In this document: piece by piece, positions 1 to 64,000 of the stretch
Position numbering within the stretch: position 1 is the stretch's first letter
Layout of the letters: each line of letters starts with the position of its first letter
Assembly: GCA_025526915.1 (NCBI GenBank)
Contig: JAHLKH010000007.1
Span: 186,001 to 250,000 of the forward strand
DNA length: 64,000 bases
Reading direction: 5' to 3'
Origin: Entophlyctis helioformis
Taxonomy: Eukaryota > Chytridiomycota > Chytridiomycetes > Chytridiales > Chytriomycetaceae
Translations under genes and position numbers: made by a program
Notes under the pieces: model-generated
Told to the model about the DNA's origin: nothing
Database searches by the model: none
The model's input: the letters and a program-made list of their open reading frames with translations, nothing else

Positions 1-1308
1 CAAGCGTCAGGATGTCCAGAGTCGAGCCTGTGAGTGCCTTGATCAGCGAGATGTCCACCTGATGCACAAGGTCGTTCTGCTGGCGCGTGAACCGCGGGTG
101 CTTGTCTTCCTTGACAAAGAAGACCATGTCGGCTGTGCCATGCATGAACCATGTTTGAGATTCACGCCGTGGCTGGATGGTGCAATGGAGAGAATGGGGC
201 GGACATACCTGGGATGCGGTTGGGTCCTTGGTCGCCCTCGCGAGGGAAAATGACCTTGGTGCCAGGCTTCCATCCGCGCTGCACTTCGACCGTCAGGATC
301 TTGTCAACCGGAGTCGTCGTGATCCCGTCATCGTTCAGAACCTGCCACGCACAGCCGTCAGCCAGCACATACACAGCCAAGACACAATCCATCCTCGAGC
401 CCAACCTTGCGAGTGATCTTGATCTTCTTGATGCATCCGAGGTACAGCTCTTCGAGCGTCAGGAGCAGGTCAAACTCGACCGGCGGGTCTTGATTGATCA
501 GTTGCGGGTTGACGCCACGGTTCATACCATGCAGACCGCCAAACTTTGACCCAAAGATGGCGACTTCCGGCTCGGCGTGCATCGAAAAGAAGTCTGGCCA
601 GGGCACGCCAGGTCAGGTCAACACAGAATCGCTTTCCGACGAATGGATGAACCCATACACGCATCCGGCTCACCCGAGAACGGATTCTTGCCGCCAAAGA
701 ACTGGTTGAATATCTCGTCGGCGTTGTTGTGAAACTCGTAGCCGCCCTCGTAGCCATCAAAGTCTGCATACATCGGCATGTCAGCTCCCGGACCATGCAG
801 GCAATGGATATCTTGAGCAGTCGCGTAGGTGCGACAGACATACCATGCTTGGCAGGGACTCCCTTGCGCAAACCGCCGAGGCCGTACTGGTCATAGATTG
901 CCTTGCGTTTGGCTGTGGGCCGCGTATGGGTCGTGTCGCGCTGTCAGTAAAGTCGGCAGACACAGCACAACGGCGATGAGATGAGCATAGACACGACTTG
1001 CCGTCGCTCAGTACATGGTATGCTTCAGCCACCCGCACAAACTGCTCGCGAGCTTCGGGCGATGGATTACGCTCGGGATGCAGCTGGTCAAGAAAGCGTG
1101 CCAAAGCATCGAGTCGCGCTGGTCAGTCGTTGTGTTGATGAGCGCGTCGTTTCGCGCGTATGCTAAACAGCTTGCAGGCATGGCAGAACAGCAGCACCTT
1201 GAGAGCCATCTTGCGATATGCCCGTTTGATGCCGTCTTCCTCAGTCGCGCGGTCGATACCGAGGATCTTGTAAAAGTCCATCGCTCCAGGGGCAGCAACA
1301 GCAGCCAT
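1..1308 (-). CDS. DNAJB13: DNAJB13-like radial-spoke J-domain protein (3' end outside window)
   Basis: Class-B J protein resembling flagellar DNAJB13 of the axonemal radial spoke, rather than a general Hsp40. Exons on the minus strand: 1308-1198, 1083-1002, 912-844, 784-674, 593-406, 341-209 and 132-1; the C-terminus lies beyond base 1. The J domain (FYKILGI..., KRAYRKMALK, AEAYHVLSD, IYDQYG) is followed by a DEIFNQFFGGKNPFS segment and the DNAJ C-terminal barrel (QDPPVEFDLLLTLEELYLGC, KIKITRK, GDQGPNRIP, FVKEDKHPRF). The usual HPD is HPE (LHPERN), and animal DNAJB13 also departs from HPD, so Hsp70 stimulation may be weak. The second intron (913-1001) starts with GC: only a G|GCAAGT donor restores LSDAKRKAIYDQYG in phase. 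All other introns are GT..AG, 59-114 bp. Family assignment is strong; the flagellar role is inferred from homology. Confidence 0.85.
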
Positions 1309-1807
1309 GTCTCGAGCTTTTTAGGAAAGTAAGGTGTGCGGTTTTCAAATCTTTGGCCAGATCTATCCAACAAGTCCAGACGAGAGCAGTCCAACGCGCC
1401 GCTCAACGTGGCGTTCTTTGATGGAGAGACACCGGCGGTAAAGGGGGTGTCCCCGTTGGTCTGCTGTGATGCCTGTGTTGCATTCTGAAAAGTGCGCCGT
1501 GTAGAGGGAGACGAGAGGAGTCGAATGCACTTGTTTCCAGCCCCATTGGACCACATCTGACCCCACCCGCCGCCATCTTCCTCCACTTCCCAGTTCCCTG
1601 AGGACGCGCCGGCAGATCAGCTTGCAATTTCTGCTTCCGCTTGCTTCTCCACAGATCGCGAGCCCGCAGATCACGAGCAGTTGCTCCGCAGCAGCAGCAG
1701 CGTCCCTTGTGAGCTCTTGGTGCGTGTGCGGCTGCCTCCATCTGCACGCAGCCAGCTGACAACTCACTCTGTGCGGCACCAGGCCATCTCCACATCCTCG
1801 ACAGCAA
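1309..1807. other. Intergenic region between divergent DNAJB13-like gene and the 1.8 kb ORF
   Basis: About 500 bases between the start of the minus-strand J-protein gene and the ATG at 1808 on the plus strand. Open frames here have no recognisable domain or coding character. It presumably holds the promoter of the J-protein gene, but I see no clear TATA box or RFX-type X-box. Confidence 0.4.
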
Positions 1808-2945
1808 ATGCCGTCCAAGAAGCGTTCAAGGACGACTGAGGATAACCCGACTTCCATGGTGTGCGACTGCGGCTTCGTGTTCGCCCAGGCCAACCCGAGG
1901 AAGCCAACATCGCCATGCACGAGAACTCCCCGGCTCACCAGAGAAGGCTGAAGATGACAGCTGCCACGCCTCGCCCTGTCACCCTCTTCTTCCGTCCTTT
2001 ACGACCATCTGCCGGCAACCTGCGACACCACCTGCCGTTGCCGCCGAGCCAGCCAGCGTTCCAGCAGTCGAGGCATTGCCAGACGACGTTGTGATGGATC
2101 AAGATGCCGCCGATGAGGACCCAGCACGACGAGATCACCTGCGTCGATCCTCCATCTCAGGCCGTCGTTGCGCTCGCTGCGCCTGCGCTGCCCTCACGCC
2201 TCCCACGCAGCCGTTCATACCGTGTCTGGCTGGAAGGATCTGCAGTGGCCCTCCCCGTTCGCCAGCCACTATCCATGGATGATCCACAGTGACCGCAAGT
2301 TTGAGCGCAAGTGCCTTTGGACAGCCACGTCCTCTGGTAACTTCTTCAGCCGGAACTGCACTCGCTTCGTGTCAGAGCCTGGTCAGCCCTGCGATGCATG
2401 CAGCGGCTTGGCGAGCCTCGATAAACTCACGGCCCTCCGCGAGCGTGCATCGTGCAAGTCGAGCCTTGTCGGCCACAAGCACGCCACTTGGACGCCGCAC
2501 CAGCTCCTGACCGCTCTCAAGGAAGCTCAAGGAAATCCGATGCCTGCGCGTCTCAGTTTACGAGTCACAGCAGCGCCTTCTCCGCCAGTCAGACTCCCTC
2601 GGCATGCACAAGCATCTGCCCGAGTAGTTCCCAGCGATGTATCCAGATGCAAAGTCGCGCGGCTTTTGTGGACGCGACGGCGATGCTCTGTGGAAGGTGT
2701 ACATCAACAAACCGATGCCAACTTGCGCGTTCAGCCCACAGAACCCGCCACTCGAGTGGTTTGGGAAAGCTCCAAACGCAAGCCGGCCCGTGCAGTGTGC
2801 GTCTTGCAGCAAAGTTACATTGTGGCTATGCTTGTACAGCCTTTGCAATCAATACATGACCATGCACACTGGCATTCTTATGTCATCCAACATGGCTGGT
2901 TTGCCGACATCAACCAGTTGAAAGTCATTGCAGCCAGTGCGTGCT
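1808..2945 (+). pseudogene. Frameshifted zinc-finger / Cys-rich / coiled-coil ORF, probably decayed
   Basis: From the ATG at 1808 the reading starts MPSKKRSRTTEDNP, then CDCGFVF...HENSPAHQRR, a C-C...H-H zinc-finger-like pattern that needs a one-base shift near 1893. Further segments lie in different frames: an acidic LPDDVVMDQDAADED stretch, WPSPFASHYPWMIHSDRKF, a Cys block (FFSRNCTRF, PCDACSGLASLDKL), then an amphipathic helix (KLKEIRCLR, YESQQRLLRQ) that again needs a shift near 2520 and soon meets an in-frame TAG near 2628. At least four frame changes and a stop within 1.1 kb exceed the error rate seen in neighbouring genes, so decay is more likely than sequencing error alone. The architecture suggests a repetitive or mobile-element-associated family, but I cannot name it. 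Confidence 0.4.
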
Positions 2946-3293
2946 GAAGGGATGACTTGTTTGAGGCGTGCTGAGGGGATGACTCGTTTGAGACCTCATC
3001 GGATCATTGAATGAATATGACATGTATCATCCATCCTCAACACCAAAATGCATTCTGCTTTCAGACGGCATTCACAGGCCGCATCCAGCTGCGGCCTAGC
3101 TCTCGCTTTCCACGTCAAGCGATCATCATGAGTGTGCCAGCAAGGATGAGTCGACCAAAAGCAAATGCATTGGTGTATAGAGAAGGAAGGCTCCGAAATC
3201 AAATATCAGAGCGTCTTCTGCCACCAAGACGAGGTGTTTGATGTTGTCTTGGCTTGTACGGCGTCTTCACAATGGCATCGAGCACCTCGTCCG
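2946..3293. other. Stretch without a recognised gene
   Basis: Only short overlapping open frames without domain signatures. A near-direct repeat (ggatgacttgtttgaggcgtgctgagg / ggatgactcgtttgag) occurs at about 2949-2993. Confidence 0.3.
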
Positions 3294-3846
3294 TCATGGT
3301 ATCCTCGGGAGCGGGATAGACGCGGCGAGAGCAGGAGCTCGGTATCGGCGGTCAGGAAGTCGGTCTTGTATCTTCGGGAAGCGGGTCGACGCGGCGAGAA
3401 GCAGGAGATCGGTATCAGCGGTAGTTGGGGTAGCCGTCGCCGCCGTCGAGCAAGGGTCGGTCGGCTCATGGCTGATCGCCTCTGTTCGACCGGCGTCGCG
3501 CTCAAGCCACTTGAGCTTGTGTGCCATTCTGGTGATCATCACCGGCTGCATAATCACGACTGCCAGAAGCAGTATGGCAATGTCGAGGCGAGCGAGCATG
3601 CTACGCGAAGACTCCGTGGTGGCGTCGCGTGCTATGGCCCTGACGTTGTCAGCTGCTTGTGTCGACGTGGCAGCCGACAAGCTCGTCAATGGACGGCTGG
3701 TTGGCGCGGGCGACAGCGACGTCGATGGCAGCAGTGACGTTGAAGCCTTGGCTGATAGTTGCTTGGAACCGCCAGGCAGGCTGGAGCGACGCCGGAAACA
3801 GCACCGTCAGCACCAAGGCGAAAACAGCCACGAGCCGCGGCAGCAT
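3294..3846 (-). CDS. Possible small membrane protein, frame broken once (weak)
   Basis: On the minus strand an ORF from 3846 begins MLPRLVAVFALVLTVLFPAS, a good signal-peptide or membrane-anchor profile, and runs to a stop near 3649. An overlapping frame continues with NVRAIARDATTESSRS, a second hydrophobic helix (LDIAILLLAVVIMQPVMI) and a basic stretch (RMAHKLKWLER), ending at 3294. Joining them needs a one-base shift around 3655-3660, or an intron I cannot place. No family is recognised. The 3' part overlaps a tandem duplication at 3298-3420. It could equally be chance coding; treat as a candidate only. Confidence 0.25.
3298..3420. repeat. Two-copy imperfect tandem repeat of about 55 bp
   Basis: Copy 1 at about 3298-3352 and copy 2 at about 3365-3420 share the core gacgcggcgaga...gcaggag.tcggtatc.gcggt, separated by about 12 bases. 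The copies differ by small indels, so they read in different frames. Confidence 0.75.
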
Positions 3847-4623
3847 GACGGAGAGATATTGTTTTTCGAACGGGCGGAGGCAAGGCGGGGTGCGTCTCCC
3901 GGCTTTATAGTCTGTGTGCGCTTTGGCGCCACCTTGCCAGATTCAGCGGGGGATCTGCTCTGACCCTGTGGATCGGTGGCTGAGGTTGGACGCCAGGACA
4001 GCGCTCGGCGAATTCTAGCTTTGTTGCAATGCCGTCCAACCACACAAACTCCGACCGTGTGTTGGACGCGTTTGCCTCCGTCAGTGGCGTCAAGTGGGTG
4101 CTGAATGTGGTGCTGTGCTGCGTGCTGCGGGCGATGTGCTGGCATGACACATGATGGCCAGCACGATTCATGCAGGCGAGGCGGCTCGGCTGGCACTTTG
4201 GCAGAACGAGTGCACAGACTGCGAGACTGTCCCACCGAGCCGTGCATGGGACAACCGGCATGGGAATGGTCGCACTGTGGCATCTGCTGTTGGAAAACTG
4301 TCCAGACAGCCAGGATCAAGCCACAGCGATGCACTGGGCCGGCCCCATCAAGCCAGAGGTGGATGCAGGGAGCAGGAGGCTTGCCATCCAGCCAGCCAGC
4401 CAGCAGTTGGCAGCATTGCTTTTGAGCCAGAGATGCTCCCGATCGGCGTGTGTGGCCGGCTGGAGGTGGTAGCAACCAGAGGCGGTCAGAGGCAGACAGA
4501 AAGAGACAGCCGCAGACAGAGGCAGTGGCAACAGAGCCCTGCAGCACGCCTTGAACTCTCCTCCCGCTGAGCTGGTTTGTCCAACGCCAGCCACGTCCGC
4601 TGCAATCTCGTGATCTCGCTGCC
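3847..4623. other. Upstream region of NEDD1-like gene, no confident gene
   Basis: Several long open frames on both strands (for example 4151-4570 plus and 3807-4751 minus) lack domains. The minus-strand Ala/Val-rich frame is the antisense of the CAG/GCA-rich tract at 4680-4745. Probably 5' untranslated and promoter sequence for the gene starting near 4624. Confidence 0.4.
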
Positions 4624-7600
4624 ATGTCCTCACGAGCACCGTCGTCCGCTGCCGCCGCCGCTGCACCAGCGGCGTCCAGAGCAGCAAGTGCGGCAGCAAC
4701 AGCAAGTGCGGCAGCAACAGCAACAGCGGCAGCAACAGCAAGTGCACACACGTTTCATCTGGCAGCTGCAACAGCCTCTGCTGGCGTCTGCATGTTTGGC
4801 ATGCACGGCAGCCAGCACGGCCATGGCTTCTCCAAGGGTCCTCCGCCTGCACACGACCAGCCGAGCAAGCCATCCGACGCCCAGCACCCGCTCCTGTGTT
4901 TCCGTCCGTGGTCGGCACTGTCCTCGCTCCAGCCAACCACAGCAGCCAGCAGATGCTGTCCAAAGAGTCTATCGTTGACCTCGTCTGGAGCCCCGACTCG
5001 CTGCTGGTGGCCGCTGCCACGCCCAAAGCAGTCGTTCTGTACGACACGGCAGGATCTGTAGTGGAAGTCATTGAGCCGCCCAACCCAGCCGAGCAGGTGG
5101 GCGACTATCGCACCATGCAGGTGTCCGTGCAGACGGGCATGCTTGAAGACTCATGTTCTGCTTCGCCTTTGGATGGAATGACAGATCCGTGCCTGCACGT
5201 TCGGATGGCGATCGTCGCGGTACCTGTACCTGGCCTGCGACAAGACGCTCTTTTCTTGGGATCGCAAGGAGCGCAAGGCAAAGCCCATTGCGGTTCAGTC
5301 GCAGAGCCAGCAGCAGGTTCGTCTGTGATGTGCCTCTTGCATTGTGGCTCTGTCCATGTTTGGCAGACATCCGATGTGTCTGCTGCGATCTCGCTGCTAA
5401 TCACGCTTGGACAGTCTCTCGAGTCGCTCATAACTTGCCTTGGCATTGCGGCCGACGATAGCAGACTGGCAGCAGGCTCCGAGTCGGGTGCAATCCTTGT
5501 GCACTCTCTCAAGCACAATACAACCAACCGCCTCGCGACGCCGTTCGATGGTGCTGTCAACCAAGTCGCCTTTTATCCGTTCAAAAAGTCCATCGTGGCT
5601 GCTGCGGGCGACGACGGCACGGTGGCGGTCTGGGACGTGAACCAAAAGGCTGAGCCGCTGCAGATCAAGACGAACGCGCATACTGCCCCATCACTGGTCT
5701 TGCCTTTGCGCCGTGTAACAAGCACTTTTACTGCACCGTCGGCCTTGATCGTCAGCTCCGGTTCCACGATATCCAGCAGATGTCGGCAACAAAGAGGTGC
5801 GCGACTTGGAGTTGCTTATCCATGCATGCATGCCTGATTTGCGATCCGCTCTGCTGACAACCCCTTATGCTCCATGGTGACCAGTGTTCTGCAGTCATTC
5901 CAAGCCGATGTGCCGCTTTTGAGTGTTACCATCAATGACGACCATGTCGTTGCCGCTGGCACATCACAAGGAACGGTGCTTATCTATGATGTGCGCATGA
6001 AGGCTGTCGTTCAAACATTCGACACGCTCACCGGACAGAGCGCGACGCATGTGCGGTTCCAACCTCCAAAGGTGCGTGGGTGCTCTCGGCCGACAGTGCC
6101 ATGGCGCGATGTTGCATTGCAGCTGACACTGGGTGCTTGCCGTTCAAGTGGGCCATTGACGTTGCGTGCAAAGAGCCGCCGATCGTGGCGCCAAAGGCAG
6201 CAGCACCATCGGCAGCCATTGTGCCGACACATGATCTGCCTTTCGAAGCATCCAAGCCTGCTCTGGGCGACAAGGACTTTATGGACATGTTCAGTCCCGT
6301 AAACGTTGGTGAGGAGGAATGCTGCATGAGAATGGCTGCAGTGCTCAATGCTGATATCGCTTCTATGGAATCGACAGGCAAGATCCAAAAGAGCACTAGC
6401 CAAGATCTGCGAAAGGTTCTTGCTGGCAACAACAAGGTGCATTCTTGAATGCATTGATGCGGTACTGTTTCAAAGTGTGCCGTCTGACTTTGTTGACAGA
6501 ACCTTGCCGAGCGCCTTCAAGAATCCAAGATGCACGATGGCGTCGCTAGTGGATCGGCACTTCCACCAAAACAACCACCACTGCAACCGGCCATGACAAA
6601 TGCATCCCAGCCTCCATCCCAGCCTCCATCGCAGCCAGCATCGCAGCCAGCACCGAAGCAAGCATCCAAGCCAGCACCCCAAAACGAACAGCAGCATCGT
6701 CAACAAGCATTAGTGCCGACTGCCGACTCGCCCTTTGGTTTCTCAAAGAAAGAGCCAGCTGCATCGTCGCTGGCCAGTGCGATTGCAGGGGCGGATCCGT
6801 CTGTTGCTCGAACCTTGCTGTTCAAGTCGCAGGAGTTCGCACCAAGCACGTTCAGGAACGGTGCCGGACTGGATGCCTCTGAGCCAAAGACACCGACACC
6901 AGCACTGTCGGCGTTGCGTCGCGAGATCTTGATGAGCGTGTCGCCTGCGATTGTCGACGACGTGGCACCTACCAGCCTTGGCGGCCATTTCAACGCGCAT
7001 GCAGGTGGACAAGCAGACTCGCAAGCATCGACGGGCAACCATGATGCTGTCACCAAGGATCAAGGATCTAGCGGAGCATTTGCACGCAGGCTTACTGCGT
7101 CGGCCATGGCGAGCGGGCAGAATGGCGTGGATGCGTCAACGCTGGCAACATCAGCAGCAGACACACGACCTGGGTTGGGATTGCAGCCACCAGATGCGGT
7201 TGTGTCTGGCACGACCACCACAGCAGCAGCAGCACCAGCAGCAGCACCAGCAACCGTCCAGACTATTACAGCATCCAACTCATCATCAGCACGACCTTTA
7301 CAAGCCAGCAGCAGGCGTGCTGCAGATCACTCAACAGGACCGCCTGTTCCTAGAGAAGCATTTGTGGGCGGGCTCGTTGGTCAGGATCAGCAGTCACAGG
7401 TGGTCCCAACACTTCAACGGCATCGCACAAGCACGGCAGACGACCCGGCCCTTGATATGACGGCAAAGCCTGGCGTTCAGCAGCAGTCGCGAGCGAGCCC
7501 GGCAGCCATGCCGACCGACAGCAGTGGCGCATCGTCGGCGTTCCAGTACCAGGTGCTCCGCAGCATTGTGCAAGAGTGTCTGGATGAGCACCTTGTACAG

Positions 7601-7890
7601 ATGCGGACAGACATCCAGAACATGCACCTTGAGCTGCTGCGGCAGTTTCAGATCCAAAAGGTAAGAGGTCGCGCATGCTCGGTGGCCTGCGACTGTCTGC
7701 GGATGCAAGCGCGTGCATGCTGACGTGTGGGCGAGCGCAGCACGAGATGGCCGAGATGGTGCGCCGAGAGTCGCCCAACAAGGCGCTGCTGGACGAGATT
7801 GCGCGGCTTCGTGTCGAGAACGAGCAGCTGCTGCACGGCACCGTCTGGCACGGACGGCCCCGGTCCCCGGCACACTCGCCGCCGCAGTAG
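4624..7890 (+). CDS. NEDD1: NEDD1-like WD40 protein (gamma-tubulin recruitment at centrosome/basal body)
   Basis: N-terminal WD40 propeller followed by a long disordered region and a C-terminal helix, as in NEDD1, which docks gamma-tubulin rings to centrioles. Best exons after an uncertain 5' part (Ala-rich start at 4624, frame change near 4890-4950): up to 5096, 5185-5316, 5415-5796, 5885-6071, 6149-6315, about 6383-6436, 6500-7660 and 7741-7890. Diagnostic blades include RYLYLACDKTLFSWDRK, ITCLGIAADDSRLAAGS, LVHSL, SIVAAAGDDGTVAVWD, TVGLDRQLRFHD and VAAGTSQGTVLIYDVRM. The C-terminal exon (HEMAEMVRRESPN...LRVENEQLL) is the conserved coiled-coil end. At 5686-5689 one base appears missing: AHTA is followed by PITGLAFAP in the next frame with no room for an intron. 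The middle is SQPPSQP- and Gln-rich. The exact start is unsure. Confidence 0.8.
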
Positions 7891-7918
7891 CCGTGCACAC
7901 GCCGTGCACACGCCGTGC

Positions 7919-9715
<1,797 letters not shown>

Positions 9716-10436
9716 TGCGCTGGGCTGCGCATGTCGTCAGCGGCACCACGCCCTGCCCTGCCGACCCTCTCGCCCGCCTGTCGATGAATGAATCAGACGC
9801 ACGTGTGTGCCGTTCTTGCTTTTACGCCTCGCCAACCAGCCACCTGTCCGCCGTGGTAAGCCACCACCCATGCGGCTCGACAAGCGCCAGTCCGGCCGCC
9901 AGATCCGGCAAGAGCGGCAAGATGCAGACGGCAGCAAACACGTTAATGCTGCCACCCGCACCGTCGCCACACCCACCTGTTCCCTGTCTGCAAGCAGCGC
10001 ACCCCTCATGGCACACGCGTTCAAACCCCTGACCAGCGAGGCGACGTACAGCCCGACGACCCGCTGGCTGACCCGCATGCTGGTCCGCGTGCTGGCCTGC
10101 TGGCTGACGTACATGATGGCCCCAAAGCGCACAGGACGCCATGGCCAGGGAGCGATACCCCGGCGACGGGCCTGCACCCAGCCCTCCTCCACCCGACTGC
10201 TCCGCCTGTATTCCGTGGTGGTTGTTTGCTGCGGCCTAAGCGTGTTCATGCAAACTCCGCCCCTCGTTTACAGCCACTCTTGCGCCTCACAGACGCTATA
10301 AAGGCCGCTCCCATCAGCCTGACTCGCTGCATCCCCGCTGCATCTGACGCAACTGCAAAGCGGCCGCACTTGAGCCTTGCTGGTGTGTGCAGACGTCTAC
10401 CGACAGCGCCAGCCAGCCAGCCAGCCAGCGAGCAGC
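9716..10436. other. Intergenic region with promoter of the coiled-coil gene
   Basis: About 720 bases between the monooxygenase stop and the next ATG. Open frames on both strands lack recognisable domains. The right end holds a TATAAAG at 10297 and a short cagc/ccag repeat (about 10408-10430) just before the ATG. Confidence 0.45.
10297..10303 (+). promoter_or_regulatory. Putative TATA box
   Basis: TATAAAG lies 134 bases before the ATG at 10437, a plausible core promoter position for the coiled-coil gene. No experimental support. Confidence 0.35.
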
Positions 10437-13400
10437 ATGCAGTATTCCATCCGTCGCTTGCCATCGCCTGGTGTGCCGCCGCCGCCGCAACAGCAGCAAC
10501 CGCCGCCAGCGAGCCGGCCGCACACTCTCAGGCATTCACCGCCTGCCAGCTCTATGCCCATCTCGGCCGCCCCCGTATCTGCCGCTCCATCAGAAGGCGT
10601 CAACGCATCCGACGCGGCAAGCTCGCTCGCTGCGTCCAAGCCGTTGCCGGTGCCAGCGCCAACGTCGGCACTGTCTCCTGCACGCAAGCCCGCATCCACC
10701 CCACGACGACTCGTCATCACCAACCCGTCCAGCTCGATGCTGGCCTCTTCCTCGGACCTGTTCCCAGACTTTGTGTTCTCGCCGTCGCCAGTCACGGCCG
10801 CTTCTCCTGCGAACGGATCAAGGACGCCTCTGGCATTGCTCCCGCACTCCGACTCCGCCAATGCTAATGCCAATGCAAACGGCGGCTTGCACAACAACAG
10901 CACCAACAACAACAGCAGCAGTGCAAGTGGCTTGGACCAGCGTGCGACAGTCTCCAGAAGCAAGAGCACACGGGAGCCCAGACGAAACAACAGCGCTGTC
11001 GTTGCACCGAGCACTGGCGTCCCGTCCTTTGCTCCCAGCCACAATCGCAGCCGTTCGCACGGAACTTCATCGGATCTGGCCAGCCACGTCAAGCCAACCA
11101 CGACCGCGGCAGACTCGACGGAACCTGCACCAACAATCGGCGCGGACAAGAGCAAGGCCGCCCAGCTGGGCCAGCAGCCTGTTCGCTCAGCCACGGCATT
11201 TGCGCCGACACCGGCCCCATCATACGCCAAGCAGCTGCCTCGGCATCGTTTTGCGTCGAGTGCAACGCTGAGCGATCTGTCTGGCTTCACACAGCTGACT
11301 GCCCCAAGCGTCGCAAACATCTCGGATCTGTCCGACTTTAGTGCCCAGCAGTCGCTTGGCAAGGCGCTCAGTGACGTGTCGCCCCAGGACATGGCCAAGC
11401 AGCGCCACCAGCAGCGCCAGTCAAGGCACGGCAGGAGCAGCAGCCTCAGCATGAACAGCTCGCACAACAGCAGCAACGGCCGCAGCTGCTCGCCCGATGT
11501 TGCAGGATCGTCGTCACGGCGCGACAACCATCCGGCCACGGCATCTGCTCCGCAGTTCTGTGTCACACCATCGCCCTTGCCGCCCTCGCCGTCGCCGTCG
11601 CCGCCGTCGCCCCAGCCTCCACTGCCACCACCAGACATTTACAAGCCAGCACCGCTGATGCTCTTCCAGGCCCGCCCGACCGTCGTGACAACTGCGTCTA
11701 TGTCGGTGCCATGGAAACCGAGCGTGCCGCCCAGCAAGCAGGCGACCAGCGACCAGCTCCGCGTTGATCTCCCTGTTCACGACGACACGACCAGTCTGGC
11801 GACCCTTCACCATGCAGATCAGTCAATCCTCGCATCGGCGGCAACACTGGCTTCAGTGGATCAGCAGCCAGCTACGGCCTCGTCCATGAATTCGGCGCAT
11901 CTTCCCCGACTGCTCAGCGTCCAAAGCGTACCAATGGATCTCGTGTCCGACGCTGAGCAACGCATGGATACAGACCTGCCTGCCGATGCTCGCCACGAGC
12001 AGGCGCCGATCAAACCGTCACAGCAGGAACAGACACACGAGGAGAGACAAGAGCATCAGCAACAACAGCGTCTTGGCCAGGCGAGTGCAGAGCAGACTGT
12101 GCATGCAGGAACCCTGATGCGCAGATCAACGTCGTCGGATGCGTCATACCAGTCGGGTGCCACGCTCAACCGCAGCGCAGGCTCAATCACGATCAAGCGC
12201 GCACTGCTGCTGGCCCAGCAGCAGCAAGACCAAGACAAGCTGAATCGGCTCGCTGCCGAAAAGTCTGCGGTACGTCCTTGCTCTCGTATGGCTCGCTTGC
12301 TTTCTTGTGGCTGAGCAACGAGCTGGTTGCATCTGCTGCAGCAAGACTGACGAAACACCAATGCTTCGATGTGCATGGTTGCGATGCGATACAGCTCGAG
12401 ACTGAGCTGGACGACGCGCACAGGATGCGTGCCAAGGCTCTGGCAGACAACGAGCGACTGCAAAAGGTGTGCAGAGTCATGGCCGTCTGTGTGGTTTGCA
12501 GTGCCCTTGACTTGACATGCCATGCTGACTGTCTGACCAACCAACTCTGGCACACACTTGCAAGGCGCTTGATGAGCTCAAGGCTCACTCTGGCCAGCAC
12601 ATGCTCGACTCGCGCGACGAGATCCAGGACGCGCACGCGCAGCTGGTCTCGCTGGCACGCGAGATGGCAGTTCTCAAGCACGAGAACAGGACACTGCGGT
12701 CTGCCAAGGACAAGGCTGAGCAGGATGCTCACCACAAGCGCGAACGGCTCAAGAAAACGATCGTGGAGCTGCAGGCTTCGGTTTCGAGCCAAACCGAAGA
12801 CATTCGTCGTCTGAAGCGAGAAAACCGAGGTAGGGAGTATCGCCTGGTGATGCCCTTGCATTCCTGCCAGTCTTTCTGCGAGCTGTACTGTGCTGTTGCT
12901 AACGCTGCCCTTGCATCCATCAGAGCTGGTCACTCGCAACTTGCTGATTGAGACGGAGCGATTCTCGTACGAGCTGGAGCAGAGCGTTGCAGCCGAGGGA
13001 GCAGCGGACACGTCTGTGATCTCCGAGGCTGACAAGAGCACCGCGTCTGTCAGGACAGACATTGTGAGGAGTGCAACACGCCCGCGCCACAGGTCAAAGG
13101 GATCGCTCGATTCTGTGAGTGCTGAGTCTCATGGCTATGCCACACAAAGAGGCGCTCAAGCGGTGCTGACATGCGCCAACTCTTTGCTTCGCACAGCTTA
13201 TGCCGCCAGTCTCTCTGAGAAGAGCACCGCCCCCGCCCAACATGCTCACCTTGAACACGTCAAAGAGCGTGTCGCCGTCTGTGCCCGACCCGTTCCTTCC
13301 GTCGCCCATCAACCCGCTCAGGATCTTGGACGATGTCTTTGGAAGCGAAGCAGACCAGGCTCATGCCGATCTCCGCCGCACTTCCAGCGACCAGTCCATG

Positions 13401-15213
13401 GCTACGCAGACACGCGGCACGCAGGTACACCTGTTCACGCCCATCATGGTCGACAGAGCGACCCAGTTTGAGGATCGGGAACAGGCTCCCCGCAAGAGAG
13501 TCCTCGAGACCGTTGCACACATCGAACGCATGCTGGTACCGGCTGAATCACAGACTGCGCCATCGCCCAAGCAAGTGTCCACGGCAACAGAGACGGCATG
13601 CCTTGTCATGTGCGACCAGGAGACTCAGGCCGACACTGTCCTGTCTGCTGATCGTCTGGACCCGCCGGCCGACGGTTCGAGCGAAGCTGTCCGCAGTGGC
13701 GTTTCCGCTGTGTTGCAGGCAGACAAGGCGTGCGAAACAGACGACACGGTGCAACGCGACTTGGCTGTTTCCAGTGACGAGGAATTGCAGGAAATGAGGT
13801 CAAAGTACGACGAGCTGTCCAAGATCGCGCGCGACATGACGACCTATATGGACGAGCAGGCAGACACGATTGCGGAGCTTGGCACACTGCGGACGAAGCT
13901 GCAGGACGAAAACCGGCGGCTGGCTGACGAGGTCAAGGCGTTTGAGCTGCTGCTTCGACGCAAGTTTACTCGTGCACACCAGCACCATGACGACGATGCT
14001 GATCTGGAGTCTGAGAAGGATCGGCGCATCGCAGGTGCGTGGCTTGTGCCCGGCGTGTATGGCTAGCCATGATGTGGATGCTGACAGTCGACAATGCGCA
14101 GAGCTGGAAGACGAAGTCCGCGCGCTGTCCATGTACGTTACAAAGCTGCTTGCCAAGCTCATGGCCAACGACCAGCTCGAGGCTGTCGAAACCCAAAGCA
14201 AGAGCGACTGCGACAGCGCGTCGAGCAGCTTATCCCGCAACGAATCCAGCAGATCCATCGGAGCTATGGACGTCGCTGTCATTAGCAGCACTCCCAATCA
14301 GCTCTCAGGTGCCACCGGGCCGCGACGTTGCAGCCACTGCACATCGACGCAATCAAGTCCGTCTGGCTTCCACACGCCGATGTCGAATCCCAGCCTGAGC
14401 TACAATGCGCCGTCGACAACCAGCCTGTTCTCACAGCTGCAGCAAAACCTGACAAAGTTTGTTGTTCTGTCGTCCGACTCGATCATTGACCGCTTTGCGA
14501 TGCCGTCCCGCCGGCCGAGCATCGATCGCCAGCAGCAAGAGCAGCCGCAGCCGCAGCAACAACAGTCGCACATGCAAGAGGGTAGTACCGATGCCAGCTT
14601 TGTTTCGACTGCCATCGTGACTGGCGCTGCCACGCCTGCTGCACCAACGCCAGGAACTGCGACGCCGGCGGAATCTGCAGTCTCCCACGCACCACAGAGA
14701 TCGCTGTTCCAGTCCATGATCCCTCCCTGGGAGACACCCGCGGCGAGATCATCGGCCATTCCCGAGTCGGTGCCCATGTCTGTCACGGCATCTCTCGATG
14801 GTATCCATCGCCAGCAGAGGACCCAGTACGACAACTACCGGATGCAGGTCATGGAGCCCGCAACAACTGCGTCATCCGCAACCCAGTCGTCTGGTGCACC
14901 AACGTCCACGCAGTCGGCTCAGTCGACGGTGGCACCTTCGCACACTGGATCGCCGTCGCATATCAAGGCGTCCAGCATGGCCGCACGCGGACACCTTGCT
15001 CTTGCACCCATTGACACCACAAACGCGACGACTGCGGGCCAGTCCAACAAGCAGCAGGCTGCTGTTGACGCCGCGTTTACGCGCGACTGCTTCTCGGCTC
15101 CACTGGCATACGAGCACCTCCCGCTGCCACAGGACTATGCCTGGCTGGAGGCTCTCCATAGCCGTCTCAAGGAGGTGGCCGACTCGCAGCAGGACGATCC
15201 CTCGCTCGAATGA
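10437..15213 (+). CDS. Large low-complexity/coiled-coil protein, function unknown
   Basis: Six exons in consistent phase: 10437-12269, 12395-12466, 12565-12829, 12924-13114, 13197-14034 and 14102-15213, encoding about 1,436 residues. Residues 1-611 are Ser/Pro/Gln-rich and probably disordered, with repeated DLSGF/DLSDFS-type motifs. Residues about 612-750 form a long coiled coil (LETELDDAHRMRAKAL, HENRTLRSAKDKAEQD, IRRLKRENRELVTRN). A second coiled coil spans about 983-1105 (ELQEMRSKYDELSKI, LQDENRRLADEVKAFE, ELEDEVRALSMYVTKL). The C-terminus ends YAWLEALHSRLKEVADSQQ. It looks like a cytoskeletal or centrosomal scaffold, but I recognise no family and propose no function. Confidence 0.8.
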
Positions 15214-15527
15214 CCAAACGGCCATTGCCACGCCCGTCTTGTGCCCCTCTTGTCCGTTTCTCGCATCATTCATCAGTCATCATTGCCTGTCCATGTCTGT
15301 TTCTTATGTCCATCAACATGCGAATACATTTTGGAACTTGCACACACGCACACACACACGGGCAGCTATTCATCAACTTGACTGATATTCTCCATAGCAA
15401 AGAACGGTGGGCGGCGATGGATGGGCGGCAGAGTACACGATGGCAAACAAGAATGATATGGATGGCGTGATAAAAATGAGGGATGTGTGTCTTGTGTGGG
15501 TCGAGCGGGCGGCGCGCTGGTGTTGGG
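15214..15527. other. Short convergent intergenic region
   Basis: 314 bases between the stop of the plus-strand coiled-coil gene and the stop of the minus-strand ParB-like gene. Contains an (AC)n run (about 15342-15359). Otherwise nothing recognised; expected to hold both 3' untranslated regions. Confidence 0.5.
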
Positions 15528-16330
15528 TCATGCTGCTGCGACGACCGTGTCGGATGGCAGCCATGTTCCAATCGAGTCTTCTTGGCGGCTGTGGCTCTCC
15601 GTGTCTTGCAATGGACCGCCTCTGAGCCACAGCCGCCACTCGATACGCGGCGTCACACGTTCAAGTGCCAGTTCGATATGCCTCGGGTTGGACATTGAGC
15701 CTGTCTGCTGGCTGCTGCTGCTTCTTTGGTTTCTGCTGCTGTCTCGTGGCACGGTCGGGCGATCCAGCGCTCGAACCGCATCCATTGTCGCGTTGGCGTC
15801 TCTCTTGGCCTCTGCATCAGCCACGTCTGTCTCGCCGCCGCCGCCGTCACTACCACCATCGACCAAGAGCGGCGTCACCGACTGCAGAAACACCACATGC
15901 CGCGTGCCCTTGATGCCCCAATCGATGCTGCCGCCGCGTGCACGCCCCGTGACTTCGCTCAACGGCATGCGCAGCCCGTTGGCGCGCGAGTAGCAGCGCA
16001 CAAGCGTCGTGTCCCAGTTGCCGAGCTCGTCTGCATCGTCGACTTCCCAGACGGGTATGCGCTTGAGGCCGAGGATGCGTGAGGCGGCGACGCGGTGGTG
16101 GCCGTCGAGAATGACTCGGGGCGACGACACGGTGACGACGGGGATGGGGACCATGGAGGACGGCGGCAGGGACTGCAGGTACTGCAGCAGAGATTCTAGA
16201 TGCGGTCTAGATGTGTATTCGTGACGCACAAGGCTTGCTGGATCGACCCACACGATGCGGGGCTTGGGAATGTCGAGGAACGGGTCCTGTTGGTGCGGCC
16301 GAGTCAGTCATCGTTTGGCTGTGAAGCGCT

Positions 16331-16362
<32 letters not shown>

Positions 16363-16753
16363 GAAGCAGACGCAGCCACTGCCGGCGCACGCCGATCGCT
16401 GGCTAGCGAGCCGACCAGCCTGCCGCGCAGCCTGTTGCACCAATCCCACTAGGCGCTGCTGCTACAAGGCATGCCATGCCATACGATGCTATGCGATGCC
16501 ATGCCATTGCAGCAGCGGCGCTGATGGACGGTGCAGGTTTGTCTGTTGACGACGAACGCACCTGCTGAACCAGCCGGTAGTGCTGGAAGAGCGACTCTTG
16601 GAAGATGTCCAGCGACGTCTGCGGGAAGATGCACAGCACCGCAAGGACAGCCGCTAGCAGACTGGCGCCGGTAAAGACTCTGCGCATGCTGCGCATGCTG
16701 CGCAAGCCGGTGCTGCGACGCTTGGGTTTGGCCACGTTGGCGTGCGCCGCCAT
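15528..16753 (-). CDS. Membrane-anchored ParB/sulfiredoxin-fold protein
   Basis: Two exons on the minus strand, 16753-16562 and 16286-15528, total 316 residues. A basic N-terminus precedes one hydrophobic helix (about residues 27-44, TGASLLAAVLAVLCIF), suggesting a membrane anchor or mitochondrial presequence. Exon 2 holds a ParB-like N-terminal fold: IVWVDPASLVRHE, PIPVVTVSSPRVILDGHHR, ASRILGLKRIPVWEVDD. The DGHHR box is the usual nucleotide-binding signature of ParB-like proteins. The C-terminal part (STOP-proximal about 130 residues) is low complexity. The 275-bp intron carries a ggct tetranucleotide repeat. Its start lies 43 bases from the CFAP47-like stop. The fold is well supported; substrate and role are unknown. 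Confidence 0.75.
16330..16362. repeat. GGCT tetranucleotide microsatellite
   Basis: About eight consecutive ggct units within the single intron of the ParB-like gene. Related ggct/ccag runs recur elsewhere in the window (10408-10430, 8330-8390). Confidence 0.85.
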
Positions 16754-16796
16754 CAGATTTTTCGAGAGGATGTAACAAATTTATTGTGACCCCTCC

Positions 16797-19700
16797 TTAC
16801 ACGGCAGCGTTCGCAGTCGCCGCTGCTGTTGAAGAGGTCAGAGAAGGAAGAACGGGCAGGGCGTTCTCGAGAACATAGTTGCGCTTGCCACGCGGCACGG
16901 CAGGTGCAGATGTCTGGGCCGCTGGAGGCAACGCCTTGGTTGGGATCACTGCGCTGCGAAGCATCTGTCTGCTGCCACTGCTGTTCAGCGATGCACCAAA
17001 CCGCTGGCCAACAGGCTGCTGGTAGAACGGCGGCACGCCGCGGACTTCGTACGACGACGAAATGCCCTCTCCCTGTGCACAGCAGGCCCGGGTCAGCCGC
17101 CACCGTCAATTCATCCCACCATCAGCTGCCACCGGCCGACACCGCATACCTCGACGATCAGTGTGCCGACCAGTGTCTTGCCATAGCTCAGCGGCTTGTA
17201 TCCAACGACAAACACATTGTCCGTCTCCTTCTTGATCGCGTCTGGCACAAGATACCCGCGCTGCGGCGTCACGGTGAACTCGCTTGGGAGTCCTTTGTAA
17301 AGTATGCCCGGAACTTCTTCTCTCGTGGCGAGCCGTTGTGGAGAGTAAACGACACCATCGACAGCTTGTTGATGCTGCCCTCGATCACGATAATGTCGTC
17401 AATGGATGGCGGCTGTGCCACCAGTCGGACGGGGAACCGCCAACGACCGCCAGACGCCATGTGTGTGAATACCAGCTGCACATGCACATCTAGCGGACGC
17501 GTTGGAGAGTACACCACCTGCCGTTGCCGTCCAGCAGGTCAGCCACGCATGATACCGCCGAGTATCCAGACAACTTAGCTTACACTCAGACCAACTTGGA
17601 TACCCTGGCCGTCTGGAAGCGACTGGCATTCCCTGACTGCCACGCGCAGCACTTTGGACACGTCCAGATCGTCTGGTCCTGCACCGCTGCCCGGCTCCAA
17701 GTCAAGCGAAAAGAGCGATGCGTGTGCCAAGTCTGTGCCGTGGATGCTTGCCATGGCATCGTCAATGCCAAAGCCGTCCAGTCGCAGCGACAGGTCGCGC
17801 TCAAGTATCTCGCGCGATCTGCAGTCGAGAACCTGTGGCTGACTCGACAGAATGCGTTCTGGCACACCCTGTTTGCAACAAGCAACCATCATCAGCCCGC
17901 GGTGCATGCCAGCCAACACAGGCATCCGCACTCCTCACCCTGATCGGGAAGATCCATTTCAGCTGCGCATTCATCTCGACCATCACCGATGCCTCTGCCT
18001 TGCACATGCTCGTCGGCGTGTATGTGTACGGAATCTCGAGCTTCTCCAGCCCAGCAATATTGAGCCTCGTGCGTCGGTTCATCAGCAGAGTAAAGTTGCC
18101 GCCGCTGGCTGGAGATGAGGGTGAGTCTGTTGGCGACTGCTGCATCGAGACTGCCACAGGGATCGGATCAATGAGCGGATTGGTGAACACCAGCAGACCC
18201 GACACCGTCTGGTTCAGCTGCGACACAATCTGCGTTGTTTCCATGGGCTCTGGCAGCAGCCCCGTTCCCTGCGATACGCCAGAAAGAAGTTAGTAGCGTG
18301 CCAGCTGGCCAACAAAGCGCCGTCGTGTGACAAACCTTGGCTTGGAACACAGTGTTGCCCAGCTGCGGGTTTGTGACCTCGATCTTGGTCTTGCGCACTT
18401 CGGTCAGGGAGCTTGGCCAAAATACAAGCTGCACTTGCGTGGATTCCAGTGGACGCAGAGACAGTTTTGTGACGGGTGTCTGCTGGCGCGGTGGTGGGTG
18501 GCTGGACAGCGCCGTCGGCGACAGCACGATCTGGAAGTCGCGTGCGTTGGAGATGCTGATGCTCAGCGTTATGGGCTGCTCCAGCGGGTTCTCGAGCGAG
18601 AGTGGCTGGGACTGTCAATCAAACACGCACGCCGCCGTCAGACCATCGTCGCAGTGCAGGCTCGCGCACCGGCCAGTCACGCGTCGCTTACACAGCATTT
18701 CCCAATAGGACACGACATGTCGGGCAGGTCGATCGGTGGCGAGTCGCTTGCTTCCAGCTTGAGCTCGTACCAGAACTCGCCAACTTCGTCACACACAAAT
18801 CCGATTCGGCCAGTCTCTTTGGCTTGGATCACTGCAACGCCACATCCAGTTAGTCGGTCAATACTTGCAATCGCCGCAGCCATGGCCACTTACATGGAGC
18901 ATACACAAGACTATACACTGTTTCCTCGAGTGCGCCAAGCCTGACTAGTCCTTCGCCTTGCAGAGCCTTGCCCTCAATAAAGACTCTGTACTCGACAGAC
19001 TTTTGCAGCGGGTTCGCCAGGCCGATATCGACGCTCACCGCCTTGCGCACAGCGGATGCTACAGGAATGACCTGCTGTGGTGGCGGCCGGTGCACCTTGA
19101 GCTGCACAGTGTACCACACAAACGATCCGTCCGTGCGGTTGACAAACTTGACGCACTTGGTCGACGAGCCCGAGACTTTTGGCTGGAACTTGATCACGCA
19201 CTCGGCCGTGCCACCTGCAGACACACGGATGGGCTTGGCCAGACTGGACTGTACAAACGGCAGATCGGTCTCGACGCCAAAGTCTGCGTCATCGTCGGAG
19301 ACATTGCGGACAACAAACGTCTCTTGCACAATGTCGCGTGCCTGACATTCAACCTCGCACGTGTCCTCGGGCAGCGGTTCCTGGCCGCATCCGCGCAAAA
19401 AGTACGTGTACCGCTGCGTGGTCTGCATATTCGCCAGGCTCAGCAGCCCCGAAACTTCGCATGCCTTGGTGGGCTTGAACACGATGGGATAGTGCGTGAC
19501 GCTCTGTGCCTTGGCAGTCATGGAGTACGGGCACGAGAAGAACTGGCCCTGAAGGGTTGCCTTGATTGTCCAGTCTTCGTCTGTGCGGTTGATGATGGGA
19601 ATGTCTTGCACGATCGACTGGCGGGCTGGAATCTGAAACTCGAGCTCGGCTTTGGATCCGTCTGCACGCGCATTGCCATGGATCGCATAGACGCGTACAT

Positions 19701-22700
19701 CCGATGCGTCGATGCAGTTGAGCATGACTTTGCACATATACTTGCCCGGCAGCTGTATCAGCGGGAGGTGAGCATGCCGTCTTTTGTCTTTGGTTGTTTT
19801 TTGTTGTTGCAAGCAAGAAGCGGCACTCACCTTTGGATTGAAGCTGATGGGCAGCTCCGTGCAAGACTGCTCAATCATGAGCGTCTTGTCGCGACCTTCG
19901 ACTGCAGGCTTGACGACAATCTCGGCCGGACCTCGGAAGAACGGCGACGAGTACTCCACCTTGTATCGCAGTGGCTTGCGAGGCAGCTGATACGCCTCGC
20001 GCTCCATTGCCGAGATCGAGGAGAGCTTCAGGTCCTTGCTCTTCTTGTTGCTGTTGGTGGCGTTGGCAGCAGCATTGCTGGACGGATTGGCTCCAGCTGT
20101 CGTTGCACGCTGGAACGCCGATGACGACAGCGACGCGTGGATGGCCTTGTCGCGGTGCGGGTTGGTTGGCATGATTCGCAGCGGCTTGTCCAGACTGCTC
20201 GACGACTGGCACGTCCAGACAAACTTGTCAATGGCTTGCGGAATCGTTGCTTTCCCGTCAATCTTGTACATGAACTCGCCCACTTGGTCATCGTAAAAGT
20301 ACAAGATGCACTCATGTTGGCCAAACTGCGCCACATCATGCTCGTCAGTCCCAGATTGCAGCAGAGCAGACCCAGCACATGCACGATGTGCCGCTCACAT
20401 CAAAAGGCAAAAAGTTGACCGTGAGGGTCGAAGTTTGTCCAGGCTCGATCGTGATCTCCTCCTGGCTGATGCGGAAGGCAGGCGGGCTGAAACTCTCGGT
20501 TTGCTTGCTCAGGTTCTTTTCTTCGCTGCCCCCTGGATTCAGTTTCTGTCGCCATTGTCATCACGGCAGTGTGAGCGTGACCAACGCCGACCACCTCACC
20601 AACCTATACTGGCGTTGTTATGGACTCACTCTCTTTTGTCTGAGCTGGATGGTGAACGTGCCGCGACGCGAGAAGGGGTTGCTGACATCGACATTGATCT
20701 GTGCGGGCGGAAGGCTGTACATGGGTGCATCGACACGGATGACCTTGGATGGCGCAGCAGCCTCGACGACACTCACAAGAGAGAACACGAGAATCGATGA
20801 CACGTTGATGCCCATCTTCTTGGTCTTGAGACGCAGGATGGCGCTGACAGGACGCGAGAAGCGACTGACAAACGCCACCGGCACTTGGATGCTGGATTTG
20901 GGCGGCAGCAGGAACGTCGACTCTGCCAGCGTGTACTCTGGGTGTCCGATCAGCTCGGCAGTGTACGTCAGTGGCCGATTGCTTGGGTTGGTCAGCTCGA
21001 TGGTCTGCGTGACCTTTTCGTGAAGAGCGCCGCAAAACTCGACTGTCGTGACAGGCAGGAAGTGCGGCAGAGTCTGGTAGAGGAACACGAGCACCATGAT
21101 CATCTCGATCTGGTTGTCTGCGCAGAGCTGTTCAGGAGCCAGAGTCGATATGTAGTTGCTGCCGTAGATGTCCTTGAATGCCTTGATCAGGCTAGCTGCA
21201 TTGAACGTGCGCTGGTCGTTGGTCGACGGGTTGGTGTGGAAATTAGCAAAGTGGCTGTCCTTGAGCGACGGGATGTGCGACAGCAGCAGGTTCGCCAGCA
21301 GCACCGAGTCGTTGAGATCCGTGAATGACTTGATCCGTCGCTTGATTCCTGTGCGCTGTAGTCACGGCATGTTGGCATCAATCGTGCACAATGCCATTTG
21401 TCCCACGACCAAAGCCCACCTTCCACAGATGGTAGCCGCACCACTTGAGCAGGATGTTCTCGTGCGTGCTGTACACATTGGTTTTGGCGGCTGGCCACTC
21501 AAGATCCGCCTCGTCCTTGTTTACGCCTGGCAGATGCTTAAAGTGCCGGACGGTTGCAATGGGCATCACATACACGCGCAGAATCTGCAGCACAACCGTT
21601 GCCCATGCTTCCTTGGAGATGACGGCAAAGTTGGACTCGATGCGCGTCGTGTACTCCAGGAACTGGTCGTGCATCGATGTGCCCACCTCGGATTTCTGGC
21701 ATGGACAGCGTGTCAGCAAGTGTTGAGCATTCCGCAGTCCAAACGCATGCCCACGCACCATGGCTTCAAACTTTTTGTGCGTGATGCGCTTGTAGTCGTC
21801 CAGCGAAAGCAAGAACTCGGGTTTGACGGAGCTGAGCAGCGCACCAATCGACGCCAGATGCGTGAGGATGTCTGCATACTGCCGCAACACGTGCTTGGCA
21901 TGCTCGTCTGCTTGCGACACTGTTCAGACCGCGAGCATCCCAAAAGTCAGCCCAGCCGACGTCATGCTCTTTCCTCAAACCAAACAAGCAAGCACAAGGT
22001 GTGCATACCAAGCCCAAGCGACGTTGAGATGCCATTGATTTTCTTGCAGGCAAGCGACTGTATAAAGTCGATAAGCAGCCGCCCGTTTGACGCAATAAAC
22101 GCACTTGGAAACGACTTCCATGTCTACATCGTGTCTGTTAGTTGAGTGGTCTAGCAGGTTGCAAGGCCCATACGCAACGCACAACTGTACTGCCAAGATG
22201 GTCGTCAAACCATGGCATGAGCGTGTCTCCAATACGAGTCCAGAAGTGCTCAATGTCCTGAAGAGGGATCGATCCGTCCAGCGGTATGCCAGTCGGCGAC
22301 TTGAATGGCCGCGGCCCATTGAGAATCCGGAGTCTGTGTGCATCGATGCAGTCATAGGGTCAGCACTTGGCTCCAGCATCTCGCCATTGTCAGCATACGT
22401 GCCTGCGTTGGTTCTCGTCCACCTTGGGCAGCAGCGTGTTGCGCTCGTAGAACACGCCTTGACGATCGCGCAGCTCGTACACACACTCGCGCCGCGTCAT
22501 CCACAGGTACGGCTGCAGCGTCAACGGCGAGCAGTCGGTGGTGCAGTGCACAGGCAAGAAAAACTGCCGCTTGGCCGACTCGCCAAACTGGATGCGGGTC
22601 GTGAAGCTCACGGACGGGTTGAGCTTGCCCGTGGGCGTCTTGACTGCGTTGGGCACAAATCGCACAACGACCGTCAGCCGCTCGCCTTCGCTCTTGAGCA

Positions 22701-25700
22701 GCTTGCCCTCTGGGAAGAAGAGCTCGATCGATCCTTCTAGATTCTCCGTGTCTGGCGGGATCACCGGCTTGACCTCGGTGCGCTCACACCCATAGTTGAT
22801 GATCGAGAATATCGCCATGGTCTCCTCTCCGAGTGGCACGATGGGCATGAAAACCTCGGGCGGATCGAATGCGAGCGACGGCTCGACCGAGCTGCCCTGC
22901 ACCGAGATGCCAAAGTCTGCGTGCAGATCAAAGTAGCTGATGCTCAGCGTCGCGTTCGTCTCAAAGATGCCCGGCCTGTCTGGCTGGAACGTCACAATGA
23001 GCGACTGCGTCTGTTCGCCCGCAAGCGTGCCTGGACGGGCTCGAGCGAAAAAACATCGCCACCGTACTCAGGTTGCGGCATTTCCACTCGCCAATTCATC
23101 GGCCCATGCATGGTGTTGGTGAAGGTGAGCGTTTCCTTGGACACGGGGCTTAGATGCGAGACTGCTGTTGATCCGACCGACCGATACACAACCTTGTTCT
23201 TGAAGCTCACGCCCGTCTTGGACAAGACCACTGGCGACGGCAAACCCTCGGTGTCGATCTGCATGCAGTACTCGCTGTGCGACATGCCGAGAATGTGCAC
23301 CGGAATATCAAGCACATGCTTCGCTGCTGCGCGCGGCTGGAATATCAACTCAAACACGACGCCCTCCATGGGCATGCAGTCCAGGACATAGCAGAACCCT
23401 GGCAGATCCAAGCAGTCTGTCAGATCTGTGCTGCAGGATTCGCTGGCATGTCATGGTATGGCGCCGAAAACACAAAAACCTACCGCCTTTGGATCGTGCC
23501 TCTTTGTCAATGTTGTACAGCTCGTGGTGCGGCCGGATAACCTTCATGCGCGTTGATGCATTGGTCGCCTCGATTGGATTGCTCCGGCTGTCCAGCTTGC
23601 GGCTGCGTGCCGATGGAATCGTGCTCTGCGTCTTTGGCCTGCTGGCCAAACCACCGCCGCCATTCGTGCTCGCCACATTTGCTATTGTGTGGTGATGGTG
23701 CAGCGCCGATGCCGACTTGTCGTGCAGATGGCTGGGCGGCACTTGCGACTGGTCCAATCCACCCATCTGCTGCTGCTGCTGGAACTGCTGCTGCAACTGT
23801 TGCTGCAGATCAACCAGCCCCACAACGCGCAGACTGAACTCTGGATGCTCTCGCAGGTCCATCACGGCACGGCCATACACCCACGCATGATTGGACAGCT
23901 GGAACCGCTGGCAGCTTTGCGAGCCAATGATTGCGCCGCCGCCCATCTCGCCGCCAAGAACCGAGAACTGGATGTCGGCTTCGCGGCCTTCGTACTGGAT
24001 CGGAATGCGGAACGTCTTGGCACCGCCGACAATGCTAACGATCACCATGTCGTCAAACACGCCAACGCGAGTAGGCGACGCCGTGACTTGGAGCTCCAGC
24101 ACGCCATTGCCGCCACCGGCAATCATGCCCATCTGCGGCGTGATCTGGACCTCTGGTGTCTTGCTCACGATCGATGCCATGAACAGACAGGCAGTCAACG
24201 ATGCATTCTTGATCTTGATGGTGCGGCTGCCCTTTGGCGCGGTTTTGCCAGAGTACACCTTGGAGATGCTCGTTTGGGCGTGTGTAAAGACAGTGTTGAG
24301 GAATTGGATGCGTGCTGCCGACGACGAGGACGGAGCGGCGCTGCCATTGCCGCCGGCTGTGCCTGCGATCGCCTGTGCAATCGAGACGGGGCCGCCCACG
24401 GATGTTGGTGCTGGAGACACAATCGACGTATTCATGGTGCTGTTGGACACTGGCGTTGGGTTGGACCCGCCTGGCACGCTGCTTGCACACCCATCGGCAC
24501 CGCCTCTGCCTGCATGGCTGCTTGAAACGCCAGACACAACCGACGGCGCGCGTGAGTTGGTCTCTGACAGTGAGATGGGGATGATGCCAAGATCCAGCGG
24601 CCCTTGCTTGGTGGATGTCAGGAGCACGCAGTTGGCTGCGGATATCTCGCCGTGGCAGGCAAGCTCCATGCGGCCGGCAATGACACGCTCGTTGTTGTAG
24701 CAGTCAATGACATTGAGCACCACCGTGCGGTCGAACGTCGGCTTGAGACCAGGCGTGTACGTGACCTTGAGACGCATGTACGACTTGCTTGGCACAATGG
24801 CTTGGCGCGGCTCGATTGAGATGCGGCCCTCTATGTGATCCAGGCTGCTGAAAAACAGGTTGTGGTGGTGCTTTTCGTGCTTGTTGTGCACGTGCTGTCC
24901 GCCTGTCCCGGCTCCGGTGGTGCCGCTCGATGCATTGTCGATCCACTCAAACATGGCATCCGACATTCCATTGTTGTAGACGGTCACGTACTTTTCTGCA
25001 ACCGGCAGGTCCTGGCTCAGCTTCCTGCCCTCTCCGCCGTGATCGTGCTGTCCATGGCCCTGGCCCTGGCTGTGACTGTGCAGCTCGGCTTGGCCGCTAT
25101 ACTCGGTATGCGAGTGTCCAAGAACCATGTCGCTTTGTGCCGTCCCAGGCCGCTCCACATCGTCGTCTCTCACCGGCCCAAACCGCGTCGACGCCGAGAT
25201 GTCGACCTCGAGATCCATGCGACTCTGGCTCAACTCGAGCGCGACCGGAATGACATTGGCATGGATGGGTATCTGGTACCTGTACCTTCCGTTGATGATG
25301 TACGTCAGCCGCCCCTCAAACTTGCCCAGAACGTGGTTGCAGTACGAGACCTCAAAGCCCAGCACCGTCATGGTTGGGATGACCTGCTGGCTTGGTGTCA
25401 CGCCCAAGTGAAACTTGCGCTCGGGTCCGTCGGCGCGCTTTTCGTGCAGCTGGATCGACAGGTGCACAGGCACCTTGGACGGCGTCGCGTTGAGAAAGTT
25501 GAGCGGCACACGCGTGGTTGAGTGGATGGTGATGTCGCCCAGATCAATCTCGCTGACTGCCGCATACACGTTGGCCAGATCCGTCGCAGTCAGCGCAGCC
25601 TCTGGCGGCACGATAGGCGGCGGTGTCGCTGGCATTGGCAGCTTGGCAAACAGGTCGAATCCGCCAGCAGGCTTGGGCCGGTGAACAACAGGCTCGGACA

Positions 25701-28674
25701 GCTTCTCAAACTGCATCTGCAGCTTCCTCTGATCGCTCTCGACCAGCTGCGACGACAGCTGCTTCTGCAGTAGCTTGCTCATCATCACCTTCTTGGCTGT
25801 TGCGATGCTCTCGACGCTTCCGCTCTCGCCATCCGCCCTGTACGGCTTGATAAGGAACAGGCAGTCGTCGGGCTCTGGCGGCGCAAGACCGTTTTCTGGG
25901 TCGATGTGCGACAGATCGTCGTGCTTGACAAGGTGCCGCAGATCAACCATGACGCCGTCGTTCTGGAAGTAGTGGTCGCGCTTGAGCTTGAGGCGGCTGG
26001 CGCGCGATGACCGGATATAGTCAATGTACATGTGTCTATGAGCGTTCTTTGTTTCCCACTCTGGGTTAACAGTCGCGGTTGCAAGCCCATGGGCTGGCAA
26101 GACGGGCTTGGATCTCTGTAGCACTGCAAATCGCACGCGGTCCTGGATGGCACCTGCTTTGGCGACCGCAACTCCCATGTGCGGAATACCGCCATTGCCT
26201 GCCCATCCCGGCACCATCCCGGCACCTCCCGTCGCGGCAGAGCTTGACGGGCCGCCTCCACTCTGCAAAACAATAGCCGCAGTGCCAGCTTTCGAGATCA
26301 TGTCAGCACCTGCACCGTGTGAGCCGCTGCATCGAACAACCACCACACCTGCACTCTGTCCAGGACTAGCAGCCGTCACAACAGCCGAGTTGCCGCTTGA
26401 CTTGGCTGCATGCGACTGTGCAGGATGCACGGCAGGCGCACACGACGCGATCAAACCCAGCGGGATCTGCTCGACAACCGACTTGTCGCAGATGCGCTCG
26501 CTCGCACAGACCATGTCGGCAGCCTCGAGAAAGTCCGGCCCAAAGTCGCTCGGGAATATCTCGCAGTGCGTCGTCTCGTTGAAATTGCCCAGCTGCCTCG
26601 GTCGGAACACCACGTCCACCGTCACGCTCTGCAGCGGTCCAAGCCGTCCAGCAGGCGGCGTGAAACTAAACTGTGCAATCTTGGGGAACTTGAAGCGGAA
26701 GCCAAGCTGATCGCTGCTGTTGGTGAGCCGCACCTGGAGAGCCGTTGTGCCTGATTCGTACACGGTGGGAAACGACAGCTTGTCGGTCGACAGGGCAGCT
26801 TGCAGCTCACAGGCACGGCCAGTCAACATAATGTCGATGGGCTCCTCGCCCGCAACGTCCTGGCCACCCTCGATCTTGAGCTGCATGGGCACCTGGTACG
26901 TCTTGTCTGGAGCGACAGGCTGGTTGGTCTTGAAGCCGTACATCAGCTGTGGCTTCTGCGGGCTAAACGAAAAGTGGATCATGGACGATGTCTGCGGCTC
27001 GAGCACGCCCTCGGTCGGATGGATGCCAACGGCAGTGCGGTTCTCGGCGTTTTCCTCTGCAAGCGACGCGTAGCCGCTGTGGTTGGCACGCAGGTACTTT
27101 GATCCCGGGACGACTGGCGCGCTTTCGCCAGCGTGGTTGATGGCCCATTTGAGCGGCTTGGACGAGCGGTTTTCGATCCGCACGGGCAGACTGGCGCGCT
27201 GGCCGTAGTAGATGACACCGAAGTGCAGGTGGCGAGGGTCGAGGTCGTGGTTGCCGTTGGCGTTCCGCAGACGCAGTTTGTGCTGAACGACATTGGCTGT
27301 GATGGAGAGATGCATGCCGTGATGATTGCCGTGCGGATCGCGCTTCGTCTTTAGGGACGGCAGCTCGTTGCGCAGCTCGATCTTGACATCGCCAGAGAAC
27401 TGGCCGGCGACTGCAGGCAGGTACTCGATTTTGATGCGGCAAGTGCTTGGATGCTCGGATTCCTCGACGCTGGCATCTTGCGGGCCGAGAGTAAAGGCCT
27501 GCGGCGTGACGCGGATCTGCAGCAGGCGGTCGTACGAGCAGCGCACACTGGCGACACGCTTGCCGACGTTGCGCACTTCAACATAGCGCACCGTCCAGTC
27601 GGGCAGCTGATCAAGCGCAGGACAGTCGACGTCGAGATCATTCGTTGTCTTGAGTGGCTTGCCGGCCCAGCCCTTGTCGCGGATGAACTTGGATCGTTTC
27701 TCCTCAGGCGACTCGCTGGTTGCGTGCAGAGCCTTGAGCTGGCTTGCTGCGTTGCGACTGAGAACAAGCGTGCCAAAGTCGACAGCGCCGTCAAACTCGA
27801 GCTGCGGACCGGCGGGATACGCCTCGAGTGGAACAACGATGGACTCGCTGCCGCGGACGGCAATGACGACACGGTCCATGTACAATCGCAGCGATGGATC
27901 GCTGGACGGCTTGCTGCCATCAAACGACGACTTGACGGATGCTGCCGGTGTTGCTGCATCTGCCGCAGCTGCCACAAGAGACGGAGCCTTGTCGTGGCCT
28001 GAGCTTCCTCCTCTGGCAATCTTGAGACCAGGAGCAGCCTTTGCGTTGACGCTGCTGCCCTTGGATGCGTCGCTGCTGCTGTTTCCCAAGGCACCTCCAA
28101 GCGGCGGTGCGCGAAAGATGACCTTGACTTCCTTCTCGAGGCCCGGCGAGATGAGGATATCGCCCATGGGCACATCCTTTGCGAGCTGGAACAGACGCGT
28201 TTGAGTCGTCGAGAGCGAGATATGCTGGACCGTCTTGGAGTAGTTTTTGATGCTGAGCGTGCAGCAGTGCTCCGAGCCGGGCTCATAGTCCGAGATGGTG
28301 ACCAGCGGCGGATCAACACGGACCGAAAAGTACTGCTCGAGATGCGGCTTGCGCTCGAGCGACTGAATAGACTTGTAGCTCATTGTCGACAGGCCTGTGA
28401 AGAAGGTGGAGCGGCTCCCCTCTGGCGGCACGGTCGGCTCGCGTTTTGTTGTCTCGTAGAAGTGCGGCCGAAACTCGTGCGTGCCTCCGACAAACTTGTA
28501 CAGCGGGTCTGCGTTGTCGCGGTTGGCGTCTCGCTGCTGCTTGATGCTGATGGGTACCTTGTTGGCATTGGCGTATCCGGCGTACTTGAGCAGCGGACTG
28601 CCCTTGCTGGCCTTTGGATTCGCAGCCATTGGCGCGTCAATCTCGCCAATGTCCGTCGTGCGGACGAGCTTCAT
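16797..28674 (-). CDS. CFAP47: CFAP47-like giant axonemal protein (ASH repeats, central calponin-homology region)
   Basis: One gene of about 3,600 codons in roughly 16 exons. Exon 1 is exceptionally long (28674-23484, about 1,730 residues). Later exons include 23425 to about 22403, a CH-domain pair near 22340-22009, 21920-21423, 21359-20636, 20332-18900 with an in-frame intron at about 19754-19831, and smaller ones down to the stop at 16797. The N-terminal half repeats Ig-like ASH/MSP modules (VRVDPPLVTISDYEPG, IKNYSKTVQHISL, ITIEPGQTSTLTVNFLPF). The middle has calponin-homology signatures (FPSAFIASNGRLLIDFIQSL; SVLLANLLLSHIPSLK). The C-terminal part has further ASH modules (VGEFMYKIDGKATIP, RDIVQETFVVRNVSDDDADF). 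This order matches CFAP47, an inner flagellar component. One base appears missing near 23020 (EPVQARL to AGEQTQSLIV). One intron may use a GC donor (exon end 22403). Whether exon 1 belongs to the same transcript rests on splice-phase continuity only. Confidence 0.78.
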
Positions 28675-28749
28675 CGCGCGTTATCGTTTTCGGGTTGAGG
28701 TGAAGCTGCAGATCTTTACTCGCAAGGAACCAGCGACACAATCGCCACC
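28675..28749. promoter_or_regulatory. 75-bp divergent promoter between CFAP47-like and kinase genes
   Basis: Only 75 bases separate the two opposing ATGs (28674 minus, 28750 plus). Both promoters and 5' leaders must fit here or overlap the coding regions. The kinase start has a strong Kozak context (gccaccATG). No TATA box or X-box is visible. Confidence 0.5.
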
Positions 28750-29141
28750 ATGTCGAGACAGAATCAAGACGACAGGCTGCGCGAGAAACTCCAAGATGCG
28801 ACTGTCCGCGACAGAGTAAATAGCAGGCTGATCCAGAGACATGGCACACTGCCTTGGCATCGACTGACACGATAGGTGCGATGATGGCACGCATGCCAGC
28901 TCGACGAGCTCGTCGACCAAGTCAAAGGACATGTCAAGGACAACTTCAAATCCGTCAAGCAGCAGCTGTCGCATGCAGGCACCAGAGTCAAGCGCAACGG
29001 GTCGCTCTCGGCCAACAAGCTCACCAACACACTCTCGCCGGCAGCACTGGCATCTCGGTCGCGACGGGGCACAGACACCTCGGCACGCGGCTCGCTCGAT
29101 GCTCTTTCATCGCCGCACCAGTTTCAATCTCATGCGTTGGC

Positions 29142-29175
<34 letters not shown>

Positions 29176-31330
29176 ATCAATGACGAGCAGGAGCCGCGGA
29201 GGTCGCTCGGCCATCTGGCACCCAGCGATCAGGCGGGCATAAAGCGTCTGAGCAAGAGCAAGAACAGCCAGGTTCTGGGCGAGGGCGGGTTTGGCAGAGT
29301 TGTCAAGGTGCATATCACGGAGGGGACGTGGGCTGCTGTCAAGATCAACGAGTGCGGCAAGAGCGAGACCAAGCACAGCTTCCGAGCGCGGATCGAAAAG
29401 GAAGTGCATTGCATGCGCAAGGTCGCTGACCACGACAACATTATCCAGGCAGGCTGTTTGCGTCGGTGTGCTCGGTGTGCGCATTGCTGCTTGGCTGATG
29501 CTGGTTTGGCTTGGTGTGGTTGCGACAGATTATAGACATGATCGAGGGCAACAAGCGCATTTATGTCGTCATGGAGCTCATTGAAGGCGGCAATCTAGAG
29601 CAGCACATGATCCTAGCTGGCGGTATGAAGCGCTCTAGTCCTGGATAACTAGCGTTACGCACTGACAGTGTCAAACTGAACAGGGCCGCTGCCGCTGGTT
29701 GAGCTGCTCTGCAATTTCCGCAAAGTTGTCGACGCTGTTGTGTACATGCACTCACAAGGCATAGTGCATCGCGACATCAAGCCGCCCAACATCCTCTTCC
29801 AGTCGCCAGGCGGCCAGCTCAAAGTTGGCGACTTTGGGTCAGCGGCCGATATGAACAACCCGCTCCACATGCTGACCAAGTTTGGCACGACGGAGCATTG
29901 GTCAGCGCCAGAAGCCGACGCTTACGGTGATCTCAAGAGCATTGTTGATAACCAGGCAGCCAAGCTGGACGTGTATTCGTGCGGCATGTTGCTGCTGGCC
30001 ATGTACTGGGGCTACGAAAAGTTGACTGGGTGGCTGTACTCTGGCACGCGATCGGGCATGGACACGGGCAACAATACGACCAATTCACGCGCATCGATGG
30101 ATGCAGACGGCGATCACCAGCAGCCATCGCCAGCACACATATCATTTCCACACGCGTCCTTGGCGGCACCTTCATTGGGCACACCGGCAAAGCAGCCGCT
30201 GCTTCATCTTGATCACCCTGCCATCAGTGGTCTGCCAGGCCAAGTGCGCGAGATTGTGGTGCAGATGATCGAGCCAAATCCAACCTCACGGATTGCCATC
30301 GAAGCAGTCGCACAGATCGAGTGGGTGCGAGCCATCCAGCGGTGCTGCATCGAAACTGCCCAGGGTCCGCAGCACAGCTCATCCGAAAACGAGGTGGGAG
30401 AAAAAGTAGCACACACACACCTGACTGTGAGCGGACCGCCACCAAGACCGCCAACAAGAGTTGCGCACGGTGGACACAGCCGGCAGTCGTCATCGCCGTC
30501 TCTTCACGGGATCCGCGAGCAAGACCTTGGAAAGATGACAGGATCTTCAGAGCAACAATTGACAGCATCTGTGGCGCCACTGCTTGCAGGACACGCGGTA
30601 TTGTCTGGAGATGCCACAACCGACTCGCCGTTTGGATCGCGTGGATCAACAGGTCTGCTGCAATCACCGCGCGAGTCAAGCAGCAACTTTGTATTGCTCA
30701 AACCAGGCATAGCCGCACCTGACCGATACGGCTTGTTCCACGTGGATCTTGTTACCAAGACTCGCGAGGCACAAGCCAAGCCAGGCAATGGCACCAGCGA
30801 CATTGAGCCTGCACGTAAAGACTCGTTTGTGCTCGGCGGCAACAGCCGCGTTGCAACTAGCGCAAACGGCGTTCAAGGCACGGATGGGCCGAATGGAAGA
30901 GGCTCGCATGCAGCTGGAGACCAAGATGACCAGGACTACACATGGCTGAAACGGTACTATGGCGTAGAAGAGTCTGAGAAGCAGAGTTCTGGCATGACTC
31001 ATTCAGCGCAGTCGTCGCTCTCTGTGCCTGTCCAAGTGCCGAGTGTCTCAGCGCATTCGCCGTCCGCGTCGAGTGCATCGCCGTCTGTTGCAGCAGCGGA
31101 GCAAGCATCGAAACCAGCCGTGGCATCAGCAGTTGCCTCTGCTCGTGCATCAACTGAAATCGCACCTATTTCGCGCACACAAACAGCACACCGTGTACCA
31201 CGACGGCCGGTGCCAAAGCTGCCTGGTGTGGACACGACTGGCGCGCTTGCTGCAGGAGCTAGTCTGACGCCGGCGATCGAGAGTGCCGTGTTGTCTGTTG
31301 ATGCTGGCAGTCCGATGATCACACCAGCGT

Positions 31331-31368
<38 letters not shown>

Positions 31369-31889
31369 CAAACCAAGAGCAGTCGCAGCAACATCAGGAA
31401 CAGCAACAACAGGCACCAGTACCCCCGCTAAGACCGCCCCGACCACCAACCGTCAAACGAGCAGCAGTTCAAAGCCCGCCAGTCGATGAGCCTCCAATTG
31501 CTCCACTGGAGCGGAGAGGCAGTGCACCACCGCAAAAGCCACCAAAACCCGAGTCGCTCAGTCCACGATCGCCAACATCGGCAGAAGCCAGCATCCCAGA
31601 CCCCGCCACAGCCGACGCGACTCGCGAAGAAGCTGTTCTGTTGGGTCCTGTCCCGCCACTGCCGCCCAAACCCAGGCCGTCGTTGAAGCATGGGGCAGGG
31701 CAGCCGCCGACACCTCCAGTTCACATGCAGCAGCAGCAGCAGCAGCAGTCGCTGAACTCGCCACTGAATGCTACCACTGGGAAGCCTTTGGCGCTGCGCA
31801 AGACGTCTGGACCACCGCCGCCTATCCCGCAGTATGCACTTGCATCGCATCCACCACCAGCCACCGGGCCATCCAACACGGTCAAATAA
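28750..31889 (+). CDS. Serine/threonine protein kinase with Gln/Ser- and Pro-rich C-terminal tail
   Basis: Exons 28750-28815, 28900-29448, 29529-29622 and 29684 onward. Kinase domain: glycine loop LGEGGFGRV, catalytic lysine AAVKI, IEKEVHCMRK, hinge YVVMELIEGGNLEQ, catalytic loop HRDIKPPN (PPN instead of the usual PEN/ADN), DFGS, and TTEHWSAPE at the activation segment. Intron 2 (29449-29528) begins CAG|GCAGGC, a GC donor that joins DNIIQ to IIDMIEGN. The kinase frame runs into a CAG tract as poly-Ser and stops at 31431. The Gln frame of the same tract continues through a Pro-rich tail (APVPPLRPPRPP, PPLPPKPRPS, TSGPPPPIPQY) to 31889. A 47-bp intron 31288-31334 would join them in phase, so 31889 is preferred. 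Pro-rich motifs suggest SH3 binding. Subfamily not recognised. Confidence 0.8.
29142..29174 (+). repeat. CAG repeat (poly-Gln) in kinase N-terminal region
   Basis: About eleven consecutive cag units, read as Gln ahead of the kinase domain. Confidence 0.9.
31331..31367 (+). repeat. CAG repeat at reading-frame switch of the kinase gene
   Basis: About twelve consecutive cag units. One frame reads them as Ser and stops at 31431; another reads Gln and continues through the Pro-rich tail to 31889. Confidence 0.9.
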
Positions 31890-31988
31890 ACTACATTCAG
31901 GTGTGACGAGGATGTTCAATGAACGTGAATGAGAATGTGGCCGAGCCAGCATTGGAGCTGGAAGGAGCAATAAGACGACGACTCGACG

Positions 31989-33046
31989 TCAGAGTCGGCT
32001 GTTTAGTGCACCGGGCAGCAGGTGCGTGGGGGTCTTGAAATCCAGCGATCCAGACATTGAAACGACCGAGAGCAGGTTGAGATGGCCCAGGTGCGGGAAG
32101 AGTTTGGTGTTGATTGCGGACTCGGGTGCCAGGCTGGAGATCCAGGCGGGCCTGGCCCAGGAGACGCCGCCCAGACGCGTGAGCATCCACTCGTCAGTGC
32201 CGATCGGCTCGCCTTCTTCGTTAATGCGACGCTCGACAAGAGGCGGGACTGTCACGAGATGCGGCCAAACGTCAGCACACGGTATGCAGCACACGGCCAT
32301 ACAGTACACTACAGCGTTGTGCACGCCACAACTTACTCAGGCTGGACACCCACGAGAGGTGAACGGTATCGTCAGCGTGTTGGCAGTCGAGAACGTCGCA
32401 TCGAGCATGACGTTGCCCGAGAGCCTGTCGCGGACGACGACGTGCGTCTTGGACGACAGGTAGCCGGGGGTCTCTGTCCACTCAAAGTCGGCGAGCTCCT
32501 TGCGGATGCCCCAGTTGGCGCGGCCGTTGCGGACCGACTCTTCGGTCGACACGTAGATGCGCGACACGCGGCGATCGGCGAGCATGTCGCCCTTGCGCAC
32601 CGCTGACGGCGTGGGACCCGTCTGCGACCCGCTCTTGGCCGACATGGACGCACGGCCGGGGGCGGCGTTGGACGGCCATCGTCGCCGGGCGGTGACGGCC
32701 GTTGGCGGAAGGCGCCGGGGATGAGCAGCAGCTCGTCGTAGGGTCCGGCCGGCGAGTCTTCGTAGCGCACCAGGAGCACAGCGCCGGCACCAGTGTTGAG
32801 AAAGTCCGACACGTCATAGTTGGACGTCAGGTGCTGGTGCAGCGCCTGCGGTTTGGCGAGGTCCGCAGAGAAGAGCATCGCAAACGACTGCTTGACCTTG
32901 AGCGTCCAAGGGGCGGGGGCGGCCGCCACCTTGCGCAGGCCGTCGGCGCCGCGGTCTGCCTTGCGCGTCAGGCTGCACGTCCACGGCGCGGGGGCGGCCA
33001 GAGTCTGCTTCGTTGTCTGCATCTGTGTCTGCGGCTGTGAGGTCAT
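31989..33046 (-). CDS. Acetoacetate-decarboxylase-like barr el protein (fungal type), frame breaks
   Basis: Minus-strand gene starting MTSQPQTQMQ at 33046. Conserved pieces typical of the fungal acetoacetate-decarboxylase-like family: GAVLLVRYEDSPAGPYDELL, LIPGAF, RRVSRIYVSTEESVRNGR, NWGIRKELADFEW, then after one intron PPLVERRI, IGTDEWMLTRL and a C-terminus ending at 31989. Between LIPGAFRQRP and SAKSGSQTGP the frame changes near 32661-32676 without an obvious intron, and a second change may occur near 32353-32365, where either a weak donor or a missing base would continue into HLSWVSSL before a perfect GTAAGT donor. Both fit single missing bases. No catalytic lysine context could be assigned, so enzymatic activity is uncertain. 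It converges with the kinase gene, 99 bases apart. Confidence 0.65.
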
Positions 33047-33196
33047 GTTGTGTTGCTTGAGGGCAAGTGTGAATCATACTGGCTCAGCTGCGGCAGCTCT
33101 TGTCGGCCAATGGTAATCAGATCCGCCGTAGTGCACATACACGCACAAACACACACACACACACACAACGGCACGGCACGGCGTGCGTGCGTGCAT
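33047..33196. other. Short intergenic gap with (AC)n run
   Basis: 150 bases between the methyltransferase-fusion stop and the decarboxylase-like start, both on the minus strand. Contains a cacacaca run at about 33148-33168. Confidence 0.6.
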
Positions 33197-36100
33197 TCAT
33201 TGCTTGATAAAGATCAAGTACTGCGCATGCACGATCGGCATCACGCGCCGGCACCCTACACGTCCAGCGCGCTCCGACCGCCCCTCGGCCGCCCACTCGT
33301 CCGCATCTTCGCGCAGCCGCTCGCGCAGCTCGTCCACGGCCATCAGCTTGCGGCACGCATAGCCCTCGGGCACCACGGCCGTAAACTCCTTGAGCCGGAA
33401 CTGCCCTGCCGTTTGCGCCACAAGGTCCTCGTGCACGAGCACAGACAGCGGCACAAGACGGTTGGGCATCCTGAACTTGGCGACTTCACAGCTGGCCGAG
33501 GTAGTCGCACTTGTGTCGCTGGCGCTGTTCGCGGGTGCTGGGTTCAGCTGCATACTCTTGCCAACGTCGTCCTGGATCGACATCTCGTTGATCCCAAAAC
33601 ACAGCTCGTGCACGGGATCGCTGGCCGGGTCCATGCCGTCGGGATACGCGTCGCGAGACTCGAGCACGACACGCACATCCTTCACGCCAACAATCAGAAA
33701 CGCGCCGCGGTTCATGCGGCTGGCCGCTTCGAGCGCAGTCTGCACCAGAAAGGCGCGGTACTGCGAGATCCACGTGCCGTTTGGAAGGAGCGCCGTTGAC
33801 GGGATGCTGAGGTGCGGCACAAACACGACGGATGGCGACGGAAGCCGTCGGTCGCCATCAGCCGTTGCGCTGTCGACATCGAGTGGCGGTGCCGACAGCA
33901 GCGATCTCAGGTATGCAGCATCGTCCTGCCCCTCTGGCGTCAATTGTGCCAGCAGACCCTGCACAACACGGGCATGATTAGTCACTATGCTGTGCATGCC
34001 TTGCATACTCGGGCACTCACCAGTTCAAGGAGTCGCCGGTTGTTCTCGCGGATACTGCGCGCGCGTTCACGCTCGTACTCGGGCAGGTTCGCTGCACCTC
34101 GGACGTCAGCAGCTATTCCAAAAGTCATGGCCACACACTGCAAACAGTGCCACGCACCATCAATCTCTTCGTCGCTGTCATCGTCTCCATCCTGTTGCCC
34201 GCCTCCATGATGACTATAATCATCGTCAGGCGGGTCGCGTTCAGCACAAATGTCGTCGTACACAGCGCTTGCCAGTAACTGCGTCCAACAAAGCCAAGTC
34301 AGTCGGTATGCACACAGCCCCTCACGCCAGTCTCGCTGCTTGGACGCATGTACCTGGTCTCGGAACTCGGGAAACGAGATCTGCTCCCAGTACGTATCGT
34401 CCTTGCCAAACCGTTGGATCTGCGTGTGTATGCATCCATGCGTCCACCAGTCCACCGACCGCCTCCATGTCAGCGTCTGATCCCCATGCGCGGTACCATC
34501 AGCCAGTCTGAGCCTTACAATCTTGGACATGGCAAGCTTGGGCAGCGAGTACCGGGCCGTGACCTTGAACATCCAGACCGTACCAAGAACAGACCGTTTG
34601 CGGTCAATAGGACACCGCGGCACGCTGCGGAATGTGCTACGCTTGGAAACAGCCGGAAGATCCATGTCGAGACACTCTTGGATGCTCGGATACACGGCCG
34701 GCTTGTGTGCCTTGCGGAACACGGCGATGTACTCGTGCGTGAACATGAGAAAGTCGTACAGCATCGACAGATACGATCCGAGCGGCGCCATTTGACAATG
34801 CCGTTGCCGCTTCAGGAACTGTGCAGCGTGCAGTCAGCCTCCAGTCGTCCAGCCCGCATCCAGCACCAATCGGTCTCACCAGCTCCTCAATCTCAAACCC
34901 GCCGTCCATGTATGTGCGGATCGTTTGGTACGATATCGGCTGGTAGTAGCAGTCGCGTCGGTTGTCGCCAATCCCAAGCGTCACTCGGCCGTTCCACTTG
35001 AGCAGCCGCCACGACTCGGCAACCACGCGCGCCATCTCGCTCTGGAACTCGGCAGGGTCCGGGAACCGCGACAGATCGCCATCGATATGCGAGCTGTACG
35101 CGACACAGTCCTTATAAGGCGGATGCGAGAGGACGTGGGCATAGCTTTCAGACTCGAAGAGCGGCCCAGTCAGGTTGCGCGAGTCGCCGTGGACGATCAT
35201 GGGTCGGTAGACGGCCGAGATGCGCATCGAGGGCGGCATGAAGAAGGATGCGTTGCGTTGGGCGAGAGCGACGGCAACAGGGTTGATGTCCACGGCACAG
35301 CAGCGCCGTTCGAGGAGAAACGATTCGATAGCGTCCGTGCCGCGGCCAATGAAGTTGGACAGGACTCGGTCGCCACGCTGGGTGTATCGCAGCAGCGACC
35401 ATCTCACCAGCTGTGGAAGCCACGTACCTGTCAGAGAGAGCATCATCAATGTGCATCGCGTCAGCAACCACCGTGTCAACCACTGCCCAGTACGGCATCC
35501 ATGATCAGCCGCACCGTGATAGTCAGATCCAGAATGCGTGGCCCAGCGCGGTGCACGGCCGGGCACATCATAGTACGTGCTGTCCATGAACAGCGAGAAC
35601 AGCTGATCGTCCTGTGGCGCATAGGTCGACAGGAACGTTGGCGTCATGGCCGCCGTGCCCATGGCTTCTTCCTCGGCAGGACGACGGGCCGCCTTGCGTG
35701 TCATGTACACGTCGTACGCCTCGTAGTCTGCCAGGCCAATCAGCTCACGAGCAATAGGGTCTTGCAGGATGATCGGGTCGAGGAATGCATTGGCGCCGAG
35801 ACCACCAATGCCGTAAGCGCTGCTTTCCGAGCCTTGGTCGTGGTAAGGCGCCAGGGCATCTGTCACCGCAGGCGTCCACCTTGATCCGAGATGCGTGCTC
35901 GGACGTTCATCTGGATCGGATGAAGGCTCGTGCTGTGGCGCAGATGAGCCCCAAAGCACCATCTCCCCTCTTGGATTCGGGAACAGTGTCTGGCTGTCGG
36001 GGCTGTTCGCACAGCGACTGCCGACGTCGAATATGGATGCCGGCTTCGGCGCAGCGAGACGATGCGGATTGCCAGAAGAGAAGGCAGCGGTGACAGCCTC

Positions 36101-39100
36101 GTGAGCAGTTTTAAGGCGGTGCTTGAGCGCACTGCCAAGCTGGTCCGTGTTGATCTCGAGGCGGATGGACGCAGGAGCGAGCAGGAAACACGCCTCGCAC
36201 AGAATCATGCCATTGAATCCTGCCATCGGTGGCGTGAGTTCTTTGAATGCCTGCAAGGCGGTGCGACGGCACCATGCACGTACCACGGCGCCACGACGAG
36301 CCGCAGTTGCTCCAGCAGAAAGCGCAAACTGGATCGCGTGGCTGCTGCTTGAGTGGCTGCGGTTTTCTCTTGCTCCTGTTCTTGGGCATCATAATCGCCT
36401 GAGACTGATCGGCCCGTTCTGCCATGCGAAAGGATGTGAGCCGTCCATCCATCGATCCGGGACACAAGTGCAGTAAAACTCACGAGCCTCCTCGTCAATC
36501 ATGTCCTGAATACGCTGCCGTTCCTGCGCATTGGCTTCCTTTCGGCCCTCGCGTGCTAGCACCCACAAGTCAGCATCGTACTGGGAAAAAAGACTCGCAC
36601 AGACCACCACTTACTGGTTTGCGAAAAGTCTGCCTTGCCATGCGCATGATCGCTCGGAAACGCATTCTCAAAGCATCCAAGACACAGATCAAATGTGGTG
36701 TAGTAGTCGTGCTGCATGCACACTTGGCACGTATGCCACGGCTTGCTGTCGTTTTCGTCTTGGCCAAGCTTGGCCGCACACACGTCACAGCTGTACACGT
36801 CCTCGTAAACGTCTGTCGCGCCACACAACAAAAGTAAGCAACTCTCCACGTCGTAGACTGCAGCCGTGGCAGGCTGGCTCACCGATTCGGTTCAAGAACG
36901 CCTCGTGCGTGGGACACCAGTACAGGATCCCTTGCTCGAAATGCGACAGCGGTTTGCCCGTGCACGCCAGATGATAGCTCTTCATGCACTTGACATCAAA
37001 GCATCCAATCTGCCCATACTTTGGTCAGCCACCAACAGTCAGCAACAGCCAGCCGCCCCAAACCTTACCGTGGCCCCCTTTCCCTTGCATGCCGTGCAGC
37101 GCATGTTGCGTCCACGCCGCACAGCTCGCAACACATTGTACCACTTGGCGTCGCGGCCCTCGCCAGAGACGTGCACTTCGGGCGAGAACCGTGCGCACGC
37201 AACATGCACCCAAAACACCTTTTTGCGTCTCTTGCCTAGGTTGGTCCCCGCCGCACTTGCCAACACCAGCGCCGTCTCGGTCACCGCCTCTCCGCCCACA
37301 CGCGCAGTCGACGTGGACGATGTTTTGGATGTTGACGACGCCAAGAACGGCATCTCAACAAACGGCCCAACGACATTCTCGGCATCGTCATTGCAAAACG
37401 CGCAAACGCGGCGTCCGATGTATGGCACGCGGCCCTCGCTCAGAGCGGCAAAAAAGTCGGCGTCGAAACGGTCGGCCTCGAATGTGGTGACAAACTTGCC
37501 GCCGGTCTGGTTGGGCAGCATCTGGCGGCCCGTGGGCAGGACCTCGAGGATTGGCTGCATGGCAAACGACGACCGCGGATGCTCGTGGAACGGAAAGTTG
37601 CACTGGAAGCAGAGAAGACAGAGATTGAACGACGCTGGATGGTCCCATGCAGCATGCGTCGACGGATGTTGCTGCTGCTGCTGATGGGCAGGCAGTGACG
37701 CCTCGCAGTAGGTGCAGTAGTACCGGTACTGGCGGATACGGTCGCCGCACTGGTTGCACCGGATCTTGGACTGCGCGGGATCGTCGTCCATCTCATCGTC
37801 ATCAATGTCGTCATGGTAGTTGGGGACATGTGCATGATCGTGGCCGCGAGCTGGGACAACAGCGTTATGAGGGCTGGAGACTGATGTCGCGTGCGCGGCG
37901 ACTTGCAGCGGCTTCCTCGACCGAGCAACAGAGGCAACAGCGTCTCGAGCAAAGCGCACAATACCCATGCCAGGCGTCTCGATATCGTCATCGGCATCCT
38001 GAGTGCGGTCACAATCTGCCACAGCCGAAGAAGCAGGCTCGCCACGCTCGACGGCGTCTCGACTCGGATCCCTGAACACGACCCTGATATGGACCGGCTT
38101 GGTCGGGAGTGTTGGCTGTGCAGACGCCTCCAGTGTTGGAGCGCTTGGTTCCAGCTCCTCGGGCGGGACGATTGCAGGCGACAGGTACTTGCGTCGCACG
38201 GCTGGTTTCCGAGGCTGCCCCTGAATAGCCGGTTGGCTTCCTGCAGCTGGCTGCGAGTCTGCAACTGCGGGCAGAGATCCGCTGGTAACAGGATCGTCTG
38301 GCGACAGCTCAACAATGCGGCTCGAGTCCAGCATCTCGGGCTCGGTTTGCATTGCAGCCTGTGCAGCCCTCGGCAGCCTCCCAGCAAGGCTAGAATCAGC
38401 CCTCGTGCCAGATCGAGCATGGCCATGCTGACGCCGCACTTGTGAAGGCTTGACAACATCAACGCGACTGGTCTCGTCCGCGTTGCTGTCGCCACTCGCG
38501 GCGGTCGTTGCTGGCGCGACAGTAGCCGACGTTGGTGCATGTCGCAGTCGCAGCCTTGCGCTGGCAGCAACAATCCATTCGTCAAACTCGGGCCCCCAAC
38601 CCTCGTACCGCACGAGGATACGGCCGTGGCGGAACTCGAGCATGTACCCTGGCCACCACGTGCCCTGTCCATCCGAAACCTCGACGAGCCGCCGTGGCGC
38701 AAAGATGCTGCTGCTTGCAGGCCGAGAAATTGTGCCAGCACGAGGCAGTTGGACAGTATGCGCGGATCTGCGAGACACCGAACTGGAAGATCGGGGCTTG
38801 GACGCTGACGCCTTGGCGTGGCGCGACTGAACTGCTGCCGTGGCTGTCGTAGCTGACGCGGCAGAGGTCGATGTGCACTTGGGATCAGAGCAGAACCATA
38901 ACTGCTCAACGTCGAGTGCTCTGGATGGCTGGATGTTGGGCGTATGGCATTTCTGGTGGTATCGTGTCCCGCAGCCGTCGCAAATGGCAATCTGGTTGTG
39001 CAGGTCAGCCGGGTCCTCATGGCCAGAGCAGATCGAGCATGTCGGTGGAGAAGCAGCCATCTGGGTATCGTCATCGCCTGCCGCGGATGCAGCTGGAGCC

Positions 39101-41511
39101 TGCGCAGCATGATCATCAGGCTGGCCTGAACGAGGAGCCAAATCAGCCGCCGTTGCAGCAGACTCTGCCAATGGGTCGAGCGGCGAGACTTTGGCCTGCA
39201 GTTCGCGCCGTTTCTGATTGTGCTGCTGCTGCTGGCGACGACGCCGATCGCGCACAGAGAAGCCAAACACCTCGATGCTGCTGGGCACGAGCTCATCGTC
39301 AACTTCGTCGTCAACCACGATCTCTTGGAACACGTCGTCATCGTCGTCGTCGCCATCGTCAACAGCATCATTTCCACCAGCACCTTGCCCATCATTCCCG
39401 GCAGTAGCAGTTGTATGGCTCTTGATGCCAGACGTTCGCGGCCGCAGTCCAGCAGGAGCACCAGGAAGACTGATGACACGCACACGCACCGACTCCCAGT
39501 CGATCCACTCGTCGTACTTGGACCCCCAGCCGTCAAACGTGATGCGGCGCTTGCTGCCGCGTGCCTCGACGACTTGGCCTGGCCAGTACGTGTATGCCGC
39601 GTCGGCGACCTCAACGCGAGATCCGACTGGCAAGCCCCCAATGATCTGAGTGGACTGGATTTGACTCATGGCTGCCAGGGTGCGGCGCGTTGGGAACAGA
39701 CGCGTATCCATGAGGTCGACAACGTGCTGCAGCTGTGGTTTGTTGAGGGATCCCTTGGGACGACCACGGCCGCGCTTTGGCTGTGTTTGCTGCTGCTGCT
39801 GCTGCTCTGGCGGTTGGTGCGCTTGCCTTTCATCCACGCCATGACTGGCGGCAGGCTGCATTCGCGGCTGTTGTTCAGGCACGCTGGGCTGGGCACTTGA
39901 CTCGCGTGACTCGTCCATGTCTGAGCGAGTGCTTGGTTCAGGCGATGGGTCAAGTATGTCAGGCGACGATTCATGCGACTGCGACTGATCGGCTGCTTGT
40001 GCCATATGGAACTGCTGGAACTGGAACTCGTCGAGACGGCGCTGCCGCCGCTCGTCCTCTTGCTGCTTGTACCGCTGGTTCATGAGATCGCGGATGCTGA
40101 CGTTGGCGTGCCAGGATCCAGACGCTGTCGGAATGAACTTGCGTTTGAGCGAGCCCTTGGGACGGCCGCGGGGACGCCGCGGGGCTGAATCTTGCGATCT
40201 CTTGTCGCCATCAAGGCCGTGCTCCTGGTCGTCGCTGCCATCTGGTGCCTCCTCTGCGTCCGCCTTGGCGTCAGCAGCAGCATCAACGACAGGCTCTTGT
40301 GTCTGCGCAATGGGAACAGGATCGAACGTGGCTTGAGACGTCTGGTCTGGCACATGTGACTCGGGAAAAGCGCGATCGGCAGGGCGGACTTGTGTTGGTA
40401 TGATGCCCGCATGAGACTGCCCAGACGAACTCGACTGCATCTGCTGTTGCGGCGCCTGTTGCGCCTGTTGTGCAGCCATGTCTTGAAAGCGGGCCATCTC
40501 AAGCTCCATCTGGCGCGCCAGCATGGCCGACTTTGTGGATCCTTTGGGGCGGCCACGGCGACGTTTGGGTTGGGGTTCATCGACAGCTGCATCTGCAGAT
40601 GTTGTGGCGGATGTTGTGGTGGATGTGGTTGCAGATGCAGATGCCGAAAAGGGAGTTGCAGGGCCGATCGTCTGATTATCATTAGGTGGTAGTGTGGTGG
40701 TCGTGGTGGCGATGGGCGTTGTCGTTGAGGTGCATGAAGCAGCTGTTGGTGTCAATGCGGTTGTCAATGCGGCTGTTGCTGTTGATGCAGGCGGCAAGGA
40801 CGGCAGATCATGGCCGAGATTGCTGGTCACGGGGGCTTCGTGGGGCTGCTCGCTGAGACGGGCAGCGACGGGCGACGGGCGATGCTCGAGCTGCACGAGC
40901 TGGTCCAGACGGCGCTTGAGCATGGCCTGCTTGGTCGAGCCCTTGGGGCGTCCACGGCCTCGCTTGGCTGGATGCGGCTGCTGCTGCTCTCCCGCAACGT
41001 CCTGCGGATCAACAGCATCGATGGAGTTGGATGGGGCAGCGTCGGTTGCTGGGGCAACAGCAGCAGCGAGGACAGCGAGGACAGCGACGCAGCGACGGTG
41101 GCAGCGACGGTGGGCGACGTGGCAGCAACGGACAAGAGTGCAAGGAGAAGGAGGCGGGTTAGTTGCGCACGATCCGCAGACGCCGTTGCGCACGGCAGCC
41201 GAGCCACGCACCAGACAGAGCCGCCGCACTCGAGGCGCACGGCACGGTGGCGGCGGCGCGTGTGCCTTGGTCTTTCTCGCCGAAGAACCGAAAATCGATT
41301 GGGATCGACTCGGTATCAGCAGGGCTGGGGAAGCGGCGGACGGCCAGTCTGCCGGCCAGTTTGTCAGCCGGTCTGCTGGCCAGTCTGCCAGTCTGCCAGC
41401 CAGGAATGTCTGTAAACAGACACGCAGGCCAGCCAGCCAGCCGTGCACACGCACGCGCCGGCTGTCCACAGGATCTCGCCTGTCGCGGTGGCCACGGTGA
41501 TGGCGCTGCAT
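33197..41511 (-). CDS. Chromatin-reader / DNA amino-methyltransferase fusion protein
   Basis: Eleven exons in perfect phase: 41511-37069, 37009-36883, 36812-36615, 36555-36484, 36418-36284, 36240-35494, 35427-34880, 34818-34354, 34278-34158, 34097-34021 and 33958-33197, giving 2,564 residues. Modules in order: four AT-hooks with core RGRPKGS (near 40950, 40550, 40165, 39765); Tudor/chromo-barrel-like module 1 (YWPGQVVEARG, GWGSKYDEWID); PHD finger (CSICSG...CDGCGTRYHQKCH, WFCSDPKC); Tudor-like module 2 (WWPGYMLEF, EGWGPEFDEW); ZZ finger (CNQCGDRIRQYRYYC); extended PHD (CAFCNDD...WVHVACARF, CTACKGKGATIGCF, SYHLAC, WCPTH); second ZZ finger (CDVCAAKLG, FDLCLGCFENAF); GATA-like Cys4 (CAFCWSNCGSSWRR, LCEACF). 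The methyltransferase has SAM motif FIGRGT, VDINP, HGDSRN, catalytic-loop HPPY and TRD-like downstream parts (LGIGDNR, MFTHEYIAVFRK). The last exon resembles a degenerate second methyltransferase lobe. The start is uncertain: 41511 is the first in-frame ATG, but codons before about 41080 look non-coding. One intron is only 43 bp. Confidence 0.85.
35114..35125 (-). other. Methyltransferase motif IV (HPPY)
   Basis: Codons CAT CCG CCT TAT on the minus strand encode HPPY within VLSHPPYKD, at the position of the catalytic (D/N/S)PP(Y/F/W) motif of DNA amino-methyltransferases. It follows the SAM-binding motif FIGRGT, so the motif order is I before IV. Confidence 0.75.
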
Positions 41512-41585
41512 TGTCGCGCTGGCCCGGGTTGCCCACCAGCCCAACAGGTAACAGCCCAGCGGCCCGCATCGAGCCCCGACACGCC

Positions 41586-42719
41586 ATGGATCCCACGCAG
41601 CCCGCCAGCTTCCGCCACTGCTTTGCGACGCTCAACGGCCGCAAGCACCACTACGTCGAGGAGGGCCGCCCCGAGAGCGGCGGCGCTGCCCGCCCGCTGG
41701 CCGTCCTTGTCCACGGCTTCCCGGACCTGTGGTACGGCTGGCGCTACCAGATCCGCCCGCTCGTCGACGCTGGCTTCCACGTTCTCGTGCCGACCATGAT
41801 TGGCTACGGCCAGACCGAGTCGCCTGCCGTGACCGAGGCCGACCAGGCCGCCCTTGTGCGCTACTCGTACAAGAGCGTCGCCAACGACCTCGCTGCGCTG
41901 CTGGACCATGCCAGCGGCGTGGCGGGCACCAGCGCCGTGTTCCTCGGCCACGACTGGGGCGGCATGGTCGTCTGGCGGGTCGCAATGCACCTGCCCGAGC
42001 GGGTGCGCGGCCTGGCCGTCTTCTGCACGCCGTTCCAGCCGCCGCACGGCCAGTACGTGCCCATCGAGCACATTGTCAAGGTGATGCCGCACCTCGGGTA
42101 CCAGCAGACGCTCGCGGCGTTTGAGACGGGTCCGATGGTCGCGGCCAACATCGACGTGTTTGTCGATGCCATGTTCCACTCGGGCGCGAGCGACGAGGCC
42201 ACCAAGGCCGGCCTGAAGGAGCGGCTGGCCAAGGCCGAGCCGGCGGCGATTGCCGGCCTGCTCAGGATGTTTGCGTCGGGCCCCGGCATGGCGCGCCCGC
42301 TCAGCGAGCAGGAGCTGGCGTACTACCGCGAGCAGCACCGCGCGGGCGGGTCGCTGGTCCACGCGCTCAACTGGTACCGCACGCGCCGCATCAACTACGA
42401 CGACGAGCTGCCGTTTGCGGGCGAGGCCGACACGGCCGTGTCGACGTCGGTGGCGGCCGAGGACGGCAAGAGCCGCAAGGTGTGGTTCAAGGACCTGCCG
42501 ATCCGCTTTGTCGGCGCGACGGGCGACCCGTTCCTGCCCATGTCGATGGCCAAGTCGATGGAGGCCAACGTGCCGTCGGCAGTCATCTCGGCGGTCGAGG
42601 CCACGCACTGGCTGCTCGCGGAGAACCCGGCGGCGGTCAATGCCGCGCTGCTGCCGTTCATGGCCGGGCTCAAGGCGGCGTGGGAGAGCGAGCAGGCGAG
42701 CGCCGCGGCCCGGCTGTGA
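41586..42719 (+). CDS. Epoxide hydrolase (alpha/beta-hydrolase fold), single exon
   Basis: Intronless gene of 377 codons. It opens an epoxide to a diol through a covalent ester on an aspartate. Features: oxyanion motif HGFP (residues 43-46), GYGQT, nucleophile elbow GHDWGG with Asp at 123, a cap region with tyrosines (LAYYREQH, NWYRTRRINY), an acid in GATGDPFLPM and the catalytic histidine in VEATHWLLAENP. Third codon positions are nearly all G or C, and it is one of the few genes in the window without introns. This fits either strong expression or horizontal acquisition. Its ATG is 75 bases from the first in-frame ATG of the divergent methyltransferase gene. Confidence 0.93.
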   Translation: MDPTQPASFRHCFATLNGRKHHYVEEGRPESGGAARPLAVLVHGFPDLWYGWRYQIRPLVDAGFHVLVPTMIGYGQTESPAVTEADQAALVRYSYKSVANDLAALLDHASGVAGTSAVFLGHDWGGMVVWRVAMHLPERVRGLAVFCTPFQPPHGQYVPIEHIVKVMPHLGYQQTLAAFETGPMVAANIDVFVDAMFHSGASDEATKAGLKERLAKAEPAAIAGLLRMFASGPGMARPLSEQELAYYREQHRAGGSLVHALNWYRTRRINYDDELPFAGEADTAVSTSVAAEDGKSRKVWFKDLPIRFVGATGDPFLPMSMAKSMEANVPSAVISAVEATHWLLAENPAAVNAALLPFMAGLKAAWESEQASAAARL

Positions 42720-42819
42720 TCGGAACAATGAATTGAGTCGCGCGACGGCGTGACGGCGTGTCTGCGTCTGAGCATCAGAGTGACTGCGTCTGTGGCCCTC
42801 ATGTGACCCGCGCGGGCCC

Positions 42820-42825
42820 AATAAA
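42820..42825 (+). promoter_or_regulatory. Putative polyadenylation signal AATAAA
   Basis: AATAAA 101 bases after the epoxide hydrolase stop and 68 before the next ATG. Confidence 0.4.
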
Positions 42826-42892
42826 GCCACGTGCGCGCACCGCTGCCTTTGCCTTTACCCACACGCACACGCTCCTGTGAACCGCCGTCGCC

Positions 42893-45195
42893 ATGTCGGG
42901 CATCTACACCGTCGAAGAAGTCGCCAAGCACAACACGGACAAGGACGTCTGGGTGCGTCGTCGTTGTTGTGTCTGCGTCGTCGTGCCTTTGCAGTTGTGC
43001 CTTCATAGTCGTGCTCTCGTTGTTGTCGTTGTTGCTGCTCCGCGTCTGCTGCTGCGTGCTGCGTGCTGCGTGCTGCGTGCTGCGTGCTGCGTGCTGCGTG
43101 CTGCGTGCTGCGTGCTGCTACCCCACACGCACGGCTTGTTCCGTCGTGCTGTTGCTGACCCACCTGCCTGCCTGCCACCTGCTGCCACTCACCTACAACT
43201 CGGCCCGCTCTCTGCACGGCTTCGGATGCACTCCACCAGATCATCGTCCATGGCAACGTACGTCACACTGGCTGCCACACTGGCTGTCGTGCTTGCTTGC
43301 TTGCCAGCTTAACCGTCCGGCTGACCATCCGGCTGCCCATCTGCCCATCTGCCCTCGTCCAGGTCTACGACGTCACGGGCTTCCTCAACGACCACCCGGG
43401 CGGCAAGAAGGTGCTCGTCAAGGTCGCCGGCAAGGACGCATCGAAGCAGTTTGACCAGTTCCACAACGCCGCCGTCCTCAACCAGTACGGCCCCGGCCTG
43501 CTCAAGGGCAAGATCGGATCGGCCTCGGCCGCCCCCGCCGCTCCAAAGGCCGCCGCTGCTCCCGCTGCCGTCTCGTACGACACTCCCGCTGTCGGCCTCG
43601 AGGAGGGCGACGCCTTTGGCGAGATCATCCCCTACGGCGACCCTGCCTGGTACACTGGCTTCTCGCCCTACTACAACGACAGCCACAGAAAGGTGCGTTG
43701 CCTGCCGGCCGTTGACACGCTGTGCTGCTGCTGCTGCTGCTGACTCGCAGGCGTCTTTCACGTGCATGATGATCCGTGAACGCGTTGCGCTGGTCAGCTG
43801 CGCTCGTTCATGCGCAACTTTGTCGAAAAGGAGATCATGCCGCACGCCCACGTCTGGGACGAGGCCAAGGAGCTGCCGCGCGAGCTGTTCCTCAAGGCCG
43901 GCAAGGCCGGCATCCTGCAGTCCGTCATTGGCCACCCGTACCCCGCAAAGTACTCGGACGTGCCTCCTCCCTGCGGCATCAAGGCCGAGGACTTTGACGC
44001 ATTCCACGAGGTGCGGAGCCACACGCTTGCTGCCCAATGGCGCGTGCCTTGTCTAGATCTGCACATGGACTCACCGCTCCTTCTCCTGATAGTTTGTGGT
44101 CTGCGACGAGCTGTCGCGCTGTGGATCGGGCGGTGTGCTCTGGGGTCTCATTGGCGGTCTCGGCATTGGTCTCCCGCCCATCATGAACTTTGGCTCCGAC
44201 TACCTCAAGGAGAAGGTGGCTCCTTCCTGCCTCTCGGGCCAGAAGAACATCTGTCTTGCCATCACTGAGCCGAGCGCCGGCAGTGACGTGGCCAACCTCG
44301 TCACCGAGGCCAAGAAGACTGCCGACGGCAAGCACTTTATCGTCAACGGCGAGAAGAAGGTGCGTCTGGTGTTGTGCACACGCCTCGCATCCATGACGGC
44401 ATCATCTGGGCTATCCATGCTGACCTTGCTTTGGCCGCCAATGCGTTGCACATTTTGCTGGGTCGGTTGCAGTGGATCACTAACGGCACCTATGCCGACT
44501 ACTTTACGGTTGCCGTCCGCACCGGCGGCCCCGGCATGAACGGCGTGTCGCTCCTGCTCATTGAGCGCTCGATGCCCGGTGTCAAGACACGCCACATGCC
44601 CTGCTCGGGCGTGTGGGCCTCTGGCACGTCGTTTGTGTCGTTTGAGGACGTCAAGGTGCCGGTCGAGAACCTCATTGGCCAGCTCAACAAGGGCTTCAAG
44701 TGCATCATGTACAACTTCAACCACGAGCGCATGGGCATTGCCATCCAGGCCACGCGGTTTGCGCGCGTGTGCGTGGAAGAGTCGCTCAAGTACGCGCACA
44801 AGCGCAAGACGTTTGGCAAGAAGCTCATTGACCACCCGGTGATCCGCAACAAGCTCGGCCACATGATCCGCAAGGTCGAGGCGACGCACGCGTGGATGGA
44901 GTCGCTTATTTTCCAGACGACTCGCATGCCCGGCGAGATGCAGATGCTCAAGCTTGGCGGCCCGATTGCGCTGCTCAAGGCGCAGTCGACGCAGACGATG
45001 GAGTTTTGCGCGCGCGAGGCGGCCCAGATCTTTGGCGGCCTCAGCTTCTCGCGCGGAGGACAGGGCGAGAAGATCGAGCGGCTGTACCGCGAGGTGCGTG
45101 CCTACGCCATCCCCGGTGGATCCGAGGAGATTATGCTGGACCTCGGTGTGCGCCAGAGCATCAAGGTGTCGCAGTTCCTTGGAGCCAAGCTTTAG
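42893..45195 (+). CDS. Cytochrome b5-acyl-CoA dehydrogenase fusion
   Basis: Five exons: 42893-42952, 43363-43692, 43798-44010, 44093-44359 and 44473-45195, encoding 530 residues. The N-terminal cytochrome b5 domain ([26 protein letters not shown]) has the heme-ligand HPGG. The acyl-CoA dehydrogenase has N-terminal helices ([16 protein letters not shown]), the FAD/substrate segment [16 protein letters not shown], the middle barrel ([19 protein letters not shown]) and the C-terminal helical domain ending [18 protein letters not shown]. This fused architecture is known in fungi and suggests electron transfer from substrate through FAD to heme. Intron 1 is 410 bp with a heptamer repeat. Codon use is as GC-rich at third positions as in the epoxide hydrolase, consistent with high expression. 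Function beyond acyl-CoA oxidation is inferred. Confidence 0.93.
43048..43118. repeat. GTGCTGC heptamer tandem repeat in intron
   Basis: About ten tandem copies of gtgctgc in intron 1 of the cytochrome b5-acyl-CoA dehydrogenase gene. Perfect units indicate recent expansion. Confidence 0.9.
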
Positions 45196-45277
45196 AGAGG
45201 CTGGCGTCTTGCCCTGACGCACCGCCTCTTCCTGCTGGCATCTGTCGGTCAATCCATCGTATGCCGCTGCACCCTCT

Positions 45278-45345
<68 letters not shown>

Positions 45346-45625
45346 CAACAAGGGTTGGTTCGCAATACACGTGTGCTCAACGAAGCAAGAGTTGGTTCTT
45401 TTCAATGTCACAGGACAGGTTTCTGAGATGGGTGGAGTTGGAGGGATGAAGGCGGGCGGGCGGGGGGTCTGGGCCAGGCACGGCAGCAATAAGGAAATGG
45501 GCGAGCGGGTCAGGGAGTGAGAAGACGGATGAAAGGGAAAAACACGGTGTAAGAGAAGAAGGATGGACGCGATACGTGTCCGTCCGTCTGTCTGTCCGAC
45601 TGACTGACTGACTGAGTGACTGGAT
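45196..45625. other. Convergent intergenic region with long (CT)n microsatellite
   Basis: 430 bases between the acyl-CoA dehydrogenase and Rab11-like stops. It contains an approximately 60-base (CT)n run (45280-45340), a possible AATAAGGAA near 45488, and ctgactgactgactgac at 45597-45613. No gene seen. Confidence 0.6.
45280..45340. repeat. (CT)n microsatellite
   Basis: Uninterrupted tc/ct dinucleotide run of about 60 bases just downstream of the acyl-CoA dehydrogenase stop. Confidence 0.95.
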
Positions 45626-47151
<1,526 letters not shown>

Positions 47152-47194
47152 TGTGCTGAAGTGTTGGCGAGATTCGGCTTTGAGGCAAAGTCGT

Positions 47195-50486
<3,292 letters not shown>

Positions 50487-50739
50487 TCCGCTCTCGAGCC
50501 TGTCTGTATGCCTGTATGCCTGTCTGCCTGTCTGCCGGTCTGCCTGTCGTGCAAGTCGCCGTCGTTGGCGTTGCGAATCTTGTGATCTGGCAGCAGCGAG
50601 TGTGGGTCGCCGGACGCGATTGGAAGCGAGCCGCAGATGGACTGGATTGGATTGGCGAGAGAAAGAGAGGAGACGTTTATTGTCTTGAGCAGCTGTAGAC
50701 GCAGACGCACGGGTCGCGGTCTAGGAGAGGTGTGGTGGT

Positions 50740-52041
50740 CTAGAATGTAAAGACGTTGCGGCCGAGACCTGTGGACGGGCCGCCGATCTGTTCCGCATTG
50801 GTGCACGCAGGTCAGCAGGCTGGAAATGAGAACGCTCCAGCAGAGCGAGTGTGTGAGGTGCTTACGCGGCGGGGAGACGCGCCAGTGGGAGAGTTGGCGA
50901 CGAGGATTTCCTTAATGTCCCAGTAGCTGAAGCAAAGGAGAGTGCTGATGGTGATGGCGTAGACCGATCTGCGAGTGGCATAAAGGGTTGGTCAGCAGGC
51001 AGGCACACACTAGTATGGCAACTCATTGAACCATGCTGCGACTTACGGCAGAATCTCAATAAATGCCTGAGCAGCATTCTGTGGGCATGGCAGCCAAGTC
51101 AGTCAAGACTGAAGCTGGTTAGAGGGCGGAGTCCGCTTACCGTCGAACCCATGCCGCCGTTGGCGTTGGACGCCATGATGCCGCCAAGCAGCAGGCTAAG
51201 AGCGGCAATGGCACCCAGAGCGAGCGAGTTGGAGTAGAGCACAAAGTTGGAGATGGCGGGCAGGAGCTCCTTTCGCTTGCGTTCAACAACGCGCATGTAG
51301 ATCTGGTGTTGGATGGGTGTTAGGCAGCTGGTGCAGCAACACGAGTGAACCGGCTCGTCAATGGCCCACTCACGGCAATGCCGAGAACACCGTAAAGGAT
51401 GGCATCGCCAAAGAGCACGGCGGCAGCAAATGCACCAAAGAGCGATGGAGCGACTGGTTGCATATCAAGTGTGTCAGCCATGCGACAGACGATCAAGCCT
51501 GCCAACCGCAGACGCCACGGCTTACTTTTGCCCGACATGAGAATGGGCCAGGCGATATGGATGCCGTTGACAGCGTACACCCACATGACGCGGCGGCTGC
51601 GCGTTGCAGGCGGGTCCTGCGGCCGCATCAGAAACTGCGCCGTGCGCATTGCGACCGCCGAGAACAGCAGAATGCGGGCAATCTCAACGAGCCACAGCGA
51701 GCCTACAAAAAACAGAGCCATCGGACTGCGCGCACTACGCGTCAGCGAGCATGCACTTGCATGGCCATGCGATGCATCGGTGGCCAGACTGACATGAACC
51801 CCAAAAACTTGTCGCGCTGGTAAAACTGGAGGCCAAAGGCGACGCTCTTGAAGGCCTCGCTGACGTGCATGAGCGAGACGCCGACGAGAATGAGCGTCGT
51901 GACACGGCGCTCGGACGTTCCCATTGACTCGTACGACTTGTTCTTGTGGATGTAGTACGACTTGATGGGCGGAAACAGGCCGATGGAGGCGGCTGCAATC
52001 GTGGTCGCGAACAGCTGGACATGGAAGTCGTCTGAGGACAT
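50740..52041 (-). CDS. Multi-pass membrane protein, family not recognised
   Basis: Seven or so exons on the minus strand from ATG 52041 (MSSDDFHVQLFATTIAAASI) to the stop at 50740, about 310 residues. Splice phases agree throughout. Hydrophobic helices include LFATTIAAASIGLF, TTLILVGVSLMHV, PMALFFVGSLWLVEIARILL, VMWVYAVNGIHIAWPIL, SLFGAFAAAVLFGDAILYGV, LALGAIAALSLLLGGIM and VYAITISTLLCF, so about seven transmembrane segments. Loops are basic (IYMRVVERKRKELL), and the C-terminus is Gly-rich (IGGPSTGLGRNVFTF). The count suggests a seven-helix membrane protein, but no receptor, rhodopsin-lysine or transporter motif is visible. Function unknown. Confidence 0.8.
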
Positions 52042-52586
52042 TGCTGTGCTGGTGTGCTGGCTTGGGCTGGCTTGTGATGGTTAGAGTGTGCGAGGCGGTG
52101 GCTGTCTGGCTGTCTGTTGGTCTGTCGATGTCGATGTCCATGGCAATGGCAATGGCAATGGCAATGGCCGCAGCAGTGTGTCAGCAATGCATGTGCACGA
52201 TTTGTTTATACAGCCCCGGTGGGTATGTGTCGCAAAGCCGGGTACCGGAACAGCCACATCTGAACTCGATCGTGCATTGCAAGCGTGCCCAGCCAGCCAG
52301 CCATCCGCCCCCTGGAGCGACACAGACACCCAGCACGATGCGCGGCCGTGCTCGTCAAACTCACAGTCGCACAGTAACACAAGAGCGCAAGAAGAGTTGG
52401 CCGACTCTGAAGAGAACAGCAGGTTTGTGCAGATGGATCGATAAGGCAGACAGGCGGGCAAGGTTGGCGAGAAACTATGCGTCTAAATCTGGCGCAAAGA
52501 ACAATCCACGGCCATTTCAGGCACCAGATCCACGGCTTGCACAGCGGCCATTAGACGAATATCCACGCCACTCCATCTCGATCCGT
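52042..52586. other. Intergenic region, upstream of membrane-protein gene
   Basis: 545 bases. Contains four copies of the hexamer tggcaa (about 52140-52166). Open frames lack domains. Probably the promoter of the minus-strand membrane-protein gene and the 3' region of the AAA-ATPase gene. Confidence 0.5.
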
Positions 52587-55876
<3,290 letters not shown>

Positions 55877-55927
55877 CGCTGCAGAGTTTGGGGCAACCGG
55901 CCGTCGCGGTGCAGGCCGGCCGGTCAT

Positions 55928-56477
55928 CTGGCTGGCATCGCCCAGCGATCAGCAGACGGCCGTGCAGGCAGCATCTGCCATGCAAGCAGGCGGCGTCGAA
56001 CACGCAGCAGCTTCGTGCATGCGGATGGCTGGGCATCGCGAGCACGACAGGCAGGCGTCCAGGCAGCCATCAGCCAAACCAGGGCAGCCCATACCAGGGC
56101 AGCCCAGGAGGCGCAATGCAAATTTGCACTTGGCGGCCGGCCCTCCGCCGGCCCTCTCTCGGCCAGTGGTGCACAACGCCGGGCAGTTTTTCTCAACGCC
56201 CGACAACGACAGTAGAGCCGGACCTGCTCGACTGGCACCGCTGGCATCGCTCGCATCGCTGGTATAGAAGGCATCTCGGGCATCTCAGACACCGCAGACA
56301 CCGCAGGCATCGCAGGCATCTCGGCTGCTCTCGTCGTCTGTCATCGCAGTCACCGCCTTGCACCACCGTCCAACCCCTCGCTGCTTCGCATTCCGCAAAG
56401 CGCACTTGGCCAGCCAGCCAACAACTCATCAAGCCAACAAGCCAGCACAGCAGCACAGCAGCGTCTCATAGATTCAG
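55928..56477. other. Divergent intergenic region with minisatellite-like repeats
   Basis: About 550 bases between the AFG2-like and RhoGEF starts. Holds short repeats: gggcagcccataccagggcagccca near 56085 and several gcatcgcaggcatctcgg/cagacaccgcagacacc units at 56240-56330. No gene recognised. Confidence 0.5.
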
Positions 56478-59400
56478 ATGCCAGCACCACCGCCCACCAA
56501 CATTGTCCCCGCTGCCCAGGCCGTGGCGCTCACGGCATCCCAGCCGGCTGCGTCGCTGCCGCCTGCTGCGTCGCAGAGTGTTGCTGGCGCACCAGCTGCA
56601 GCATCGCCAGCTGGCGCCTCTCCATTCGGCAGCACCAACAGCGCAAACTTTCACTCGGCAGATACGCAGGTTCCGCAGCAGCAGCAGCAGCAGCAGCAGC
56701 AGGACAGGCAGCAAGACAGGCAGCAGCAAGTCCAGCAGCAGGACAGGCAGCACAGGCAGACGATAGTGTCGCACATGCTGTTCAAGTCCCGATACCCATT
56801 CTCCGCAACCCACGACGACGAGCTCTCCTTTTCGCAGAACCAGCTGATCCGCGTGCTGCAGCAGATCGATGCCGGCGGCTGGTGGGAGGGCACCACCGGC
56901 TCGCAGGTCGGCTGGTTCCCGGCAAACTACGTCGAGCGGGTCGATGTTGCGGCCCTCGATCCCGACTCGATCCCGCTGTGGGCCCTGGTGCGTTGTGCTG
57001 GTCTGTCTTGCGTTGTCTTGCGTTGGTCTGGCGTGCGTTGTCTTGCGCTGGTCTGCCTTGCCATATCAATCCTCCGTTCTTCCGCCGTTTGTGCCCGTCA
57101 TCTGCACCGTCGTCTGACATGTGCTCCCGCATCTCATCGTGACAAACGGCTGCTGATCGTGCACTTTCCCATCCCTCGGCGGCATTGCCATCTGGGCCCC
57201 ACCAACGGCAGGACTCGGACCAGGAGCACCTGCAGCACGTCAGACGCATGACCATCCTCAACAACTCTCGCAAGCGCCACTCGCACATCTCTGCGCCTGC
57301 CTCTGCGGCCGCCGGCGGCCCCGGCTCAAGAACATCGGCCTCCATCGCCTCGTGGCACAATCCCTCGGCCCCCTCGTCGCCCACTCTGTCGACCCAGCAA
57401 CTGCCGCTGATGCTGAACACGGCCGTCCAACAGCCCCAGCAGCATCGTCGCGTTGCCACTGTCGACGACACCCAGGTGCTCATCAGCGATCGTCGTCAGT
57501 CCGAGGTGTTCATCGACGACGACGACGACGACGACGATGATGATGACCAGGATGACGACGATGACAGCAACACGATCGCGCCTCGTGTCAAGATGCAAGT
57601 GTCGCTGGCAGATCTGAGCAAGGCCATCGTCGAAGAGTTCCGCAATGGCAAACGGCTCGCTGCGGCTGCACAGGCTGCACAGGCTTCATCCGCACAGTCA
57701 TCACCAGTGACTTCGCCTGCGTTTGCATCCTCCTCTGCGCGGCCGACCTCGGCTCCGTCTGCATCTGTCCCTGCCCCGAGCGCTGGCGCTCTGGGCCGCA
57801 GCGGCGCTCCCAACAGCAGCCACGTTCTGGGTCTCTGGCCGACCACCTCGTCGCCGGCCATGTCAGAAACGATGCTGGATACAGTCCCTCGATCGCGTCC
57901 CGTCTCGTCGGCGTTTGACCCCATGGTTGGCGCCGGCGCTGGCACGGGCTCTCTCATTGGCTCGCCGGCAGCTTCGATCGTCAGCCCAAACACAGACACG
58001 GAGACGGACACGGACGACGAGGAAGAGATGGAGAAGAAGAGCAACATGCGCCAGCGCCATCTGCACGCATTCTTTGCGTCGGAAAAGCGGTACCTGCTTG
58101 ATCTGCAGCGGTTCTGTTCGGTACGCCTTGGACCGTCTGGACAGCGTCTTTCCTGCCACTGCCACTAACACGCGTCTTCATGTGCAGTCTGTCGTGTTGC
58201 CGCTCTTCTTGGACACGTGCCCGTGGCTGCTCATGGAGCAGCACAAGTCCATGTTTGGCAACATTGAGGAGATTGTCGACTTTCAAGAGTCGTTTATGGA
58301 GCTGCTCAAGCGCGAGGAGCGCTCGTCAGATCCTTGTGTTGGCCGTGCCTTTATGCAGATTGTAAGCTCCATGGGACTGCCATGTTGTACGTGGCTGTGT
58401 CGCTGACAGCCATGGATCTGGCAATGACCGACCGACACAGGCATCCGAGTTCAACCTGCTCTATGTCGACTACATTCGCCATCTGCCCGAAAGCATCGAG
58501 ACGGTGAACAAGTTGGCATCACACACGATGCTGACTCGCTTCCTTCAGGTACGTTACTTGCTGCGTCTGCTCGCTGGGCGGATCTACTCATTCGCTTTGC
58601 TAATCTTCATGGCGATTATCAACCGCGCTGCAATGGTCCGTTGCACACCACAGCCGCTGACAGAGCTTCGGCCCGTGACGCTCTTCCTCATTGCAACGCT
58701 CAACAACCCCGCGCAGCGATACCAGCGCTACGTGATTGCGTTCTCGGACCTGCTGCAAGACACGCCCAAGCACCATCCTGACTATCCCTTCCTCGTCTCG
58801 GCCCTGGACTCGCTCAATCTCATCATCCAAGACATTGACTTGATCAAGCACGACCAGGAGGAAACGCACATCCTCGACGAGATGCGTGCCAAGGTCGGCG
58901 AGTGGAACGCCCCTCCGCCCGAAGACTTTGGCTCGTGGCTGCTCCACGGCACGTTCAAGGTCACCAACTGGCGCACCATGTTCCCGATACCCACAACACG
59001 CGACTGCTACCTGTTTGAGAACATGATCGTCATTGTCAAGAAGCGAAACCGCCATCACAAGCGCATCGTCGACCTGCTTCGCAAGCCCCTTGTCGCTCTT
59101 GCCAAGCGGTCCAGATCACGATCGTCCCGCCAACGCAAGTCCCAGTCGTGGCTGCCAACAGCCATCCCATTCACCAAGGAGACGCCCGAGTGGACCATCA
59201 CCGAGTGCATCGCAGTCTCGCCGCGCACCATCCAGGACGTCATTGCCTCGACCCGCGACCAGGATGCCTTCCATATCTCGTTCATCAACAGCGAGAGCAA
59301 GATTGTGCGGCTGACGTTCTCCACCTCGAACGACTACCAGCGCCAGGACTGGTTCAGCCGTCTCAACAAGCGGCTGCAGGATCTCACGCAACAGATCAAG

Positions 59401-60771
59401 GAGGAGCAGTCGCAGACCCAGAGCCGCATGTCGCGTCTAATGGTCCCGCTCGCTATGCGCGACAAGGACGGCAAGTTTGTTGTTCCGCAGCCGGGCTCGT
59501 CGGTCAGTGTGCGGCCAGCGTCGGAGATCATCACCAACTCGGCTACAGACAGCATTTTCAATGCTGGCTCGGTCAGACGCTCCGTTGCCAGCTCTAGCAG
59601 AATCTATACTGGCCGTCCCATCTCGTCTGCTTCGTCGATTGGATACCGTGAGATCCAGCAGCATCAGCAGCAGCAGCACCACCACCACCACCACCACCAT
59701 TCGTCTCTGGCAGTATCGGTCGAATCTGGCGCGAGTCTTGCACGGAACACCGTTGTGAACAATGCGCAGCGCTCTGAACAGGCGCTGGCTGCACGCCAGC
59801 AGGCGCGTCCGCCGTCCATGGTGTCCGCCTCGAACAGATCGACTTTCCGCCGCTCCGCATTGAGAGAGCTCTCTGTCGAGATCCCTGGCCCGTCATCGAC
59901 GGTGATGGCATCCAAGCGTGTGTCGTCGGCATCGTCGACATCGCCATACGCCATCGACACCAACTCGAACCCATCGCCGTATGCGCAGCAGTACCACAAC
60001 AGCCAGTTGATGTATCAGCACATTGCAGCCAACTTCCACGCATCTGCTGGCGGACCGGCTGGCAGTGATGCATCAGTCGGCCACAGTGCCGGCGACCATG
60101 GTGACGAATCGCCGCAATCGAGCACGGACGAGATGCTGTCTTCGCTCGTGCTCTCGTCTGACGTGGTAGATGCCGAGCTTGCCAGAGCCGAAGCCGAGCA
60201 GGCAGCAGCAGAAGCCGCGGCACTCGCAGCAGCAGACGTGGCTCTTTCGGCGATCGCTGCAGCCAATGCAGCCACAACACACGCTGCCCAGGCAGCAGCA
60301 GCGGCCAACCAGGCACGCAAGCTGCGTCGTCTGCACACGGTCAAGAGCCTGCCGCCACTCGATCCCACCATCATGTCGCTGTCCAAGGCTGCAACGCAGT
60401 CGCCTCCTCTCACGCCTGAACTCGCGCGGCTGTCGCTGTACTCGCACTCGTCGCAGACGTCGGGCGGATCGTCGTCCACGCACCACCGTCGCAGCCACTC
60501 GGCATCCACCGCGTATCTGACGCACCACACGGCTGCCTCTGCCTCTGCGACATCTCTTGGTGGCGGCAATCTGCTTCTGCAGCCGCCATCGTCGCTGTAT
60601 GCTTCTGCATCCGTGACTGCTGGATCCCATTCTCGCTCACTCAGTGGATCCACAGTCTCGCTGCCTGTGACACCCAACTCAGCCAACATGGCGCCTCTGC
60701 CGCTCCCTGCGCCAGCAACTCGATCCTCTGCACTGCTGTCTGATCCGCAGTCGGTCACCATCACGGAATGA
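56478..60771 (+). CDS. SH3-DH-PH Rho guanine-nucleotide exchange factor
   Basis: Five exons: 56478-56987, 57212-58120, 58188-58361, 58441-58548 and 58654-60771, encoding 1,272 residues. An Ala/Pro/Gln-rich N-terminus precedes an SH3 domain (SRYPFSATHDDELSFSQ, GGWWEGTT, VGWFPANYVE). A linker with an Asp run follows (GAC repeat, about 57519-57565), then the Dbl-homology domain (RHLHAFFASEKRYLLDLQ, VVLPLFLDTCPWLL, MFGNIEEIVDFQ, LNNPAQRYQRYVIAFSDLL) and a PH domain (WLLHGTFKVTNWR, DCYLFENMIVIVKKR, HISFINSESKIVRLTF). The C-terminal 450 residues are Ser/Ala-rich with a His run. It should activate a Rho/Cdc42-type GTPase at the membrane; the specific target is not deducible. It ends 51 bases from the convergent LOC1-like stop. 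Confidence 0.9.
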
Positions 60772-60822
60772 ACCTGTCATTGCCTGCCGTGCGGAACTCT
60801 TTGCGACTCTGATCCAGGTGCT

Positions 60823-61785
60823 TCATTGGAAGCGAACTTGCTTCCGAGGTCCACTCGCTGCCTTGGCTGCAATGGCAGCAGCAGCTGTTGCCTTGACCTC
60901 CTTGCGCTCCTTGCGCTTGTTCTTGCTCTGATCTGCCAGCTTCTTCTTGACCTCCGTCTGTCACAGTCGCAGTCATCGCTGTCAGTGCACTTGCTGGCCA
61001 GAGAGATCTTGCAAGACACCTGCAATCCCACTCACCAACTCGGCGCGTTTCTCCTGCTGGCGAGCCTCGGCCTTGTCCTCGCGCTTCTGCAATGCTTGGT
61101 GCACAACGGCCTGTAGTCCAGCATGCATGCATGCTGCCTGTCAGCACAACCGTGACCCACACGACTGGCAGCGGGATGTCTACACAGTCCCAGTCAGACG
61201 TTGATAAACATACCCGCTTTGCAAGCTTGCGCTCAATCGTCTGCTCCTCCTTGGAGTTCAGGCTGTCGACCAGCGCCAACATCGCCGACTGGCCATCCAC
61301 GCATTCATCAAGGCAGTCAGCATGCCATGCCATGCCATGCATATCATGGCCAGAGTCCAGAGTCCAGCCGCAACACACACCTGGTCGGCAAACTTCTTGC
61401 CCTTCTTCCCCTTGGGCTTGATCACTCGCCGTGGTTTCCGCACGGGCGCCTGGGTATCTTCTCCTGCATCGTCGCTCTCGTCGCCATCATCGCTGGAATC
61501 CTGCTGCACTGCTCCCGCCATGGCTCCCGCATCCTCCTCGTCCTCGTCATCGTCCTCGTCCTCGTTGGCATCGCTGGGCTTGCTCGGCTTCTCCACGCTT
61601 GCCTGCTTGTGCATGAATGCCTTGCTGCTGGCGACGCTGCTGGCAGACGGCGTCTTCTTGGCCACCCGTCCGCCCGCATGCGATTGCGGGAAGCCTGGCT
61701 GTGGTGCCGGTCCTTTGCGCTGCCGGCGAGTGTGGCCTGGTCTCGGCCCTTTGCGCACGGCTCCTCCACTTGCTCCCGGTGCCAT
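60823..61785 (-). CDS. LOC1: LOC1-like 60S ribosome assembly / nucleolar RNA-binding protein
   Basis: Four exons on the minus strand, ATG 61785 to stop 60823, about 270 residues. A basic N-terminus (MAPGASGG, RPGHTRRQRKG) and an acidic run (NEDEDDDEDEEDAG) precede the conserved part: KPKGKKGKKF, then a helix (LVDSLNSKEEQTIERKLAKR, HQALQKREDKAEARQQEKR, TEVKKKLADQSKNKRKERK) and the terminal RKQVRFQ. This order (GKKGKKF box, long Lys/Glu helix, terminal R/K-V-x-F-x-Q) matches yeast Loc1, which binds pre-60S particles and ASH1 mRNA. The conserved positions are few, so other nucleolar basic proteins remain possible. Confidence 0.7.
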
Positions 61786-61953
61786 GAATGCCGTTCGAGA
61801 ACCTTGGCCAAGAAAGAAAATCTTCGATCGTTTGTGTTGAGACCTCAACAGCCACCTTCAAGTATGCGCCATGCTCGCAGATGTGCGGCGTCCACTTGTC
61901 GTCCATGCACGCTGCTGACTGCTGTGGCATGGCATAACAGGCTGGCCAGCAAC
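61786..61953. promoter_or_regulatory. 168-bp divergent promoter between LOC1-like and Apn2-like genes
   Basis: Opposing start codons at 61785 (minus) and 61954 (plus) leave 168 bases for both promoters. No TATA box seen. Confidence 0.4.
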
Positions 61954-63342
61954 ATGCGCTTGTTCGTCTGGAATGTCAACGGTATTCGTCCGTTTCTCCA
62001 ACGAGGCAACTTCAAGGACGGACTCGCTGGCCTGTTTGCACAGTTCCATGCAGACGTTGTCTGTTTCCAGGTGGGTTCATGCATCCACTGCTCTTGGCCT
62101 GGTCGGCTGGCTGGCTCACCCATCGATGGCGCAGGAAACCAAGGTGACTGGGCTCGACAAGCTTTCGGACGACTTGGTGGATGTCCCGGGCTACGACAGC
62201 TTCTGGAACTTTTCGCAGACGAGGGCTGGATGGAGCGGAGTGGTCACATATGCACGCACGGGCAGCACGCAGACGGCTACTTCCGAGTTCCTTGGCGAGC
62301 CAGACTTTGACCTCGAAGGTGGGTCTTGCCTCCGCTGTCCACTCTCCATGCATAGATCTGGTGTTGTGATCCGTCGGGATTGACACGGCAGGGACGACAG
62401 GCCGGTGCATCATGACAGACCATGCCGACTTTGTGCTGCTCAACGTGTACTTTCCCAACGGCGGCATGGGCCCGCATCGCGTCGAGTTCAAGCTGCGTTT
62501 CTACGACGCCATGGTGCCAAGTGCAAGGCGCTGCTCGATTCAGGCCGCCAAGTCATTATCACTGGCGACTTCAACACGGCCTATACCGATGCAGATGTGC
62601 ACGATCCAGAGGAAAGGCTCATGCCCATGGCCGATCGGCAGCCATGCTCGACGACTGGCTGACACGGGGATGCACTCGTGCACAGAAGTTTCGAGGATCG
62701 ACTGGATGTCTGCCTGACGAGCGCCAGAAACTCACGGATCTGCTGGATATTGGCTTTGTGGATGCGTTCCGGCACTTTTCGCCAGACTCGCAACGGCAGT
62801 TTACCTTTTGGGACATGCGCACGAGTATGTCTGCCGTGCTGCTTGTGCAGGTTCTTGGTACTGACTGCCAGCCGGCATGCATGCATCTGCAGTGCAGCGG
62901 CCGTTCAACAACGGATGGAGGATAGACTACTTTTACGTGTCCAGCGGGCTTGTGGATCGCGTGACTGCCTGCGACATTCTGGCATCTGTCCAGGGATCCG
63001 ACCACTGCCCAATCACGCTCGACCTGGCAGATATGGGCTTGCGCTCTGATCTGCCGGTGCCGCCAACAGCAGCGAGTCTGCGCAAGAAGCCGAAAAAGGT
63101 TCGTGTTCCGTGCAAGTCGGCCTACAGGCAAATGATCATAATGTCTCACCAGCTTTGGCCCGCAACAGAACATGTCTATCCATCAGTTCTTCAAGCCTGT
63201 GCAGCGCCAACCAGCAGCCGTTCCAGCACAGCCTTTGGACGCGGCCGTGGCGTCTCAGGACACGCCGAGCAAGCTTAGCGCCAAGCGGGAATCGTCAACC
63301 CAAGACGACGGCGAAACGGCCAAACGGACTCGTGCGCAGTAG
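61954..63342 (+). CDS. APN2: Apn2/APE2-type AP endonuclease, frame broken twice
   Basis: Class II AP endonuclease that cleaves abasic DNA. Exons: 61954-62070, 62135-62318, about 62393-62824, then about 62902-63101 and a last exon starting near 63167. Catalytic motifs are visible: FVWNVNGIRPFL, ETKVTGLDKL, VYFPNGGMGP, ITGDFNTAYTDADVHDPEE, GWRIDYFYV and GSDHCPITLDL. Two one-base gaps disrupt the frame: near 62513-62518 (RFYDAM to AKCKALLDSG) and at 62613-62615, where GAA AAG would restore DPEEKAHAHG. Both fit a missing base in a short homopolymer or G run. The C-terminus has a PIP-like NMSIHQFFKP for PCNA binding and ends RTRAQ. I see no GRF zinc finger, which many Apn2 proteins carry. Confidence 0.85.
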
Positions 63343-63581
63343 CGCCGCAGCCACGGCGGCAACCTTGTACAGCACACGCAACACGAACAAGAGAGAGAGA
63401 GGAGGGAGAGGGAAAACGCATCAAAATGTTGTTATTGTGCAAACATTTGGATCATATCTGCCATTGGGTGCTGCCCCTCTCGCCACGCAACTCGGGTGCC
63501 GGAAACAGAAGCGGTCAAAGTCAGTGTGAAGGGTGGTGGTTGGGCCGAGTTTGGACGCCAGGGTGAACGGGGGGGGCTGTG
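63343..63581. other. Convergent intergenic region
   Basis: 239 bases between the Apn2-like stop and the kinase stop. Contains a short agagagag/gagg purine run (about 63391-63412) and a seven-G homopolymer near 63570. No gene seen. Confidence 0.5.
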
Positions 63582-64000
63582 CTAGAGCGACGTTGCTGTC
63601 GACCGAACGATTTCAGAATTGACTTCCATGATGGAGCCCATGTCGGATGCGACGGTTGGTTGTTGGCCGGGAATGATGGGTTGGTCGGCGGGTGAGCCGC
63701 CTGGCGCGTCTTTGCCCTTGAGTGCAATGTGCATCGCGCCGAGATGTCTGATGGTGTTGATGAACTTGACCGCATCCACGCCAACCTGGCCAGTGGGGCA
63801 ATCATGCAGGTGTCAGCTGCTGTGGGAATGAGACAGTTGGGAGACGAGCTGGTCAGGCGGACGCACCTTGAGCTTGCGTCGGGCGTTAAAGTGCTTGACA
63901 AGGTTGTCACCCACGCGCTCAATCATGTTGATCTTTTGGTCTCCCGTCGAGTCCTTTGTGATCCACTTGTGTTGCACTGCCTGTTGTGCCGTCAAGCGTG
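63582..64000 (-). CDS. C-terminus of a CaMK-type protein kinase (5' end outside window)
   Basis: Minus-strand exons 64000-63867 (open at the right edge) and 63785-63582, with a GT..AG intron between them. The visible part begins LTAQQAVQHKWI, the end of a CAMK-group kinase domain (usually LT..QALxHxWI). It continues with VKHFNARRKLKVGVDAVKFI, a basic amphipathic helix matching the autoinhibitory/calmodulin-binding segment of CaM kinases. The last 60 residues (GKDAPGGSPADQPI, IVRSTATSL) are low complexity. The catalytic domain lies outside the window, so subtype cannot be set. Confidence 0.75.

What the first reader, a model, noticed from the sequence alone, without database searches (positions are those of the whole stretch)
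33197..41511. A single protein combines DNA/histone readers with a DNA amino-methyltransferase
Seen directly: eleven exons joined in phase, with no in-frame stop, encode four AT-hooks, two Tudor/chromo-barrel-like modules, PHD, two ZZ fingers, an extended PHD, a GATA-like finger and a methyltransferase with FIGRGT, VDINP and HPPY motifs. Known: 6mA is abundant in early-diverging fungi and N4C/N6A-type methyltransferases occur in a few eukaryotes, some with chromatin-reader domains. Inference: the enzyme is guided to DNA by chromatin marks, so methylation could follow histone state. I know of no described protein with this complete order; it is the best candidate in the window for a new system.
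Basis: partly seen in the sequence, partly recalled or inferred. Interest (0 to 1): 0.93.

Follow-up and report, generated by a model that had tools for sequence, protein, structure and literature searches.

The report
Fungal chromatin-reading DNA methyltransferase, bacterial origin
A chytrid gene joins a row of predicted chromatin-reading domains to a DNA-methylating enzyme related to those of bacterial restriction systems; the same joined protein turns up in many early-branching fungi, which suggests, untested, that they place DNA methyl marks by reading their chromatin.

Summary
(1) It is not unique: of 141 rows examined (one is this gene's own deposit), 128 carry ePHD and methyltransferase in one chain, 115 also Tudor, GATA-like finger and C-half; SHPPY is in 139. 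All named rows are early-diverging fungi; fungi form one clade (SH-aLRT 100). AT-hooks (8 of 141) and PHD (3 of 141) are rarer additions. (2) The catalytic domain is a Type II restriction-modification methyltransferase (PADLOC PDLC03376, E 2.6e-40, near full profile); prokaryotic relatives share HPPY (80 of 80) and often lie near DpnII (45) and Dam-type (59) genes. (3) The last ~400 residues hold a degenerate second methyltransferase half, already present in prokaryotic relatives. Most likely mechanism (inferred): readers dock on chromatin and the enzyme methylates amino groups of DNA, adenine N6 more likely than cytosine N4. It differs from rotifer N4CMT, fungal MetB and MTA1c. I found no description in nine literature searches; Iyer et al. 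2016, which may list it, was not readable.

The parts
37069..41511 (-). Exon 1: AT-hooks, Tudor 1, PHD, Tudor 2, ZZ-like 1, first part of ePHD. Start uncertain: deposited model begins at M 40923
   Evidence: P0022 start at 40923
36883..37009 (-). Exon 2: rest of ePHD
   Evidence: acceptor taken from P0022
36615..36812 (-). Exon 3: ZZ-like 2
36484..36555 (-). Exon 4: linker
36284..36418 (-). Exon 5: first half of GATA-like finger
35515..36219 (-). Exon 6: second half of GATA-like finger and N-terminal part of methyltransferase in the same exon
   Evidence: donor fixed by homologues
34880..35427 (-). Exon 7: methyltransferase core (FIGRGT, VDINP, SHPPY, GDNR)
   Evidence: PDLC03376 E 6.4e-27
34519..34818 (-). 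Exon 8: end of methyltransferase domain, start of second methyltransferase-like half
   Evidence: homologues; absent from deposited P0022
34354..34419 (-). Exon 9
34021..34278 (-). Exon 10
33197..33958 (-). Exon 11: degenerate methyltransferase-like half and stop
   Evidence: hhalign
40945..40956 (-). AT-hook core 1 (RGRP), upstream of deposited start
40546..40557 (-). AT-hook core 2
40159..40170 (-). AT-hook core 3
39757..39768 (-). AT-hook core 4
39475..39642 (-). Tudor/MBT-type module 1
   Evidence: PF02820 E 1.2e-5; PDB L3MBTL3 E 4.5e-10, PHF20L1 E 1.5e-7
38869..39048 (-). PHD finger
   Evidence: PF00628 E 4.2e-8
38542..38706 (-). Tudor/MBT-type module 2
   Evidence: PDB PHF20L1 E 6.7e-6; MBT E 0.0052 below cut-off
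37561..37770 (-). ZZ-like zinc finger 1
   Evidence: Cys pattern; no ZZ hit in Pfam; conserved in homologues
36893..37413 (-). Extended PHD (zf-HC5HC2H), interrupted by intron 1
   Evidence: PF13832 E 3.4e-13, PF13771 E 2e-11; PHF6 E 8.7e-9
36625..36807 (-). ZZ-like zinc finger 2
   Evidence: PF00569 E 0.084, below cut-off; conserved in homologues
36179..36338 (-). GATA-like finger CxxC-x17-CxxC, interrupted by intron 5
   Evidence: PF00320 E 7.2e-4, below cut-off
34711..35728 (-). Catalytic methyltransferase domain (spans introns 6 and 7)
   Evidence: PDLC03376 E 2.6e-40, 14-249 of 249; PF01555 E 1e-5, 26.1 bits, under its cut-off 26.7
35336..35353 (-). Motif I FIGRGT
35279..35293 (-). VDINP
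35114..35125 (-). Catalytic motif HPPY
   Evidence: SHPPY in 139 of 141 rows
33200..34629 (-). C-terminal region with degenerate second methyltransferase half (spans introns 8-10)
   Evidence: hhalign to prokaryotic second copy 1.1e-14 and first copy 2.8e-5; predicted alpha/beta elements in P0001

Best explanation
The gene encodes a chromatin-targeted DNA amino-methyltransferase of a family conserved in early-diverging fungi. Its catalytic domain is related to a prokaryotic Type II restriction-modification methyltransferase (HPPY class; SAM-binding motif before catalytic motif), some of whose members already carry a degenerate second methyltransferase half. Shown: one open spliced frame, conserved architecture, conserved catalytic motif, homology to R-M enzymes, homology of the C-half to methyltransferases. 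Inferred: capture from prokaryotes and fusion to Tudor, ZZ-like, ePHD and GATA-like modules before chytrids and terrestrial fungi parted; Tudor/PHD/ePHD modules bind histone tails or DNA; AT-hooks and the GATA-like finger help hold DNA; the SHPPY domain transfers methyl to an exocyclic amino group (adenine N6 more likely); the C-half acts as an intramolecular partner for DNA binding, much as Mta9 or METTL14 does for its partner (that comparison is recalled).
For: Splice model and matching deposited protein over 1,880 aa. Module census in 141 rows, with profiles started from the window's modules and iterated on those rows: methyltransferase 141, C-half 132, ZZ-like 132, GATA-like 129, ePHD 128, Tudor 123; all of Tudor, ePHD, GATA-like, methyltransferase and C-half in 115. 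SHPPY in 139 and FxGRGT in 135 of 141; both rows without SHPPY look like cut gene models. PADLOC Type II MTase PDLC03376 on the window's own domain, E 2.6e-40. Prokaryotic relatives 33-40% identical, HPPY in 80 of 80 loci, with DpnII in 45 and D12 Dam-type genes in 59 of 80 loci. Second vs first copy in 12 two-part prokaryotic proteins 2e-17 by hhalign; fungal C-half vs prokaryotic second copy 1.1e-14; reversed, shuffled and ePHD controls 0.004 or worse. AlphaFold2 of homologue P0001 (methyltransferase plus C-half): pLDDT 85.3, pTM 0.89. Fungi one clade, SH-aLRT 100. Five genomes with DpnII beside the two-part enzyme have no D12 match stronger than E 4.1e-11, against about 1e-69 in two comparison genomes.
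Against: No activity, substrate or base is shown. The best solved folds include tRNA m2G enzymes (Trm11, TrmN, Trm14), and NCBI names some bacterial relatives 'TRM11 family'. HPPY is neither SPPY nor DPPY, so the motif does not settle the base. By the tool's cut-off four of the five DpnII genomes do count as D12 matches (three at 21-22 bits inside the two-part enzyme's own frame), and all five hold other PF01555 or PF02384 enzymes, so the link to GATC is weak. Direct fungal C-half versus fungal methyltransferase (0.0037) is hardly better than the best shuffled control (0.0041). ZZ and GATA matches are below Pfam cut-offs. No expression data.
Confidence: 0.72

Rival explanations
1. The same chromatin-targeted enzyme, but it makes N4-methylcytosine, so early-diverging fungi would have a 4mC system.
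For: Pfam family PF01555 covers both N6A and N4C enzymes (name N6_N4_Mtase); a eukaryotic 4mC writer of another branch of that family exists in rotifers (PMC8885841, passages read); HPPY is not the DPPY usual for adenine.
Against: Relatives lie near DpnII, an enzyme of GATC adenine systems, and near D12 adenine methyltransferases; among weak NCBIfam matches to named DNA methyltransferases, those with a stated base are adenine-specific.
Confidence: 0.22
2. It is a chromatin-bound RNA methyltransferase (m2G or m6A on nascent RNA), related to Trm11/TrmN.
Against: No THUMP domain match in the frames and pieces scanned; Type II R-M methyltransferase profile fits nearly the whole domain; many prokaryotic relatives lie in R-M gene clusters.
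Confidence: 0.1
3. The methyltransferase part is silent and the protein is only a chromatin scaffold.
For: Inactive methyltransferase partners exist in eukaryotes (Mta9, PMC11258239 passages; METTL14 recalled); the C-half is itself degenerate.
Against: SHPPY in 139 and FxGRGT in 135 of 141 rows; GDNR invariant and SHPPY at 90% or more in a 51-row alignment that includes cut models.
Confidence: 0.07
4. Two neighbouring genes have been joined by mistake.
For: No transcript was available to me; two of the deposited relatives, named kinesins, look over-joined.
Against: Exon 6 holds both GATA-like finger and methyltransferase start; the deposited model and 128 of 141 rows are joined the same way.
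Confidence: 0.02

Closest known systems
Prokaryotic Type II R-M methyltransferase family PADLOC PDLC03376 (HPPY; often near DpnII and Dam-type genes)
   Same: Nearly the whole catalytic domain aligns, same motif order and HPPY; 13 of the 80 fetched prokaryotic loci encode a protein over 400 aa, 12 of which were shown to carry the second half
   Different: No chromatin modules seen in the prokaryotic forms inspected; no restriction enzyme recognised among the eight neighbouring frames scanned in the window
Bdelloid rotifer N4CMT (PMC8885841, passages read)
   Same: PF01555-class bacterial amino-methyltransferase fused to a Royal-family reader; 'histone-read-DNA-write' idea
   Different: N4CMT is permuted (catalytic SPPY before SAM site), with a C-terminal chromodomain; here the order is reversed, motif HPPY, several N-terminal modules and a C-terminal second half, which points to an independent capture
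MetB of Mucor (PMC11258239, passages read)
   Same: Bacterial-derived DNA amino-methyltransferase in early-diverging fungi
   Different: MetB is PF02384 with a target-recognition domain; no chromatin readers are mentioned for it in the passages read
MTA1c / AMT1 (Mta1-Mta9-P1)
   Same: DNA adenine methylation in these fungi; active plus inactive methyltransferase pairing
   Different: MT-A70 family with DPPW; separate subunits; four MT-A70 places exist elsewhere in this genome
Trm11 / TrmN tRNA m2G methyltransferases
   Same: Among the closest solved folds, exocyclic amino substrate
   Different: No THUMP match here; no R-M linkage of Trm11 is known to me

Membership tests
Type II R-M methyltransferase family PDLC03376 | Profile match over the whole domain | tested here: met
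   E 2.6e-40, profile 14-249 of 249
Type II R-M methyltransferase family PDLC03376 | HPPY catalytic motif after FxGxGT | tested here: met
   Alignment A5 with L009 and five other bacterial rows; HPPY in 80 of 80 prokaryotic loci
Functional R-M system | Cognate restriction endonuclease next door | tested here: inconclusive
   None among the 8 long frames of the window scanned with Pfam; not all genes were modelled
Rotifer-type N4CMT | Permuted order, SPPY | tested here: not met
   FIGRGT precedes HPPY
Rotifer-type N4CMT | C-terminal HP1-type chromodomain | tested here: not met
   No Pfam match in the two C-terminal frames; C-terminus aligns with a methyltransferase half. Weak chromo-like matches (E 0.07-0.14) lie on the N-terminal Tudor 1
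MetB (PF02384) | N6_Mtase PF02384 match | tested here: not met
   No PF02384 hit at E up to 1
MT-A70 (AMT1/METTL) | PF05063 and DPPW | tested here: not met
   No PF05063 hit; motif is HPPY
Trm11 | THUMP domain | tested here: not met
   No THUMP hit at E up to 1 in the frames and pieces scanned
Chromatin-reader DNA methyltransferase | Reader modules in the same chain | tested here: met
Chromatin-reader DNA methyltransferase | Readers bind histones and enzyme methylates DNA | not testable with these tools
   Needs binding and activity assays

The most novel reading that the evidence does not exclude
Early-diverging fungi carry a third, undescribed DNA amino-methylation system beside MTA1c and MetB: an ancient domesticated two-part methyltransferase of DpnII-type systems whose reader array lets histone state decide where methyl groups are written, possibly still at GATC-like sites.
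Probability: 0.38. Interest if true: 0.92.

Novelty: new variant of a known kind. Interest (0 to 1): 0.78.

Why it matters
6mA in early-diverging fungi goes with active chromatin, but what directs it is open (PMC12695648, passages); this protein would put reading of chromatin and writing of DNA marks in one chain. It is present in species whose methylomes are published (Spizellomyces, Phycomyces, Rhizophagus, Mucor; rows P0023, P0007, P0056, P0105) and was not among the candidate enzymes in the passages I read. If active, those methylomes need a second look; if not, a conserved inactive SHPPY enzyme would need explaining. It also looks like a second, older case of a restriction system's methyltransferase captured for chromatin, independent of the rotifer one.

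Tried and rejected
First splice of intron 6: I joined a frame-0 reading before exon 7; homologues (YYDxPGRAPRWATHSGSDYHGTW) showed it to be wrong. Its letters, about 20 residues, were in the queries. First acceptor of exon 2 (37018) was replaced by 37009 after P0022; the query still held the three residues of the old acceptor.

Pfam alone nearly misses the catalytic domain (26.1 bits, cut-off 26.7), and a whole-genome search with PF01555 gave 0 matches in this genome: split by introns and divergent, not absent. tblastn of exon 7 against 50,697 phage records: no match. Direct hhalign of fungal C-half against fungal methyltransferase is weak (0.0037; one shuffled control of another pair reached 0.0041); the link runs through prokaryotic relatives. 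A first hhalign of prokaryotic second against first copies was contaminated by an uncut row, L036; redone without it and checked. The structural lists cover the catalytic half only (model residues 17-273); the C-half was not folded or searched alone (prediction cap reached). Two-part prokaryotes as sister of fungi: not decided by the midpoint-rooted quick tree, which also warns of long branches. GATC specificity: see evidence against. Literature: 9 searches found no account of this family; of the papers opened I saw only passages (PMC12695648, PMC11258239, PMC8885841, PMC13297926, PMC8298701, PMC12344493). Iyer et al. 2016 (BioEssays) is not held; I recall that it counts at least 13 captures of adenine methyltransferases by eukaryotes, and it may include this one.
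Full report
What is there. On the minus strand, eleven exons from 41511 to 33197 join through ten GT-AG introns of 59-99 bases into an open frame of 2,537 codons. The window belongs to Entophlyctis helioformis or something very near it: the deposited protein BC831DRAFT_275831 (P0022) is identical to my model over 1,880 residues, after I had adopted its acceptor for exon 2. That model crosses introns 1-6 as mine does, starts at M 40923 (so leaves out the first AT-hook) and reads through intron 7, losing exons 8-11. Homologues continue with the residues of exon 8 (window FLKRQRHCQMAPLG.. HEYIAVFRK; P0002 IVKRQRYCQMAPLG.. HEFVAILRK), so intron 7 is very likely real. One match to exon 7 was found in the genome.

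Modules. Four RGRP AT-hooks; Tudor/MBT 1 and 2, closest by sequence to L3MBTL and PHF20/PHF20L1 structures; PHD; ZZ-like 1; ePHD, closest to PHF6, KMT2D and JADE1 structures; ZZ-like 2; a CxxC-x17-CxxC GATA-like finger; methyltransferase; C-terminal half. The ZZ and GATA labels rest on Cys pattern and conservation, since Pfam scores are below cut-off. The model of P0019 (804 aa) has mean pLDDT 68.4; ten-residue blocks of its Tudor barrel lie at 83-91, its ZZ-like and ePHD modules at 70-92 but for one block at 65, its GATA-like finger at 61-69.

Conservation. Two protein searches gave 21 and 140 hits (120 listed); one of the 141 rows in hand is the window's own deposit P0022. In one search only the 7,999 candidates sharing most words were scored. 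All named rows are early-diverging fungi: Chytridiomycota, Neocallimastigomycota, Mucoromycota, Mortierellomycota, Glomeromycota, Kickxellomycota, Zoopagomycota and Basidiobolus (group names recalled); 20 hits were not listed, and the search is not exhaustive for other groups. Profiles started from the window's modules and iterated on these rows found methyltransferase in 141, linker 136, C-half 132, ZZ-like 132, GATA-like 129, ePHD 128, Tudor 123 and PHD 3 of 141. ZZ-like modules flank the ePHD in 114, and Tudor, ePHD, GATA-like, methyltransferase and C-half are all present in 115 of 141; the AT-hook string RGRPKG is in 8. Rows are not independent (many Coemansia and Mortierella). The 13 rows without ePHD are 380-1,150 aa long, three of them labelled partial. 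SHPPY is in 139 of 141; P0015 starts after the motif, and P0118 jumps from VDINP to DCVAYS, as if an exon were missed.

Origin. tblastn of exon 7 hit a Fusobacterium vincentii gene at 32.6% identity over 99% in a cluster with D12, DpnII and Mrr genes. Its family is very large (7,991 of 7,998 scored candidates at E up to 0.001). Of 77 neighbour frames that I chose beside the enzyme, 35 are DpnII and 13 D12 by Pfam. The PADLOC model PDLC03376 matches the window's domain at E 2.6e-40. In the quick tree of 83 rows (31 fungal: the window's own plus 30 of the 141 in hand; 13 two-part and 39 one-part prokaryotic, the latter 38 of 67 loci plus L009) fungi form one side of a branch with SH-aLRT 100. 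The root was set at the midpoint and several end branches are long, so the donor is not identified.

The second half. Thirteen of 80 prokaryotic relatives exceed 400 aa (Aminicenantes, Acidobacteriota, Nitrospirae, Caldisericum, Elusimicrobia, Thorarchaeota). In the twelve that my cut could split (L036 dropped), the second half matches first copies taken from 64 loci (hhalign 2e-17). The fungal C-half (122 rows) matches that second half (1.1e-14) and the prokaryotic first half (2.8e-5); reversed, column-shuffled and ePHD controls gave 0.004 or worse. The second copy lacks the SAM-binding segment (alignment). AlphaFold2 of the Geranomyces homologue P0001, which is just methyltransferase plus C-half (pLDDT 85.3, pTM 0.89), shows strands and helices in the second half in the order expected of a methyltransferase fold; that reading of the element list is mine.

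How it most likely works. Readers dock the protein on chromatin; AT-hooks and the GATA-like finger hold DNA; the SHPPY half methylates an exocyclic amino group; the degenerate half is an intramolecular partner. All of this is inference. Adenine is favoured by the DpnII/Dam neighbourhood and by weak matches to adenine-specific models, not by the motif. In five genomes (Aminicenantes by record title, two of them Saccharicenans) DpnII stands beside the two-part enzyme. D12 has no match in one; in three it matches at 21-22 bits inside the frame of the two-part enzyme itself, which the tool counts as over the cut-off; in one it also matches at E 4.1e-11 in another frame, which PF01555 matches too; two comparison genomes gave E about 1e-69. 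Other PF01555 or PF02384 matches exist in all five, and these genomes may be incomplete, so protection of GATC by this enzyme is a lead only.

Known relatives. Rotifer N4CMT is the nearest in idea, but its motif order is permuted and its motif SPPY; its authors say the rotifer enzyme has no eukaryotic homologues (PMC8885841, passages). Mucor MetB is PF02384 (PMC11258239, passages). A 2026 review table of fungal writers shows DNMT-type enzymes, MTA1c and MetB in the passages I saw (PMC13297926). The 2025 survey of eukaryotic 6mA discusses AMT1 and a PHD in ichthyosporean p1 (PMC12695648, passages). The Rhizophagus methylome paper searched MT-A70 for 6mA enzymes, in the passages I saw (PMC8298701); another paper searched PF01555 in three protists and found none (PMC12344493, one passage). 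This genome also holds four MT-A70 places and four PF00145 (5mC) matches on three contigs, so the gene would be one of several methylation systems.

Noticed in passing
window 34637-34879: The deposited Entophlyctis protein P0022 reads through intron 7 and ends early, losing exons 8-11.
   Followed up: yes
window 23350-28680 (-): Long frame with CFAP65/ASH-type Ig-like domains (flagellar protein), fitting a zoosporic fungus.
   Followed up: no
window 41163-42719 (+): Alpha/beta hydrolase frame directly upstream, divergent from the methyltransferase gene.
   Followed up: no
L001 and L002 (G000 contigs 63 and 395): Two MT-A70 places give the same score and the same DPPW surroundings: probably a duplicated or haplotypic contig.
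   Followed up: partly
L009 (NZ_CP084075.1): A 2.1-Mb Fusobacterium record labelled plasmid carries a DNA polymerase III-like gene and may be the chromosome; that gene label is my reading of the frame.
   Followed up: no
P0102, P0138: Two chytrid gene models (3,996 and 3,851 aa) named kinesin kif3b also contain this family: probably over-joined annotation.
   Followed up: no
P0096 (Gorgonomyces haynaldii): Homologue with several PHD fingers between Tudor modules, so reader arrays vary within the family.
   Followed up: partly
L028, L036: Two Thorarchaeota (Asgard archaea) loci hold an HPPY enzyme of about 500 aa with a D12 gene nearby; no DpnII match was found in those genomes.
   Followed up: partly
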